A DNA stretch of 64,000 nt, from positions 62,001 through 126,000 of the forward strand of contig NZ_JAUYFA010000011.1 of assembly GCF_030691135.1 (NCBI RefSeq), read 5' to 3'. Below are positions 1 to 64,000 of this stretch, in pieces. A program made the position numbers and the translations under genes. Under the pieces are notes generated by a model. The model saw nothing but the letters and a program-made list of their open reading frames with translations. It was not told the origin of the DNA and searched no databases. The DNA comes from Phreatobacter sp. GTDB taxonomy: Bacteria > Pseudomonadota > Alphaproteobacteria > Rhizobiales > Phreatobacteraceae. The number at the start of each line of letters is the position of its first letter. The first letter of the stretch is position 1.

Positions 1-969
1 GGTGGCGACCTTGGCCGCCTTGAGCTTGGCGGCGCTGGCATAGCGGTCCTGGTCGACGCCGGAGTCGAGCGCCTCGGCGGCGCGGTAGACGAGCAGGCGC
101 GCCGCCTCGATCTCCGCCAGCATGTCGGCGAAGTACCACTGGATCCCCTGGAACTCGATGACGCGCTGGTCGAAGGCCTTGCGCTTGCCGACGAAGGCGA
201 GCGCCGCGTCGAAGGCGGCCCGGGCGATGCCGACGCTGATGGCGCCAGCAAGGGTACGGGAATAGTTGAGCGTGCCGACGGCCTGGCGGACGCCCTTGCC
301 CTCGACGCCGATCAGGGCGTGATCGGGCAGCCGCACCCGGTCGAGCACCAGATTGACATGCGGGCCGTTGCGCAGACCGAAGGTTGCCGAATTGGTGCCG
401 ATATAGGACGACAGGCCGTCGAGCCCCGCCGGCACGGCGAAGGTCGAGACACCGACCGGCGTCTCGGCGAGGATGATGAAGAACTCGGCGGCCGAGCCGG
501 AGGTGATGAAGGACTTCTCACCGGTCAGCAGCCAGCCCTCGCCGTCGCGCACCGCCTTGGTGTCGAGGCTGCGGATGTCGCTGCCGTGGTTGGCCTCGGT
601 CAGCGCATAGGAGGACAGGAGCCCCTGGCCGAAACGCGGCAACCAGGCCTGTTTCAGCGTCTCGTTGCCGAAGATACGGATGATGGTCTGGGCCTGGAAG
701 ATGGTGATCAGCGAGATGCCGACGGCGGCGCTGGCATAGGACACCTCCTCGAAAACCGCGGCCGCATGGCCATAAGTGAGGCCGGTGCCGCCATGCTCCA
801 CCGGCAGGGCGACGGCATTGTAACCGGCTTTCGCCATGGCCTTGAGAATGTCGCGCGGATAGACGTCGCGGCGGTCGATGTCGTCAGCGTGAGGGACGAT
901 CTCCCGGCGTGCGAAATCGCGGATCCCCGCCACGTAATCCGCGTCGATACAGGCCGGCCAGAGGTCCAT
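1..969 (-). CDS. Acyl-CoA dehydrogenase (3' end beyond window)
   Basis: Read from the reverse strand, an open frame starting at the ATG at 969 runs off the left edge, giving 323 residues without a stop. It shows the acyl-CoA dehydrogenase order: an alpha-helical N-terminal domain, the YALTEANHGSD and GEKSFITSG stretches of the beta domain that hold FAD and substrate, then NYSRTLAGAISVGIARAAF and FDQRVIEFQGIQW at the start of the C-terminal helical domain. The family oxidises acyl-CoA to enoyl-CoA and passes electrons to ETF. The catalytic base usually lies further toward the C terminus than the window reaches, so substrate class cannot be judged. It diverges from the IclR regulator at 1081, which may control it. 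Confidence 0.93.
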   Translation of the reverse strand, partial: MDLWPACIDADYVAGIRDFARREIVPHADDIDRRDVYPRDILKAMAKAGYNAVALPVEHGGTGLTYGHAAAVFEEVSYASAAVGISLITIFQAQTIIRIFGNETLKQAWLPRFGQGLLSSYALTEANHGSDIRSLDTKAVRDGEGWLLTGEKSFITSGSAAEFFIILAETPVGVSTFAVPAGLDGLSSYIGTNSATFGLRNGPHVNLVLDRVRLPDHALIGVEGKGVRQAVGTLNYSRTLAGAISVGIARAAFDAALAFVGKRKAFDQRVIEFQGIQWYFADMLAEIEAARLLVYRAAEALDSGVDQDRYASAAKLKAAKVAT

Positions 970-1080
970 CCGTTCGCATTTCCCCGATTTTTCTTGTTGC
1001 GGGCAAACTGGCAGGATCAGAAATATTCGTCAATTTGATTTTGTTCATCACATATGCGATCTAACAGCCGAGAGGTGCAC
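970..1080. promoter_or_regulatory. Divergent promoter region between acyl-CoA dehydrogenase and iclR-type gene
   Basis: This 111-bp gap separates two diverging genes and contains a distinctly AT-rich stretch at about 1015-1062 in an otherwise GC-rich region. IclR-family regulators commonly bind such shared gaps. I see no unambiguous operator palindrome beyond a short CATATG, so the operator assignment is inference from the arrangement. Confidence 0.4.
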
Positions 1081-1848
1081 ATGCCGAGGCCGCGCAGAGC
1101 ATTCGACACCGGAGGCGTGAAATCCGCGACGCGGGTGCTGGCGCTGTTCGAGCTCTTCGATCGGCTGGAGCGGCCGGCCAGCGTCACCGAGATCGCCCGC
1201 GAGCTCGCCATCCCGCAATCGAGCACGTCGATGCTGGTCAACGGCCTCATCGACCTCGGCTATCTCACCGCCCTGCCCGACCGGCGCGTCCAGCCGACGC
1301 CGCGTGTCTCGATGCTCGGCCGCTGGGTTGACGGGCGCATCACCGACGGCCGGGTGACGCGGCTGATGCGGGAACTGGGCGAGGAAACGGGCGAGACCAT
1401 CCTGCTCGGCATCGCCAGCGACATCCACGTCGTCTACATCGCCGTCATCCCGGCGACGCGGGCCATGCGCCTGCATATTCCCGCCGGAACGCGCCGCCCG
1501 ATCGCCGCGTCCGGCATGGGCCTGATGCTGCTGTCGGCGATGGACGAGGACGAGATCACCCGCCGCATCGCCCGCGCCGATCTCGCCCGCGAGCCCGGCG
1601 CCGCCCCGGTCGATCTTGCGGCGACGCTGGCCGAGATCCGCGCCATCCGGACGAAGGGCCATGCCCTCTCGGCGAGCCGCATCGTGCCGGGTGCAGGCAT
1701 CGTCTGCAGGCTGCTGCCGACCGCCGACCAGTCGCAACCCATGGCCATCGGCATCGGTGGCCAGGCCTTCGAGGTGGTGGAGAAGGAAGCGGCCTTCGCA
1801 GCGCTGCTGCGGGGGAAGATTGCCCGCCATTTCGGCGCAGGCGGCTGA
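1081..1848 (+). CDS. IclR-family transcriptional regulator
   Basis: This 255-residue protein has the two-domain IclR layout. An N-terminal winged helix-turn-helix (residues about 10-70, with VTEIARELAIPQSSTSMLV as the helix-turn-helix) is followed by an effector-binding domain with the typical ETILLGIASDIHVVYI and ASGMGLMLLSAMDEDE stretches. The ATG at 1081 is preferred over an in-frame ATG at 1054 because GAGAGGTG lies just upstream of it. It diverges from an acyl-CoA dehydrogenase gene, so it may repress or activate acyl-CoA catabolism; that link rests on position only. Confidence 0.88.
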   Translation: MPRPRRAFDTGGVKSATRVLALFELFDRLERPASVTEIARELAIPQSSTSMLVNGLIDLGYLTALPDRRVQPTPRVSMLGRWVDGRITDGRVTRLMRELGEETGETILLGIASDIHVVYIAVIPATRAMRLHIPAGTRRPIAASGMGLMLLSAMDEDEITRRIARADLAREPGAAPVDLAATLAEIRAIRTKGHALSASRIVPGAGIVCRLLPTADQSQPMAIGIGGQAFEVVEKEAAFAALLRGKIARHFGAGG

Positions 1849-1855
1849 AGAAGAA

Positions 1856-1868
1856 TGATGCCGGCGGA
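1856..1868 (+). repeat. Imperfect direct repeat of the tRNA-Thr 3' end (possible att remnant)
   Basis: The 13 bases here match 12 of 13 bases at 2724-2736, which are the CCA end and acceptor stem of the tRNA-Thr gene, in the same orientation. The two copies bracket the AT-richer orphan gene. This geometry is what integration at a tRNA 3' end leaves behind. The match is short and GC-rich, so chance is possible. Confidence 0.35.
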
Positions 1869-1894
1869 TTACGCAAGTATTTCTCAGTTGGCCG

Positions 1895-2524
1895 TTACAA
1901 TTTGCCAGCCCGCCGCGCCGCCACGAGTTCCTTGACCGACGAACCTGCGATCCGGTGAAGCGGATAGCGCGCGGCGCCCGGAACGTAGCTACCCATTACA
2001 TAGACCCCTTTGAATTGAGCGATAGGCAGCTCGCCTATGTTGCGGTTCCAAAGGTCCAAGTCGTTTGGCGCCAGCCAAGGCTCGTCCGTGTAAATCAATA
2101 GAACGTCGAATGATTGCCTTTGGCTGCGATACCGATCCCCCTTCTGATTGACGAGCTTTCGGATGGCAGCAACGTATCTTTCCTCACTCCATTGCTGGTC
2201 AAGCCACGCCTTCGCTGGGTCCTTTGCGCTTAGATCCTGTGCGTTTCGAAACGTCTTGAGATCTATCAACTCGACGAGCTCGACTGACAACGCCTCCCCT
2301 TCGCAATTCACGAAAAAGTCTGGCGGATCTGGACCGGCATCCAGGCTTTTGATGGTCAAAGCTTCCATTGCCGCCAATGCTTCACAGAATATCTCCGCGA
2401 AAATCCACTCAACGGCCGCTTTCTCAGTTTGGGTGAGGCGTGCCGTCATGCTGATATGGCCGCGCCGTCCAGCCACGTCAGCAAAGCGCTTACAGAATTC
2501 AGCCCAGTGGCGATCGTCACTCAT
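1895..2524 (-). CDS. Orphan protein, possible PD-(D/E)XK-like fold
   Basis: This 209-residue protein is not one I recognise. The ATG at 2524 is chosen over an upstream in-frame TTG at 2563. Residues 66-90 hold PDPPDF followed by CEGEALSVELVEL, which resembles the beta-hairpin core of a PD-(D/E)XK nuclease (D69, E82), but the canonical lysine after E82 is absent, so activity is doubtful. The remainder has amphipathic helices (residues 30-60) and a C-terminal alpha/beta part. The gene is visibly AT-richer than its neighbours and lies between tRNA-Thr and a short repeat of the tRNA end, which suggests acquisition by transfer. It has no partner gene. Confidence 0.6.
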   Translation of the reverse strand: MSDDRHWAEFCKRFADVAGRRGHISMTARLTQTEKAAVEWIFAEIFCEALAAMEALTIKSLDAGPDPPDFFVNCEGEALSVELVELIDLKTFRNAQDLSAKDPAKAWLDQQWSEERYVAAIRKLVNQKGDRYRSQRQSFDVLLIYTDEPWLAPNDLDLWNRNIGELPIAQFKGVYVMGSYVPGAARYPLHRIAGSSVKELVAARRAGKL

Positions 2525-2723
2525 TTCCCGACCGTCGCCGTTTCCCAGCCCAAAGAAAACCAATCATCCGGGAGCAACCCGGCGCTCACGCCGACTTCGC
2601 GAGAAGGCCAAACCTTCTAAGGCTTTCATCTGTTGCCCCCTACGCGTCCCAACCTTTGCGGACTGTGACGCCCTAACGCATGGGCTAAGATAATTCAGCC
2701 AACCGCCCAAGACGACGGGAAAC

Positions 2724-2798
2724 TGGTGCCGGCGGAGAGGATCGAACTCCCGACCTTCGGTTTACAAAACCGCTGCACTACCGCTGTGCTACGCCGGC
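2724..2798 (-). tRNA. tRNA-Thr (anticodon TGT)
   Basis: Read on the reverse strand, a complete cloverleaf is present: acceptor GCCGGCG pairs with CGCCGGC, the D stem is GCAC/GTGC, the anticodon loop is TTTGTAA with anticodon TGT, and the T arm is GGGAG-TTCGATC-CTCTC. The CCA end is encoded (2724-2726). It reads ACA codons for threonine. No other tRNA gene was found in the window. Confidence 0.97.
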
Positions 2799-3083
2799 AA
2801 GGGAGGCGTCGCCATGACGCCGCCCTTCGCGCCTTCTAGCGCCAAGGCGCGCCAATTTCAAATCGCCCGCCGGGCGCGCCGACGGGTGTCCGCCGGTGCC
2901 GAAACCGCCGGCTTCACGTGCAATTAACCAATCCCGCGCCTTATGGTCGCCCAAGTTCTTTGGCTCATGCTTCCGGATCGTTCGGTCGGTTGGCCTGCGC
3001 CGCGCCCCCCGGGGTTGCGCGAGACAGGCCTGTCGGCACATCTTCGGGGGACCATGTGCCCAGGCGTTTCGAGGCCCCTGCGT

Positions 3084-4310
3084 ATGCGTGACCTGACCCG
3101 CGACCCTTCCGGCAGACAAGCCGACCGCGTCAAGCAGGGCGGGCAGCGTTTCCCGTGGCTGACGGTGCTCGCCCTGTCCGCCGGCGTCGCAGGCCTCGCT
3201 ACCCTCTCGTTGCGCGACGACAAGGGCGATGTCGCCAAGGCGGCGATCGCAACGATCGAAACCGCCGGCCTCGCCGACCCCCGCCCGGCTTTCGCCGCCC
3301 TCGGCTCCTTCGCGCCGCTCCTCGATCCGTCACTGTCGCTCGGCGGCAAGCCGGCGACACTGGCGCAGAACCCGCCCCTCTCCGGCCATTGGCAGCCCGC
3401 CGCTCCCGCCGCCATCGCACGGGCGACCGTGCCCGAGCCGGGGCTGCCGAACGTCGTCGTCCTCGCCAGCCTGCCTGGCCGCGACACGGGTCTTCCCGCG
3501 GTCAGCAGCCTGATCCAGCCGGCACCGCTGCCGCCGGCCCGGCCTGACCCGCAGGGCGCCATCTCGCTCGACGGGCCGGACACGACCATGGTCGCGCCGC
3601 TGCCGCCGCGCCGGCCCGCCCTGGCGCCCGCCAACGGCGCGCCGGAGACACCGCGCACCGCCGCCCGGCGCGGGGAGCGCGAGACGGCCGTCGCCCCGGC
3701 TGCCCAGCCCGACGGGCGCAATTTCTTCGAACGCATCTTCGGCCCTCGCCGCGAGGCCGATGGCCCGCAGCTCGCCTATGCCCCGTCCAGCGGCGGCGCC
3801 GTGGACAGCGGCACCGGTGGCGGTTCGTTCGGCAGCAATCTCGGCCTGAGCTTCCCGGGCCTGTCGGCCCCGAAGCCGCCGATGGGCCTCGCGATCTACG
3901 ATATCGGCTCGCGCATGGTCTATCTGCCCAACGGCGAGCGGCTGGAGGCGCAGTCCGGTCTCGGCGAGATGCGCAACGACGTGCGCTATGCCCATGTGCG
4001 GATGCGCGGCCCGACACCGCCCCATACCTATGACCTCGTCGAACGCGAGGCGCTGTTCCACGGCGTGCGCGCCATCCGCCTCCAACCGGTCGGCGGCAGC
4101 CAGGCGATCCACGGCCGCGCCGGCCTCCTCGCCCACACCTACCTGCTCGGCCCCAGCGGTGATTCCAACGGCTGCATCTCGATCAAGGACTATGACCGCT
4201 TCCTGCAGGCCTATCTGCGCGGCGAGATCCGCCGGCTGATCGTCGTCAGGACACGGTCCGAGGCCGTTCAGGCGGTGGCACGGGCCAACGTCCAGGTCTC
4301 CCAGCGCTGA
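3084..4310 (+). CDS. DUF2778 (Tlde1-type) membrane-anchored envelope protein
   Basis: This 408-residue protein has a short cytoplasmic N terminus, one membrane segment (WLTVLALSAGVAGLATLSL), a long Pro/Ala-rich linker of about 200 residues, and a C-terminal DUF2778 domain. That domain carries the L,D-transpeptidase-like pair H343 (AIHGR) and C364 (SNGCIS). Such domains act on peptidoglycan peptides in the periplasm; some relatives are secreted toxins, but membrane-tethered rhizobial versions like this look like housekeeping envelope proteins. I start it at the ATG at 3084 (GAGG nine bases upstream); an ATG at 3054 with GGGGG before it is the alternative. Confidence 0.8.
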   Translation: MRDLTRDPSGRQADRVKQGGQRFPWLTVLALSAGVAGLATLSLRDDKGDVAKAAIATIETAGLADPRPAFAALGSFAPLLDPSLSLGGKPATLAQNPPLSGHWQPAAPAAIARATVPEPGLPNVVVLASLPGRDTGLPAVSSLIQPAPLPPARPDPQGAISLDGPDTTMVAPLPPRRPALAPANGAPETPRTAARRGERETAVAPAAQPDGRNFFERIFGPRREADGPQLAYAPSSGGAVDSGTGGGSFGSNLGLSFPGLSAPKPPMGLAIYDIGSRMVYLPNGERLEAQSGLGEMRNDVRYAHVRMRGPTPPHTYDLVEREALFHGVRAIRLQPVGGSQAIHGRAGLLAHTYLLGPSGDSNGCISIKDYDRFLQAYLRGEIRRLIVVRTRSEAVQAVARANVQVSQR

Positions 4311-4456
4311 CCGTTTCGCGGGCAGAACCGGCGGCCTGAAGCAGGCGGTCACATTGATGTGACAAGGGCTGGACGCCTGCGACATTCTGGCGAAGTAATC
4401 TCGGGCGCATGACAGCTGCCGTACCTGTCGTCTGTCCCGCCGCCGGAGGAATTCCC

Positions 4457-5437
4457 ATGACAAAAATCGACCGCCGCACCGCCCTCGCCGCGAGCGCCGC
4501 GACTCTCGCCGCACCTGCCTTCCTGACCGCCTCGACCGTGCCGCTCTTCGCCCAGGCCGCCGCTGCCGCGGCCCAGGCGCCCGGGTTCTACAAGTACAAG
4601 GTCGGCGACATCACGGTCACAGCCATCAATGACGGCTTCTTCGCCCGCCCGATCGAAGGCTTTGTCCGCAATGCCGAGCTGCCCGCCGTCCAGGCGGCGC
4701 TCGGCGCCGCCTTCCTGCCGACCAATGCCGTGCCGATCCCCTTCAACACCCTGGTGGTCGAGAGCGGCGGACGTCTCGTCCTGCTCGACACCGGCAACGG
4801 CAATACCGGCGCCCCGACCTCCGGAACCTGGATGGCGAATTTCCGGGCCGCCGGCTTCGATCCGGCCAATGTCAATGCGGTGGTCATCAGCCATTTCCAC
4901 GGCGACCACATCAACGGCCTCCGCCTGCGGGACGGCACCGCCGTGTTCCCCAATGCCGAGATCTCCGTGCCGGCCCCGGAATGGGCCTTCTGGATGTCGG
5001 ACGAGCGTATGAACGCCGCCCCCGAGGCGATGCGCGGCGGCTTCCAGAACGCCCGCCGTGTCTTCTCGCCGATCGCGGCCAACGTGAAGCGCTACGAGCC
5101 GGGCGCCGAAGTCGCCCCGGGCATCACGTCGGTGGCGGCTTTCGGCCATTCACCGGGCCATACGGTCTTCGTCGTCGCCTCCGGCACGGCCAAGCTGATC
5201 TACATGGCGGACACCAGCAACCACCCCGCCCTCTTCGTGCGCAATCCCGACTGGTCGGCGGTGTTCGACATGGACGCCGATGCGGCGCGGGCAACCCGCC
5301 GCCGCCTGCTCGACATGGCCGCCAGCGAGAAGAGCCGCGTTCATTTCTATCACGCGCCCTTCCCCGCCAACGGCTTCATCGCCAAGGACGGCAACGGCTT
5401 CCAGCTCGTTCCGGCCCAGTGGACGCCATCGATCTGA
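4457..5437 (+). CDS. Exported metallo-beta-lactamase-fold hydrolase
   Basis: This 326-residue protein begins with a Tat-type signal (DRRTALAAS, then a hydrophobic stretch ending near FAQA). The ATG at 4457 follows GGAGGA. Zinc-binding HFHGDH is at residues 146-151, with later metal-ligand candidates in FGHSPGH and YMADTSN, and a C-terminal FYHAPFP. This is the arrangement of MBL-fold hydrolases close to quorum-quenching lactonases and related periplasmic enzymes; the substrate cannot be deduced. It is a single gene closed by the terminator at 5462-5493. Confidence 0.88.
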   Translation: MTKIDRRTALAASAATLAAPAFLTASTVPLFAQAAAAAAQAPGFYKYKVGDITVTAINDGFFARPIEGFVRNAELPAVQAALGAAFLPTNAVPIPFNTLVVESGGRLVLLDTGNGNTGAPTSGTWMANFRAAGFDPANVNAVVISHFHGDHINGLRLRDGTAVFPNAEISVPAPEWAFWMSDERMNAAPEAMRGGFQNARRVFSPIAANVKRYEPGAEVAPGITSVAAFGHSPGHTVFVVASGTAKLIYMADTSNHPALFVRNPDWSAVFDMDADAARATRRRLLDMAASEKSRVHFYHAPFPANGFIAKDGNGFQLVPAQWTPSI

Positions 5438-5461
5438 CCTCGGTTATCCACACCAGACCTC

Positions 5462-5493
5462 AAGAGGCCCGCCCCAAAGGCGGGCCTCTTTCG
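5462..5493 (+). terminator. Rho-independent terminator after the MBL-fold gene
   Basis: A perfect 12-bp GC-rich stem (5462-5473 with 5479-5490), loop CCAAA, ends in a short T run. It separates the MBL-fold gene from the riboswitch leader downstream. Confidence 0.9.
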
Positions 5494-5552
5494 TTCGGGA
5501 GGTCCTCGCCTTCCTTGACAGCGCGCGCCGTGACGGCGCATTCATGAGGCTT

Positions 5553-5747
5553 CGCGACGGCGGCCGTTCCTCTTCGGAGCGGCCACGGGAATGCGGTGAG
5601 TGGCGGGCCGAAAGGCTCTCCGCAAGGCCGCAGCTGCCCCCGCAACTGTAAGCGGCGAGCCCTTCCCCAGATGCCACTGAGGCCGCAAGCCTCGGGAAGG
5701 CGGGACCGGGCGACGACCCGCGAGCCAGGAGACCGGCCGCCGCGACG
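5553..5747 (+). promoter_or_regulatory. Cobalamin (B12) riboswitch
   Basis: The conserved cobalamin aptamer elements appear in order: GGGAATGCGGTGAG (5587 on), the B12 box core GCTGCCCCCGCAACTGTAAG (5633 on), GCCACTGAGG, GGGAAGGCGG and GAGCCAGGAGACC (5722 on). The first and last 14 bases largely pair as P1. Downstream, GCGGGA...TCCCGC can form a stem, and the likely Shine-Dalgarno GGAG before the ATG at 5888 lies inside a small GCGGA-GTT-CCGC hairpin with no T run, so control at translation initiation is the more likely mechanism. It represses the receptor gene when B12 is plentiful. Confidence 0.96.
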
Positions 5748-5887
5748 TCACTGTCCGACCGTGCGGGATGGCGCGTTCGGGAGCGGTTCGTCCCGCTTGA
5801 TCCGTGACACCGAATGTCGCGGATTCCTTCCATGCCCTGCCGGGCTGGCGGCTCCGCGACCCACGTGGTCCCGAGCGGAGTTCCGCC

Positions 5888-7924
5888 ATGTCGTCTTCAT
5901 CCCGTCCCTCTGCGTTCCAGCGCGGTCTGCGCTCCGGCGTCCTCGCCGCCGGCGCCATCGCCTTCACCCTGCCCGCCACGGCTCAGCAACGGCCGGCGGA
6001 ACTGCCGGAAATCACCGTCTTCGGCGCCAGCAACGTGCCGCTGGAGGCTCCGCGCGTCGGCGCCTCGGTGAGCGTCGTCACCGCCGAGGACATCGCCAAC
6101 CAGGGCGCCGCTTCGGTCCCCGATGTTCTCAGGCTCGTGCCCGGCATCGCGATCAGCCAGTCCGGCGGGCGCGGCGGCCTCACCCAGACCCGCGTGCGCG
6201 GGGCCGAAGCGAACCAGGTCCTCGTCGTCGTCGACGGCATTCCGATCAACGACGTCAATTCCGGCGATGCCGACCTCGCCAATGTCCCCGTGGACAGCAT
6301 CGCCCGCATTGAGGTCGTGCGTGGTCCGCAATCCGGCATCTGGGGGCCGAACGCCCAGGCCGGCGTCATCATCATCACCACCAAGTCCGGCCGCGGCCTG
6401 ACCAGGCCCGAAGTGACGGCGCGGATCGAGGGCGGTTCCTTCGGCACGATCCAGGGCTCGGCCATGGTGCGCGGGGCGCAGGGGCCGTTCTACGGCGCCC
6501 TGTCGATCTCCGGCCTCAGGTCCGGCGGCTTCGTCGTCGCGCCCGGCACGATACGTCCCAATGGCTCCGACATGGGCTCCTTCACCGCCAGGATCGGTGC
6601 CGACTTCACCGACTGGCTCAATGTCGAGGGCGTCCTGCGCATGGTCAGCCGCGGCGGTTTTTACAACCCGTCCAACACGGCCTTCGGCCCGGGCTTCGCT
6701 ACCGATCCGCGCTATGGCTTCCTCGCCGACGGCACCGGCCGCAACACCGCCAACGACCTGCAGGGACGCATCGTCGCCAATGTGAAGCTGCTCGACGGCG
6801 CCTGGACGCACCGCTTCTCGGCGGACGCCTCGCAGCAATCGACCAATGCCCGCGACAGCTATGCCTCGGCCTTCGGCTTCCTCGAGAGCCAGGGCTTCTG
6901 GTCGCGGACCCAGCGCACCCGCGCCGACTACCGCACCGCCTATACGTTTGAGACGCCCGGCCTGCTCGGCGCCCGCCACACCCTCGTCGGCGGCGCCGAT
7001 ATCAGCCGCGAACATTTCCGCTACTATTACGAGAGCGACGGCTTCTTCGGTCCCTTCGTCAACGACAGCTACGCCACCGCCGGGCGGGCGCGCGAACGCA
7101 AGGGTCTCTACGGCGAATATCTCGTCAGCCTGCCGACCGGCCTGTCGGTCTCCGCGGCGCTGCGTCAGGACTGGAACTCGAGCTTCCGCAATGCGCTGAC
7201 CTGGCGGCTGACCGCCGCGCAAACCTTTTCGACCGGCACAAGGCTGCATGGCTCTGTCGGCAAGGGCGTGACCAATCCGACCTTCTTCGAGCTCTACGGA
7301 TTCTTCGCCAATTTCGCCGGCAATCCGACGCTCCGGCCGGAGCATTCGATCGGCTGGGATGCCGGTATCGAGCAGCGCTGGATGGGCGGCCGTCTCATCA
7401 CCGACCTGACCTATTTCCGCGCCAGCGTCCGCGACGCCATCGTCCAGTCGGCGGGCACAGCGATCAACCTGCCCTTCGAGACGAGCCGTCAGGGCATCGA
7501 GGCCTCGGTCACGGCGCGACCGACGGACTGGCTCTCCATCACCGGTTCCTACACCTATACCGACACGCGCTCGGCCGAACGCGTCGGCGGCGTCTTCGTC
7601 GCCAAGGAGGCGCTGCGCCGCCCCCGCCATGCGGCGAGCCTGTCGGCGGTGGCGACGCTGCCCGACGACAAGACCAAGGTGACGCTGACCCTCGCCCATA
7701 ACGGTTCGATGCGCGACACGTTCTTCGGCCCGCTCGGCGCGAACGACGTCCGCCTCGGCGCCTATACGCTGATCGGCGCGCAGATCTCGCACGACCTGAC
7801 CCGCGCCGCGACCATCTATGTCCGGGGCGAGAACGTCTTCGGCCAGCGCTACCAGGAGGTCTTCGGCTATCAGGGGTCGAGCGCGGCCGTCTATGCCGGC
7901 ATGCGGGTGCGGCTCGGCGAATAG
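5888..7924 (+). CDS. btuB: TonB-dependent receptor, BtuB-type vitamin B12 transporter
   Basis: This 678-residue outer-membrane protein has a signal peptide ending near residue 32, a TonB-box-like EITVFG (41-46), a plug domain (about 55-165, with [13 protein letters not shown] and [13 protein letters not shown]), and a 22-strand barrel. It takes up cobalamin with energy from TonB-ExbBD. The cobalamin riboswitch directly upstream is the strongest evidence for the substrate. The annotated length is close to BtuB homologues. The chain ends in Glu rather than the usual aromatic residue, two residues beyond the last predicted strand. No btuF, btuC or btuD lies next to it. Confidence 0.93.
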
Positions 7925-8045
7925 ACCGGATCTAAACCGTTTCGCATCGCAGCCTTGCCGCGCGGTGGTCGACAGCCGCGCGGCTTTCAGCCAGTCTCCG
8001 ACCGCAATGAGCGGGCCGCAGTGTCCGCCGCATCGGGAGGATGAC

Positions 8046-8792
8046 ATGTCGCAGCGGATCGCAATCGTCACGGGCGCCGGATCGGGCATCGGCCGGGCCT
8101 CGGCTCTGGGCCTTGCCAAGGCCGGCTATGCTGTGGCGGTCGCCGGACGGCGCAGGGACGAACTGGAGAAGACGGTGGCCATGGCCGCCGGCGCCACTGT
8201 CATCGCCGTGCCGACCGACGTGTCGGACGAGGCTTCCGTCGCCGCCCTGTTCCAGACGGTCAAGGACCGCTTCGGCCGCCTCGACGTGCTGTTCAACAAT
8301 GCCGGCATGGGCGCCCCGGCCATTCCCCTGGACCAGCTCTCCCTTGCCCAGTGGAAACAGGTCGTCGACGTCAACCTGACGGGCTCTTTCCTCTGCGCCC
8401 GCGCCGCCATGGCGATGATGCGCGCGCAGGACCCCAAGGGCGGCCGCATCATCAACAACGGCTCGATCTCGGCCTATGCGCCGCGGCCCTATTCGGCGCC
8501 CTATACGGCCACCAAGCACGCCGTGCTCGGCCTCACCAAGGCGATCTCGCTGGACGGGCGCGCCGACCACATCTCGTGCTCGCAGATCGACGTCGGCAAT
8601 GCCGCCACCGAAATGACCGAACGGATGACGAACGGCGTACTGCAGGCCGACTTCTCGGTGAAGGTCGAACCGCGCATGGACGTGCGCCATGTCGCAGAGG
8701 CGGTCGTCCACATCGCCAACCTGCCGCTCGACGTGAACATCCTGACCATGACGGTGATGGCCAACGACATGCCCTTCGTCGGCCGCGGCTGA
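8046..8792 (+). CDS. Short-chain dehydrogenase/reductase (SDR)
   Basis: This 248-residue classical SDR has the cofactor motif TGAGSGIG at residues 9-16, NNAG in LFNNAG, catalytic Ser in [11 protein letters not shown] and the YTATK (YxxxK) pair. GGGAGG sits directly before the ATG at 8046. The enzyme should oxidise or reduce an alcohol/ketone with NAD(P)(H); the arginine after the first glycine motif region (AVAGRR) suggests NADP preference. Substrate is unknown. It is followed after 190 bp by NAD kinase. Confidence 0.92.
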
Positions 8793-8982
8793 CGATCGCG
8801 CGGAGACACAGCCCGCGACCTCCTCTCCCCGTTGAAGGGAGCGGGAGGTGATCGCGGCCCGCGCGGTCGGAGCCCGGGGCGCGGCGCCTCGACAAGGTTC
8901 GCCGCCGTCGATAGACCAGACCACCGTCGCCCGGCGTTTCGGCCAGCGTCCTCGTCGTCTCCGTTCCGATCGGTCGCCCGTC

Positions 8983-9765
8983 ATGCCGGATCATCGACCC
9001 GACCCGAAGAAGATCGCCTTCGTCGCCTCGCCGGCGGCCGAAGCGCAGGAGGCCTATAGGCGTCTGACGGCGCGCTACGGCAGCGTGCCGGGCGACGAGG
9101 CCGAGGTGGTCGTGGCTCTCGGCGGCGACGGCCTCATGCTGCAGACGCTGCACAAGTACATCTCCACCGGCAAGCCGATCTACGGGATGAACCGCGGGTC
9201 GGTCGGCTTCCTGATGAACGAATATGCCGAGGACGGCCTCGTCGAGCGGATCTGGAATTCGGAACGCTCGGTGATCCATCCGCTGATCATGACGACGGTG
9301 GACATCCACGGAGAAAGGCAGGATGCGCTGGCGATCAACGAGGTCTCGCTGCTGCGCCAGACCTCCCAGGTGGCCAAGCTGCGCATCAGCGTCGACGGCA
9401 ATGCGCGCATGGACGAACTCATTGCCGACGGCGTGCTGATCGCGACGCCGGCAGGTTCGACAGCCTACAACCTCTCGGCCAACGGCCCGATCCTGCCGTT
9501 GAACGCGCCGCTGCTGGCACTGACGCCGATCTCGCCGTTCCGCCCCCGCCGCTGGCGCGGCGCGCTGCTGCCGCACCGGGTGGCGATGACGATCGAGGTG
9601 CTGGAATCGGCCAAGCGTCCGGTCAGCGCCACGGCCGACCACCATGAGGTGCGCGACGTCGCCACGGTGTCGGTCGGGATGGATCATTCGCGGTCGATGA
9701 TCCTGCTGCACGACCCCGGCCATTCCCTGGACGAGCGGATCCTGCGCGAACAGTTCGGCGCCTGA
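8983..9765 (+). CDS. nadK: NAD kinase
   Basis: This 260-residue protein phosphorylates NAD to NADP in the cytoplasm. It shows the family signatures GGDG ([15 protein letters not shown], near residue 42), [12 protein letters not shown], and the Gly/Ser-rich [17 protein letters not shown] near residue 150. The length fits the short alphaproteobacterial form that lacks the extended N terminus. The ATG at 8983 is chosen because the protein aligns from KKIAFVAS onward. An imperfect inverted repeat at about 8818-8849 lies upstream in the gap. Confidence 0.95.
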
Positions 9766-9826
9766 GGCGACCGCCTGCCATCAGCCTTAACGCTTCGCTA
9801 ACGCCCGCCCGCTAATGTTGCTGGCG

Positions 9827-10372
9827 ATGATCCGCATCGACTTCAACAGGCTGCGATTCCTCGTTATCGACGATAACGCGCATATGCGCCGGATCGTGCG
9901 AACCCTTCTGCACGGCTTCGGCGCCCGCGAGGTCTACGAGGCGGAAGACGGGGCGGCCGGCCTCGAGGCCTTCACCCACTACATGCCCGACATTGTCATT
10001 ACCGACTGGTCGATGCCGATCTTCGACGGCCTGGAACTGACCAGCATGATCCGCCAGCCGGGGGCCAATGCGAACCCCTATGTCGCCATCATCATGCTGA
10101 CCGGACATTCGGAAAAGAAGCGGGTGCTGGAATCGCGCGATGCCGGCGTGACCGAGTTTCTCGCCAAGCCGATCTCGGCCAAGGCGCTGTACCAGCGCAT
10201 CCTTAACGTGGTCGTGAACCCGCGCCCGTTCATCAAAACCAAAACTTTTTTCGGCCCGGACCGCCGTCGCAACCACGGTTCGAGTTATGTTGGCCCCGAG
10301 CGCCGCAAGGGCGAAAAGGCCGAAATGATCAAAGTCCAGCCGCTGCTGGACAAGACCAAGAGCTCGATGTGA
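9827..10372 (+). CDS. Stand-alone response-regulator receiver protein
   Basis: This 181-residue protein has one receiver domain: acidic pair D15-D16, phospho-acceptor D60 (ITDWSMPIFDG), Thr in MLTGHS and Lys in FLAKPIS. After residue 125 there is a basic tail with FFGPDRRR and YVGPERR, not a known DNA-binding or enzyme domain. It is co-oriented with the Hpt-domain gene 10 bp downstream, so the two probably form a phosphorelay module fed by a kinase elsewhere. ATGs at 9815 and 9827 are both possible; neither has a strong Shine-Dalgarno. Confidence 0.88.
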   Translation: MIRIDFNRLRFLVIDDNAHMRRIVRTLLHGFGAREVYEAEDGAAGLEAFTHYMPDIVITDWSMPIFDGLELTSMIRQPGANANPYVAIIMLTGHSEKKRVLESRDAGVTEFLAKPISAKALYQRILNVVVNPRPFIKTKTFFGPDRRRNHGSSYVGPERRKGEKAEMIKVQPLLDKTKSSM

Positions 10373-10382
10373 GGAGGGCGGC

Positions 10383-10976
10383 ATGACGAAAACACCAACG
10401 AAAAGCCCGGCCCGCATCGGCGCCAAGGGCGGCCTCGACGAGGCCAGCGTCTCGGCCTTCGCCGACCACGAGATCGTCACGCCGAAGCGCAACCTGAAGG
10501 GCTATGGCCGCAAGGCGAAAATCAAGGTCGACGAGTTCGGCTTCGACATGGAGGCGATCGAACGCGCCGAGGCGGCGCTCGCCGATCTCTCGTCCGAATT
10601 CGAAGACTGGATGGCGAAAGAAGTCGACCGGCTGACGCGGGCGCGCGACGTCCTGGCGGCCGAGGGCGTTCACGCCGGGTCGCGGGCGACCATCTACATC
10701 GCCTCCCACGACATCAAGGGCGAGGCGGCGACCTTCGGCTATCCTCTCGCCGGACGGGTGGCGGAAAGCCTCTGCCACCTCCTCGACGGCATCGCCGACG
10801 ATGACCGCGTGCCGGCTGATCTCGTGGTGCAGCATGCCGATGCGATCCGCGCCATCGTGCGCGAGAACGCCAAGGGCATGGACCATCCGCTGGCGGTGGC
10901 GCTGTCGGAGCGGCTCGGCGAAGCGACGACGCAGATGCTCGTCACCATCAACGGCGCCCCCTCCATCGCGCCCTGA
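10383..10976 (+). CDS. Hpt (histidine phosphotransfer) domain protein
   Basis: This 197-residue protein has a charged N-terminal region (1-60) and a helical bundle with the Hpt core ASHDIKGEAATFGYPL, phospho-acceptor H109. The Hpt fold shuttles phosphoryl groups between receiver domains. GAGGAGGGCGGC sits immediately before the ATG, and the gene follows the receiver-domain gene within 10 bp, so they are likely co-transcribed and partners. The long N-terminal extension is unusual for an Hpt protein. Confidence 0.8.
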   Translation: MTKTPTKSPARIGAKGGLDEASVSAFADHEIVTPKRNLKGYGRKAKIKVDEFGFDMEAIERAEAALADLSSEFEDWMAKEVDRLTRARDVLAAEGVHAGSRATIYIASHDIKGEAATFGYPLAGRVAESLCHLLDGIADDDRVPADLVVQHADAIRAIVRENAKGMDHPLAVALSERLGEATTQMLVTINGAPSIAP

Positions 10977-11014
10977 GGCCCCTGCCCGGCCGCCCCGATG
11001 AGGCTGGCCCGGCC

Positions 11015-12205
11015 TCAGGCCGCAGCCACCATGGGGAAGTCCACAGCATCGTCGTCCAGCGCCTCGTTGCCGGCGATGAGGTCGCGGGTGAAGGCGCGGG
11101 CCTCGTCGCGGGCCGCCTCCGCCGCGAAGCGGCGGAGCTGGGCGAGAAGCTGGTCGAGATCGCCGTCGGCCAGCGGCGCATAGGCCGTCAGGACGCGCTC
11201 GACCATGCGTCGGCGCAGCTGTGGGTGGCCGCCGCGCTGGGCGCTGCCGCCGTCCTCGTGCCAGGCGTCGAGCGCGGCGCGGAAGGCCTGCCAGGTCGAA
11301 GCCGGCAGGCCCGCCCTGTCATAGAGGGCGCGGAAGCCGGCGCCGCGGCGGTCGTGGACGAGGCCGGAGGCCTGGCGGAGCGACAGGCCGGCGAGTTCGG
11401 CGAGAGACTCCTCGAACAGCCGGACATTGCCCGACAGCAGCGCCCGCAACACGAGCCCGGTGGAGAGCTGGCCGGACTGGCGCAGGTGACGCACGAGCGG
11501 GCTCAGCCCGTCGCTGCGGCAGGCGGCGGCAATGGCGACGGTGGCCTTGTCGGAGGCTTCGCGGGCGATGCGGTTGGCGCGATCCTCGGGCAGCCAGGCG
11601 CGGCCGGCGACGAAGGCCGACAGGGCCGAGGAAAGCTTGACCACGAGAGCCTGGCGCGCGCCGGGCGAGAGGTCTGCGCGGGCGAAGAGCGCCTCGCGGA
11701 TGTCCGGGTCCTCGCCGAAGCGCTCAATGATGCGGTCGATGGAGAAGGCCGGCACGTCGGCGGTGTCGAGCGCGACAACGGCGAGGCAGGCCTCGATGCA
11801 CCCGACCTCGGCGATGGCGGCCGCCACCGGTGCCGGCACATGATCGCGGCGGGACACGGCATATTGCACCTGCGGCTCGCCACCGCCGACGAGATCGACG
11901 AGTTCGGCGTCGAACAGCAACGGCGAATGGCGGGCGATGATGGCGGCGATTTCAGGCTGGTCCTGCAGGAGACCGACGACGACGGTGTGCGGCGCCTCCT
12001 CGGAGGTGGCCAGCGCATCGGCCAGAGCCCGGCGGACGAGCGGCGATGGATCGTCCATCAGCATGATCATGGCCGCCTCGACCGCCGCCCTGTCATTCCC
12101 CGTCAGCTCGGAATGAAGGTAGGCGCGGGCCAGCGCCGAGGTCGCATCAGCCCGGTCGCCGGCAGCAGCCGTCTGGATCCAACGCAGGAAGTGACGAACG
12201 ATCAT
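11015..12205 (-). CDS. DUF2336 domain-containing protein
   Basis: This 396-residue alpha-helical, Ala/Leu-rich protein matches the DUF2336 family, which is almost confined to Alphaproteobacteria and is built of HEAT-like helical repeats. The conserved DDPSPLVRRALADALA and PQVQYAVSRRDHVPAPVAAAIAEVG stretches are present in residues about 50-140. Function is not established; members often neighbour two-component and polarity genes, as here, where it converges on a receiver/Hpt pair. No signal peptide or membrane segment is seen. Confidence 0.82.
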   Translation of the reverse strand: MIVRHFLRWIQTAAAGDRADATSALARAYLHSELTGNDRAAVEAAMIMLMDDPSPLVRRALADALATSEEAPHTVVVGLLQDQPEIAAIIARHSPLLFDAELVDLVGGGEPQVQYAVSRRDHVPAPVAAAIAEVGCIEACLAVVALDTADVPAFSIDRIIERFGEDPDIREALFARADLSPGARQALVVKLSSALSAFVAGRAWLPEDRANRIAREASDKATVAIAAACRSDGLSPLVRHLRQSGQLSTGLVLRALLSGNVRLFEESLAELAGLSLRQASGLVHDRRGAGFRALYDRAGLPASTWQAFRAALDAWHEDGGSAQRGGHPQLRRRMVERVLTAYAPLADGDLDQLLAQLRRFAAEAARDEARAFTRDLIAGNEALDDDAVDFPMVAAA

Positions 12206-12334
12206 CGGGCGCGCCTGAACCGAGGCAAGAGACTGGGAAAGCAGGAGCTTTTGCTCCTGTCTGAAAGCTTAGCCCCACCCCGCTTAACAAAGCGTTCACC
12301 ATGGAATTTAGGGGACTGTTAGGCCGCGGCGATG

Positions 12335-13381
12335 CTAGCGGCGCACATCCGGGCGCAGGAAGCTGGCGAGGTCGAGCGGCTGGGGACGGCGCGATGTCTG
12401 GACCTCGACCGGGATGAACGGACCGCCCATCGCCGAACGCGGCCCGGCCGGAGCCGAAGTGGCGGCGGCGGCCGCGGGCGCCGACGACAGGGCCGTCGGA
12501 AGATTGACCTGGCGGGCGGCAGTGGCCGCATCGCGGCCGAGCGAGGTCCAGGTCGCCGCCACGAAGGCGTTGATCGGCCCGTTGCCGCCGGAGAACAGCG
12601 AGTGGAACGGCCGCGTCGGATCGGCATTGATGCGCGGGATCGCCGACCAGGGACCCGCCTGCTCCTGGGCGCTGGTCGCCGCCGCGAGGGTCGTCGTACC
12701 GGTGCCGGTCGAAGCCGGAGGCGTACCGGCGACCGCGGTGGACTGACCCGAGGCCAGCACCTGATAGACCTCGGCCACGGTCCGCGGGCGGCCCTGGTCG
12801 AAGAAGATGCGGCGGTTGGCGCCAGCCGCGTCGGGGAACATCAGAGCGGCGCTCGCCTGCGGGTTGGACTGGTGGGCGTTGATCAACCGCGCCGCACCGC
12901 CCGAGCCGAGGAAATGGGCCATATAGAGCTCGCCCTCGGTCGGGTTGCGGCCGGTGGCGCCGCGCAGTTCGGCGGCATTGCGGTTGGTGAAGGCGCCTGC
13001 CATCAGCGCGGCGACGGAGGGGTCGTCACGCAGCGCGAGGATCTGCTGGCGCGCCGCCGGGTCGGCGACGGTCGGGCGGCCGCTGGCGTCGCGGCCGATC
13101 TGCTCGGCGAAGCGTCCGAGCCCGAGATTGCGACCCTCCTCGCGCACCATGGTGAGCCAGGTCGAATCGATGAATTGGTAGAGCCCGCGGGCGCTGGAGG
13201 TCGAGGCCTGGGCGGTCGGCTGCAGGCTCGATTCGCGGCGGGCCGTGCGCAGGAGATAGTCGAAGCCGGCGCCGGTCTTCTCCGCCGCAGCCTGGATGGC
13301 GGAGACCACACGGTTCACGCCGGCCTCGGCCGCCGTGTTGGGGCGGCTCTGCGGTTCGGCGGATGAGCGGAATAGAAACAT
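12335..13381 (-). CDS. Lytic transglycosylase, SLT domain
   Basis: This 348-residue protein has an SLT-type lysozyme-like domain in residues about 20-190: the catalytic Glu is in ARRESSLQP, followed by SSARGLYQFIDSTW and the helix ending GELYMAHFLGSGGAARL. The remaining C-terminal 150 residues are low-complexity Ala/Pro/Thr-rich with no clear domain. No cleavable signal peptide is apparent, which is common for the phage- and flagellum-associated members. It should cleave glycan strands of peptidoglycan. It is transcribed with or ahead of the DUF2336 gene (130-bp gap). Confidence 0.87.
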   Translation of the reverse strand: MFLFRSSAEPQSRPNTAAEAGVNRVVSAIQAAAEKTGAGFDYLLRTARRESSLQPTAQASTSSARGLYQFIDSTWLTMVREEGRNLGLGRFAEQIGRDASGRPTVADPAARQQILALRDDPSVAALMAGAFTNRNAAELRGATGRNPTEGELYMAHFLGSGGAARLINAHQSNPQASAALMFPDAAGANRRIFFDQGRPRTVAEVYQVLASGQSTAVAGTPPASTGTGTTTLAAATSAQEQAGPWSAIPRINADPTRPFHSLFSGGNGPINAFVAATWTSLGRDAATAARQVNLPTALSSAPAAAAATSAPAGPRSAMGGPFIPVEVQTSRRPQPLDLASFLRPDVRR

Positions 13382-13473
13382 CTCGGCTATGTCCCCTGTC
13401 GGGAGGCGTCACCGGGCAGCGTCCTCCATTATGGTAAACGAATTCGTAACGACATGACCCAAGGGGATGCCTC

Positions 13474-13968
13474 ATGACGGCCACGACCCTCATCACCGAC
13501 GACAGGCGCCATCCGCGCGGCGGCATCTACTTTGACGATTTCGCGGTCGGGCAGCTCATCCGGCACCGCATCACCCGCTCGGTCACGCAAATGGATAACG
13601 TGCTGTTCTCGACGCTGACCATGAATCCGCAGCCGTTGCATATCGACCGGCAGTTCGCGGAAGCCTCCGAATGGGGCCAGCCGCTGATGAACTCGCTGTT
13701 CACCCTGGGGCTGCTGATCGGCATTTCCGTGCCGGACACGACCAACGGCACGCTCTTCGCCAATCTCGGCATGACCGACGTCAAGTTCCCCCATCCGCTC
13801 TTCGAGAACGACACGATCCATTGCGAAAGCACGGTGACGGCGACCCGCGAATCGAAATCGCGTCCGACCATGGGCGTCGTCGAATTCCATCACCGCGCCT
13901 TCAACCAGCACGACAAGCTGGTGGCGGAATGCACACGGCAGTCCCTGGTTCTGAAGCGCGGGGCGTGA
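13474..13968 (+). CDS. MaoC-like acyl-CoA dehydratase
   Basis: This 164-residue single hot-dog protein carries the MaoC pattern: IYFDDFAVGQ near the N terminus, then DNVLFSTLTMNPQPLHID with the catalytic Asp/His positions of the hydratase-2 motif (here N-P-x-P-L-H). It should hydrate an enoyl-CoA, possibly a mesaconyl- or methyl-branched CoA. The CitE-like lyase gene begins 4 bp after its stop, so the two are one operon and may act in sequence: hydration, then aldol cleavage. Confidence 0.87.
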   Translation: MTATTLITDDRRHPRGGIYFDDFAVGQLIRHRITRSVTQMDNVLFSTLTMNPQPLHIDRQFAEASEWGQPLMNSLFTLGLLIGISVPDTTNGTLFANLGMTDVKFPHPLFENDTIHCESTVTATRESKSRPTMGVVEFHHRAFNQHDKLVAECTRQSLVLKRGA

Positions 13969-13972
13969 GGCC

Positions 13973-14842
13973 ATGCGTTCGCTGCTGTTCGTGCCGGCCG
14001 ATTCGGAGAAGAAGCTCGCCAGGGGGCTGGAGAGCGGAGCCGACACGCTGATCCTCGACCTCGAGGATTCGGTCGCCGCTTCCAACAAGCCGCTCGCCCG
14101 CGAGACGGCGCGGGCCTTCCTCGCGGCGCAGGGTCCGACGAAGCAGCGCCCGCGTCTCATGGTGCGTGTCAATGCGCTCGACAGCGGGCTGACCGACGCC
14201 GATCTCGATGCTGTCGTCGCGGCGAGGCCCGACGCCATCATGCTGCCGAAGTCCGAATCGGGACGCGACGTCGCCCATCTCGACGCCAAGCTCACGGCGC
14301 GCGAGGCACTGGCCGGCCTGCCCGAAGGCGGCATCACCATCACGGTCGTGGCGACCGAGACGGCGAAGGCGATCTTCACCCTTGGCACCTATCAGGGCGC
14401 CAGCCACCGTCTCACCGGCCTGACCTGGGGCGCGGAGGACCTCTCGGCCGATATCGGCGCCGAGACCAATCGCGCCGCAGACGGCCGCCACACCGAGCCG
14501 TTCCGCCTCGCCCGCGCGCTGTGCCTGATGGGGGCCGTCGCCGCCGGGGCGCAGCCTATCGACACGGTCTTCCCCGCCTTCCGCGATATCGACGGTCTCA
14601 GGCGCGAATGCGAGGAGGCGCGCCGTGACGGGTTCACCGCCAAGATGGCGATCCATCCGGCGCAGGTGCCGGTGATCAATGCCGTCTTCACCCCGACCGA
14701 CGAGGCCATCGCCGCGGCACAGGCGGTGGTCGCCGCCTTCGCAGCGCAGCCGACGGCGGGCGTGGTCAATATCGGCGGCGAGATGTTCGACCGGCCGCAT
14801 CTGACGCGGGCGGAACGGCTGCTGAAACGCGCCGGGCGGTAG
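13973..14842 (+). CDS. CitE-like CoA ester lyase (HpcH/HpaI family)
   Basis: This 289-residue TIM-barrel protein starts RSLLFVPADSEKKL, with Mg-binding acidic residues in LILDLEDSVA and the ETAKAIFTLG and LTWGAEDLSADIG motifs of stand-alone CitE, malyl-CoA or citramalyl-CoA lyases. The family splits 3-hydroxyacyl-CoA esters into acetyl-CoA or propionyl-CoA plus an oxo acid. The paired MaoC gene 4 bp upstream supports a CoA-thioester pathway such as that for itaconate or mesaconate; the exact substrate is inferred only. Confidence 0.88.
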   Translation: MRSLLFVPADSEKKLARGLESGADTLILDLEDSVAASNKPLARETARAFLAAQGPTKQRPRLMVRVNALDSGLTDADLDAVVAARPDAIMLPKSESGRDVAHLDAKLTAREALAGLPEGGITITVVATETAKAIFTLGTYQGASHRLTGLTWGAEDLSADIGAETNRAADGRHTEPFRLARALCLMGAVAAGAQPIDTVFPAFRDIDGLRRECEEARRDGFTAKMAIHPAQVPVINAVFTPTDEAIAAAQAVVAAFAAQPTAGVVNIGGEMFDRPHLTRAERLLKRAGR

Positions 14843-14887
14843 GAAAAGGGGCCACCCTCGCGGAGGGAGCGATCTGCACGCCGCCAG

Positions 14888-14932
14888 TGCGTCCTTCGAG
14901 GCTCGGCTGTCGCCTCGCACCTCAGGATGAGG
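14888..14932. repeat. Dispersed palindromic repeat, unit a
   Basis: This GC-rich unit begins TGCGTCCTTCGAGGCTCG and ends CACCTCAGGATGAGG. It is repeated in inverted orientation at 15009-15076. The sequence type resembles the short palindromic repeats scattered through Rhizobiales genomes. The pair sits between two converging genes and may act as a bidirectional terminator or mRNA end. Confidence 0.75.
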
Positions 14933-15008
14933 AAGGCCGTGGATTGCACGTTTGAAGACGAGCGGAACGGTAGAGCCTCGGCCGGCGCCGATGCCATTCA
15001 CCAACCCG

Positions 15009-15076
15009 CCTCATCCTGAGGTGCGAGCCATCCGCGATGCGTCAGCATCGTCCGATGGCGAGCCTCGAAGGACGCA
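15009..15076. repeat. Dispersed palindromic repeat, unit b (inverted copy)
   Basis: It starts CCTCATCCTGAGGTGCGAG and ends CGAGCCTCGAAGGACGCA, the reverse complement of the ends of unit a, and holds an extra 25-bp insert with its own small palindrome (GATGCGTCAGCATC). It immediately precedes the end of proB. Confidence 0.75.
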
Positions 15077-15113
15077 CTCCGCTGATGCAGGGCAAGGCGC
15101 AAAACGCCTCGCC

Positions 15114-16250
15114 CTACTCCACCGCGAGCACCAGATCGTCGCGATGGATCATCTCGGAGCGGCCCTTGTAACCGAGCACGGCCTCGATCGCCCCGGAGCT
15201 CTTGCCGATGATCTGCACCGCCGCCACCGCGTCATAGGCGACGAGGCCGCGGCCTACCTCGGCGCCGTCGGGGCCGCGGACCACGACGCAGTCGCCGCGC
15301 TCGAAGACACCATCGACCCGGGCGACGCCAGCCGGCAGCAGGCTGCGCCCGAGGCGCAGGGCCCCGACCGCTCCCGCATCCAGCCAGAGCACGCCGCGCG
15401 GCTCCAGCGAGCCGGCGATCCATTTCTTGCGGCTGGTGACCGGATGGGTCGGGGTGAGGAACCAGGTGCAGGGCCCGCCACCCTCGATGCGCGCCAGTGG
15501 CGCGTCGTACTTGCCGGAGGCGATGACCATGGTGGTGCCGGCGGTGGTGGCGATCTTGCCGGCCTCGACCTTGGTGGTCATGCCGCCGCGCGAGAATTCG
15601 GAGGCCGCCCCGCCGGCCATCGCCTCGATCTCCGGCGTGATACGCGGGACGACCGGGATCAGCACCGCGGAGGGATCCTTCTGCGGTGGAGCGGTATAGA
15701 GGCCGTCGATGTCGGAGAGGAGCACGAGGCAGTCGGCGCCCACCATGGTGGCGACGCGGGCGGCCAGACGGTCATTGTCGCCGTAGCGGATCTCGTCGGT
15801 CGCCACCGTGTCGTTCTCGTTGACCACGGGCACGGCACGTACCGCGAAGAGCGTTTCCATCGTGTTGCGGGCATTGAGGTAGCGGCGGCGCTCCTCGGTG
15901 TCGTGGAGGGTGACGAGGATCTGCCCGGCGACGATGCCATGGCGGCCGAGAACCTCCGACCAGGCGCGGGCGAGCGCGATCTGGCCGACCGAGGCCGCCG
16001 CCTGGCTCTTCTCGAGCTCCAGCGGACCCTTCGGCAGTTTCAGGATGGTGCGACCGAGGGCGATGGCGCCGGAGGAGACGACGAGGATGTCGGCGCCACG
16101 GGCGGCGTGGCGGGCGATGTCGGCGCCGAGCGTCTCCAGCCAGGACTGCCGCAGCGCGCCCTTCTCGCCGTCGACGAGCAGCGACGACCCGACCTTCACG
16201 ACGATGCGGCGGAAGGCGGCGAGCGCGGGCGTTGCGGCGGGAATGGACAT
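15114..16250 (-). CDS. proB: Glutamate 5-kinase
   Basis: This 378-residue enzyme makes gamma-glutamyl phosphate, the first step of proline synthesis. The amino-acid kinase domain (1-260) has [36 protein letters not shown] and [15 protein letters not shown]; a C-terminal PUA domain (about 275-365, starting GVLWLDAGA) completes the usual full-length form. ProA is not next to it, and the gtpase gene obg often found in front of proB in this order is outside or absent. It converges on the CitE-like gene across the repeat pair. Confidence 0.96.
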
Positions 16251-16390
16251 GGGACCGGAGACGCGAGACCCGCCGCAGGCTGCGGCGGGTCCGGGTTCTT
16301 AGACGACGAGGGCGGGGAGAGGCAAATCCCGCAGAGGTCGGCCTCTCCCCACCGGGAAGAGATGAAGGGGAAGACGCCGCGAGAGCCCGC

Positions 16391-17485
16391 TCAGTTGCCG
16401 GTCGGCACCCGCTCCTCGATCCCGCGGATGTAGAAGTTCATGCCGAGGATCTGCTGGTCGGTCAGGACACCGTTGCCGCCGCACTCCACCGTCTGGCCGT
16501 CCTGGCGCACGACCGGGCAACGGAAGGGATGCAGCGTGCCGGCCTTGATGGCAGCCTCGGTGGCCTCCGCCATGGCCTTCACGTCCGGCGGCATGTTCGT
16601 GTAGGGCGCCATCTGGACCATGCCGGTGTTCAACCCGCCCCAGACGTCGCCGGAGGTCCAGCGACCGTCCAGCATGGCCTGCACCCGCTGGATGTAATAG
16701 GGGCCCCAGTCGGCGACGATCGCGGTGAGCTGCGCCTTGCCGCCGAAACGGATCATGTCGGAGTTCTGGCCGAAGGCGAAGATGCCGCGCTGTTCGGCGA
16801 TCTGCATGGCGGCGGGGGAATCGGTGTGCTGGGCGATGATGTCGGCGCCCTGGTCGGCGAGCGCCCTGGCGGCATCGGCCTCCCGGCCGGGATCGAACCA
16901 GGCATTGGCCCAGACGATGCGGATCTTCATGTCGGGGCGGACCGACTGGGCGCCGAGCATGAAGGAATTGATGCCGGAGAGCACTTCGGGGATCGGGAAG
17001 GCGCCGATATAGCCGATCGTACCGGTCTTCGACATGCGTGCGGCGATCTGGCCGAGAATGTAGCGGCCCTCGTAGAAGCGGCCGGCATAGGTGGCGAGGT
17101 TGGCGGCGCGCTTGAAACCGGTGGCGTGCTCGAAGCGCACGTTGGGATGACGGCGGGCGACGCGCTCGGTAGGGTCCATGAAGCCGAACGAGGTCGTGAA
17201 GATGAGCCGGTGGCCGGTGCGGGCGAGCTGCTCGATGACCCGCTCGGCGTCGGCGCTGGCCACACGCTCGACGAAGGTCGTCTCGACCCTGTTGCCGAAA
17301 TGGCGCTCCACCGCCTGGCGGCCGATGTCGTGCTGATAGGTCCAGCCGTGGTCGCCGACCGGGCCGACATAGACGAAGCCGATCTTCAGGCGCTCCTGGG
17401 CCATGGCGATGCCGGCGCTGAAGGTGGCGCCGATGGCGGCGAGTGCGACTGCGAACAAGGCCCTGCGATTGATCCGTCGATGCAT
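16391..17485 (-). CDS. BMP-family ABC transporter substrate-binding protein
   Basis: This 364-residue protein starts with a signal peptide (HRRINRRALFAVALAA, cleavage near AMAQ). The mature part has the BMP/PnrA fold features KIGFVYVGPVGDHGWTY, TTSFGFMDP, GYIGAFPIPEVLSGINSF and DIIAQHTDS. Family members bind nucleosides, purines or related ligands for import. No permease or ATPase gene lies nearby, so it is an orphan binding protein. An in-frame ATG at 17506 preceded by GGAGGGG is an alternative start. Confidence 0.88.
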   Translation of the reverse strand: MHRRINRRALFAVALAAIGATFSAGIAMAQERLKIGFVYVGPVGDHGWTYQHDIGRQAVERHFGNRVETTFVERVASADAERVIEQLARTGHRLIFTTSFGFMDPTERVARRHPNVRFEHATGFKRAANLATYAGRFYEGRYILGQIAARMSKTGTIGYIGAFPIPEVLSGINSFMLGAQSVRPDMKIRIVWANAWFDPGREADAARALADQGADIIAQHTDSPAAMQIAEQRGIFAFGQNSDMIRFGGKAQLTAIVADWGPYYIQRVQAMLDGRWTSGDVWGGLNTGMVQMAPYTNMPPDVKAMAEATEAAIKAGTLHPFRCPVVRQDGQTVECGGNGVLTDQQILGMNFYIRGIEERVPTGN

Positions 17486-17685
17486 GAAGACGCCCCTTGC
17501 GACCATGGCCCCTCCGGCCAAGAAGACGGAATGGTGACGCGGCCTGTTGCAGCGATCAAGTCTTTCGGGCGACATGCGACGAAACGGCTCGCGGGGCTTT
17601 GTCGCGCCACTGCCGGCCACAGCTGAAGACTCGCCGAGCGGCGACGTCACGCGGCCCGGTCTGGGGCGTGATGATGATCTGCGAC

Positions 17686-17790
17686 ATGACGCAGTTCCCC
17701 TGCCCCACCTGCGGCCTGCAGCGGCACGAGCCCGACGCCGTCCACTGCAAGGCCTGCGGAACGGTGCTGAACATCCCTAACGAGGACTGA
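17686..17790 (+). CDS. 34-residue zinc-ribbon-like small protein
   Basis: This tiny open frame (MTQFPCPTCG..., in-frame ATGs also at 17671 and 17674) encodes two CxxC pairs, CPTCG and CKACG, 12 residues apart, the spacing of a zinc ribbon. It ends directly at a strong hairpin. Its neighbours on both sides are on the opposite strand. Coding is supported by the paired knuckles and the hairpin but not by anything else in the sequence. Confidence 0.5.
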   Translation: MTQFPCPTCGLQRHEPDAVHCKACGTVLNIPNED

Positions 17791-17810
17791 GGGCGCCGTG
17801 CGGCGCCCTC
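17789..17810. terminator. Bidirectional hairpin terminator
   Basis: A perfect 9-bp stem GAGGGCGCC/GGCGCCCTC with loop GTGC lies between the small zinc-ribbon frame and the converging flavin reductase gene, 6 bp from the latter's stop codon. Confidence 0.75.
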
Positions 17811-17816
17811 GCCGGC

Positions 17817-18446
17817 TCAGCGGCGATCGTTGAAATTGCCGCCGCCGGGCGGGCGCGTCATCTTGAACATCTGCTCGGAGCCGACCTGGAAATACTGGTC
17901 GTAGCCGCCGCGCATGACCGGGTGCATGCGGCCCGTGTCGACGATGCCGTCCTTGATGAAATCGTCGTTGATGTAGATGCCGACGACCTGGCCGATCACG
18001 AGATTGTAGGTCGTCACGCCCTCCAGCGAGGTCAGCGGCACGGTCTGCAGCCACTTGCATTCGAGCGCAGCGGGCGAGGCCTTGACGCGGGGCGCCTTGA
18101 CGTAGACCGAGGGCGCCGCCTCGATCCCGGCAAACTCCATCTCGTTCTCGCCGCGCGGCAGCGGCGCCGAGGTGGCGTTCATGGCGTCGCGGAGATCCCA
18201 GGAGACGAAGGAGCAGGTGAACTCGCCGGTTTCCTCGGCGAAGGCGAGGGCATCCTTGCGGCCGCCCGAGCCGAAGCAGACCATGTGCGGCTTGTCGGAA
18301 ATGGCGTTGAAGAAGGAATAGGGCGAGCAGTTGACACGCCCGTCCTTGTCGATCGCGGTGATCCAGCCGATCGGGCGCGGCGAGACGATGGCCTTGAAGG
18401 GATCGAAGGGCAGACCGTGGTCGGCGGCGGTGACGTTGTAATGCAT
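17817..18446 (-). CDS. Flavin reductase-like FMN-binding protein
   Basis: This 209-residue protein has the split-barrel flavin reductase domain: FKAIVSPRPIGWITAID, NCSPYSFFNAISDKPHMVCFG and the helix SFVSWDLRDAMNATS, then KCKW-like ECKWLQTVPL. Such proteins bind FMN and supply reduced flavin or act as FMN-dependent oxidoreductases. The nitroreductase gene ends 13 bp upstream, so the two flavoproteins are probably co-transcribed. Confidence 0.9.
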   Translation of the reverse strand: MHYNVTAADHGLPFDPFKAIVSPRPIGWITAIDKDGRVNCSPYSFFNAISDKPHMVCFGSGGRKDALAFAEETGEFTCSFVSWDLRDAMNATSAPLPRGENEMEFAGIEAAPSVYVKAPRVKASPAALECKWLQTVPLTSLEGVTTYNLVIGQVVGIYINDDFIKDGIVDTGRMHPVMRGGYDQYFQVGSEQMFKMTRPPGGGNFNDRR

Positions 18447-18458
18447 GGTCTTCAGCCC

Positions 18459-19031
18459 TCAGAGATGGGAGACGATGGCGGCCATGTCCGGACGCGGGCG
18501 GTCGTCCGCCTTCGCCTGGGGCGTGCCGATATGGACGAAGCCGGCGATCTTCTCCTCCGGCGCCAGACCGAGATGGTCGAGGACGCGGCGGTCATAGGCC
18601 GGCCATTCGGTGACCCAGTTGCCGCCGAAGCCATGGGCCGTCGCCGCATGGAGGAGGTTGAGGCAGACGGCGCCGGCCGACAGGATCTGTTCCCATTCGG
18701 GGATCTTCGGATGCGGCGCGGCACGCGCCACCACGGCGACGCAGAGAGGGGCGCGGGCGAAGCGGGCGCGGTCGATCTCGATCTTCTTGGCCTCAACCTC
18801 GGCATCGTCGGCGCGGACGAGGCGCTCGAGCACCGCGCCGAGGGCCTCGCCGGCGGCGCGGTCGATCACGATGAAGCGCCAGGGCGCCAGCTTGCCGTGA
18901 TCGGGCACCCGCGCGGCCATCATCAACATCGCATCGAGGGTCGCCCCCTCCGGGCCCGGCGACTGCATCAGCGCGAAGGGCGTCGAACGGCGGGTCTTCA
19001 GGTGATCGACGAGAACGGATTCGACGGGCAT
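18459..19031 (-). CDS. Nitroreductase-family protein
   Basis: This 190-residue protein fits the compact YdjA-type branch of the nitroreductase family: VDHLKTRRSTPF at the start (FMN phosphate-binding RR-S), ARVPDHGKLAPWRFIVID in the middle, and GFGGNWVTEWPAYDRRVLDHLGL plus IAGFVHIGTP at the end. It should reduce a substrate with NAD(P)H and FMN. The ATG at 19031 is taken; larger open frame upstream is antisense to the next gene. Confidence 0.9.
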   Translation of the reverse strand: MPVESVLVDHLKTRRSTPFALMQSPGPEGATLDAMLMMAARVPDHGKLAPWRFIVIDRAAGEALGAVLERLVRADDAEVEAKKIEIDRARFARAPLCVAVVARAAPHPKIPEWEQILSAGAVCLNLLHAATAHGFGGNWVTEWPAYDRRVLDHLGLAPEEKIAGFVHIGTPQAKADDRPRPDMAAIVSHL

Positions 19032-19190
19032 GCTGATCCTCAGGGGGCGGTCGGCGCTCCCAACTAGGCACATTCCCCGCTTTCGCCAAGGGGACAAAGC
19101 GCAGGACTTGCGCGCGCGCCGGAACCAGCCCTTGCTCCCGGCGCCCCGGCGCAGCAAAAAGGCCATAATCGGACGCGAGATGATCGACGC

Positions 19191-20303
19191 ATGACCCTTT
19201 GCCCGAGATCCATCCCCGCCATCATGGCGCTCGCTGCGGCGAGCGGCCTCATGGCTGTCGGCGTGCTGGTCTTCGCCGGCGAGGCCGCGGCGCAGGGGTT
19301 CGAACGCCCGCCCCTGCCGCGCATCTCGCCCTCGCCCCATTCCGACCTGCCGCCGATCGTGACCGAGCCACAGCAGCGGCGGCGTCGCCACATGCCGGGC
19401 GGCGCAGCGACGCCGTTCTTCACCCTGCCCGACGGGGCGACGCCGTTTTCGCCGCAGATGGGGATCGCGCCCGGCCTCGTGCCGTCCATGCCCGGCCTGC
19501 CCGGCCTGCCCGGCAGCCCCGGCCTGCCACCGCAATTCGCCGACCGCACCGCGGTGGCGCTCGACGCGCGCTTCCGCCAGGGCGGGCAATATGTCCGCGA
19601 CGGCCTGCACTGGCGCATCTTCGCCGACACGCCGGAGGCCAGCGGCGCCTTCGCGCTGGTCGCCGAATCGCGCGACCCGGCGCCGGTCTTCGCCCTGCGC
19701 TCCGGCAGCTACATCATGCACGTCGCCTTCGGCACCTTCGCGCAGACCCGCCGCCTGCGCATCGGAGCTGAGCCCTATCGCGAGAGCATCGTGATGAATG
19801 CCGGTGCCGTGCGCCTCGTCGGCAAGGTCGGGGAAAGCCAGATCCGCAATGCGCGGCTGTCCTTCGACATCTTCGCCGGCGGCCTTTTCGAGGGTGGCGA
19901 ACCGCGTCTGGTGCTGCGTCAGGCGCCGGCCGGCGATCTCATCGCCCTGCCGGAGGGCACCTATCACGTCGTTTCGATCTACGGCGACGCCAACGCCACC
20001 ATCCGCGCCGACCTGCGTATCCGTGCCGGACAGGTGACGGATGCGACGATCCAGCACCGGGCGGCCAATGTCAGCCTCAAGCTGGTGCAGCAGCGCGCGG
20101 GCGGCGAGGCAATCGGCAATGCCGCCTGGACGGTGCTCACCCCCGGCGGCGACGTGATCAAGGAATCGATCGGCGCCTTCCCCTCGATGGTGCTGCAGGA
20201 GGGCGAGTATCTCGCCATCGCCCGCCACGAGGGCCGCGTCTTCAACCGTCGCTTCAACGTCGAGGCCGGCAAGGACCAGGACATCGAGGTTGTGGCGCGG
20301 TAG
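19191..20303 (+). CDS. Exported protein of unknown function with collagen-like segment
   Basis: This 370-residue protein opens with a signal peptide (hydrophobic stretch residues 11-32, cleavage near AAAQG), then a Pro-rich region with GLPGLPGSPGLP at about residues 100-115, a collagen-like run. The C-terminal 250 residues look like two or three beta-sandwich repeats (for example GTYHVVSIYGDANATIRADL and GEYLAIARHEGRVFNRRF), suggestive of carboxypeptidase-regulatory or Cna-B-like folds; I do not recognise a named family. It is probably periplasmic. Single gene, converging on thrS. Confidence 0.75.
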   Translation: MTLCPRSIPAIMALAAASGLMAVGVLVFAGEAAAQGFERPPLPRISPSPHSDLPPIVTEPQQRRRRHMPGGAATPFFTLPDGATPFSPQMGIAPGLVPSMPGLPGLPGSPGLPPQFADRTAVALDARFRQGGQYVRDGLHWRIFADTPEASGAFALVAESRDPAPVFALRSGSYIMHVAFGTFAQTRRLRIGAEPYRESIVMNAGAVRLVGKVGESQIRNARLSFDIFAGGLFEGGEPRLVLRQAPAGDLIALPEGTYHVVSIYGDANATIRADLRIRAGQVTDATIQHRAANVSLKLVQQRAGGEAIGNAAWTVLTPGGDVIKESIGAFPSMVLQEGEYLAIARHEGRVFNRRFNVEAGKDQDIEVVAR

Positions 20304-20370
20304 GCGGCTCGTACTCGGTAGCCGGCATAGGCGATAGCCGGTCGTCAACAGGCAGTCGTCAGGCGAGCGC

Positions 20371-20399
20371 TTCACCTCTCCCCGCCGGGGAGAGGTGAA
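20371..20399. terminator. Bidirectional hairpin between exported-protein gene and thrS
   Basis: A perfect 13-bp stem (20371-20383 with 20387-20399) with a 3-base loop lies between two converging genes. The sequence CCTCTCCCC/GGGGAGAGG resembles the ends of the dispersed elements at 26021, 28868 and 46246, so it may be a solo repeat half rather than a dedicated terminator. Confidence 0.7.
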
Positions 20400-20462
20400 C
20401 CGACGGCGCCCGCAGCGCCCTTGTCCAGACCGGTATCGCGGCAGCGGGAGCTGCCGCAGGCC

Positions 20463-22433
20463 TCACCCGGCGGCCAGCGCCCGCCTCACGTCCGGCGGCG
20501 TCGCCTCGTCGCGCAGCTGTGCCACCAGCGCTTCGAGGCCGAGGGTCTCCTGCGCCTGGCTGCCGAAGCGGCGGACCGAAACGGTGCGCTCGCCGGCCTC
20601 CTTCTTGCCCACGGCGAGGATGACCGGAATCTTCTGCAGCGAGTGCTCGCGCACCTTGTAGGAGATCTTCTCGTTCCGGAGGTCGGCATCGACCCTCAGC
20701 CCCGCCTTGCGGCAGGCGGCCTGGACCTCCAGCGCGTAGTCGTCGGCCTCCGAGGTGATCGGACAGACGACGACCTGCTTCGGGGCGATCCAGAACGGGA
20801 AGGCCCCGGCGAAGTTCTCGATGAGGATGCCGATGAAGCGCTCCATCGAGCCGCAGATGGCGCGGTGGACCATGACCGGCGGCGTCTTCTCGCCGTCGGC
20901 GCCGATATAGAAGGCGCCGAAGCGCTCCGGCAGGTTGAAGTCGACCTGGGTGGTGCCGCACTGCCAGTCGCGGCCGATGGCGTCGCGCAGCACATATTCG
21001 AACTTCGGACCGTAGAAGGCGCCCTCGCCCGGATTGATGGCGGTCTTGATGCGGCCGCCGGACTGGTTGGCGATCTTGGCCAGCACCTTCTCCATGACGC
21101 TCTCGGCGCGGTCCCACAGCGCATCGGCGCCGACGCGCTTCTCCGGCCGGGTGGAGAGCTTCACGACGATCTCGTCGAACCCGAAATCGGCATAGGTGGT
21201 CAGGATCAGGTCGTTGATCCGGATGCACTCGGCCTCGAGCTGCGCGTCTGTGCAGAAGACATGGGCGTCGTCCTGGGTGAAGCCGCGCACGCGCATCAGG
21301 CCATGCAGCGCGCCGGAGGGTTCGTAGCGGTGGACGACGCCGAATTCCGCAAGCTTCATCGGTAGATCACGGTAGGACTTCAAGCCGTGCTTGAAGATCT
21401 GCACGTGGCCCGGGCAGTTCATCGGCTTGATGGCGAACCAGCGCTTGTCCTCGGCATCGTCGCCGGCGGACTGCGCCGCGAACATGTTCTCGCGGTACCA
21501 GCCCCAGTGGCCGGAGGTCTCCCACAGCGACTTGTCGAGGAGCTGTGGCGCGTTGACCTCGTCATAGCCGTGCTCGGCAAGGCGACGGCGCATGTAGGCC
21601 ACCAGGGTCTGGAAGATCGACCAGCCCTTGGGGTGCCAGAAGACCACGCCCGGCCCCTCCTCCTGGAAGTGGAACAGGTCCATCTCGCGGCCGAGGCGGC
21701 GATGGTCGCGCTTCTCGGCCTCCTCCAGCATGGTCAGATAGGCCTTCAGCTCCTCGTCGGTGCGGAACGCGGTGGCATAGATGCGGGTCAGCATCGGGTT
21801 GTTGGAATCGCCGCGCCAATAGGCGCCGGCCACCTTCATCAGCTTGAAGGAATTGCCGATCTGGCCGGTGGAGGCCATGTGCGGACCGCGGCAGAGGTCG
21901 AACCAGCCGCCCTGATCGTAGAGCCTGATCTGCTGGTCGGCGGGGATCGCCTCGACCAGCTCGACCTTGAAGGCCTCGCCCTTGTCGCGGAAGATCTGCT
22001 TGGCCTCGTCGCGGGAGACGACGCGCCGGGTGAAGGGCCTGTTGGCCGCGATGATCTTGCGCATCTCCGCTTCGATCGCCGCGAAATCCTCCGGGGTGAA
22101 GGGCTCGTTGCGGAAGAAGTCGTAGTAGAAACCGTTCTCGATGACCGGGCCGATGGTCACCTGGGTGCCCGGCCACAGCCGCTGCACGGCCTCGGCCATG
22201 ACATGGGCCGCATCGTGGCGGATGAGTTCCAGCGCCTCGGGGCTGTCGCGGGTGATGAATTCGATGCGCGCATCGCCGCCGATCGGTTCGGAGAGGTCCG
22301 TCACGACACCGTCGATCTTGACGGCGAGCGAGCGCTTGGCGAGCGAGGGGGCGATGGCTTTCGCGACATCGAGGCCGGTGACGCCGGCGTCATAGGCGCG
22401 CGCGGCGCCGTCGGGGAAGGTCAGAATGGGCAT
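20463..22433 (-). CDS. thrS: Threonyl-tRNA synthetase
   Basis: This 656-residue class II synthetase charges tRNA-Thr. In order it has the TGS domain (1-60, starting [16 protein letters not shown]), the editing domain ([17 protein letters not shown] near 75, then the SAD region), the catalytic core (zinc-binding [12 protein letters not shown], motif 2 [21 protein letters not shown], motif 3 [16 protein letters not shown]), and the anticodon-binding domain (KQVVVCPI onward). Length is standard. Confidence 0.98.
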
Positions 22434-22693
22434 ATCGGGTCTCTCCGCTCACTCCTGCCGACAGAGCAGGTAAGGGGCCGGTGGTCAGGGTTCTCGTGTG
22501 CCGGGCGGACTTGCCGTCACAGGGCGGCATCGGCCCGGCACGAAACGGGAGATAGCCGAGCGGCGGCGCGATTGCAAAGCGGCCTGCGACGGCGGCGGCC
22601 CGGCCGGCAGGGGCCGGACCGACATACCTGTGCCGCGCCGGGAACAAGCGAGCCGAATGGCGTGTTGATACCGACAACACGGAGACAAGGCCC

Positions 22694-22858
22694 ATGACAC
22701 TCGGCACCATCCTTCTCATCGTCCTCATCGTCGCGCTGCTCGGCGGCTTCAGCGGCATCGGCGGCGGCCCCTTCTACGGCACCGGCTATTACGGCGGCGG
22801 CGGCATCGGCATCATCCTGCTGATCGTGCTGGTGCTGGTGCTCAGCGGCAGGCTCTAG
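22694..22858 (+). CDS. DUF3309 small hydrophobic protein
   Basis: This 54-residue protein is almost entirely membrane-like: an N-terminal segment TLGTILLIVLIVALLGGF, a glycine/tyrosine-rich turn (GGGPFYGTGYYGGGGIG) and a C-terminal segment IIILLIVLVLVLSGRL-like. It matches DUF3309, a short two-helix family common in Proteobacteria and often induced under stress. ACGGAGACAAGG precedes the ATG, giving a good Shine-Dalgarno. Confidence 0.85.
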   Translation: MTLGTILLIVLIVALLGGFSGIGGGPFYGTGYYGGGGIGIILLIVLVLVLSGRL

Positions 22859-22889
22859 ACCCCGGAGCAGGTCGGACCCGGCGGGCCTG

Positions 22890-23264
22890 TCATGCATCCC
22901 CGCTGGGCGAGACCTTCTCGCAGAACGGAGCGCCCCGCCGCCATCGCCATGCGCCATAGCGCCAGGGCAGGAACCAGTGGGCGCCCACCGGCAAGGCGGT
23001 GGGCGGATTGTCGATACCGGACGTTCCATAGGGATGACAGCGGCAGAGCCGGGCAAAGCCCATCCAGCCGCCGGCCCAGAAGCCATGGCGCATCATCGCC
23101 TCGTCCATATAGGCCGAACAGGTCGGCATGTGCCGGCACCAGCGCCCGACGAGCATCGAGATGGACAGCTGGTAGGCACGGATGAGCCCGTGGCCTGCGA
23201 GACGCGGCCAGCGTTGCGGCCGCCAGTCGTCGAAGAGGCGGTCGAGGTCGCGATCCCGGCTCAT
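22890..23264 (-). CDS. yidD: Membrane protein insertion efficiency factor YidD
   Basis: This 124-residue protein has the YidD core: GLIRAYQLSISMLVGRWCRHMPTC, SAYMDEAMMRHG, GWMGFARLCRCHPYG. YidD sits at the inner membrane and helps YidC insert proteins. Its start codon overlaps the stop of the upstream NifU-N-like gene by ATGA, so translation is coupled. The N- and C-terminal extensions are longer than in E. coli, as usual in Rhizobiales. Confidence 0.93.
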   Translation of the reverse strand: MSRDRDLDRLFDDWRPQRWPRLAGHGLIRAYQLSISMLVGRWCRHMPTCSAYMDEAMMRHGFWAGGWMGFARLCRCHPYGTSGIDNPPTALPVGAHWFLPWRYGAWRWRRGAPFCEKVSPSGDA

Positions 23265-23710
23265 TCCGCCGCGGCGGTGGTGCGGGCATCCTCCGCGCGG
23301 GCGATGGCCTCGACCACGGCGTCGAAGGTCAGAAGCGTGGAGGCGTGGCGGGCCTTGAACTCGCGCACCGGCTCCAGCACCGCGATATCGGCCCATTTGC
23401 CCGCGGGAGCCGGGCCGTTCTCCTTGAGCATGCGGCGGACATCGTCGCGCAACGCCCGCAACTCCTGCGTCGTCGACCCGACCACATGGCGTGCCATGAG
23501 CGAGGAGGAGGCCTGCCCGAGGGCGCAAGCCTTCACGTCATGGCCGAAATCGACCACGACATCGCCGTCGAGGGCGAGGTCGACGGTCACGGTCGAGCCG
23601 CAGAGTTTCGAATGGGCCGTGGCCGAGCCGTGCGGCGAGGCCAGCCGGCCGAGCCTCGGAATGGTCGCGGCGAGTTCGAGAATGCGCTTGTTGTAGACGT
23701 CGTCCAGCAC
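23261..23710 (-). CDS. NifU-N/SufU-like iron-sulfur scaffold protein
   Basis: This 149-residue protein begins MLDDVYNKRILELAA and keeps two of the scaffold cysteines, C37 (KLCGSTV) and C62 (VKACALGQ), with the intervening Asp region. The third IscU-type cysteine position reads His in EFKARHASTLL. It could carry or transfer clusters, but the changed ligand suggests a variant role. It is translationally coupled to yidD and diverges from folE, whose product GTP cyclohydrolase I is a metal enzyme. Confidence 0.85.
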   Translation of the reverse strand: MLDDVYNKRILELAATIPRLGRLASPHGSATAHSKLCGSTVTVDLALDGDVVVDFGHDVKACALGQASSSLMARHVVGSTTQELRALRDDVRRMLKENGPAPAGKWADIAVLEPVREFKARHASTLLTFDAVVEAIARAEDARTTAAAE

Positions 23711-23936
23711 GGCGGGCGCTCCAAGGGCCTTGATGAACGGTCGTTCATGGCGCGTTCAGGCCTGGTCATCATATATGCGTCGCATCAAGGCAATACAGCC
23801 CGGCGTGAGATCGGGAAAATGAGGATCGGATTCTGAGCGTGGCAATCTGCCGCACCCCCATCAAGGTCGCGGACGCCCGCCCCAAGCGTTCTCATCAGGC
23901 GTAACAGGAAACGTTTCCACTTCGGAGTTGAGTCCC

Positions 23937-24566
23937 ATGGATGCCGTCGTAACGACCCTTCCCGTCCAGAAGGGATCGGAGGCTCAACGCCGCCGCCGCC
24001 CCACGCGGGAGGAGGCGGAGGCTGCCGTCCGAACCCTGATCGAATGGGTCGGTGACAATCCCGACCGCGAGGGTCTCGTCGCCACGCCGCGCCGCATGGT
24101 GAAGGCCTGGGAAGACCTGTTCCGTGGTTATGGTCAGTCCGCCGCCAAGGAACTCGGCACCGTCTTCGAGGAGGTCGGCGGCTATGGCGACGTCGTGCTG
24201 GTGCGCGACATCCCGTTCTTCTCCCATTGCGAACATCACATCGTGCCGATCAGCGGGCGCGCCCATATCGCCTATTACCCGCGCGAGGGCGTCGTCGGCC
24301 TGTCGAAGCTCGCCAAGGTCGTCGACATCTATGCCCGCCGCCTGCAGACGCAGGAAAACATGACGGCCGAGATCGTCGGTGCCATCGAGGAGAGCCTCAG
24401 GCCGCGCGGCCTCGCGGTCCTCGTCGAGGCCGAGCACATGTGCATGTCGATGCGCGGCGTGCAGAAGCAGGGCGTCTCGACCATCACGACGGGCTTCACC
24501 GGCCTGTTCAAGGACGACGCGTCCGAGCAGGCGCGGTTCATGCAGATGATCCGCGGCTTCCGCTGA
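23937..24566 (+). CDS. folE: GTP cyclohydrolase I
   Basis: This 209-residue enzyme converts GTP to dihydroneopterin triphosphate, the first step of folate and pterin synthesis. It shows [27 protein letters not shown], the zinc-site residues in SHCEHHIVP and [13 protein letters not shown], and the C-terminal TGLFKDD. The ATG at 23937 has CGGAG upstream. It diverges from the NifU-N-like/yidD pair. Confidence 0.97.
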
Positions 24567-24586
24567 GGGTGCTGACTGGCCCCTTC

Positions 24587-24678
24587 GCGTCATGCCCGGC
24601 CTTGTGCCGGGCATCCACGACTTGATCACCGCATACGAGGGAATTCGTGGATGCCCGGGCAGAGCCCGGGCATGACGC
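24587..24678. repeat. Compound palindromic repeat (GCGTCATGCCCGG type)
   Basis: The two 33-base arms (24587-24620 and about 24645-24678) are reverse complements apart from a few bases and each folds further on itself (CATGCCCGG...CCGGGCAT). The central 24 bases are unique. A single half-unit of the same type lies at 31072-31102. It sits between folE and the end of the UPF0173 gene, so it may serve as a transcript end. Confidence 0.85.
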
Positions 24679-24704
24679 GGTGCTTATTCTGCTGACGGCC
24701 TCCG

Positions 24705-25403
24705 TCAGAACGTCACGCTCCCGCCCGACTTCGGCACCGCCACCTTCGTCTTCGATCCCGCCATGCCCGCCACGAACTTGTCGGCGGTCGGGTCGATCAG
24801 CCCGAAAGTCGCGTAGTGGCACGGCACCACCGTGTCGAACTGGAAGAACTTCTTGCAGGCGAAGGCCGCCGCGTCGCCGCCCATGGTGAAGCGGTCGCCG
24901 ACCGGCACCAGCGCATGGGTCGGCTTGTGGTACTCGGCGATGAGGCCCATGTCCGGCATCATGTCGGTGTCGCCCATGGCATAGAGCACCACCCCGCCCT
25001 TCTGCTTGACGATGAGGCCGTTGGGATTGCCGAGGGCATGGCTCACCCCGTCATGGAAGTCGCAGGACGAGTGCAGCGCATTGGTCAGGGTCACCGTGAA
25101 GTCGCCCTGGTCGGTGGTGCCGCCGCAATTCATCGGGTCGAAGGCCTTGAGGCCCTTGGCTGCGAGAACCATGCAGAGGTCATAGTTGGTGACGACCTTG
25201 GCGCCGGTCTCGGCGGCGATGGCCAGCGTGTCGCCGACATGGTCGGCATGGCCGTGGGTGACAAGGATATGAGTCGCTCCGGCGATGGCCTCGGCCCGGT
25301 CCCCGGTGAAGGACGGATTGCCGGTCAGGAACGGGTCGATCAGCACGACCGACGAACCGAAATCGAGGCGGAAGGCCGAATGGCCAAACCAGGTGAGCTT
25401 CAT
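24705..25403 (-). CDS. UPF0173 metal-dependent hydrolase (MBL fold)
   Basis: This 232-residue protein begins [11 protein letters not shown] and has [11 protein letters not shown] (metal motif near residue 50), [25 protein letters not shown] and PCHYATFG, the full set of the UPF0173 branch of metallo-beta-lactamase-fold hydrolases (YtkL-like). It is cytoplasmic; natural substrate is not established for the family. It diverges from ruvX. Confidence 0.94.
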
Positions 25404-25500
25404 GGGGATCCTCCTGAAGGGACCGGATGGGAGTGGCGGTCGAAGCGGAGTATAGGCTGGCGCGTGACACCCTCAATGCGGCGACAGGGATTCGGAGCGG

Positions 25501-25980
25501 ATGGCCATTGTCGAACCGGGCTTGCTGCGTGACCAGGTCGGCAGCGGCCGGCGCCTGCTCGGGCTCGATCTCGGCACGAAGACCATCGGCCTCGCCCTCT
25601 GCGACGTGAACTGGACCATCGCGACGCCGCTGGAGACGATCCGGCGGGTGAAATTCACGCCCGACGTGGCGGCGCTGCTGGCGCTGGCGGCGAAGCACGA
25701 TGCCGGGGCGCTGGTCATCGGCCTGCCGAAGAACATGGACGGCACCGAGGGGCCGCGGGCCCAGTCGACCCGCGCCTTTGTGCGCAACCTCGTGCCGAAG
25801 ACCGAGCTTCCCATCGTCTTCTGGGACGAGCGCATGTCGACCGCAGCGGTGACGCGGACCCTGCTGGAGGCCGATGCCTCGCGGGCGCGGCGGGCCGAAC
25901 TCGTCGACAAGATGGCCGCCGCCTATATCCTTCAGGGGTTCCTCGACCGGCTGGGATACGGGGATTTTGAGGGACGGTAA
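25501..25980 (+). CDS. ruvX: Holliday junction resolvase-like RNase (YqgF/RuvX)
   Basis: This 159-residue RNase H-fold protein has [36 protein letters not shown] and [18 protein letters not shown], the family's catalytic acidic positions. YqgF acts in 16S rRNA 5'-end maturation and has been proposed as a resolvase. CGGAG precedes the ATG. An element of about 150 bp with inverted ends follows the gene. Confidence 0.95.
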
Positions 25981-26020
25981 CGGGCGGCGGTTTGCCCGGC
26001 GCACGGCAGCAGCCCAAAAT

Positions 26021-26174
26021 GCCCCACCCGCACCCTCCCCGCGCTGCGCGCGGAGAGGGGACTTTGGCGCCTTCCACAGCTTTCGACGGTGGCGCCAGGC
26101 TCAACCTTCGGGAACCCAAGCGTGACGCCGTAGTCCCCCTCTCCGCGCGCAGCGCGGGTAGGGTGCGGGTGGGA
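26021..26174. mobile_element. Non-coding repeat element with inverted ends, copy 1
   Basis: The left end (26021-26061, starts GCCCCACCCGCACCCTCCCC) and right end (26133-26174, ends GGGTGCGGGTGGGAC) are near-perfect reverse complements, each with an inner hairpin. The unique core holds GCCAGGC, shared in reverse with the other copies. No transposase is encoded. Homologous elements lie at 28868-29020 and 46246-46397. Confidence 0.8.
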
Positions 26175-26259
26175 CAATGCTCGAACAGGGCACGCGCTCC
26201 GAGACACAGAGGCGGGCCCTGCGGAGGCCCTTCGAAACGACGGGGGAGACGCCTTTCCG

Positions 26260-27183
26260 CTAATCCCTGCCGAAATCCAGCGTCCAGTTCTGCCCAATGA
26301 GGTCGACGCCGAAGGAATGGTGCTTCTCCTCCGCCGCGAGCACGAATCCCTCGTCAATGTAGATGCCGCGGGCGGCTGCGAGGCAGTCATTCGTCCACAG
26401 CGTCATCCCCGCATAGCCGGCCTCCCGCGCGAAGGCGATGCAGTCGCGGACCAGCCGGCGGCCGAGCCCGGTGCCGCGCTCCGACGGGTCGACATAGAGC
26501 ATCCTGAGCTTGGCGATTCCCTCACCGCCATCGACACAGAAGACGGACCCCACCACCTCGCCGGCCCTGTCCGCGATGAAGGCACGCTCCCTCGCCGGGT
26601 CGTTGTCCTTGAGAAAGGCCGCGCCGATCTCGGCCACCAGCGCCTCGAATTCGTCGTTCCAGCCGTAGTCACGGGTGTAGATGCGCGCCTGACCGGCGAC
26701 GATGGCGCCGATGTCGCCGGGACGGTGGCGGCGAATGACGACGCCGGGCCCCTCCCCCGCCAGCAGATCGCGCACCGATCCCATCGCGGCGACGAGCCGG
26801 GCCCGGTCGCCGGACGCCAGCCGCGCCAGCATCGCGCCGATCTCGTCGCGGGAGGCGCGATCGAAGGGCGCGAAGGCCGCGCGGCCCGCCGGCGTCAGGC
26901 TGAGCAGGCTGCGGCGACCATCCTGCGGCGCCGGTTGACGGCCGAGCAGCCCGTCCGCCTCGAAGCGGCGGAGGATGCGCGAGAGATAGCCGGCGTCGAG
27001 GCCGAGTTCGTCGCAGAGGTCGCTGGCCGACAATCCGTCGCGGCTGAAGAGTTCATAGAGGATGCGCGCTTCGGTTAGCGACCAGCCGGCGCCGAGATAG
27101 CGGCCGAGCAGCCCGACGGCGCGGGTGTAGAAGCGGTTGAAGGCACGGATGGCGGCGATCTGGTCGTCGAGGTCGGCAGCCAT
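26260..27183 (-). CDS. MarR-type HTH / GNAT acetyltransferase fusion
   Basis: This 307-residue protein joins two domains. Residues 1-145 form a MarR winged helix (LTEARILYELFSRDGLSASDLCDEL, then the wing PQDGRRSLLSLTPAG). Residues about 155-305 form a GNAT domain (VIRRHRPGDIGAIVAGQ, YVDPSERGTGLGRRLVRDCIAFA with the acetyl-CoA loop). Such fusions are widespread; they may sense or modify a metabolite with one chain. It is a single gene. Confidence 0.9.
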   Translation of the reverse strand: MAADLDDQIAAIRAFNRFYTRAVGLLGRYLGAGWSLTEARILYELFSRDGLSASDLCDELGLDAGYLSRILRRFEADGLLGRQPAPQDGRRSLLSLTPAGRAAFAPFDRASRDEIGAMLARLASGDRARLVAAMGSVRDLLAGEGPGVVIRRHRPGDIGAIVAGQARIYTRDYGWNDEFEALVAEIGAAFLKDNDPARERAFIADRAGEVVGSVFCVDGGEGIAKLRMLYVDPSERGTGLGRRLVRDCIAFAREAGYAGMTLWTNDCLAAARGIYIDEGFVLAAEEKHHSFGVDLIGQNWTLDFGRD

Positions 27184-27235
27184 GGTGAAGCCCTCCGGAG
27201 GGAAGGCTCGCCGGCTTGCTTGACGGAGTCAACTA

Positions 27236-27478
27236 TCAGCGCAGCTCGATGGGGCGCGGCAGCATTTCGGTGATCTGGACGCCGATCCGGTTTCCGTTGA
27301 TGACGACCTGCCCGCGGGCGATGGGCATGTTGTTGGCGAGGATTTGCACCTCGTCGTCCTCCGTGGCATCGAGTTCGATGATGGCGCCGCGGGCCATGCG
27401 CAACATCTGGTGGATCGGCATCACCGTCGTGCCGAGGACCACAGAGATGTCGAGGGAAACGGTTTCGAGCTGGGCCAT
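27236..27478 (-). CDS. Orphan FliN/SpoA-domain protein
   Basis: This 80-residue protein is a single SpoA (surface presentation of antigens) domain: [51 protein letters not shown] and a C-terminal IGVQITEML. This is the C-terminal half of FliN, the flagellar C-ring switch protein. No flagellar gene is in the window. The ATG at 27478 with AAAAGGCG upstream is preferred to an upstream GTG at 27499. It diverges from lipB with only 32 bp between starts. Confidence 0.87.
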
Positions 27479-27510
27479 GTCGCCTTTTGCCAAATGCACG
27501 TCGCGGGTTC

Positions 27511-28257
27511 ATGGCCACCCTGACCAAAGATGGTGAACGAGTGGTAAACGATCGTGCCAATCTGGTGCTTCATCTCGGTGCGCCCGCCGATGCGCCGCCG
27601 GTCGAGTGGGTCATCAGCGAGGGTTTCGTGCCCTATATGGAGGCTCTCGCGGCGATGGAGGCCCATGTCGCCGCCATTTCCGCCGGGACCGCGCGCGAAC
27701 GCGTCTGGCTCCTCGAACACCCGCCGCTCTACACGTCCGGCACCTCGACGGGCGCGGGCGGGATCGTCGATGCGCGATTCCCCGTCTTCGAGGCCGGCCG
27801 CGGCGGGCAGATGACCTATCACGGCCCGGGCCAGCGGGTGGCCTATGTCATGCTCGACCTTAACCGGCGCAAGCGCGACCTCCGGGTCTTCGTCGCGGCG
27901 CTGGAGGACTGGATCATCGGCACCCTCGCCGCCTTCAACATCCGCGGCGAGCGGCGCGCGGACCGCGTCGGCGTCTGGGTGAAGCGGCCGGACAAGGGGG
28001 AAGGCTTCGAGGACAAGATCGCCGCCATCGGCATCCGCGTGAAGCGCTGGGTGACGCTGCACGGCATCTCGCTCAACGTCGAGCCGGACCTCACCCATTT
28101 CGACGGCATCGTGCCCTGCGGCATCGCCGATCCGCGCTACGGCGTCACCAGCCTGGTCGATCTCGGCCTGCCGGTAACCCTGCCCGAGGTTGATGCCATC
28201 CTGCGGACCAGGTTCGAGCAACGTTTCGGGCCGACGGCGGCGGTGGAGACCGCCTGA
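27511..28257 (+). CDS. lipB: Octanoyltransferase
   Basis: This 248-residue enzyme transfers octanoate from acyl-carrier protein to lipoate-dependent proteins. It has the lipoyl-transferase fold with [34 protein letters not shown] and the thioester-forming Cys in [17 protein letters not shown]. The ATG at 27511 is used. A DinB gene follows after 15 bp, probably in the same transcript. Confidence 0.96.
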
Positions 28258-28272
28258 CCAGGAGACGCCGCG

Positions 28273-28845
28273 ATGCCCGCCTCGAACGTCCAGACCTTCC
28301 GCGCCTCGGCCTACAACAACGCCTGGGCGAACCACCGCCTCCTGACGGCCTGCGCCGGGCTGTCGGCGGAGGACTTCGCGGCGGCGCGGACGAGTTTTTT
28401 CCCCAGCATCGCGGCGACGCTGAACCATAACCTCGTCATCGACTGGTTCTACGTGGACGCGCTGGAGGGCGGAGCCCTTGGACCGAAGGCCTGGGAGATC
28501 CGGATCCCCTATCCTGCCATTGCCGACCTGCGGCGCGAGCAGGCGGCGGTGGACCGTCGGCTCATCGCCGTCTGCGAAGCGCTGACGGACGAATCGCTGA
28601 ACGGGGAGGTCAGGGTCAACCGTATCAGCCGCTGGCAGGTAGAGCGGTGCGACCGGCTGCTGATGCACCTCTTCCAGCACCAGGTGCACCATCGCGGCCA
28701 GGCCCATGCCATGCTGGCGGGAACGCCGGTGAAGCCGCCGCAGCTCGACGAGTTCTTCTCCATCGGCGAGGCGCCGCTCCGGGCCGCGGAGTTTGCGGAA
28801 CTGGGCTGGACCGAGGAGATGGTGTGGGGGAAGCACGGGGCGTGA
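28273..28845 (+). CDS. DinB-family protein
   Basis: This 190-residue four-helix protein has the DinB/YfiT metal-binding His positions (TLNHNLVIDWFY near residue 52 and HLFQHQVHHRGQAHAML near residue 138). The family binds a divalent metal and includes thiol-transferases, but most members have no assigned reaction. CAGGAGACGCC precedes the ATG. It follows lipB by 15 bp. Confidence 0.9.
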   Translation: MPASNVQTFRASAYNNAWANHRLLTACAGLSAEDFAAARTSFFPSIAATLNHNLVIDWFYVDALEGGALGPKAWEIRIPYPAIADLRREQAAVDRRLIAVCEALTDESLNGEVRVNRISRWQVERCDRLLMHLFQHQVHHRGQAHAMLAGTPVKPPQLDEFFSIGEAPLRAAEFAELGWTEEMVWGKHGA

Positions 28846-28867
28846 GAGCCGCGCCCGTTCCCACGAA

Positions 28868-29020
28868 AGGGCCCCACCCGCACCCTCCCCTCGCTCCGCG
28901 AGGAGAGGGGGACTTCGACGGCGAGGGCCTTCTTGTCGGTCGTGCCTGGCACGACCGATCTTCAGGGAAGCGGGCCGCCATGGTCCCCTCCCCGCGCAGC
29001 GGGGAGGGTGCGGGTGGGGC
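28868..29020. mobile_element. Non-coding repeat element with inverted ends, copy 2
   Basis: The left end (28868-28910) and right end (28983-29020, ending GGGTGCGGGTGGGGC) are reverse complements and match those of copy 1. The core includes a second palindrome TCGGTCGTGCCTGGCACGACCGA, cited here as TCGGTCGTG...CACGACCGA. It lies between converging genes. Confidence 0.82.
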
Positions 29021-29039
29021 ATTGACCCCGATTCCCGGA

Positions 29040-29327
29040 CTACTTCGTCGGGAGGATTTCCACAGTTCCGGGGCTGATAGCCGCGGCCTCATCCGCAGTC
29101 GCCGCCCGTCGCGCGATGGCGTCCACCTTGGCCCCGGCCGGCCCGTTCATCGCCTCGCGTACCAGCGCCTCCACGGCCTCGGCCGCACCATTGATGACCG
29201 CCTCGACGCTGTCGTCCGACCGGTTCCGCATCCAGCCGGAGACGCCGAGTGCCTCGGCCCGGCGCTTGAACCACTGGCGATAGCCGACGCCCTGGACGAT
29301 GCCCGCGATCCTCAGGTGGAGTGCCAC
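29040..29327 (-). CDS. Acylphosphatase
   Basis: This 95-residue protein has the acylphosphatase pattern: LRIAGIVQGVGYRQWFKRRA (phosphate loop and catalytic Arg) and GVSGWMRNRSDDSVEAV (catalytic Asn). It hydrolyses acyl phosphates. The only usable start is the GTG at 29327, which lies inside the end of the upstream CFA synthase gene (16-base overlap), so translation is likely coupled. A tail of about 10 residues extends past the family end. Confidence 0.9.
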   Translation of the reverse strand: MALHLRIAGIVQGVGYRQWFKRRAEALGVSGWMRNRSDDSVEAVINGAAEAVEALVREAMNGPAGAKVDAIARRAATADEAAAISPGTVEILPTK

Positions 29328-30559
29328 GGCAGCCCGCCCTCCCGCGTCTTCAGCCCGGTCTCGGCCTCGGTGATGAAGTCGCGTGTCACCGGCACGGCGT
29401 CGCGCTTTTCCGACAGCAGCAGCTGGTAGACCATGTTCGAACCGTCGCGGAAGCCGAGCTCGACCGCGGCGAGATAGAACTCCCACATGCGGGCGAAGCG
29501 CTCGCCCTGCATGGCGACGACCTCGCCGCGCACGGCCTCGAAATTCTCGCGCCAGGCCTTGATGGTCCCGTAATAATGGAGGCGCAGCACCTCGCAATCG
29601 TCCACCCACAAGCCGCAGCGCTCGGTGGAGGCGAAGACCTCCGAGAGCGCAGGCACATAGCCGCCGGGGAAGATGTATTTGCGGATGAAGGGCGCCGTGG
29701 TGCCCGGCGGCGACATGCGGCCGATGGCGTGGATCATGGCATAGCCGTCCGGCCCGCAGAGCCGCTTCACGGTGGCGAAATAGTCGTCGAAATGGTTGAC
29801 CCCGACATGTTCCATCATGCCGACCGAGACGACGCGGTCGAAGGTGCCAGTCAGCTCGCGATAGTCCTTTTCGAAGAAGGTGACGCGATCGGCGACGCCT
29901 GCCTGGGCCACCCGGTCCTTCGAGGCCGCGAGCTGGTCGGGCGAGACGTTGATGGCCGTCACCCTGGCGCCGCAGACCACGGCGAGATAGGTGGCAAGGC
30001 CACCCCAGCCCGATCCGATCTCGGCCACCGTCATGCCCGGCTCGATGGCGAGCTTGGCCGCGATGTGGCGCATCTTGGCAATCTGCGCCTCCTTCAGGCT
30101 CATCCCGGGCTCGGCGAAATAGGCGCAGGAATAGCTCATCGTCGCGTCGAGCCAGAGCTCGTAGAAGGCGCGGGGGTGGTCGTAGTGGCTCGACACATTG
30201 GCCGCCGCCTGCCCCACCTTGTTCGCCTGGTGGCGCCGCTTCAGGGCCCGCCAGACCTTGCGCAGCACCTGCTGGACCGGATGGGAGCCAAGGCCGGCAC
30301 GGTTCACCGAGAACAGGGTGAGGAGGTCCAGAACCTTGTCGCCGTTCTCGAAGGTCAGGCGACCGTCCATATAGGCCTCGGCCGCGGCCAGTTCGGGATT
30401 GAAGAAGAGCTCGCGCTGCACCTTCGCGTCATGCAGCCTCACCGTCACGTCGGGACCGTCGACACCCGAACCGAAGCTTTCGCGGCTACCGTCATGGTGG
30501 ATGACGGTCAGGCGACCGTTGCGGACGAAGCGGATGAGGAGATGGGCCAGCATGCTCAT
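29312..30559 (-). CDS. Cyclopropane-fatty-acyl-phospholipid synthase-like methyltransferase
   Basis: This 415-residue protein has an N-terminal CFA-synthase lid region and a C-terminal SAM-dependent methyltransferase core with VAEIGSGWGGLATYLAVVCG and VGMMEHVGVNHFDDYF, then the C-terminal YEFYLAAVELGFRDG-like helix. Members methylate double bonds of membrane phospholipid acyl chains. The ATG at 30559 has GAGG upstream. It overlaps the acylphosphatase gene downstream and nearly abuts the gamma-glutamylcyclotransferase-like gene upstream. Confidence 0.92.
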   Translation of the reverse strand: MSMLAHLLIRFVRNGRLTVIHHDGSRESFGSGVDGPDVTVRLHDAKVQRELFFNPELAAAEAYMDGRLTFENGDKVLDLLTLFSVNRAGLGSHPVQQVLRKVWRALKRRHQANKVGQAAANVSSHYDHPRAFYELWLDATMSYSCAYFAEPGMSLKEAQIAKMRHIAAKLAIEPGMTVAEIGSGWGGLATYLAVVCGARVTAINVSPDQLAASKDRVAQAGVADRVTFFEKDYRELTGTFDRVVSVGMMEHVGVNHFDDYFATVKRLCGPDGYAMIHAIGRMSPPGTTAPFIRKYIFPGGYVPALSEVFASTERCGLWVDDCEVLRLHYYGTIKAWRENFEAVRGEVVAMQGERFARMWEFYLAAVELGFRDGSNMVYQLLLSEKRDAVPVTRDFITEAETGLKTREGGLPWHST

Positions 30560-30563
30560 CGTT

Positions 30564-31019
30564 TCAGCCTCGGAAGCCGTGCCGCGCGAAGCGGCTGAAG
30601 CCGTCAATGTAGCGGGCGGGAAGGTTCCAGGCGAGCGCCGAGCCGACAACCGCCTCGTGGAAATAGCGGCGGCGCGGCCTCAGGCCCTCGCTGACGTCAC
30701 CGCCGTGATAGACGAGGCAGGAGACGGTCGCGCCCGCCATGCGGATGGGAACGATGCGCTTGACGTACCAGCCCTCGTCGACGCCCTCGAAGCGGTCGAG
30801 CACGGCGACGTCGCGCGCCTCGATCCGCCAGACGACGCCGTAGACGTGGGCGCCACGGCGGTCGCGGACGGCGGCATAGCCGTCGCTGGTGAAGAAGATG
30901 CGGTGGTGGTCGAGCCTGCCGATGCCGAGCGGCCGCGCCCGCGGCGCCCGCCGGGCCATCTGCGGGACATGCATGTTCGAGCCGTAGGCGAAATAGAGCA
31001 TGGGAGAGGGATGGCGCAT
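30564..31019 (-). CDS. Gamma-glutamylcyclotransferase-like protein
   Basis: This 151-residue protein has the GGCT/AIG2 fold signature YFAYGSNMHVPQMARR near the start, VYGVVWRIEARDVAVLDRFEGVDEGWYVKR (with the catalytic Glu position) in the middle and a Tyr-rich end. Members release 5-oxoproline or cyclise related amines. It ends 4 bp before the CFA-synthase gene, suggesting a joint transcript. ATGs at 31019 and 31001 are both possible. Confidence 0.88.
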   Translation of the reverse strand: MRHPSPMLYFAYGSNMHVPQMARRAPRARPLGIGRLDHHRIFFTSDGYAAVRDRRGAHVYGVVWRIEARDVAVLDRFEGVDEGWYVKRIVPIRMAGATVSCLVYHGGDVSEGLRPRRRYFHEAVVGSALAWNLPARYIDGFSRFARHGFRG

Positions 31020-31071
31020 CGCCGGCACGCCGGCAAGGGTACCGACGGGGCCTCGCAACGCCACCTCCGCT

Positions 31072-31102
31072 CGTCATGCCCGGGCTTGTCCCGGGCATGA
31101 CG
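31072..31102. repeat. Solo palindromic repeat half-unit (CGTCATGCCCGGG type)
   Basis: A perfect palindrome CGTCATGCCCGGG-CTTGT-CCCGGGCATGACG lies upstream of the gamma-glutamylcyclotransferase-like gene. It matches the arm of the compound repeat at 24587-24678. Confidence 0.85.
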
Positions 31103-31265
31103 CGGGAGTGGAACGCCCATTGCTGCCGATCCTTCGAGGGGCAGGACTTGCCGGCGTCCTGCCTTGCACTGACGAGCGCCGGGCGCGGCCCTGACGTTCG
31201 TGACAGAGCCTCCCCGAAATCGCGCCGCCATGCTTTGTTGCGATTCCAAAGGGAGGACAACAACC

Positions 31266-32990
31266 ATGGCGAAACGCCCGACCGGCTCCACCACCAAGGC
31301 CCCGCGCGGCATGCGCAAGGGGCTCACCGCCTATGGCGATGCCGGCTTCTCGCTGTTCCTGCGCAAGGCCTTCATCAAGGCGGCGGGCTTTTCCGACGAT
31401 GCCCTCGACCGGCCGATCATCGCCATCACCGACACCTTCTCCGACTACAATCCCTGCCACGGCAATGTCCGCCAGCTCATCGAGGCGGTGAAGCGCGGCG
31501 TCATGCTGTCGGGCGGCCTGCCCTTCGCCTTCCCGACGGTCTCGATCCACGAGAGCTTCTCCAACCCGACGTCGATGTTCCTGAGGAACCTCATGGCCAT
31601 CGACACCGAGGAGATGATCCGCGCCCAGCCGATGGACGCGGTGGTGCTGATCGGCGGCTGTGACAAGACCGTCCCGGCACAGCTGATGGGCGCGGCCTCG
31701 GCCGATGTCCCCGCCATCCAGCTCATCACCGGGCCGATGCTGGTCGGCCATTACAAGGGCGAGGTTCTCGGCGCCTGCACCGATTGCCGCAGGCTCTGGG
31801 CCATGCACCGGGCCGGGACCATCGACGAGGCGGAGATCGAGGCTGTCTCGGGGCGGCTGGCGCCGACCGTCGGCACCTGCATGGTGATGGGCACGGCCTC
31901 GACCATGGGCTGCCTCGCCGAGGCGATGGGCATGGCCCTGCCCCATACCGGCACGATCCCGGCCACCCATGCCGACCGCATCCGCGCCGCGGAGGCCTCC
32001 GGCCGCGAAGCCGTGAAGATGGCCGCCGCCGGGCGCAAGCCGCGCGATATCATTACGCAAGGGTCGCTGCGCAACGCCATGGTGGTGCTGCAGGCGATCG
32101 GCGGATCGACCAATGCCATCGTGCATCTCGCGGCGATCGCCGGCCGGCTCGGCCTCACCTGGGACCTCGAGGAACTTGACCGGCTCGGCCGCGAGGTCCC
32201 GGTCCTGCTCGACCTCAAGCCCGCCGGCTCGCATTACATGGAGCATTTCCACTGGTCCGGCGGCGTGCCGCGTCTGCTGCAGGAACTTCGGGACCATCTC
32301 GATCTCGACGCCCCGACCGTCACCGGCGAGCGGCTCGGCGACTGGGTCGACCGCGCCGAGCAGGTGCCGGGGCAGACCATCATCCGCTCCCTCGGCCAGC
32401 CCTTGAAGAAGACCGGCGCCCATGCCGTGCTGCGCGGCTCGCTGGCGCCGGGCGGCGCGGTGATCAAGGCGGCCGCGGCGACGCCGGCGCTGATGGTCCA
32501 TACCGGCCGCGCCGTCGTCTTCGAGGATGTCGAGGACATGACCAACCGCATCGACGACCCGGACCTCGACGTCACCGCAGACGACATCCTGGTCATGCGC
32601 AATGCCGGTCCGAAGGGCCATCCCGGCATGCCCGAGGCGGGCCTCCTGCCGATCCCGAAGAAGCTCGCCCAGAAGGGCGTCACCGACATGATCCGCATCT
32701 CCGACGCGCGCATGTCCGGCACGGCCTATGGCACCATCGTGCTGCATGTCACGCCCGAGGCCGCCGAGGGCTCGCCGCTGGCGCTGGTGCGCTCCGGCGA
32801 CCGCATCAGCCTCGACGTGCCCAACCGGCGCGTCGACCTGCTGGTCGACGAGGCGGAACTCGCCCTCCGGCGCAAGGCGTGGAAGAAGCCGAAGCACCTG
32901 CACGAGCGCCAGCGCGGCTACAAGAAGCTCTATCTCGACCACGTGACCCAGGCGGACAAGGGCTGCGACTTCGACTTCCTGGAGAAGTGA
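31266..32990 (+). CDS. IlvD/Edd-family dehydratase
   Basis: This 574-residue protein keeps the cluster cysteines of the family (NPCHGN, GGCDKT, GTCMVMGTASTM) and the SDARMSGTAYG motif near the C terminus. The family dehydrates dihydroxy acids or sugar acids. Sequence features such as SIHESFSNPTSMFLRNLM and the C-terminal HERQRGYKKLYLDHV are typical of sugar-acid (arabinonate/xylonate-type) dehydratases rather than biosynthetic IlvD; this is an inference. GGGAGGACAACAACC precedes the ATG. Confidence 0.92.
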   Translation: MAKRPTGSTTKAPRGMRKGLTAYGDAGFSLFLRKAFIKAAGFSDDALDRPIIAITDTFSDYNPCHGNVRQLIEAVKRGVMLSGGLPFAFPTVSIHESFSNPTSMFLRNLMAIDTEEMIRAQPMDAVVLIGGCDKTVPAQLMGAASADVPAIQLITGPMLVGHYKGEVLGACTDCRRLWAMHRAGTIDEAEIEAVSGRLAPTVGTCMVMGTASTMGCLAEAMGMALPHTGTIPATHADRIRAAEASGREAVKMAAAGRKPRDIITQGSLRNAMVVLQAIGGSTNAIVHLAAIAGRLGLTWDLEELDRLGREVPVLLDLKPAGSHYMEHFHWSGGVPRLLQELRDHLDLDAPTVTGERLGDWVDRAEQVPGQTIIRSLGQPLKKTGAHAVLRGSLAPGGAVIKAAAATPALMVHTGRAVVFEDVEDMTNRIDDPDLDVTADDILVMRNAGPKGHPGMPEAGLLPIPKKLAQKGVTDMIRISDARMSGTAYGTIVLHVTPEAAEGSPLALVRSGDRISLDVPNRRVDLLVDEAELALRRKAWKKPKHLHERQRGYKKLYLDHVTQADKGCDFDFLEK

Positions 32991-33093
32991 GAAGCGGGCC
33001 CTCCCCCTTTCGCGCACCCTCTCATGCGCGGGGCGGCTTGCACGCCGCCGCCGTGCGTGATCGAAGACCCTCCCCGCCCTCGCCGGTTCCGCC

Positions 33094-34020
33094 ATGTTCC
33101 CGATCATCGCCAGCCTGACCCCGGTCTTCCTCATCATCGTGCTCGGCGCCTGGCTGAGGGCCTGGCCGCTGCTCGACGAGGCCGGCTGGCGCGGGCTGGA
33201 ACGCGCCACCTACTATGTCTTCTTCCCGGCCATGATCATCATGACCATGGCCAAGGCCGACCTGCGCTCGGTGCCGGTGCTCGCCATGGGCTTCTCGCTG
33301 ATCGCCGCCATCCTCGCCATGGCGGTGATCCTGCTGGTGTTGAGGCCGCTCCTCGCCCGCAGCTTCGGCACCGACGGCCCGGCCTTCACCTCGGTGTTCC
33401 AGGGCGCGACGCGGTGGAACTCCTTCGTCGCCATCGCCACGGCCGGCGCGCTCTACGGCCAGCTCGGCCTGACGCTCACCGCCATCTCGGTGGCGGCGAT
33501 GATCCCGCTGCTCAACGTGCTGGCGGTGGTGATGCTGCAGCGCTATGCGCAGGACAAGCCGGTGGTCCTCGGCCCGACGCTGAAGGCGCTGGTCACCAAT
33601 CCCTTCATCTGGTCGTCGGTGCTCGGCATCGTCATCAATGTCGTCGGCATTCCGCTGCCGGTCATCGCCATGCGCTTCGGCGACATTCTCGGCGCGGCGG
33701 CGCTCGGCACCGGGCTGCTGCTGGTCGGCGCCGGCCTCGAGGTCCGGGCGGCGCTGAAGCCGCGCGCCATCACCTGGGTCACCACGGCCCTGAAGCTCCT
33801 GCTGATGCCGGCCATGGCCGGCGGCATCGCCATGGCGCTGGGGGTGAGCGGCGTGGCGCTGCAGGTGGCGATCCTCTCCGCCGCCATGCCCAGCGCCTCC
33901 GGCGCCTATATCCTCGCGCGACAGATGGGCGGCGATGCGCCGCTGATGGCCGAGATCCTCACCGTGCAGACGCTGATGGCGGTGATCACCATCCCGCTCG
34001 TGCTGACGCTGGCCGGCTGA
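33094..34020 (+). CDS. AEC-family transporter (auxin efflux carrier type)
   Basis: This 308-residue integral membrane protein has about ten hydrophobic segments in two blocks of five, with the family features FQGATRWNSFVAIATAG and AAMPSASGAYILARQMGGD. Relatives export or import small carboxylates such as malate or malonate. It follows the dehydratase by 103 bp on the same strand, so it may carry that enzyme's substrate or product; this is inference. Confidence 0.92.
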   Translation: MFPIIASLTPVFLIIVLGAWLRAWPLLDEAGWRGLERATYYVFFPAMIIMTMAKADLRSVPVLAMGFSLIAAILAMAVILLVLRPLLARSFGTDGPAFTSVFQGATRWNSFVAIATAGALYGQLGLTLTAISVAAMIPLLNVLAVVMLQRYAQDKPVVLGPTLKALVTNPFIWSSVLGIVINVVGIPLPVIAMRFGDILGAAALGTGLLLVGAGLEVRAALKPRAITWVTTALKLLLMPAMAGGIAMALGVSGVALQVAILSAAMPSASGAYILARQMGGDAPLMAEILTVQTLMAVITIPLVLTLAG

Positions 34021-34028
34021 CACGAAAA

Positions 34029-34048
34029 CGGCCCCCGCGAGGGGGCCG
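34029..34048. terminator. Rho-independent-like hairpin after the AEC transporter gene
   Basis: A perfect 8-bp all-GC stem (34029-34036 with 34041-34048) with loop GCGA follows the stop by 8 bp, between converging genes. On the reverse strand it is followed by TTTTCGTG, so it may end the opposite transcript better. Confidence 0.78.
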
Positions 34049-34075
34049 CCTTCGATCGTCCCGGCCGTTACGCGC

Positions 34076-34462
34076 TCACTGGTAGTGGCGGAACGTGTGG
34101 GGGTAACGGTCGTCGACGGCCGGCGCACGGCGATAGCCGCGATGCGGTGCCTCGCGGTAGTAGACGCGCGGCGGGGCCTGGTAATAGACGCGCGGGGGCG
34201 CCTCGTAATAGGCCGGGCCGCCGTAGGACCGGTAGCGCGGTGCATAGTAGTAGCCGTCGTCATAGGCCTGGCGGCGCTGATCGGCGGCGATCGCCGCGGC
34301 ACCGAGACCGATGATGCCGAGCGCGATGCCGGCGCCGATGGCGGCACCCTGGTTGCCACGGTAGTGGCGACGGGACTGGGCCTCGGCGGGGGCTGCGAGG
34401 GCGGCGATACCGGCGGCGACGACGATGCCGGCGACGGCGGCCTTGAAGGAACGGGAAAGCAT
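34076..34462 (-). CDS. Small exported Tyr-rich protein
   Basis: This 128-residue protein starts with a signal peptide (SFKAAVAGIVVAAGIAALAAPAEAQ), then a glycine-zipper-like membrane stretch (GAAIGAGIALGIIGLGAAAIAA), and a Tyr/Pro-rich tail with tandem RVYY-APP repeats. No named family is recognised; many Rhizobiales encode similar proteins (often called hypothetical glycine-zipper proteins). AAAAGGGG lies before the ATG. Function unknown, probably envelope. Confidence 0.8.
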   Translation of the reverse strand: MLSRSFKAAVAGIVVAAGIAALAAPAEAQSRRHYRGNQGAAIGAGIALGIIGLGAAAIAADQRRQAYDDGYYYAPRYRSYGGPAYYEAPPRVYYQAPPRVYYREAPHRGYRRAPAVDDRYPHTFRHYQ

Positions 34463-34614
34463 GAGAATGCCCCTTTTCTGTCCGTCCAGGATCTCGTGGC
34501 GCGACGCGCCTCGACTGCGGACCCCTGAAGAACGTGCGGAAGGTCTAGCGGTTCCCCCGTGAACCCGTTCTGAACGCAAAAAGGCGGCATCGTGGCACCG
34601 CCCTGAACCGTTGT

Positions 34615-35031
34615 TCATCCCGCCGCGGCAGGGGTCTCGGCCACGGCCTCGAGGATGACGAAGGCCTGCGCCATGGGAAAATCGTCGGTGATCGTCAGGT
34701 GGATGACCAGGCGGTGGCCGGCCGGCGTCAGCGCCCGCGCCCGCTCCAGCGCGCCGCCGGTCAGCACCATGGTGGGCGCGCCCGAGGGCATGTTGGCGAC
34801 GCCCATGTCCTTCCAGAAGACGCCGCGGCGGATGCCGGTGCCGAGCGCCTTGGCGCAGGCCTCCTTCGCCGCGAAGCGCTTGGCATAGGTGGCGGCGCGA
34901 TGCGCCCGGCCCTCGGCTTTCGCCCGCTCGACATCGGTGAAGAGCCGGTGGGTGAAGCGCTCGCCGTGCCGCTCCAGCGACTTCTCGATGCGGCGGATGT
35001 CGCAGAGGTCGGAGCCGATGCCGAGGATCAC
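34615..35031 (-). CDS. acpS: Holo-[acyl-carrier-protein] synthase
   Basis: This 138-residue enzyme attaches phosphopantetheine to acyl-carrier protein. It has [15 protein letters not shown] (metal site Asp), [19 protein letters not shown] and the C-terminal HLTITDD. The start is a GTG at 35031 that shares GTGA with the stop of the upstream membrane gene. Length is standard. Confidence 0.95.
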
Positions 35032-35489
35032 GCCGGCCGCCTCCGCCGCGACACCAGGGTCAGCCAGAGCCCGCCGGCGAGCACGGCGAGGCCGAGGAGG
35101 ATGAGCGGCAGCCGCTCGCGCGGCGGATCGTTCAGCACCACCAGGTCCTCGCAGCGCGTGCCCGGCACCACCTGCAGCACCTCGTGCAGCGGCTTGCCCC
35201 CCGGCGCATGGCGGTACTGCACCAGCGGCACGCGGCATTCCTGCACCATGGGGCCGATGCGCCGCTCGAAGACGAAGATCGGAATGCCCACGGTGTCGCG
35301 GGTCGAGGTCGCGGTTTCCGAACCCGCCCAGCGGGCGGTGACCGCCTCCTGGCGGGTCGCCTGCCAGTAGGTCAGGACCGGCAGGGTATTGGGCACGAGG
35401 ATGACGAGGCCGATGAGCGCGACGAAGAGCCCGACCAGCAGCCGGGTGCCCGCGGGCGAGAGTTCGCCGGCCGGTGCCGGCGTCGTCAC
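35028..35489 (-). CDS. Unknown membrane protein coupled between pyrE and acpS
   Basis: This 153-residue protein has two membrane segments, [20 protein letters not shown] (about residues 15-35) and [19 protein letters not shown] near the C terminus, with a periplasmic domain of about 95 residues between them containing two Cys (QECRVPL, GTRCEDL) that could pair. The fold resembles DUF3592-like proteins only loosely. It starts with a GTG overlapping the pyrE stop (GTGA) and ends overlapping the acpS start (GTGA), so all three genes are translationally coupled. Confidence 0.75.
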
Positions 35490-36079
35490 GATGTCGCCCC
35501 CTGGATGCCGCGCGAGCCGGGTTTGACGGCCGGCAGGGCCGCCAGCTCCGGCGGCAGGGCATCGGCGGCATAGTCCGGCACATACCAGGAGAGCAGCGAG
35601 ACCAGCGGCACGCCGACATCGGCCTTGCCGCCCGAGCGGTCGACCAGCACGGCGGCGCCCACCGTCTCGCCGGGATGGCCGGCAATGGCGGCGAGGCATT
35701 CGCGGGTGGAGAGGCCGGTGGTGACGATGTCCTCGACCACCAGCACGCGGGCTCCTGAAGGGATCTCGAAGCCGCGGCGCAGCTTGAACTCGCCGTTCTC
35801 GCGCTCGACGAAAATGGCCTTGGCGCCGAGCTGGCGGGCAGTCTCATAGCCCGGCACGATGCCGCCGACGGCGGGCGAGACGACATAGTCGATGGTGCCG
35901 AACTGCGCCTTCACCTTGACGGCCAGCGCCGCGCAGAGCCGCGCCGTGCGCTCGGGGTCCATGAAGACGAACATCTTCTGCAGGAAGACCGGGGAACGCC
36001 TGCCCGAGGACAGGATGAAATGGCCTTCCAGGAGGGCGCCCGCGGCGCGGAATTCGGCGAGCACGTCGTCAGGGGTCAT
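35486..36079 (-). CDS. pyrE: Orotate phosphoribosyltransferase
   Basis: This 197-residue enzyme makes orotidine monophosphate from orotate and PRPP. It has the PRPP motif [17 protein letters not shown] near residue 110 and the catalytic-loop region [16 protein letters not shown] near the start, typical of the alphaproteobacterial form. It is first in the pyrE-membrane gene-acpS overlap group. In related genomes it usually lies just downstream of rsh; here the AT-rich insert separates them. Confidence 0.95.
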
Positions 36080-36149
36080 GGGTCAGGTGTCCGTCTGGGG
36101 TCGACGGGAGAGACGACGAATGGGGGTGGTGAGTCAATGAGGGGGCACT

Positions 36150-37628
36150 TCAATCGATTTTCGAGGCAGATGGCTTATTGTCGCTCCGAGCATCTATAAG
36201 CACAATGTCTGGGTTGCCCTCGAGGTTAAGCCGTTTGATGATTGATTTCACGCGATCGTATTGCTCGCGTTTAAAGAATATTATGCACTTTATTGCCCGC
36301 TCAGCGTCAGATGCGTCCTGATACGCCTCCACTTGTTTCTTAAGGTTCATTTCAAGTTTTGTATTTTTAGCCAACTTCATTTCGATGAGGGTTTTGTGCC
36401 GACCTCTGCTCGCCTTAAAGTCTACGGGTCCGCGCCCGTCATTGGCCTCTCTTCCGATGTCTGATGGCGTCCCAAACCAAACTAACCGATAAAGGATTTG
36501 AACGTCCTTTTCACGTTCCACGGGGTTTCCATTATCGTCATAAAATATCCTCCAGCACCCTTGTTCTTCGATTGCACGCTTGAGGTAGGCTAATCTCGCG
36601 TGAGCTTCCGCATATGTTCCGCCGGCCAATCCGTAGAATCCCGACAGGGCCAACGCAGGTTGTAGTGTCTCCCTCAGGCGTTTAGAAAAAAAGAGCTCTG
36701 TTAGAAGAACATTCTCTGAGCTAATTTCCTCGGCCCCGTCCCCATCCAATTCTTTTATTTTTATATAGTAATCTATTATACTTGGAAATTTTCTGATCGT
36801 ATCATAAATCGCGCCAATTTTGTCTTTTGCCGACAGCTTTTCATCGGGCGACGTCCGACGGTCCAACTCAATCTGGAAATAGTTATTTATTGATGCCCTT
36901 AGCTGGTCATCGGGTATTGCGCTTGGTATTCCCTCAAATTTTGCCAATAAGTCTTGCCGATTGATCCACGTATCATCTCTCGTCAGCATATCTTTAGGCG
37001 TAAGTATTACATGATCATCTTTATGCCATGGCAATTTATATGCCCTACGCTGCCAACTCTCGGTCCGATAATTAAACAAGGCTCGCTCTATAAAAACGAC
37101 CCTCACCTGATCGTCTCTTAAATTCTCTTTCGCAAATTTCGCCGTGTATTCACAAATAAACTCTTGTATTAAATTCGTCACAAAATCGCTAATATTATCG
37201 CAACCTACGCCATCTGCAATAAGACACAGTTTTTCTAAGTGACTACCTTTTGTAATGCGTTCTTTTCCAAAATCTCCGAACAAAACACCAAGATTAGAGT
37301 GCAGCGCCTTCGCAAAATCGACACCGAGCCCCGAACCTCCATTGCCTACCATAGAGAACCCGAGCCAATTTTGTTTTACTTCTGGGAAGCAGTACCAATT
37401 CCGAAGCTGCCCTTCGCTTATTGACCCCGATAACGCCCGTTCACGCAAAAAAACTAAATAGTCGATTATTTTGTTATGTAGAACTTTGTATTCTTCTTTT
37501 TCACTGTGAAAAAGCAAAAAGGGATCAATAAACAATGGAAGATCATTGATTAGCGAAATATCGAACGCGCCGTATTCCTCCAACACAGCGGGATCGATGC
37601 CGAAGCTATCACTAAAAAACGTTCCCAT
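36150..37628 (-). CDS. AT-rich orphan gene with PD-(D/E)XK nuclease domain
   Basis: This 492-residue protein has two parts. The N-terminal 360 residues are of unknown fold and begin with ISLINDLPLFIDPFLLF (25-40); no nucleotide-binding motif is visible. The C-terminal 110 residues hold a full PD-(D/E)XK signature: E394, D403 (GRGPVDF), E416-M-K418 (LIEMK) and the Q432-x3-Y436 pair (KKQVEAY) of the Mrr/RecB-like type. The region is strikingly AT-rich, with rare-in-this-genome codons (ATA, TTA, AAA), so it was acquired by transfer. It stands alone between pyrE and the rsh relic. A stand-alone defence nuclease is plausible but unproven. Confidence 0.85.
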   Translation of the reverse strand: MGTFFSDSFGIDPAVLEEYGAFDISLINDLPLFIDPFLLFHSEKEEYKVLHNKIIDYLVFLRERALSGSISEGQLRNWYCFPEVKQNWLGFSMVGNGGSGLGVDFAKALHSNLGVLFGDFGKERITKGSHLEKLCLIADGVGCDNISDFVTNLIQEFICEYTAKFAKENLRDDQVRVVFIERALFNYRTESWQRRAYKLPWHKDDHVILTPKDMLTRDDTWINRQDLLAKFEGIPSAIPDDQLRASINNYFQIELDRRTSPDEKLSAKDKIGAIYDTIRKFPSIIDYYIKIKELDGDGAEEISSENVLLTELFFSKRLRETLQPALALSGFYGLAGGTYAEAHARLAYLKRAIEEQGCWRIFYDDNGNPVEREKDVQILYRLVWFGTPSDIGREANDGRGPVDFKASRGRHKTLIEMKLAKNTKLEMNLKKQVEAYQDASDAERAIKCIIFFKREQYDRVKSIIKRLNLEGNPDIVLIDARSDNKPSASKID

Positions 37629-37773
37629 TCCGCGCCACCGGTATCCAACTGCGATCTGGAACCATCACCTCATGCGTTTATAATGGCCTTAATGCAACTC
37701 TTGCGCAATCGTCGATGGCCTGTCCGGTCAAATAATACAAATCGGCTCTGGTTCAGCCAAACTCTAAAACAAA

Positions 37774-37917
37774 CTAGTCTAAAATCCGCTGGCCCTCCGC
37801 CGTCATCGAAAGTGTCCTGATCCTCGTGATAGTTGCGCCACTGGTATCATCCGCCGTGGTGAGCTGTACGCACAAGACGAAGACGTTAACCCCTTCGTCC
37901 ACGATGACCTGATTCAC
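37774..37917 (-). pseudogene. Relic of rsh 3' end (ACT domain), in frame
   Basis: Read from the GTG at 37917 to the TAG at 37776-37774, 47 codons stay open and align with the last 60 residues of Rsh at 40422: 25 of 47 residues are identical by hand alignment, with one 13-codon deletion. Shared stretches include VxQVI, TTAD and IRTLxMTAExQR. GAGGGGGG precedes the GTG, so it could even be translated. It lies just downstream of the DUF4395 gene and at the edge of the AT-rich gene. Most likely it is the displaced original or duplicated end of rsh. Confidence 0.8.
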
Positions 37918-37923
37918 CCCCCC

Positions 37924-38649
37924 TCACAAACACCCGTTATGCCGCTTCCACCGCTCCTCGTGCCCGATCGCCACGGCGAAGGCCGGGACGCGGCAGCGTT
38001 CGGCCTCGGCCGCGGCAGTGGCGGCGCGCATTCCCCGCGCCTGCGAGGCCGGCATCTGCCAGGCGACGAGGCCGATGACCAGCACGGCGGCGGCGAGCAC
38101 CGCGAGCTGGGCGGGGACGAGGCGCTGGACCTCCTCGGGCCGGTGGATCTCGCAGGCGCCGCCGGGGCAGAGCTGCGCCTTCTCGCGGTTGAACAGGTTG
38201 TAGATCGAGCAGCCGATGCAGATGCCGAAGGCCGCCTCGCAGAAGAGGAAGGTGATGCAGAGCAGGCAGACGAGGAGGATGAGCGGCCCGCGCATGTCGG
38301 CATAGACGACCAGCCCCATCATCAGCACCGCCATGGCGAGGCCGATGCTCCAGGCGAAGCGCTTCTGCGGCGCGCCGACATAGTCCGGCTTCTGGTGGCG
38401 GACGAAGATGCGGCCGAGGACGAGGCTCGGGGCATAGGCGGGATTGACCAGGACGCGGATGGTGAAGTCGATGAAGAAGGCGACCACGGTGATGCGCGTC
38501 AGGGTGAAGTCGCCGAGATACCAGGCCTGCAGGAAGGCGGTGCCGGCGAGCAGCAGGAGGAGGCCGGCGCCGGCGCGGGCCTCGCGCTCGTTGAGGACGC
38601 GGACGGGATAGGCCGGGTGGTCGAGCCCGAACTGGAAGAGCCTGGTCAT
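37924..38649 (-). CDS. DUF4395 membrane protein
   Basis: This 241-residue protein has four to five membrane segments and the DUF4395 features DHPAYPVRVLNEREARAGAG near the start and FGICIGCSIYNLF with the paired Cys of CIGC and, further on, CPGG. The last 55 residues are a soluble tail of Ala/Arg/His type. Family function is not established; some members associate with thioredoxin-like proteins. The ATG at 38649 is chosen to match the family's MTRLFxFG start. It diverges from the polytopic membrane gene. Confidence 0.85.
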   Translation of the reverse strand: MTRLFQFGLDHPAYPVRVLNEREARAGAGLLLLLAGTAFLQAWYLGDFTLTRITVVAFFIDFTIRVLVNPAYAPSLVLGRIFVRHQKPDYVGAPQKRFAWSIGLAMAVLMMGLVVYADMRGPLILLVCLLCITFLFCEAAFGICIGCSIYNLFNREKAQLCPGGACEIHRPEEVQRLVPAQLAVLAAAVLVIGLVAWQMPASQARGMRAATAAAEAERCRVPAFAVAIGHEERWKRHNGCL

Positions 38650-38863
38650 GGTCGATGGTCCTGAACGCGAGATCGCTGACGCCGGGGCGTGTCGCATAGC
38701 ATTTCTGGAATGTGAAGTGCGCGAGTGACGCAGGGGCGCGGGCGCAGCCCCTGCCGCTGCCTCTGCCTCTGCCGCTGCCACGGCGCGCTTTGGCCGGAAG
38801 CGGCAAGCTGTTAGGAACACCGCTCCGCCCTGCCCGCCTGTTCGAGGGATGCGCCCCAGCGCC

Positions 38864-40387
38864 ATGAACCATCACAGCCCCGCCGCGCCGCCCGAGGGCG
38901 GGGCAACCGACCTCGCGGTCGACATCAACGCGCCGGTCCGGTCGCCGCTGCTGCGCGCCGCGCCGTGGATCGCGCTCGTCGTCTCGCTCGCCATCCTCGC
39001 AGGCTATCTCGCCACCGACGTGCAGATCTTCGCCGATGGCGGTTTCTTCGCCTTCGCCTTCCTGACGGGTGACCCCTGGGGGGCGCATTTCGTCAATATC
39101 CCGACGCGCGCCGCCGCCTTCCTCGTCACCATGGTGCCGCCCTTCCTCTGGGCGCGGGTGGGCGACCCGGCCAGCGCGATCCGCCTCTACGGGCTGATCT
39201 TCGGCCTGCTGCCGCTCGCCGGCCTCCTCGCCACCTGGGCGATCGCCGGCAACCGGCGCATCCTGCTGTTCTGCTCCCTGTCGACCATCGTCGTGCTGCC
39301 GGCCTCGGTGTTCTTCCCCTCCGAGACGCTGGTGACCCATGCGGTGTTCTGGCCGCTCTTCGCATTTGTCTGCGTCAGCCGGGCGCCGGCCGCCCTTCCC
39401 GCCGTCCTGCTCATGCTCGCCCTCGCCTTCTCGCACGAGGGCGGCATGGGGCTCATGGTGCTGCTGGTCGCCCTGCTCGCCCTGCGCCGGCGCGCCGGGC
39501 CGGTGGTGGTCGGCGCGGGCCTCACCGTGCTGGTCCTCTGGCTGTCGACCAGGCTCCTCGTCCCGCCGGTCCATGCCGCGACGCGCGATGCGCTGGTCCT
39601 CAACATGATCGGCGTGGTCAACCCGTTCGGCATCATCCGGCCGCTGAGCGTGGCCATCGTCGCCGGGGTGGCGACGGCCTGGTGGCTCCTGCGGCGGGAC
39701 GCGGCGGACGAGCCGCCGGTCTCCCGGATCCTGGTGATCGCCGGCCTTGCCCTGATCCCCGCTGCGGCCATCCTCGTCGCGGCCGATCTCGCCTTCGTCG
39801 GCCGCCACGACACCCTGCTGGTCGGCCGCTACAATTTCCGCACGCTGCTGCTCGGCAGCCTCGCGCTCTTCCTTCTGGCACTGTCGGTGATGTCGCTGCC
39901 GGACGGGCGCCGGCCCGCCCCGGTCCGGCGGCTCATCGGCTGGGCGACGGTGCGGGCCCGCCGCGCGCCGGCGCTGATCCTGGCGACCATGCTGATCGCC
40001 ACCGCCTGCCACGCCATGGACGGCGTGAACTTCCTCGCCTCGTGGCGCGCCTATGCGCAGGAACTCCGCGCCATCGCCCTCGGCCGGCCAGCGCCCGTGC
40101 CGGCCTATGCCGAAATCCTGTCGCGCGACCCGCGCCCGGCGCCCGAGCGGCTTCAGCGCCCCGGCCGGGACTGGACCATGAGCTGGGACTGGACCGACCC
40201 CTTCCTCTCGGTGGTTCTCGCCCTGCCGCAGCCGGCGCAGGCGCTGGTCTATCGCCCGGCCGAAACCTATGCGCCGCTCTCCTGTACGATGATGCGGGAC
40301 GCCGACCGGTCGGCGATCCGGGTGCCGCGGGAGAGCTACGAACTGCTGCTGAGCTATATGTGCGAACACCGCGGCAAGCAGGACTAG
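38864..40387 (+). CDS. Unknown polytopic membrane protein
   Basis: This 507-residue protein has about ten to twelve hydrophobic segments over residues 30-400 and a periplasmic-type C-terminal domain of about 100 residues with two Cys (LSCTMMRD, SYMCEHR). The pattern of an early acidic/aromatic loop (TDVQIFADGGFFAFAFLTGDPW) recalls membrane glycosyltransferases of the C type, but I see no diagnostic motif, so no function is assigned. ATGs at 38849 and 38864 are possible. It is the only plus-strand gene between pyrE and rpoZ. Confidence 0.75.
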   Translation: MNHHSPAAPPEGGATDLAVDINAPVRSPLLRAAPWIALVVSLAILAGYLATDVQIFADGGFFAFAFLTGDPWGAHFVNIPTRAAAFLVTMVPPFLWARVGDPASAIRLYGLIFGLLPLAGLLATWAIAGNRRILLFCSLSTIVVLPASVFFPSETLVTHAVFWPLFAFVCVSRAPAALPAVLLMLALAFSHEGGMGLMVLLVALLALRRRAGPVVVGAGLTVLVLWLSTRLLVPPVHAATRDALVLNMIGVVNPFGIIRPLSVAIVAGVATAWWLLRRDAADEPPVSRILVIAGLALIPAAAILVAADLAFVGRHDTLLVGRYNFRTLLLGSLALFLLALSVMSLPDGRRPAPVRRLIGWATVRARRAPALILATMLIATACHAMDGVNFLASWRAYAQELRAIALGRPAPVPAYAEILSRDPRPAPERLQRPGRDWTMSWDWTDPFLSVVLALPQPAQALVYRPAETYAPLSCTMMRDADRSAIRVPRESYELLLSYMCEHRGKQD

Positions 40388-40421
40388 AGGCAGACCGGCG
40401 GGACGGCGCTCGCCGAAGCGC

Positions 40422-42587
40422 CTATTCGAACACCCGCTGCGCCTCGGCCGTCATCGGCAGCGTCCTGATCCCGGCGATGATGGCGTTGAGGTGCTTCAGG
40501 TCCCAGACCTCGACGTCGATGGCGACATTGGTGTAATCCGCCGTGGTGCGCTGCATCCTGAGGTTGTCGATATTGCCGTCATTGTCGGCGATGACCTGGG
40601 TCACGGCGGCGAGCGAGCCCGGCGCGTTGCGCGACTTCACGGCGATGCGGGCGGGGTAGCGGGAACGCTTGGCGCTGTCGACGTCCCAGCGCACGTCGAG
40701 CCAGCGCTCCGGCTCGTTGTCATAGGCGGCCAGCGCCGGCGACTGGATGGGGAAGATGGTGATCCCCTCCCCCGGCGTCATGATGCCGACGATGCGGTCG
40801 CCGGGCACGGCGCCGCTCTCCCTGGAGAAGCGCACCGGCAGGTCGAGATTGATGCCGCGGATGGGGATGGCCCCTTCCGATTCGGGCACCTGGAACTTCA
40901 GCGCCGTCTCGCCGGCGACGCCGAACCAGTCGGCGGTGGGCTTGGGGCCGAGCGGCGTCTCGCTCTTGAAGTCGGGATAGACCGCCTTCAGCACGTCGTC
41001 CTCGGGCATCTCGTTGCGGCCGACGGCCCAGTAGACGTCCTCGACGCCGACGCGGGCGAGGCGCTTCAGCCCCTGTCGCACGATGTCGTCGGAGAAGGAC
41101 TTGCCGGCGCGGGTGAACAGCGTCTGGACGATCTGGCGGCCGAGTTCGAGATATTGGGCGCGGGTCGCGACGCGGGTGGCCCGGCGGATGGCCGAGCGGG
41201 CGCGGCCGGTGACGACGATGTTCTCCCAGGCCGGCGAGGGCGTCGCCTTGGGATCGGTGATGATCTCGACCTCGTCGCCGTTCTGCAGCTCGGTGACCAG
41301 CGGCCGCTCGACGCCGTTGATGCGGGCGCGGGCGCACTGGTTGCCGATGTCGGTGTGGACCGCATAGGCGAAGTCGATACAGTTGGCCTTGCGCGGCAGG
41401 GCGATCAGCCGGCCCTTCGGGGTGAAGCAATAGACCTGGTCGGAGAACAGCTCGAGCTTGGTGTGTTCGAGGAATTCCTCGGGGTTGTCGGCATGGGCGA
41501 GCATTTCCACCATGCGGCGCAGCCAGGCATAGGCGGTGCTCTCGGCGTGTTCGGCGTCGTCCTTGTAGAGGGCGTGCGCGGCGATGCCGTATTCGGCGAT
41601 CTCGTGCATCTGCGAGGTGCGGATCTGCATCTCGACGCGCTGGCTCTGCGGGCCGATGACGGTGGTGTGCAGCGAGCGGTAATCGTTGCCCTTGGGCGTC
41701 GAGATATAGTCCTTGAAGCGCAGCGGCACCGCCGGCCAGGTGGTGTGGATGATGCCGACGGCGGCGTAGCAGGCGGGGATGTCGTCGACGAGGATGCGGA
41801 AGGCGACGATGTCGGAGAGCTGCTCGAAGGAGACCGATTTGCGCTCCATCTTGCGGTAGATCGAATAGGGCTTCTTCAGCCGGCCGGTGACCTCGGCGCT
41901 GATGCCCTCGCCGGCGAGCTTGCGGGCGAGCTGGGTCTCGATCTCCTCGATGACGGCGGCGGCGGCCGCGCGCTGGCGGTCGAGCCGCTGCTTCAGCGCC
42001 TCGTAGGCCTCGGCGTTGATCTGCCGGAAGGCCAGGTCCTCCAGCTCCTCGCGCATGTCGTGCATGCCCATGCGGCCTGCGAGCGGGGCGTAGATGTCCA
42101 GCGTCTCCTGGGCGACGCGGTCGCGCTTGGCCGGGGGCACATAGTGCAGCGTGCGCATGTTGTGCAGGCGGTCGGCGAGCTTCACCAGCAGGACGCGCAC
42201 GTCGGAGGTGATGGCGAGCAGGAGCTTCCTGAGGTTCTCCGCCTGCACCGCCTGCTTGGAGACGAGGTCGAGCTTCTTCAGCTTGGTCAGGCCGTCGACA
42301 AGCTCGGCGATGGCGGCGCCGAACTTCTCGCGGATGTCGTCCTTGGTGGCGGCGGTGTCCTCGATCGTGTCGTGCAGCAGGGCCGAGACGATGGTGGCGT
42401 CGTCGACCTTGAGGTCGGTGAGGATCGCCGCGACCTCGAGCGGATGGGAGAAATAGGGGTCGCCGGAGGCGCGCTTCTGCGTGCCGTGGGCCAGCATGGC
42501 ATAGACATAGGCGCGGTCGAGCAGGGCCTCGTCGGCCTTCGGGTTGTAGCGCTTGACGCGCTCCACCAGCTCGTATTGACGCATCAT
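40422..42587 (-). CDS. rsh: Bifunctional (p)ppGpp synthetase/hydrolase Rsh
   Basis: This 721-residue protein has all four Rsh domains: an HD hydrolase (H48, H72-D73 and D139 visible), a synthetase with RLKKPYSIYRKMERK and GNDYRSLHTTVIGP, a TGS domain (about 395-455, CFTPKGRLIALPRKANCIDFAYAVHTDIG) and a C-terminal ACT domain (about 645-721). Both active sites look intact, as expected for the single Rsh of this order. rpoZ lies upstream on the same strand, with a terminator between them. A relic of its 3' end lies 2.5 kb downstream. Confidence 0.97.
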   Translation of the reverse strand: MMRQYELVERVKRYNPKADEALLDRAYVYAMLAHGTQKRASGDPYFSHPLEVAAILTDLKVDDATIVSALLHDTIEDTAATKDDIREKFGAAIAELVDGLTKLKKLDLVSKQAVQAENLRKLLLAITSDVRVLLVKLADRLHNMRTLHYVPPAKRDRVAQETLDIYAPLAGRMGMHDMREELEDLAFRQINAEAYEALKQRLDRQRAAAAAVIEEIETQLARKLAGEGISAEVTGRLKKPYSIYRKMERKSVSFEQLSDIVAFRILVDDIPACYAAVGIIHTTWPAVPLRFKDYISTPKGNDYRSLHTTVIGPQSQRVEMQIRTSQMHEIAEYGIAAHALYKDDAEHAESTAYAWLRRMVEMLAHADNPEEFLEHTKLELFSDQVYCFTPKGRLIALPRKANCIDFAYAVHTDIGNQCARARINGVERPLVTELQNGDEVEIITDPKATPSPAWENIVVTGRARSAIRRATRVATRAQYLELGRQIVQTLFTRAGKSFSDDIVRQGLKRLARVGVEDVYWAVGRNEMPEDDVLKAVYPDFKSETPLGPKPTADWFGVAGETALKFQVPESEGAIPIRGINLDLPVRFSRESGAVPGDRIVGIMTPGEGITIFPIQSPALAAYDNEPERWLDVRWDVDSAKRSRYPARIAVKSRNAPGSLAAVTQVIADNDGNIDNLRMQRTTADYTNVAIDVEVWDLKHLNAIIAGIRTLPMTAEAQRVFE

Positions 42588-42713
42588 GGGTTCAGGGCCG
42601 CTCTGGCGAATTCATCCGCCGGACCATCACGATAGCACCGACGGGGCCCGGCGCCGCAAGGCCTTCGCGGCAGCAGGCGGGACCGGCGGGCCGGAAGGCG
42701 TCGGCCGGAACGA

Positions 42714-42739
42714 GAAAGGGCGGCCCGCCGGGCCGCCCT
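42714..42739 (-). terminator. Rho-independent terminator between rpoZ and rsh
   Basis: A perfect 10-bp stem (42717-42726 with 42730-42739) with loop GCC is followed on the reverse strand by TTTCTCGTT. It ends the rpoZ transcript, so rsh probably has its own promoter in the 125-bp gap that follows. Confidence 0.88.
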
Positions 42740-42760
42740 GATGGGGGAAACGCTCAGGCC

Positions 42761-43150
42761 TCACATGCCGTCGTCGTCGTCGGTGTCCTCCGGCGGCTTC
42801 AGCCCCTCGAGGCCGCGCAGCAGGTCTTCCTCGCTCATGCGGTCCATCGGCACGTTGGTGTCGTCGGCGCTGGCGCCGGGCGCCGCGATCATCGGCACCA
42901 TGTCCGGCTCGGGCTCGTCGACCTCGACATATTTCTGCAGCGAGTGGATCAGGTCCTCGCGCAAGTCGTCGGGCGAGACCGTCGCATCGGCGATCTCGCG
43001 CAGGGCGACGACGGGGTTCTTGTCGCGGTCGCGATCGATGGTGATCGGCGACCCGGCGGCGAGCATGCGCGCCCGGTGGCTGGCGACGAGCACGAGCTCG
43101 AAGCGGTTATCGACCTTGTCGATGCAATCCTCGACGGTGACGCGAGCCAT
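42761..43150 (-). CDS. rpoZ: RNA polymerase omega subunit
   Basis: This 129-residue protein begins [20 protein letters not shown] and continues [27 protein letters not shown], the omega core; the C-terminal 50 residues are the acidic alphaproteobacterial tail. Omega stabilises RNA polymerase and in many bacteria forms part of a ppGpp binding site, which fits its place ahead of rsh. Confidence 0.96.
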
Positions 43151-43516
43151 CGCTAGTCCTTGAAAACGTGGGGATGGGGCCTGGAGACAGGCATCTGTCC
43201 GGCAAGCTGGCGTCTATAGCCATTGAAGCGCCGCGATACAAGGCTCTTGACAAGGCTCTTAGCACGAACCGCGGTGCCTTGTCCGCTTCAGCCTGCCGGC
43301 CAGGGCCGACGCGTGACGGAACCCTGCGACACCATGACCATTTATCAGATTGTTTCCGGAGAATGAACTTGCTATAAAAATGCCAAATATGCTAGGATCG
43401 TTCTAACGTAAGCCTTCCGGCCAGCGTCTTGGAAGGTCAGATTTGCGCCACTACGACCATTTCGTGACCTTTTCACTGTATTCTTCACTCTATTGACACA
43501 TCAAGGACGTTACGTC
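43151..43516. other. Divergent intergenic region rpoZ / NYN gene
   Basis: This 366-bp gap has no gene I can support. It holds a tandem 12-bp repeat at 43239-43262 (ACAAGGCTCTTG then ACAAGGCTCTTA) and an AT-rich stretch at about 43330-43500, which probably carries the promoters for both diverging genes. I cannot place a -35/-10 pair with confidence. Confidence 0.5.
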
Positions 43517-44164
43517 ATGTCGACAGGAACCGAGCGGATTGCCCTCTTCATCGATGGCGCCAACCTTTACGCGACCGCGAAGACCCTCGGCTTCGACATC
43601 GACTACAAACGCCTGCTCGGAGAGTTTCGCAGCCGCGGCTACCTGCTGCGCGCCTACTATTACACCGCGCTGATCGAGGATCAGGAATACTCGTCGATCC
43701 GGCCGCTGATCGACTGGCTCGATTACAACGGCTTCACCGTGGTCACCAAGGCGGCCAAGGAGTTCACCGATTCCCTCGGACGCCGGAAGGTGAAGGGGAA
43801 CATGGACATCGAACTCGCCGTCGACGCCATGGAACTCGCCCCGCGCATCGACCACATCGTCCTGTTCTCCGGCGACGGCGACTTCCGCTCGCTGGTCGAG
43901 GCCCTGCAGCGCCGCGGCGTCAAGGTGTCGGTCGTCTCCACCGTCTCGGTGCAGCCGGCCATGATCGCCGACGAACTGCGCCGCCAGGCCGACGAGTTCA
44001 TCGACCTCGCCCATCTGGCGCAGCGGGTCGGGCGCGATCCCGCCGAGCGGGCAGTCCGGGCGCCCGGCACCGACGTCCCCGGCTTCGTCCGCGACCGGCC
44101 GCGGCCGCCGCGGCCGGCATCGCCTACCACTCCCGGCGTCGGCGACGATTTCGCCGATCGCTGA
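43517..44164 (+). CDS. NYN-domain (LabA/DUF88-like) protein
   Basis: This 215-residue protein has the PIN-like NYN fold: RIALFIDGANLYATAKTLGFDIDYKRL, KGNMDIELAVDAMEL, DHIVLFSGDGDFRSLVEALQRRGVKVSVVS, with the four conserved Asp residues in place. Such proteins are thought to be RNases. The tail (residues 175-215) is Arg/Pro-rich. AAGGACG precedes the ATG. A uracil-DNA glycosylase gene starts 6 bp after its stop, so they share a transcript. Confidence 0.93.
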   Translation: MSTGTERIALFIDGANLYATAKTLGFDIDYKRLLGEFRSRGYLLRAYYYTALIEDQEYSSIRPLIDWLDYNGFTVVTKAAKEFTDSLGRRKVKGNMDIELAVDAMELAPRIDHIVLFSGDGDFRSLVEALQRRGVKVSVVSTVSVQPAMIADELRRQADEFIDLAHLAQRVGRDPAERAVRAPGTDVPGFVRDRPRPPRPASPTTPGVGDDFADR

Positions 44165-44170
44165 CCGGCC

Positions 44171-44809
44171 ATGGCCTGTCCGGATCAGCCGGGGCGCGAC
44201 TGCCCTCTCTGCCCGCGCCTCGTCGCCTTCCGCGAGCGGCAGCGCGTCGCCCATGACGACTGGCACAATGCGCCCGTCCCCTCCTTCGGGAGCGCCGATG
44301 CGCGCCTGCTCATCGTCGGCCTGGCGCCCGGCCTGCAGGGCGCCAACCGCACCGGCCGCCCCTTCACCGGCGACTGGGCCGGCGATCTCCTCTACGAGAC
44401 GCTGATCGGCTTCGGCTTCGCCCGCGGCACTTACGACGAGCGGCCCGACGACGGCCTTACGCTGGTCGACACCCGCATCACCAATGCGGTGCGTTGCGTG
44501 CCGCCGGAGAACAAGCCGACGACGGAGGAGATCGCCACCTGCCGCGGCTTCCTCGCCGCCACCATCACCGACATGCCGAGGCTCGACGCCATCGTCACCC
44601 TCGGCAGGATCGGCCATGACAGCGCCGTCCGGGCGCTGGGCCTGAAACCGGCGCGGGTGCCGTTCAGCCATGGCGGGGTCCATGCGCTCGACGCCGTCAC
44701 GCTGTTCTCAAGCTACCATTGCTCGCGCTACAACACGAATACCGGCGTGCTGACGCCGCAGATGTTCAGGGACGTATTCGCCGCCGTCAGGGGCCATCTC
44801 GACCGTTGA
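44171..44809 (+). CDS. Family 5 uracil-DNA glycosylase (UDGb type)
   Basis: This 212-residue protein has the iron-sulfur Cys start (DCPLCPRLVAFRERQR), GLAPGLQGANRTGRPFTGD as the first catalytic motif, NAVRCVPPENKP, and SYHCSRYNTNTG as the last motif. This matches UDGb, which removes uracil and some deaminated purines from DNA and has a 4Fe-4S cluster. It is co-transcribed with the NYN protein. Confidence 0.93.
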   Translation: MACPDQPGRDCPLCPRLVAFRERQRVAHDDWHNAPVPSFGSADARLLIVGLAPGLQGANRTGRPFTGDWAGDLLYETLIGFGFARGTYDERPDDGLTLVDTRITNAVRCVPPENKPTTEEIATCRGFLAATITDMPRLDAIVTLGRIGHDSAVRALGLKPARVPFSHGGVHALDAVTLFSSYHCSRYNTNTGVLTPQMFRDVFAAVRGHLDR

Positions 44810-44914
44810 GTTCACGGCTTCGTGACAGCCTCTCCGCATCCACTGGGCGCATCTAGTGGGTTCCATGCAAGACCGCCTTTCGAAGCTGGTCCCAGATCAC
44901 GGGAGATGAGAACG

Positions 44915-45634
44915 ATGAACCGACGCCACGCCCTCAAGCTGTTCGGAACCGCCGCCGCCATCGGCGCGACGATGTCGATCCCGGCCAGCCACAAGGTCTT
45001 CGCCCAGGCCGCCAGCGGCCCATTCACCCTGCCGCCGCTCGGCTATGCCTATGACGCGCTCGAACCGCATATCGACAAGATGACGATGGAGATCCATCAC
45101 TCCCGCCATCACGCGGCCTTCCTCGGCGGCCTCAATACCGCCTCGCAGACCTATGCCGAACTGACCCCCGCCAATACCGAGAAGGTGCTGCGCAAGCTCT
45201 CCGACGTGCCGCAGAACCTGCGCGGTGGCGTGCGCAACCAGCTCGGTGGCCACTGGAACCACGCCCATTTCTGGGAGGTCATGACCCCCGGCGGCGCCAA
45301 GGCGCCTGGCGGCGCGCTGCTGCAGGCGATCAACGCCACCTTCGGCGACATCGACAAGATGCGCCAGCAGTTCAACCAGACCTCGGTCGGCCGCTTCGGC
45401 TCGGGCTGGGGCTGGCTGGTGGTCGGCAGCGACGGCAAGCTCGCCATCGTCTCGACGCCCAATCAGGACAACCCGCTGATGGACGGCGTCAAGGGCGTGG
45501 TCATGGGCATCGACGTGTGGGAACACGCCTATTACCTCAAGTACCAGAACCGCCGCGCCGACTATGTCACCACCTGGTGGAACGTCGTGAACTGGGACAA
45601 GGCCGCCGCCAACTTCCAGAAGGCCATGGCCTGA
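44915..45634 (+). CDS. Exported Fe/Mn superoxide dismutase
   Basis: This 239-residue protein has a Tat-type signal (NRRHALKLFGTAAAIGA, cleavage near FAQA) ahead of a full Fe/Mn SOD: metal ligands in IHHSRHHAAF, WNHAHFW, and DVWEHAYYLKY, plus the GSGWGWLVV turn. It should remove superoxide in the periplasm. The ATG at 44915 has GGGAGATGAG upstream; one at 44906 lies too close to that element. The metal cannot be told from sequence with certainty. Confidence 0.93.
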   Translation: MNRRHALKLFGTAAAIGATMSIPASHKVFAQAASGPFTLPPLGYAYDALEPHIDKMTMEIHHSRHHAAFLGGLNTASQTYAELTPANTEKVLRKLSDVPQNLRGGVRNQLGGHWNHAHFWEVMTPGGAKAPGGALLQAINATFGDIDKMRQQFNQTSVGRFGSGWGWLVVGSDGKLAIVSTPNQDNPLMDGVKGVVMGIDVWEHAYYLKYQNRRADYVTTWWNVVNWDKAAANFQKAMA

Positions 45635-45722
45635 CAGCCGAGGCAGGACGGCGCCGGCGGGTTTGCCCCCGCCCGTCGGCCGCCGTCCTGACGCCCTGAA
45701 GCCCTGATGCCCTGTCGGCGAG

Positions 45723-45752
45723 ACCCCGGTTGCCTCGGCAGCCGGGGTTTGT
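45723..45752 (+). terminator. Terminator downstream of the superoxide dismutase gene
   Basis: An 11-bp stem (45723-45733 with 45738-45748, one G-T pair), loop CTCG, ends in TTTGTC. A second, larger hairpin with a perfect 10-bp outer stem lies just before it (45644-45653 with 45681-45690). Confidence 0.82.
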
Positions 45753-45765
45753 CATGGGTCGGGCG

Positions 45766-46161
45766 TTACGCCGAAACCTCGTCGTGATAGCTGAGGAATT
45801 CCATCAGCGAGCCGTCGGGATCGCGGAAATAGACTGAAGTGGCCGGTCCCCTCACCCCGTTGGTCGCCACCGGGCCGAGTTCCACGGCGACGCCCTTCGC
45901 CACGAGATGCGCCGCCGCGCCGGCGATCGGGCCCTCCCATTCGAAGCAGATGTCGGAATTGCCCGGCATGACCGGCACCCGGGCCACCGCGTTGACGTGG
46001 CCGATGCCGGGACCGTGGCAGTTCAGGCGGATGTCGCCGATCCTGTAGGCGAAGCCGGCGCCGCGCGGCACCACCTCCGCCCCCAGCACGTCGCGGTAGA
46101 AGGCGTTGGACCGCGCCCAGTCGCTGACATGGATGACCACGTGGTCGAGCTTGTAGGCCAT
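45766..46161 (-). CDS. VOC-family (glyoxalase-like) protein
   Basis: This 131-residue protein has two beta-alpha-beta-beta-beta modules, starting YKLDHVVIHVSDWARSNAFYRDVLGAEVV and ending VYFRDPDGSLMEFLSYH, with His and Glu in metal-ligand positions. Similar proteins are dioxygenases, lyases or resistance proteins; substrate unknown. Its start has GGGGAG upstream. It converges on the SOD gene. Confidence 0.9.
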   Translation of the reverse strand: MAYKLDHVVIHVSDWARSNAFYRDVLGAEVVPRGAGFAYRIGDIRLNCHGPGIGHVNAVARVPVMPGNSDICFEWEGPIAGAAAHLVAKGVAVELGPVATNGVRGPATSVYFRDPDGSLMEFLSYHDEVSA

Positions 46162-46245
46162 GGCTTTTCTCCCCTGCGGCGACATGATCCGATGGCAAGC
46201 GGACAATCAAGACTGAAGGCTTGCGGTGTCCTGCGCGCGCTGAAG

Positions 46246-46397
46246 GGCCCCACCCGTACCCTGCCCTCTGGCGCGGGGAGGGAGACTATGGCGTGTCGCC
46301 ATTCTCTTGACCCGCTGGGCCTGGCTCGACCGGATAGTGAGTTTCGCGAGGTGGAAGTCCCCCTCCCCGCGCCAGCGGGGAGGGTAAGGGTTGGGCC
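46246..46397. mobile_element. Non-coding repeat element with inverted ends, copy 3
   Basis: The left end (46246-46286) and right end (46357-46397) are inverted repeats similar to copies 1 and 2 but more diverged (GGGTAAGGGTTGGG at the right). The core shares GGGCCTGGCTCGACCGG with GTGCCTGGCACGACCGA of copy 2. No coding capacity. Confidence 0.75.
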
Positions 46398-46448
46398 ATT
46401 TCGATCCTCGACCTTGCCCGGGTTCGGCTCGGACGAGGCGGCCGCCCC

Positions 46449-46922
46449 CTATCCCCGATCCCTCATGATCCGCGCCTGGTCGCGCTGCCAGTCGCGCTTC
46501 TTCTCGGTGTCGCGCTTGTCGTGCAGCTTCTTGCCGCGGGCGAGCGCCATCTGCAGCTTCGCCCGGCCCTGCTCGTTGAAATAGAGCTTGAGCGGCACGA
46601 CCGTGAGCCCGTCGCGCTGCACGGCTCCCGTCAGCTTGGCGATCTCGCGCTTGTGCAGCAGCAGGCGGCGCGGCCGCTTCGGCTCGTGGTTGAAGCGGTT
46701 GGCCTGCAGATATTCGGGAATGTTGCAGTTGAAGAGAAAGAACTCGTTGCCCGACGGGCCGGCATAGCTTTCCCCGATCGTCGCCTTGGCGGCACGCAGC
46801 GACTTGACCTCCGTGCCGGTGAGCTGGAGCCCCGCCTCGAAGGTATCGAGGATTTCGTAGTCGAAGCGTCCGCGCCGGTTCTCGGCGATGACCTTGATCT
46901 TGGGGTCCGGCTTGGCCGCCAT
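46449..46922 (-). CDS. smpB: SsrA-binding protein SmpB
   Basis: This 157-residue protein has [53 protein letters not shown] and the C-terminal basic [19 protein letters not shown] tail. SmpB brings tmRNA to stalled ribosomes. It follows dapA on the same strand after 23 bp, likely one operon. No ssrA gene is seen in the window. Confidence 0.97.
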
Positions 46923-46945
46923 GGTATGTGCTCTCTATGCCCCCG

Positions 46946-47830
46946 TCAGTTCATCAGGCCGGCATGGACGAGGGCCTTCTTCAAGGTCTCGCGGGTGGCG
47001 GGCGAGGCCGCCACCATCGGCAGGCGGACCTCGTCCGCCATGCGGCCGAGAAGCGCCAGGGCCGCCTTGGACGGCGCCGGGTTCGGCTCGACGAACAGGG
47101 CCTGGTGCAGCGGGAACAGCTGGTCCTGGATCTCCAGAGCCTTGGCATAGTCGCCGGCGAGGCAGGCGTTCTGGAAGGCGGCGCAGAGGCGCGGCGCGAC
47201 ATTGGCGGTCACCGAGATGCAGCCGTGGCCGCCATGCGCCATGTGAGCAAGCGCCGTGCCGTCCTCGCCCGAGAGCTGGATGAAGTCCTTGCCGCAAGCC
47301 TGGCGCTGGGCCGAGACGCGGTCGAGCTTCATCGTCGCATCCTTGACGCCGACGATGTTGGGGATCTCGGCGAGGCGCGCCATGGTCTCCACCGACATCT
47401 CCACCACCGAGCGCGGCGGGATGTTGTAGATGAAGATCGGCAGCGCGGTGGACGCCGCAATGGCCTTGAAGTGCTGGTAGAGGCCCTCCTGGCTCGGCTT
47501 GTTGTAGTAGGGCGTGACGTGCAGCAGGCCCTGGGCACCGGCCTTCTCGGCATGGCGCGAGAAGTCGATGGCCTCCGCCGTGTTGTTCGAGCCGGCACCG
47601 GCCATGACCGGCACGCGGCCGCGCGCCTCGGCGATGGCCCATTCGACGACACGCTTGTGCTCGTCATGGGACAGGGTCGGGCTCTCGCCGGTGGTGCCGA
47701 CCGGCACGATGCCGTGGGAGCCCTCGGTGATCACCCAGTCCACATGGGCCCGGAACGCCTTCTCGTCGACCTTGCCGTCCTTGAACGGGGTGACCAGGGC
47801 AGGCAGCGATCCCTTGAACAGGCTGGACAT
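46946..47830 (-). CDS. dapA: 4-hydroxy-tetrahydrodipicolinate synthase
   Basis: This 294-residue TIM-barrel enzyme condenses pyruvate with aspartate semialdehyde for lysine and diaminopimelate. It has [48 protein letters not shown] (Tyr) and the Schiff-base Lys in [10 protein letters not shown]. The ATG at 47830 is taken. It heads the dapA-smpB pair and diverges from the slt gene. Confidence 0.96.
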
Positions 47831-48313
47831 GGAGCGGTCTCCGGAAGCGGGAGAGATGGGCGGCGTTGCGCCGCCGCGAAAGGCCGGACACAAAGCCTTG
47901 TGACGGATGGAACGTCAAGGGTGGCCGGCGGCGAGCAGGTGATGATCGGTCGAAAGTCGACGCGCGGGTGACAGCAAGGCCCGACCTTTGCCTGGATGTC
48001 GGTATCATCGGGACCGGTGATGCCGACCAAGCTGCAGAAGGCCGCCGAAAACCGCAGGCGCCTCTCAGCCTGACTGCAGACCCATTTCTGAGAATATCGT
48101 CCTAGATACCACAGAGCGATGCGCTGGTGCAAGCCCCCCGGCGACATGCGACGCGCCGCCGCATCCTTAACGGCTGCTTAACCACGCCGCACGGTTGCCC
48201 CCCTCCCCGTCAAGGAAGCGTCAAGGAAAACGGCCTGATAACCACCTCTCCGAGGCCACATTCCTGTTCGAGTGAGGCCGTTCCGCTTTGTGTATCAGGA
48301 CGGACCCTCGCCG
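47831..48313. other. Divergent intergenic region dapA / slt
   Basis: This 483-bp gap carries no gene I can support. It should hold promoters of both diverging genes. I searched for tRNA or small-RNA structure and saw none; a few short palindromes such as TTAACGG..GCTTAA near 48170 are too weak to name. Confidence 0.5.
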
Positions 48314-50449
48314 ATGCCCGTTTCGCTGGCCCCGACCGCCGTCTCCCGTCTGCCGCGTCTGTCGCTGTGGGCCGGCGTCGCGCTGACGGCCCTGGTCGTC
48401 GCCGGCTGCGCCCGCAGCGAGGTCTCGGGCGGCGATGCGGCGGGCCAGGCGGCCGGCGTGGAAGTGACGGTGCAGCTGACGCGCTATGCCGCGGCCGACA
48501 CCCAGACGACGGCCTCGATCCCGCGGGACCAGCAGGTCTGGCGCCCTTCCGGCGGCGCGGCCAGCGAGGCCGACGTGGCGGCGCTCGGCCGGGTTGCGGC
48601 GGCGACCCGTCGCGGCCAGATCGAGGGGGCGACGGCCGCCCGCGACCAGATCCGCGATCCCGTCGCCAGGGTGCTCGCCGAATGGATGATCCTGCGTGGC
48701 AGCGAGACGGTGGGCTTCGCGCGGCAGGCGGCCTTCCTCAGGGCCAATCCGGCCTTTCCCGCCAGCCAGCGCATCCGTCTGCGGGCCGAGGGCGCGCTGC
48801 TCGACGACAATGCCGGCCCGGACGTGGTGCGCGCCTTCTTCCAGGGCAGCGCGCCGCGCTCGGCCAAGGGGCGCATCGCCTATGCCATCGCGCTGAAGCG
48901 CGGCGGTGACGCCAGCCGCAGCCTGCGTCTCGCCCGGGAGGTCTGGCACGAGTCGGACCTCTCCTCGGATTCGGAGGAGCGCCTTCTCGCGGTGTTCGGC
49001 GCCTCACTGAGCGCCAGCGACCACAAGATGCGGCTCGACCGCATGCTGCACGAGAACGAGCCGGCGACGGCGCTACGGGCCGCCCAGCGGCTCGGATCGG
49101 GCCAGGCGGGGCTGGCGCGGGCCTTCCTCGCCGTCACCGGCCAGAAGCCGAATGCCGGCGCCCTCCTCGCCCAGGTGCCGGCCTCGCTGCACCGCGACCC
49201 GGCCTATCTCTTCGCCCGCGCCCAGTGGCTGCGGCGCGAGGACAGGGCCGGCGAGGCCGCGGCGATCCTCGTCAACGCGCCGCGTGATCCGGCCGTGCTC
49301 GGCAAGGCCGAGGACTGGTGGGTCGAGCGCCGCGCCATGGTGCGCAAGCTCCTCGATGCCGGGCAGGCGCGCACCGCCTATCAGGTCGCCGCCACCCATG
49401 CCGTGCGCGCCGGAGCCTCGCGGGTCGATGCCGAGGCGCATGCCGGCTGGCTGGCGCTGCGCCACCTCAACGATCCTGCGAGCGCGATCCGCCATTTCGA
49501 GGCCGCGCGCCAGGCGGCGGGGACGCCGATGTCGCAGTCGCGCGCTTCCTACTGGCTCGCCCGCGCCCATGAGGCCGCCGGCCATCAGGGTCCCGCGCGC
49601 ACGCATTACGAGGCGGCGGCGCGGCATTCGACCCATTATTACGGCCAGCTCGCGCGCGCAAAGCTCGGCCTCACCGATCTGCCGGTCCGCCGGCCGACCG
49701 ATACGACCCCCGCGAGCGCCGCCTACGCGCACGCGCTCACGCTCCTGTACCGGCTCGACGAGCGCGACATGGCGCGCGCGATCCTCGCCGACCTCGGCAC
49801 GCGCGCGAACGACCACGGCACGCTGCACGCGGCCGCGGAGGTGGCGGCGCGGGCGCGCGACGCGAAGGGGGTCGTCACCCTCGGCCGGCTCGCCAACAAC
49901 CGCGGTCTGCCCTTCGACATGCAGGCCTTTCCGACGCAGGGCATCCCGGACTACGCCCATGTCGGGCCGGAGGTCGACCGCGCCGTCGTCTATGCCATCG
50001 CCCGGCAGGAATCGACCTTCGACCACCGCGCCGTCAGTCACGCGGGTGCGCGCGGGCTGTTGCAGCTCATGCCCGCCACCGCGCGCGCGACGGCGCGCAA
50101 CCACGGCCTGCCCTTCGACGAGGGCCGTCTGACCAGCGATCCCGCCTATAACGCGCGGCTGGGCGCGGCCCATCTCGGCGAGCTCGTCGCCGAATTCAAC
50201 GGCAGCTACATCCTCACCTTCGTCGCCTACAATGCCGGCCGGTCGCGCGCCCGCGAGTGGATCCAGAAATATGGCGACCCCCGCGATCCCCGCGTCGATC
50301 CCGTGGATTGGGTCGAGCGCATCCCCTTCGCCGAGACGCGGAATTACGTGCAGCGGGTCATGGAGAACGTCCAGGTCTATCGCGCCCGCCTCGGCGGGGG
50401 CGCGGCGCTCCGGATCGAGGCGGACCTCCGGCGCGGCCGGCCGAACTGA
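48314..50449 (+). CDS. slt: Lipoprotein soluble lytic transglycosylase (Slt70 type)
   Basis: This 711-residue protein starts with a lipoprotein signal (lipobox LVVAGC near residue 35), followed by a long superhelical region of TPR-like alpha repeats (about 50-520) and a C-terminal SLT domain: catalytic Glu in ARQESTFDHRAVSHAGARGLLQLMP and FVAYNAGRSRAREW. It cleaves peptidoglycan in the periplasm. From about 49590 to 50110 codon choice shifts toward GCG and TAC compared with the flanks, hinting at past recombination. Confidence 0.93.
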   Translation: MPVSLAPTAVSRLPRLSLWAGVALTALVVAGCARSEVSGGDAAGQAAGVEVTVQLTRYAAADTQTTASIPRDQQVWRPSGGAASEADVAALGRVAAATRRGQIEGATAARDQIRDPVARVLAEWMILRGSETVGFARQAAFLRANPAFPASQRIRLRAEGALLDDNAGPDVVRAFFQGSAPRSAKGRIAYAIALKRGGDASRSLRLAREVWHESDLSSDSEERLLAVFGASLSASDHKMRLDRMLHENEPATALRAAQRLGSGQAGLARAFLAVTGQKPNAGALLAQVPASLHRDPAYLFARAQWLRREDRAGEAAAILVNAPRDPAVLGKAEDWWVERRAMVRKLLDAGQARTAYQVAATHAVRAGASRVDAEAHAGWLALRHLNDPASAIRHFEAARQAAGTPMSQSRASYWLARAHEAAGHQGPARTHYEAAARHSTHYYGQLARAKLGLTDLPVRRPTDTTPASAAYAHALTLLYRLDERDMARAILADLGTRANDHGTLHAAAEVAARARDAKGVVTLGRLANNRGLPFDMQAFPTQGIPDYAHVGPEVDRAVVYAIARQESTFDHRAVSHAGARGLLQLMPATARATARNHGLPFDEGRLTSDPAYNARLGAAHLGELVAEFNGSYILTFVAYNAGRSRAREWIQKYGDPRDPRVDPVDWVERIPFAETRNYVQRVMENVQVYRARLGGGAALRIEADLRRGRPN

Positions 50450-50620
50450 CCGGTCGCTGAAGCTCAGAATCTGATTCAAGCGGGTTTGCCGAATCCGGTG
50501 AGGGACTTGTGCCGGATTTCGCAGGTTCTGATTCCGATTCAACGCTGCGGCATTGGTCCAGCGGCCATGGCGGCCGGGTGGAGCGCCTGTCATCGTCGCG
50601 CACCCTCGGCGGTGACGCTC

Positions 50621-50836
50621 ATGATCGACGCCTTCACGCTCCTCGTCCTCTTGCACCTGATCGGCGATATCACCGCCCACCTGACCGGCCTGCCTATTCC
50701 CGGGCCCGTCATCGCTCCCGCGCTGGTGGTGACGGTCTCGACGCTCGTGACGCTCGCCGTCACCGCCCTCATCTTCCGCCTCGTCGCCCGGCTCACCGAC
50801 CCGTCCGAGCCCGCTGCGAGCGACGCGTCACCATGA
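50621..50836 (+). pseudogene. lrgA: lrgA/cidA remnant with in-frame internal deletion
   Basis: The 71 codons encode the first about 31 residues of a LrgA/CidA protein (LLHLIGDITAHLTGLPIPGPVI) joined directly to its last about 25 (VSTLVTLAVTALIFRLVARLT). The central about 60 residues are missing, so it cannot form the normal four-helix membrane protein. Its stop overlaps the ATG of the lrgB remnant (ATGA), the ancestral operon arrangement. Confidence 0.82.
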
Positions 50837-51271
50837 GCCGCACGCCCGGCCTGTGGGTCTATCTGTAGGGCTCGCCGCTCGCCTGGCTGGCGGTGACCAT
50901 GACGGCCCATTGCCTCGCCGACCGGGCCGCCCTCGCCACCCGACGGCATCCGCTTGTCAACCCGGTGGTCATCGCCTTGGCGCTGTTCGCCGCCGTGCTG
51001 CTGGTCACCAGTCCCCCTTCGAGACCTATTTCGCCGGTGCCCAATTCTTTCGCCGGTGCCCAGTTCGTGCATTTCTGCTGGGGCCGGCTAACGCCGCCCT
51101 TGCCGTGCCGCTGTGGCGCATGCGGCGGGTCTGGCAGCCCATGTCCTCGGTACGGCGCGGGCCTTCAAGGTCGATCGGACGACGGACACCTAAGCCGGCA
51201 TCGCCCTCGGGCTCAACGGCCTGATGACGCCGGTTCTGTTGCCCCTGGTCTGGGGCTGGCTCGGCGCCTGA
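50833..51271 (+). pseudogene. lrgB: lrgB/cidB remnant: stops, frameshifts and large deletion
   Basis: Pieces of LrgB are seen in order: ATG at 50833, a stop TAG at 50866, then SPLAWLAVT...HPLVNPVVIALAL in the same frame; a frameshift near 51005; FETYFAGAQF; a 19-bp tandem duplication (51029-51047 and 51048-51066, 18 of 19 identical); another shift, then LLGPANAALAVPLWR; then a gap of about 90 residues and the C-terminal GTARAF and AGIALGLNGLMTPVLLPL ends. The gene cannot make a functional protein. Confidence 0.85.
51029..51066 (+). repeat. 19-bp tandem duplication inside the lrgB relic
   Basis: Two adjacent 19-base copies differ at one base. Their length (18+1) shifts the frame by one and partly restores it after the upstream deletion. 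It marks decay by local slippage. Confidence 0.85.
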
Positions 51272-51277
51272 ACCGGC

Positions 51278-52885
51278 TCAGCCGCGCAAGGCCTTCCGCA
51301 GCGGCGCGCTCTGCTGCGTGGCGGGCTCCATGGCCTGGACAAGCTGGCAATAGGATGACCCCGGCAGCGGCGGGGCAAAGACATAGCCCTGCGCCGAGCG
51401 CACGCCGCGCCGGCGCAGCGCCTCGACCTGTTCGAAGGTTTCGACGCCCTCGGCGATCACCTCCATGTTGAGGTGGGCGGCGAGATCGATGAGGCTGTCG
51501 ACGATGGCCGTGGACTGCCGCTCGGCCCCCAGCGCGTCGATGAAGAGCTTGTCGATCTTCATGACGTCGACCCGCAGCTTCAACAGATAGCTCATGCCGC
51601 CATGGCCGGTGCCGACGTCGTCGAGGGCGACGCGGACGCCCATTTCCTGGAACCGCGCGATGATAGCGCGGGCGCCGTCCATGTCCGGCAGCGGATCGCG
51701 CTCGGTGACCTCGAGCAAGACCTGGGTGAGCTTGAGGTCCGAATGCGAGAAAATCGACGCCACATCGCCAACGATCCGCTCGTCGCGGAAATGGGCAGCG
51801 CAAAGATTGAAGCCGCATTTGAGTTCGGGCCGGGTGGCATAGGTCGGCCCCAGTTCCTCCGCCGCCTGCCGCATCAGGTCGAGGGTCAGCGGGAAGATGA
51901 AGCCGGAGCGCTCGGCCTCGCCGATGAAGGCGCCGGGAGGGATGAGCCGGCCGTCGGGCTTGCGCCAGCGGACCAGCACCTCGCAGCCGAGAATGCGGCC
52001 CGTATCGAGGTCGATCAGGGGCTGGTAGTGGGGGATGAACTCGCCGTTGCGCAGCGCCCGATACATGTCGGCCAACGGGCCGCGCTCGCGCCACCCGAAC
52101 AGGACCAGACCGGCAAGGCCGATGCCGAGGGTAAGCCCGCCGCCGACCGCCGCACCGACGATCCAGCCCTTCTGCTGGCGCCAGGCGCCCGACGAGGCAG
52201 AGACCTCGACGCGAACCGGATAGTGTTCCGACAAGATCACAGCCCTGACATCAGCTGTTCCCCCGACACCACCGGGTCCATGTACGGAGACGAGGCGCCC
52301 GCCGGGCACCAATTCGATATCGATACCGAGACCGAGATTCGACACCTGGACCTCGCCATAGGGCACGAAGAGCCCGACCGCGATGATGCCACCGGTCATG
52401 GTGCCGGACGGCGTTGACTGAGTCAGGCGCAGCGCCCGGCCGTGGGGCCCCCGCGTCAGAGCCACCGACAGGGCGAGACCGGGAATGCGGGTTACATAGG
52501 GGGTCGAGGCTGCGGTGATCTGCACCAGGCTGCCGATATTGCTGCAGCGGATCCGGCCGTCGGGCCCGATGATGGCGATTTCCTTCAGCACCGGGGATTC
52601 GAAGACGAGCAGGCTCAGCGTTTCGCGTTCGGCAGCGTTGCAGAACTCGATGTTGCGGGCCTGGGCCTCCTGGAGGGAGAGCGTCGCCCGCTCGATGGCA
52701 TTGTCCATGCGCCCGAGGACGATGGCAGCCTTTTGGGCGATATGGCCCCTCAGACTGCGGTGAAGCCAGGTCTCGGCGGCGAAAAAGGCGGCCATTGGCA
52801 AGCCGGCGACCAGCAACGCTGACACCAACCAGACCAGGCCTCTCTTTCGCGAGACCGTACTCACGGCCACCCCTTCGCCTGCCAC
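51278..52885 (-). CDS. CSS-motif/EAL cyclic-di-GMP phosphodiesterase
   Basis: This 535-residue inner-membrane protein has an N-terminal membrane segment, a periplasmic CSS-motif domain (about 40-240, Cys in EFCNAAE and RIRCSN that can pair), a second membrane segment (VGGGLTLGIGLAGLVLFG), and an EAL domain (about 285-530). The signature reads EVL in CEVLVRW. Catalytic residues are present: N in GFNLCAAHF, E in LLEVTERD, DD in ALDDVGTG, K in MKIDK and Q in SAQGYVF. It likely hydrolyses c-di-GMP and is redox-regulated through the Cys pair. Confidence 0.9.
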   Translation of the reverse strand: MAGEGVAVSTVSRKRGLVWLVSALLVAGLPMAAFFAAETWLHRSLRGHIAQKAAIVLGRMDNAIERATLSLQEAQARNIEFCNAAERETLSLLVFESPVLKEIAIIGPDGRIRCSNIGSLVQITAASTPYVTRIPGLALSVALTRGPHGRALRLTQSTPSGTMTGGIIAVGLFVPYGEVQVSNLGLGIDIELVPGGRLVSVHGPGGVGGTADVRAVILSEHYPVRVEVSASSGAWRQQKGWIVGAAVGGGLTLGIGLAGLVLFGWRERGPLADMYRALRNGEFIPHYQPLIDLDTGRILGCEVLVRWRKPDGRLIPPGAFIGEAERSGFIFPLTLDLMRQAAEELGPTYATRPELKCGFNLCAAHFRDERIVGDVASIFSHSDLKLTQVLLEVTERDPLPDMDGARAIIARFQEMGVRVALDDVGTGHGGMSYLLKLRVDVMKIDKLFIDALGAERQSTAIVDSLIDLAAHLNMEVIAEGVETFEQVEALRRRGVRSAQGYVFAPPLPGSSYCQLVQAMEPATQQSAPLRKALRG

Positions 52886-52970
52886 GCAACCGGCGATCGA
52901 CAGCCAAGATCACGTAAAATTTTCAGCAGTTTAGGGTGTGTGGCTTAATGGTATCTTTCTTGACCCAGCG

Positions 52971-55268
<2,298 letters not shown>

Positions 55269-55460
55269 GCCGTTGGTCTCCTCGGCAGGTCATGCGCAGG
55301 CCGACCCGCCAGCGTCAATGTCGGGGATTGTCGCGACCGCGGGAAGTCCTTCCCTGAGGCGAGCATCCTTGCCGCGGGGGAAAAGACGGCGCCGGGCGGC
55401 TTCGCCGTTGCGGGCCGGCGGCACAAGGGCTAATCGGGCTTTTCCAGCGAGGCGAGCGCC

Positions 55461-56531
55461 GTGACCGACACACAGAAGACCGGATTGACCTATTCGCAGG
55501 CCGGCGTCGACATCGACGCTGGCAACCGGATGGTCGACATGATCAAGCCGCTGGTGCGCGCTACCGCCCGTCCGGGCGCGGATGCCGAGATCGGCGGCTT
55601 CGGCGGGCTGTTCGACCTGAAGGCGGCGGGCTTCAAGGATCCCGTCCTGGTGGCGGCCAATGACGGCGTCGGCACCAAGATCAAGATCGCCATCGAGACC
55701 GGCCGGCACGACACGATCGGCATCGACCTCGTCGCCATGTGCGTCAACGACCTCGTGGTGCAGGGCGCCGAGCCGCTGTTCTTCCTCGACTATTTCGCCA
55801 CCGGCAAGCTGTCGCCGGAGGCCGCGGCGCAGGTCGTCAAGGGCATCGCGCTCGGCTGCCGGCAGGCGGGCTGCGCCCTCATCGGCGGCGAGACGGCGGA
55901 AATGCCCGGGCTCTATGCCGACGGCGACTACGACCTCGCAGGCTTTGCCGTCGGGGCTGCCGAGCGCGGCACGCTGCTGCCGCGCCGGGACGTGGCGCCC
56001 GGCGACGTGGTGCTCGGCCTGCCCTCCTCCGGCGTTCATTCCAACGGCTATTCGCTGGTGCGCAAGATCGCCGAGGTCTCGGGACTCGGCTGGGATGCGC
56101 CCGCGCCCTTCGACGCCGACCGCAGCCTCGGCGCGGCGCTGCTGGAGCCGACCCGCATCTATGTGAAGAGCATCATGGCGGTGCATCGCGGCACCGCCGC
56201 CATCAAGGCGCTGGCCCATATTACCGGCGGCGGCTTCGTCGACAACATCCCGCGGGTTCTGCCCGAGGGCATGGGCGCCGAGATCGACCTCAGCGCCATT
56301 GCCGTGCCGAAGGTCTTCGGCTGGCTGGCGAACGTCGGCAACCTCGCCCAGGCGGAGATGGTGCGGACCTTCAACTGCGGCATCGGCATGGTGATCGTCG
56401 TCGCGGCGAGCGAGGCGGCGCGCGTCGGCGAGGCCTTCGCCCTCACCGGTGAGACCCCGGTGACGCTCGGACGCATCACGGAGGCGGCGGCAGAGCCGCG
56501 GGTCCGCTTCACCGGGGCGCTCGCCCTGTGA
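55461..56531 (+). CDS. purM: Phosphoribosylformylglycinamidine cyclo-ligase
   Basis: This 356-residue AIR synthase has [52 protein letters not shown] and the [12 protein letters not shown] motif. It makes aminoimidazole ribotide in purine synthesis. The start is a GTG at 55461. It shares GTGA with purN, so the two are translationally coupled. Confidence 0.97.
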
Positions 56532-57130
56532 GCGCGGGTGTGCCGGCAAGGAAGCGCGTCGCGATCCTGATTTCGGGGCGCGGCTCGAACATGGCGGCGC
56601 TGGTCGCGGCGGCGAAGGCCGAGGATTATCCGGCCGAGATCGCCCTTGTGCTGTCCAACGTGCCGGAGGCCGGCGGGCTCGCCATCGCCGCGGCTGAAGG
56701 CATCGCCACCGCCACGGTCGACCACCGCGCCTATCGCCGCGACCGCGAGGCCTTCGAGCGCGCCATGCAGGACGTCCTGGCGGCGCACCGGATCGACATC
56801 GTCTGCCTCGCCGGCTTCCTGCGCATCCTCACGCCCTCGTTCGTCGGCCAGTGGGAGGGGCGGATGATCAACATCCACCCGTCCCTGCTGCCGGCCTACA
56901 AGGGCCTCGACACCCATGCCCGGGCGCTCGCCGACGGCGCCGGAAAACACGGCGCGACGGTGCATTTCGTCACGCCCGGCATGGACGAGGGCGAGATCAT
57001 CCTGCAGGAGGCGGTGCCGGTGCTGCCCGGCGACACGCCGGAGACGCTCGGCGCCCGCGTCCTGGCGGTCGAGCACGAGATCTATCCGCAGGCGCTCAGG
57101 ATGATCGCGACGGAGTATACGCTGCTCTGA
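56528..57130 (+). CDS. purN: Phosphoribosylglycinamide formyltransferase
   Basis: This 200-residue enzyme formylates GAR with 10-formyl-THF. It has [28 protein letters not shown], the catalytic [20 protein letters not shown] and [18 protein letters not shown]. Start is the GTG overlapping the purM stop. Confidence 0.97.
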
Positions 57131-57153
57131 CCGCCGCCGCGGTGCCGGGCGCG

Positions 57154-59256
57154 TCAGGCCGCCCGGATCCAGGCCTTGTTGTCGTGGAAGGCGGCGCCGC
57201 CGAAGGGCGCCACGGCGTCGGCGCCGGTCAGCACGTTGATGCCGCGTCCGCCCTCGTGGTCGGCATTGGCCCAGAGACCCTCGGCGATCAGCGTGCCGGG
57301 ACGGGTCTGGTCGGTCACCTTCGCATGCAGGATCACCGTGCCGCGCGGCGATCCGACCTCGACCCTGGCGCCATGGGCGAGGCCGAGACGATCGGCGTCG
57401 GCGGGGTTGATCATCACTTCGGGCCGGCCCTCGCGCTTGCGGGAGGACGGCGTCTCGGCGAAGGAGGAGTTCAGGTAGCTGCGCGACGGCGAGGTCGCGA
57501 GCTTGAAGGGATAGGTGGCGTCCGGCTCCTCGGTCACCGCCCAGTGGTCGGGCAGCGAGGGCATGGAGTCGACCGGTCCCAGCGTGCCGATGCTGGCATA
57601 GGGCACGTTCGGCCAGTCGGGCTTGAAGCGGAAGCGCCGGTCGCCATAGGCGAAGCCCTTGAGATAGTGCGCGTCCTCGAATTTCGGCTGGACATCGCGG
57701 AAATTGGTGACCTCCAGCTCGGCGAGAGTGCCCCAGCCGGAATTCTGCAGGGTCCAGTCGATGATCTCGCGCGGGGTCATCGAGAAGCCGACATGGTCGG
57801 CGCCGAGCCGTCCGGCGAGATCGGTGATGAGGTCGTGGTTGGAGCGGCACTCGCCGGGGGCGTCGATCAGCTTCAGGCCGAGCATGATGTGCTGGTGGCC
57901 GCCGCCCTGGTACATGTCGTCGTGTTCCATGAACTGGGTCGCCGGCAGCACCAGGTCGGCCATCTTGGCCGTATCGGTCATGAACTGCTCGTGGACGACG
58001 GTGAACAGGTCGTCGCGGGCGAAGCCCTGCACGACCTTGGTCTGGTCGGGCGCGACATTGACCGGATTGGTGTTCTGGATGAGCAGCGCGGTGACCGGCG
58101 GGCCGTCGGAGCCGTCGGGCCGGCGCAGCGCCGCCCGCTCGCCGGTGAGGATGGCGCCGATGCGCGACTGGTCGAGGGTGCGGACGGCCGTGTCCTTGGC
58201 GTCGAGCCCCTCGATGAGCGACTTGCGCCAGTGATAGATGGCGCCGTTGTTGTGGAAGGCCCCGCCCCCCTCATACTTCCAGGCGCCGGTGACGGCGGGA
58301 ATGCAGGAGGCGGCATGCATGTTGACGGCGCCGTTGCGCTGGCGGCCGAAGCCATAGCCGAGGCGGAAGAAGGTCTTCCTGTTCCGGCCGACGAGGGCGG
58401 CGAAAGCCTCGATCTCCGCGACCGTCAGGCCGGTGATGGCGGCGGCCCATGCGGGATCGCGAGACTGAAGATGCGATTCCAGTTCCGCCGGTACGTCCGT
58501 GAAATCCCTGAGATAATCGCGGTCGGCGAAACCGTCGCGGAAGAGCACGTGCATCACCGCGCAGGCCAGCGCCGCATCGGTGCCGGGCTTCAGCACGAGG
58601 CCGAGATCGGCCTGTTTCACCGTATCGGTGCGGTAGATGTCGACGACGACGATCTTGGCGCCGCGCTCCTTCCGCGCCTTCATGGCGTGGGTCATGACGT
58701 TGACCTGGGTAGAGACCGGGTTGGTCCCCCAGATCACCACGACATCGGCCTTGGCCATTTCGCGCGGGTCGGCGCCGGCGAGCCGGCCGGTGCCGGCGAT
58801 GAAGCCCGACCAGGCCATGTTGGTGCAGATAGTCGAATAGAAGCCGGAATATTTCTTGACGTGGCGCAGCCGGTTGATGCCGTCGCGCTGCACGAAGCCC
58901 ATGGTGCCGGCATAGTAGTAGGGCCAGACCGTCTCCGCCCCATAGCGCTTCTCCGCTTCGAGGAACCTCTCGGCGGTCATGGCGAGGGCCTCGTCCCATG
59001 AGATGCGCTGATAGGCGCCCGAGCCCATGGGCCCCTTGCGGATCAGCGGATGGAGGAGCCGGTCAGGATGGTGGATGCGCTCGGCATAGCGGGCGACCTT
59101 GGCGCAGATGACGCCAGCCGTGTAGCTCTGCGCGGCATCGCCGTGGACGCGGCCGATCGTCTTGCCGTCGATGACCTCGACCTCCAGCGAACAGGCCGAG
59201 GGGCAGTCGTGCGGGCAGGTCGTCTTCAGGCGCTCGACGCGGACAGGGGCGTTCAT
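57154..59256 (-). CDS. Molybdopterin oxidoreductase family protein
   Basis: This 700-residue protein has the N-terminal 4Fe-4S cysteines C14, C18, C22 and C51 (TTCPHDCPSAC, VICAK), the Mo-bisMGD binding fold (VVVIWGTNPVSTQVNVM, RLGYGFGRQRNGA, LLIQNTNPVNVAPDQ) and a C-terminal dinucleotide-binding domain (EVGSPRGTVILHAKV). No signal peptide is present, so it is cytoplasmic. No beta or gamma subunit or dedicated chaperone is nearby, so its electron partner and substrate are unknown. Confidence 0.93.
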   Translation of the reverse strand: MNAPVRVERLKTTCPHDCPSACSLEVEVIDGKTIGRVHGDAAQSYTAGVICAKVARYAERIHHPDRLLHPLIRKGPMGSGAYQRISWDEALAMTAERFLEAEKRYGAETVWPYYYAGTMGFVQRDGINRLRHVKKYSGFYSTICTNMAWSGFIAGTGRLAGADPREMAKADVVVIWGTNPVSTQVNVMTHAMKARKERGAKIVVVDIYRTDTVKQADLGLVLKPGTDAALACAVMHVLFRDGFADRDYLRDFTDVPAELESHLQSRDPAWAAAITGLTVAEIEAFAALVGRNRKTFFRLGYGFGRQRNGAVNMHAASCIPAVTGAWKYEGGGAFHNNGAIYHWRKSLIEGLDAKDTAVRTLDQSRIGAILTGERAALRRPDGSDGPPVTALLIQNTNPVNVAPDQTKVVQGFARDDLFTVVHEQFMTDTAKMADLVLPATQFMEHDDMYQGGGHQHIMLGLKLIDAPGECRSNHDLITDLAGRLGADHVGFSMTPREIIDWTLQNSGWGTLAELEVTNFRDVQPKFEDAHYLKGFAYGDRRFRFKPDWPNVPYASIGTLGPVDSMPSLPDHWAVTEEPDATYPFKLATSPSRSYLNSSFAETPSSRKREGRPEVMINPADADRLGLAHGARVEVGSPRGTVILHAKVTDQTRPGTLIAEGLWANADHEGGRGINVLTGADAVAPFGGAAFHDNKAWIRAA

Positions 59257-59317
59257 GGCGGCTCCGGTGTGCAGTGCGAAACTGGATCGTATCCAAACTG
59301 CAGGGCCTGGCGCCAAT

Positions 59318-59343
59318 GAAAAAGGCGGGCCGCAGCCCGCCTT
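59318..59343 (-). terminator. Rho-independent terminator after ndk
   Basis: A perfect 9-bp stem (59322-59330 with 59335-59343), loop CGCA, is followed on the reverse strand by TTTTTCATT. It ends ndk, so the molybdopterin enzyme downstream has its own promoter. Confidence 0.93.
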
Positions 59344-59401
59344 GGCGCATAGGTCGTCGGATTGCCGCTCGGGAGACGGCCAGTCCCCCGCGCCCCGGCG
59401 A

Positions 59402-59827
59402 TCAGGCCGGCAGGATCTCGTTCTGCGAGAAGAACTGGGCGATCTCGATGCCGGCATTCTCGACCGAATCCGAACCATGGACCGAATTCTCGCCGACGGA
59501 GACGGCGTAGAGCTTGCGGATGGTGCCGTCGGCGGCCTGGGCGGGATTGGTGGCGCCCATGATCTCGCGGTACCTGGCGACGGCGTTCTCGCCCTGAAGC
59601 ACCTGGACGACGACCGGGGCCGAGACCATGAAATCGACGAGCTCGCCGAAGAAGGGGCGCTCGGAATGGACGGCGTAGAACTTGCGGGCCTCGGGCAGCG
59701 ACATGCGGATGCGCTTCTGCGCGACGATCTGCAGGCCGGCGGCCTCGATGACGGCGTTCACAGCACCGGTCAGGTTCCGCTTGGTGGCGTCCGGCTTGAG
59801 GATGGAGAAGGTGCGTTCGATGGCCAT
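59402..59827 (-). CDS. ndk: Nucleoside diphosphate kinase
   Basis: This 141-residue enzyme swaps the terminal phosphate between nucleotides. It has [18 protein letters not shown], the catalytic His in [16 protein letters not shown] and FFSQNEIL at the end. Length is standard. Terminated by a strong hairpin 58 bp downstream. Confidence 0.98.
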
Positions 59828-60029
59828 GGATCGTTCCTTGAGGGATCGGATGCGGGAGGTGGCGCGCTTCTAGCAGCGGGCCGGTGCTCCCGCAACGTCC
59901 CCGCGGCCGCAGCCATGCGGGCCGGCTGAACCACAGGTGAAGGAAGGCCTCAGAGCGCATTCAGCGCGCCGGCTGCATCCTGTTCCCATGATCGCAAATG
60001 CAGCGATCGAGCGACTGGAGATGGTGACG

Positions 60030-60392
60030 ATGCGCAGTCTGGTTCTGTCCACCCTTGCAGGCCTTGCCGCCTTGTCGGCGGTGGTCATGGCCCCCTCCGA
60101 CGCCAAGGCGCAGGTCGCCATCGGCATCGAGATCGGTGCCATGCCGGTGCAATGGGGCCCGCAGCCCCATTGGGACGGCCCGCGGCGCCGTCACGGCCCG
60201 CCGCATGACGGCTTCTATCGCCCGCACGGCCCCTATTACGGGTTCAACCGCCCGGCGCCGTACCCCTACGGGGGCTACGGCGGCTATCGCCCCCATCGGC
60301 CGGCCCGCTTCGAGCAGACCTGCTGGCGCGAGCGCCGCTGGGTCGAAACGCCCTGGGGCCGGGAAGTCCGCCACGTCCGCATCTGCCGCTGA
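60030..60392 (+). CDS. Small exported His/Pro/Tyr-rich protein
   Basis: This 120-residue protein has a signal peptide (SLVLSTLAGLAALSAVVMAPSDAKAQ) and a low-complexity body rich in His, Pro, Tyr and Gly (GPPHDGFYRPHGPYYG), ending with a paired-Cys segment, FEQTCWRER...VRICR. No named family is recognised. It may be an envelope protein binding metal or forming a disulfide. GGAG lies nine bases before the ATG at 60030. Confidence 0.75.
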   Translation: MRSLVLSTLAGLAALSAVVMAPSDAKAQVAIGIEIGAMPVQWGPQPHWDGPRRRHGPPHDGFYRPHGPYYGFNRPAPYPYGGYGGYRPHRPARFEQTCWRERRWVETPWGREVRHVRICR

Positions 60393-60525
60393 CGCCCGCC
60401 GGGACCGTCACGCCGACGCCTTCACGCGCGGGTCATCGAACGCCCCACCCAGACCCGACCTGCGCGGGCACGGGCCCGCCACCGGAGACATCCAGCGGCG
60501 GGCTTCGTGCATTGTGGCCGGGGGC

Positions 60526-61245
60526 TCAGGCCTCGAGGATCTTCGCCTTGAACAGCGCGCCGGCGGCATAGGCGGCGACGAGCGGAACGATCAGGAAGAG
60601 CCAGAGCTGCGTCAGCGCGGTGCCGCCGACGAAGAGGGCCGGACCGAAGGAGCGGGCCGGATTGACCGAGGTGCCCGTCACCGGGATCAGCAGCAGGTGG
60701 ATGGCGGCGAGCGTCAGGCCGATGGCGAGACCGGCGACGGCCGGCGAGCCGGCCTTCGAGGTGACGCCGAGAATGGTCACCAGGAACAGGAAGGTGCCGA
60801 CGAATTCGCCGATGACGGCGGAGCTCATGCCATACCCCTTCGCCGCGTCCCAGCCGTTCTGGCCGAGGCCAGCCGCGGTGACGTCGTAGCCACCGGCCTT
60901 GCCCGCCAGCGTGATGTAGAGAATCGCCGCGCCGACGATGGCGCCGGCGAACTGGGCGATGATGTAGCCCGGGACCTCGGAGGTCGGCATGCGGCCGGCG
61001 GCCCAGACACCGACGGTGACCGCCGGATTGACGTGGCAGCCGGAGATCGGACCGATCCCATAGGCCATGGCGACGATGGCGAGACCGAAGGCGAGCGCGA
61101 TCGGCAGGGTGGCGAGCGCCGAATAGGGCTGGCCGGCGCCGAAAACGGCGCCCTGCCCGCCAAGTGTGACGACGCCGCAGCCGATGATGACCAGCGCGGC
61201 GGTGCCGATGAACTCGGCGACATATTTCTTCATGGATGCGTTCAT
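60526..61245 (-). CDS. aqpZ: Aquaporin Z
   Basis: This 239-residue channel has six membrane helices and the two half-helix motifs HVNPAVTVG and SVNPARSFGPALF. The selectivity residues (His in SGCHVNPA region, Arg in PAR) fit a water-specific pore. It passes water across the inner membrane. It is a single gene diverging from the ABC-F gene. Confidence 0.96.
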   Translation of the reverse strand: MNASMKKYVAEFIGTAALVIIGCGVVTLGGQGAVFGAGQPYSALATLPIALAFGLAIVAMAYGIGPISGCHVNPAVTVGVWAAGRMPTSEVPGYIIAQFAGAIVGAAILYITLAGKAGGYDVTAAGLGQNGWDAAKGYGMSSAVIGEFVGTFLFLVTILGVTSKAGSPAVAGLAIGLTLAAIHLLLIPVTGTSVNPARSFGPALFVGGTALTQLWLFLIVPLVAAYAAGALFKAKILEA

Positions 61246-61413
61246 GACCCCTCCTCTTCAATGCCCCCGGTTGTATGCCACGACCGGAGCTCGCGTCACC
61301 ATAGCACCAGTGACGGTGGCGGCACGGGGTTTCGCCCGCTTTTGCGGCGACCGGCGCCACGGCTTCCGGCGGCCGGCTTGCATTGACCGGCCACCTCCTT
61401 CAAAAGCCGGCCT

Positions 61414-63279
61414 ATGCTGCAGATCAACGACCTGACCGTACGGGTGGCCGGCCGCGTGCTCATCGAGAATGCGTCGGTGACGCTGCCTCCGAATGCGCGC
61501 GTGGGCTTCCTCGGCCGCAACGGCACCGGCAAATCGACCCTGTTCAAGGTCATCCAGGGCGAGATGGCCTCGGACGGCGGGTCGTTCAAGCTGCCGGCGC
61601 GGGCGCGCCTCGGCGGCGTGGCGCAGGAAGCGCCCGGTGGGCCGCAATCGCTCCTCGCCTTCGTGCTCGAGGCCGACAAGGAGCGGGCGCGCCTCCTCGC
61701 CGAGGCGGAGACCGCCAGCGACCCGCACCGGATCGCCGAGATCCAGACGCGGCTCGTCGATATCGACGCCCATTCAGCCCCGGCGCGGGCGGCGGCGATC
61801 CTCGCCGGCCTCGGCTTTGATACGGCGGCACAGGCGCGTCCGTGTTCTGACTTTTCCGGCGGCTGGCGCATGCGCGTGGCTCTCGCCGCGGTGCTGTTCA
61901 CGGCCCCCGATCTCCTGCTGCTCGACGAGCCGACAAACTATCTGGATCTCGAAGGCACGCTCTGGCTGCAGGACTATCTCGCCGGCTATCCGCACAGCGT
62001 GCTGCTGATCAGCCACGACCGCGACCTTCTCGACGCCTCGGTCGAACACATCCTGCATCTCGACCAGGCCAAGCTGACGCTGTGGAAGGGCTCCTACACG
62101 ACCTTCGCGAAGTCGCGGGCCATCGAGATGGCGGTGCGCGAGAAGGCGGCGAAGAAGCAGGAGGACAAGCGGGCCCATCTGCAGAGCTTCGTCGACCGCT
62201 TCCGCGCCAAGGCGACCAAGGCGCGGCAGGCACAGTCGCGGCTGAAGATGCTGGAGAAGATGGAGGCGGTGTCGACCATCGTCGACAGCGACGTGCCGCC
62301 CTTCGTCATTCCCGAGCCGGCGCGCAAGGCCTCACCGCCGATCATCACGATGGAAGGCGCCTCGGTCGGCTATACGGAGGGCCAGCCGATCCTCCGGCGG
62401 CTCGACCTGAGGATCGACGACGACGACCGCATCGGCCTGCTCGGTGCCAATGGCAACGGCAAATCGACCTTCCTGAAGCTGATCTCGGACCGGCTGAAGG
62501 CCATGAGCGGGCGGATGGTACGCGCCGACAAGCTGAAGATCGCCTATTTCGCCCAGCACCAGCTCGACGAACTGCGGCCGGCAGAGAGCGTCTATCTTCA
62601 TTTCAGGCGGCTGATGCCCGACGATCCGGAGGCGAAGGTGCGCGGCGCCTGCGCCCGTGCCGGCTTTTCCGGCGAACGATCCGACACGAAGGTTTCCTCC
62701 CTGTCGGGCGGCGAGAAGGCGCGCCTGCTCTTCGCCATCGCGGTCTTCGAGGGGCCGCACCTGCTGATCCTCGACGAACCGACCAACCATCTCGACATCG
62801 ACAGCCGCGCCGCCCTGGTGGAGGCGCTGAACGGCTATTCGGGGGCCGTGCTGATCGTCTCGCATGACCGCCACCTCCTGGAATCGACGGTGGACCGGCT
62901 CTGGCTGGTGCGCGACGGCACGGTGAAGCCCTTCGACGGCGATCTGACCGACTACCGCAAGATCGTGCTGTCGGGCGCGGCGCCGGCCCCCGACAAGGTC
63001 GACAGGCCGGACAAGGCGAGCGAACCGAGGCCGGCCGCCCCGGCGCGCGGCGAGACCAAGGCGCTGGCGAAGCGGGTCGCCGAGATCGAGGCGACGATGG
63101 AGAAATTGCGGGCGGATATCGACAAGATCGACCGGATCCTTGCCCAGCCCGGCTATTTCGAGGCCCATCCCGACAGCGCGGCCCAGGCGGCCAAGACCAG
63201 GGGCCTGCGCGAAAAGCAGCTCGCCGAGGCGGAAGAAGCCTGGCTCGAAGCGAGCGGGGAGCTGGAGGCGGCGGGCTGA
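61414..63279 (+). CDS. ABC-F family ATPase
   Basis: This 621-residue protein has two ABC domains without membrane segments: Walker A GRNGTGKST (first) and GANGNGKST (second), signatures FSGGWRMRVALAAVLF and LSGGEKARLLFAIAVF, Walker B LLLLDEPTNYLD and LLILDEPTNHLD, and a basic linker between. The C-terminal coiled coil (about 550-621) resembles YheS/Uup. ABC-F proteins act on the ribosome. A weak hairpin (63280-63296) follows the stop. Confidence 0.95.
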   Translation: MLQINDLTVRVAGRVLIENASVTLPPNARVGFLGRNGTGKSTLFKVIQGEMASDGGSFKLPARARLGGVAQEAPGGPQSLLAFVLEADKERARLLAEAETASDPHRIAEIQTRLVDIDAHSAPARAAAILAGLGFDTAAQARPCSDFSGGWRMRVALAAVLFTAPDLLLLDEPTNYLDLEGTLWLQDYLAGYPHSVLLISHDRDLLDASVEHILHLDQAKLTLWKGSYTTFAKSRAIEMAVREKAAKKQEDKRAHLQSFVDRFRAKATKARQAQSRLKMLEKMEAVSTIVDSDVPPFVIPEPARKASPPIITMEGASVGYTEGQPILRRLDLRIDDDDRIGLLGANGNGKSTFLKLISDRLKAMSGRMVRADKLKIAYFAQHQLDELRPAESVYLHFRRLMPDDPEAKVRGACARAGFSGERSDTKVSSLSGGEKARLLFAIAVFEGPHLLILDEPTNHLDIDSRAALVEALNGYSGAVLIVSHDRHLLESTVDRLWLVRDGTVKPFDGDLTDYRKIVLSGAAPAPDKVDRPDKASEPRPAAPARGETKALAKRVAEIEATMEKLRADIDKIDRILAQPGYFEAHPDSAAQAAKTRGLREKQLAEAEEAWLEASGELEAAG

Positions 63280-63299
63280 GGCGGGACTGTTCCGCCGGC

Positions 63300-63983
63300 C
63301 TAATTCTCCTTGATCGTCTTGCGCCACCTCGCCCGCAGCACGCTCGGACGCTCGGGGTAGCGCTCGTCGAGGAATTCGGCGGAGGCGATGCGGTCGGTGC
63401 GGAAGGAGCGGAAGTCGCGGCGCAGTTCGCACCAGGCGATGAGGTGGCGCACGCTGTCGAAATAGCCGACCGCCACCGGCCAGAGGATGCGCTGGGTCGC
63501 CCTGCCCTGCTCGTCGCTGTAGCCCAGCGCGATCTTCTTGCCCTCGTGGATCCAGCCGCGGACGCGGGCGAGGTCGATGCGGTCCTCGGTCGGCTCCCAG
63601 GCAGGCCCCGTGCGGGAGACCGGATCGAGGGCAACGTCGCGCAGGCGCTCCGGCACGATGGCGGCGAGCTTGGCGATGAGGTCGGCGGCGGCGCGCGCCA
63701 GGGCGGGATCGCCGCGCGATTGCACCCAGCGGGCGCCGAGGGCGGCGGCCTCGATCTCGTCGGAGGTTAGCATCAGTGGCGGCAGGTCGAAGCCGCCCTC
63801 CAGCACATAGCCGAGGCCGGCCTCGCCGCGGATCGGCACGCGCTGGCCGATCAGGGTGGAGATGTCGCGGTAGATCGTGCGCTTGGACGTCTCGAGCTCG
63901 GAGGCGATGGCCTCGGCCGTCAGGGGCCGGCGCGAGCGGCGCAGGATCTGGATGATCTGGAAGAGTCGGTCGGAAGGTCTCAT
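63300..63983 (-). CDS. WYL-domain HTH regulator (YafY type)
   Basis: This 227-residue protein has an N-terminal DeoR-like winged helix (RLFQIIQILRRSRRPLTAEAIASELETSKRTIYRDI) and a C-terminal WYL domain (IALGYSDEQGRATQRILWPVAVGYFDSVRHLIAWCELR). Such regulators sense ligands through the WYL pocket, often nucleotides or nucleic acid ends. It lies at the right edge, complete, converging on the ABC-F gene. Confidence 0.92.
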   Translation of the reverse strand: MRPSDRLFQIIQILRRSRRPLTAEAIASELETSKRTIYRDISTLIGQRVPIRGEAGLGYVLEGGFDLPPLMLTSDEIEAAALGARWVQSRGDPALARAAADLIAKLAAIVPERLRDVALDPVSRTGPAWEPTEDRIDLARVRGWIHEGKKIALGYSDEQGRATQRILWPVAVGYFDSVRHLIAWCELRRDFRSFRTDRIASAEFLDERYPERPSVLRARWRKTIKEN

Positions 63984-64000
63984 GGCGACATCCTGCCGCA

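Follow-up and report, generated by a model that had tools for sequence, protein, structure and literature searches.

Between rsh and pyrE in a Phreatobacter genome, we found a short, degenerate copy of the rsh terminus that is probably a dead, displaced rsh 3' end, left behind by one-sided recombination in an interval of variable content. The relic is real and largely explained, and represents a fresh example of a known process with a housekeeping gene as anchor. The window, i.e., the whole stretch of DNA analysed (64,000 nucleotides), comes from genome G000; other G codes denote the genomes and L codes the loci with which it was compared. The features that bear on the relic are listed below.

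37774..37917, minus strand: rsh-tail relic, equivalent to rsh residues 661-721 minus 13 codons, ending in TAG
40422..42587, minus strand: intact rsh, with HD, RelA_SpoT, TGS, RIS and ACT domains
40422..40604, minus strand: segment of intact rsh copied by the relic, from the alignment of the relic to rsh
38849..40387, plus strand: 512-aa protein, cargo, no Pfam match
37924..38649, minus strand: DUF4395 protein, cargo; the start at MTRLF is a judgement, as the open frame extends to 38865
37689..37755, minus strand: possible decayed IS3/ISRm1-type insertion sequence (IS) end, just downstream of the relic, suggested by likeness to the G009 copy only
36150..37628, minus strand: AT-rich gene (44% GC) for a 492-aa protein, PDC-M36A-like over residues 21-231
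35486..36079, minus strand: pyrE, the other fixed flank, with a conserved leader directly upstream
37924..40756, no strand: low-divergence block common to G000 and G009, comprising the rsh 3' end and the 512-aa and DUF4395 genes and ending where the relic begins

The rsh-tail relic and its source

The preliminary description had read this segment as an in-frame relic of the rsh end, and its coordinates, strand, open frame, identities and gap were all reproduced: the minus-strand frame at 37774-37917 starts with GTG, runs open for 47 codons to a TAG, and matches the Rsh C-terminus at 25 of 47 residues with a single 13-residue gap. The two genes that it had considered out of place between rsh and the relic, encoding the 512-aa and DUF4395 proteins, are indeed there, and the 492-aa gene separates the relic from pyrE. 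The arrangement is that of a displaced 3' gene end: a complete gene is followed downstream by other genes and then by a truncated copy of its end in the same orientation.

Similarity to rsh exceeded the shuffled controls that had been proposed as a check. The DNA alignment reached a local score of 50 (1000 dinucleotide shuffles averaged 20 and peaked at 32; the best of 426 other 144-nt segments of the window reached 43) and the protein alignment to Rsh a score of 83 (maximum 52 in 2000 shuffles), and chance similarity was ruled out by the shuffles together with the segment controls. The idea that the relic might group with a lineage other than that of the resident rsh did not hold: among 124 rsh tails, a set that counts duplicate loci, it scored 83 with the tails of G000, G009, G002 and G007, and no other tail exceeded 53. 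A distant rsh was thus ruled out as the source, since tails of the resident clade match best by far; judging by sequence, the relic derives from the rsh of the resident Phreatobacter clade.

Most likely, the relic is a dead scar rather than a working small protein. Bases absent from all four clade tails fell at 12, 11 and 16 of the 47 sites at codon positions 1, 2 and 3, a near-flat distribution pointing to the absence of purifying selection, as read from one sequence of 141 sites. Differences of the functional clade tails from the G000 tail were distributed as 2/0/11, 1/0/9 and 0/0/1 over the three positions, and those of the outgroup G010 tail as 7/2/14. Survival of the frame had been regarded as odd for a dead fragment, and attention had been drawn to a 13-codon deletion that is an exact multiple of three. 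Neither point is unusual: the relic has diverged by ~31% (44 of 141 sites), and in simulations of neutral decay to this number of differences (20000 runs, AT bias varied) the 47 codons stayed stop-free in 44%, 36% or 32%, depending on the bias, while a gap falls in multiples of three with a chance of about one in three.

The suggestion that a 47-residue ACT-like peptide might still be made fared no better. Its frame is open and has a GTG start, but the codon-position differences are near-flat, a Pfam search with the peptide returned only a sub-threshold Calx-beta hit and no ACT match, and, of the relics described below, that of G007 has an interrupted frame and that of G002 has lost most of it. 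The GAGGGGGG run noted before the GTG does stand there, but abuts it directly, without the spacer of a ribosome site; since the same run also trails the DUF4395 gene of G002, and a version containing one A trails that of G009, it belongs to the 3' flank of this gene. No rsh tail was seen in the 200 bases left after the DUF4395 gene in G009, where 305 of 2000 shuffles reached the rsh-tail score. On the codon pattern, the G-run without spacer and the missing ACT match, a functional peptide was ruled out as a reading that is hardly credible, and it is very likely that the relic codes for no gene. The case serves as a warning that a decayed gene stub can mimic a small gene.

A variable interval with further scars

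We compared the rsh-pyrE interval in 12 Phreatobacter genomes, of which 10 yielded complete intervals, G009 being cut by a contig end and rsh being cut off in G001. Both flanking genes remain intact while the content between them varies. Five of the 10 complete intervals (G004, G006, G011, G003 and G008) measure 61-401 bp and hold no cargo, and the other five hold differing cargo: in G010 (L036:14548-16907, 50% GC) solely a two-gene PD-Lambda-5 pair (A, E 3e-150; B, E 3e-112), in G002 the DUF4395 protein and a 1024-aa type IIG-like enzyme (E 2e-75), in G007 two lectin-like frames and a PIN_12 protein, in G005 a chemotaxis receptor, and in G000 the 512-aa, DUF4395 and AT-rich 492-aa proteins. 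PADLOC matches were found in three of these five (G010, G002 and G000) and not for the G007 PIN protein, in a scan that left out the G005 receptor and the lectin-like, DUF4395 and 512-aa proteins. The two lectin-like frames of G007 (L035:3660-5959) are adjacent, resemble ricin-B lectins, one of them under the Pfam cut-off, and lie beside an rsh relic. Pfam detected no integrase or transposase in the frames scanned, which comprised eight cargo frames of relatives and the three cargo genes of the window. Small cargo genes, several of them defence-like, come and go in the variable Phreatobacter rsh-pyrE gap; with constant flanking genes and contents that change from one related genome to the next, this one interval has the hallmark of core-flanked hotspots.

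Individual cargo genes differ in their distribution. The 512-aa protein has a 99% identical counterpart at the same place in G009, was not found in G002, and has only a 29% relative in G007, elsewhere in the genome. The DUF4395 gene occupies the same place in G009 and G002, with a 68% relative elsewhere in G006. NCBIfam at a threshold of 0.01 gave no match for these two proteins or the 492-aa protein.

Across the order, Phreatobacter included, rsh and pyrE are 9 bp to 6.3 kb apart in the 68 of 95 loci in which pyrE was found. Six loci (L050, L051, L058, L082, L099 and L115), several from Microvirga, Methylobacterium and other Hyphomicrobiales, have the two genes 3.5-6.3 kb apart with other genes between. 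From other genera, 53 of 77 cargo frames were scanned, the remaining 24 having been set aside on visual inspection as antisense or duplicated; at 1e-8, the scanned frames gave 3, 3 and 1 matches with three PADLOC models, and by Pfam the frames scanned had mostly other functions. Among the frames scanned, a defence flavour of the cargo was thus apparent in Phreatobacter only.

Further gene-end scars lie in three related genomes. In G007, a relic 3.2 kb downstream of rsh, with stops and gaps, is 68% identical to the genome's own tail over 260 nt; its identity to the G005, G010 and own tails is 0.70, 0.69 and 0.70. By blastn, it starts at nucleotide 25 of the 300 of the rsh tail, and the relic of the window at nucleotide 118. 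A weaker relic follows the DUF4395 gene in G002, spanning 46 nt by blastn and ~100 by gapped alignment. It scored 22 against a maximum of 18 in 2000 shuffles, and its blastn E value of 1.6e-4 does not stand out from the faint matches that six loci from other genera gave (7e-4 to 1e-4); given its weak blastn and tblastn results, this relic rests on its place and on the local shuffle test. A tblastn survey with each locus's own tail recovered relics at 2 of 94 loci (G007 and G000), against 0 of 94 controls, and missed G002. With blastn at E 1e-3, 10 of 95 loci gave hits compared with 1 shuffled, and only G007 and G000 passed 1e-6; in this survey 94 of the 95 loci had at least 100 bases downstream, and the G002 locus was present twice (L034 and L049). 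Derived bases shared among the three rsh relics (11/16, 10/17 and 5/10, figures that depend on the gapped alignment) faintly hint that they may stem from one old event.

The scar in G009 is of the other flank gene. After the DUF4395 gene, at L033:7135-7326, stands a decayed pyrE leader with approximately the first 47 nt of pyrE, scoring 40 to 56.5 with four references, compared with 16 to 21 for the G000, G002 and G007 intervals. One stretch of this stub resembles the G010-type leader, and its overall identity is highest to G000 (86/115; G010 80/116). Whole pyrE was not found in the incomplete G009 genome.

Origin of the displaced end

One-sided homologous recombination, also termed homology-facilitated illegitimate recombination, is the likeliest process to have displaced the old rsh tail, and we infer the one-sided join as well as its order and direction. 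DNA from a related strain, bearing cargo together with part of a flank gene, would have entered the rsh-pyrE interval by homologous recombination at one end and non-homologous joining at the other. In the order that seems likelier, this DNA would have supplied a new rsh end along with the upstream cargo, keeping rsh whole, and the old tail would have been shifted downstream to decay free of selection. Later homologous exchange between lineages may have renewed the block that runs from the rsh tail through the DUF4395 gene as far as the seam. This account is supported because the copy, its clade, its near-neutral pattern, the variable interval, the other relics and the shared block were all observed. 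The G002 and G007 relics count against it insofar as they are uncertain, the former through its weak blastn match and the latter because it is equally near the G005 and G010 tails. The earlier proposal of DNA inserted at or near rsh, or of a duplicated end, stood in that a real displaced or duplicated same-strand rsh end marks a place where other DNA entered; what we find is not an isolated insertion, but one seam within a variable interval.

The shared block bears on the order of events. Between G000 and G009, 80 of 1800 sites differ in the rsh body and 30 of 2800 in the rsh 3' end and the 512-aa and DUF4395 genes (Fisher p 6e-13, with block limits chosen after the bins were seen), and an unrestricted change point fell at 41967 (gain 93.5 versus a maximum of 48.7 in 500 block permutations, intergenic sites included). 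The rsh 3' end is not conserved as such, given that G000 and G002 are 92.5% identical in its last full 240-nt window. The block from inside rsh to the relic edge appears to have been exchanged by homology between lineages. As the relic has diverged by ~31% and the block by only ~1% from G009, such an exchange would be far younger and would not have created the displacement, so that an older displacement event must be assumed. On the homologous side of the supposed join, divergence from G009 drops within rsh and remains low across the cargo, an exchange younger than the relic; on the far side, the DNA after the DUF4395 gene differs in G000, G002 and G009, the original junction having decayed. 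No donor with rsh beside the cargo of the window was found among the genomes compared.

The pieces could also have arrived from the opposite side. The AT-rich gene, accompanied by the rsh tail of its donor, would then have entered through recombination in pyrE, with a non-homologous join behind the DUF4395 gene, and the relic would be this donor tail. We regard this account as possible but doubtful; it overlaps the preferred one, so that the weights we give to the two overlap as well. It would explain why G000, G002 and G009 have the DUF4395 gene in common yet different DNA after it in each, why a pyrE leader follows that gene in G009 as if it had once adjoined pyrE, and why the 492-aa gene is absent from all 11 other Phreatobacter genomes searched. 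It sits less well with the relic being of the resident-clade type, and no rsh piece better than E 0.05 was found beside relatives of the 492-aa gene (18 loci, 1.5-kb flanks). An unlikely but not negligible alternative involves insertion sequences beside rsh and pyrE, copies of which would have recombined or carried neighbouring DNA, moving cargo and gene ends; it retains some weight because the G009 seam, and perhaps that of the window, has an IS end. The G009 pyrE relic directly abuts this end, of which G009 has three identical copies, each ~45 bases from a contig end, where the assembly breaks at the multicopy sequence; copies with 79-82% identity occur in G010 (3) and G005 (7), and a G010 copy matches plasmid elements, several annotated as IS3 or ISRm1. 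Against the G009 copy, the remnant in the window scored 18 compared with a maximum of 15 in 2000 shuffles, and 19.5 compared with 16.5 in 500, and a pattern built from the window and G009 sites occurred four times in the 12 genomes (three in G009, one in the window) and never in its reversed control. With the G010, G005 and plasmid copies, however, 27 to 354 of 500 shuffles reached the scores of the window remnant. No convincing IS trace accompanies the G007 and G002 relics, where among the matches listed the weak ones fall inside cargo genes; plasmid searches with the G007 and G002 junction pieces gave nothing, and those with the G005 and window pieces gave no useful match. Moreover, gene ends are not copied by an IS alone.

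Truncated same-strand gene ends behind a whole gene are the usual outcome of site-specific integration, in which an element integrating at the rsh 3' end would restore the gene and displace the old end. This outcome fits the relic, but we consider the process improbable. The cargo frames scanned revealed neither integrase nor transposase, the relics start at different points of the tail in G007 and the window (a difference that decay could blur) rather than at a constant crossover, and G009 carries a pyrE relic instead; decay and unscanned frames leave some room for such an element.

Displacement by one-sided recombination has parallels elsewhere. At type VI effector loci of V. cholerae, displaced 3' ends behind new cargo were put down to homology-facilitated illegitimate recombination, and orphan 3' regions of Rhs genes, as cited in the same report, are displaced ends of the same type (PMC5361080). 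In the reading preferred here, our case would share with V. cholerae an upstream homology anchor and a downstream non-homologous join, besides an old 3' end behind the cargo. In contrast to that system, the scar here is the end of the anchor itself, a housekeeping gene; its stub is decayed and seemingly out of use, the cargo bears no relation to that gene, and we infer both joins. Recombination at neighbouring core genes may drive turnover of hotspots that lack mobile-element genes (PMC5635113), and the rsh-pyrE interval resembles these in its fixed core flanks, changing content, lack of integrase in the scanned frames and exchange signal reaching into a flank gene; it differs in the gene-end relics left within it, and was compared across 12 genomes from a single genus. 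Core genes likewise flank changing gene sets in the core defence hotspots of Pseudomonas aeruginosa (PMC10250203). Core-flanked changing genes with defence genes among them are common to both, but the rsh-pyrE interval is far smaller (at most ~5 kb) and mixed with cargo of no known defence role, and outside Phreatobacter the frames scanned are mostly non-defence genes. The locus most likely works like the V. cholerae displaced ends and sits in something like the hotspots of PMC5635113. A search of titles and abstract openings on the rsh-pyrE interval, Phreatobacter defence or PD-Lambda-5 hotspots returned nothing on this interval.

Where no integrase is seen, gene-end stubs in a variable interval give evidence of the route taken by incoming cargo. 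The stubs of four related genomes, three of rsh and one of pyrE, form a small natural series bearing on arrival order and join type. We tentatively suggest, with more doubt than confidence, that rsh and pyrE act as paired anchors, repeated one-sided captures at either gene each leaving a decaying stub and the stubs recording the order in which cargo arrived. If this reading is true, the stubs are a readable record of cargo arrival, some of that cargo serving in phage defence.

By their position between rsh and pyrE, both the AT-rich 492-aa gene and the PIN gene of G007 become candidates for a role in defence. The 492-aa protein matched the PADLOC model PDC-M36A over residues 21-231 (E 4e-19), had no solved-structure match beyond E 0.29, and keeps D403, E416 and K418 in five aligned sequences, residues that we take to be a candidate PD-(D/E)XK nuclease motif; it is possibly a nuclease and a defence gene. 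Of 397 genomes sampled from the order, 16 contain a match to it, counting its own. Near one relative of this gene, at L131:19-981, stands a frame that resembles a phage-type recombinase, named by eye only.
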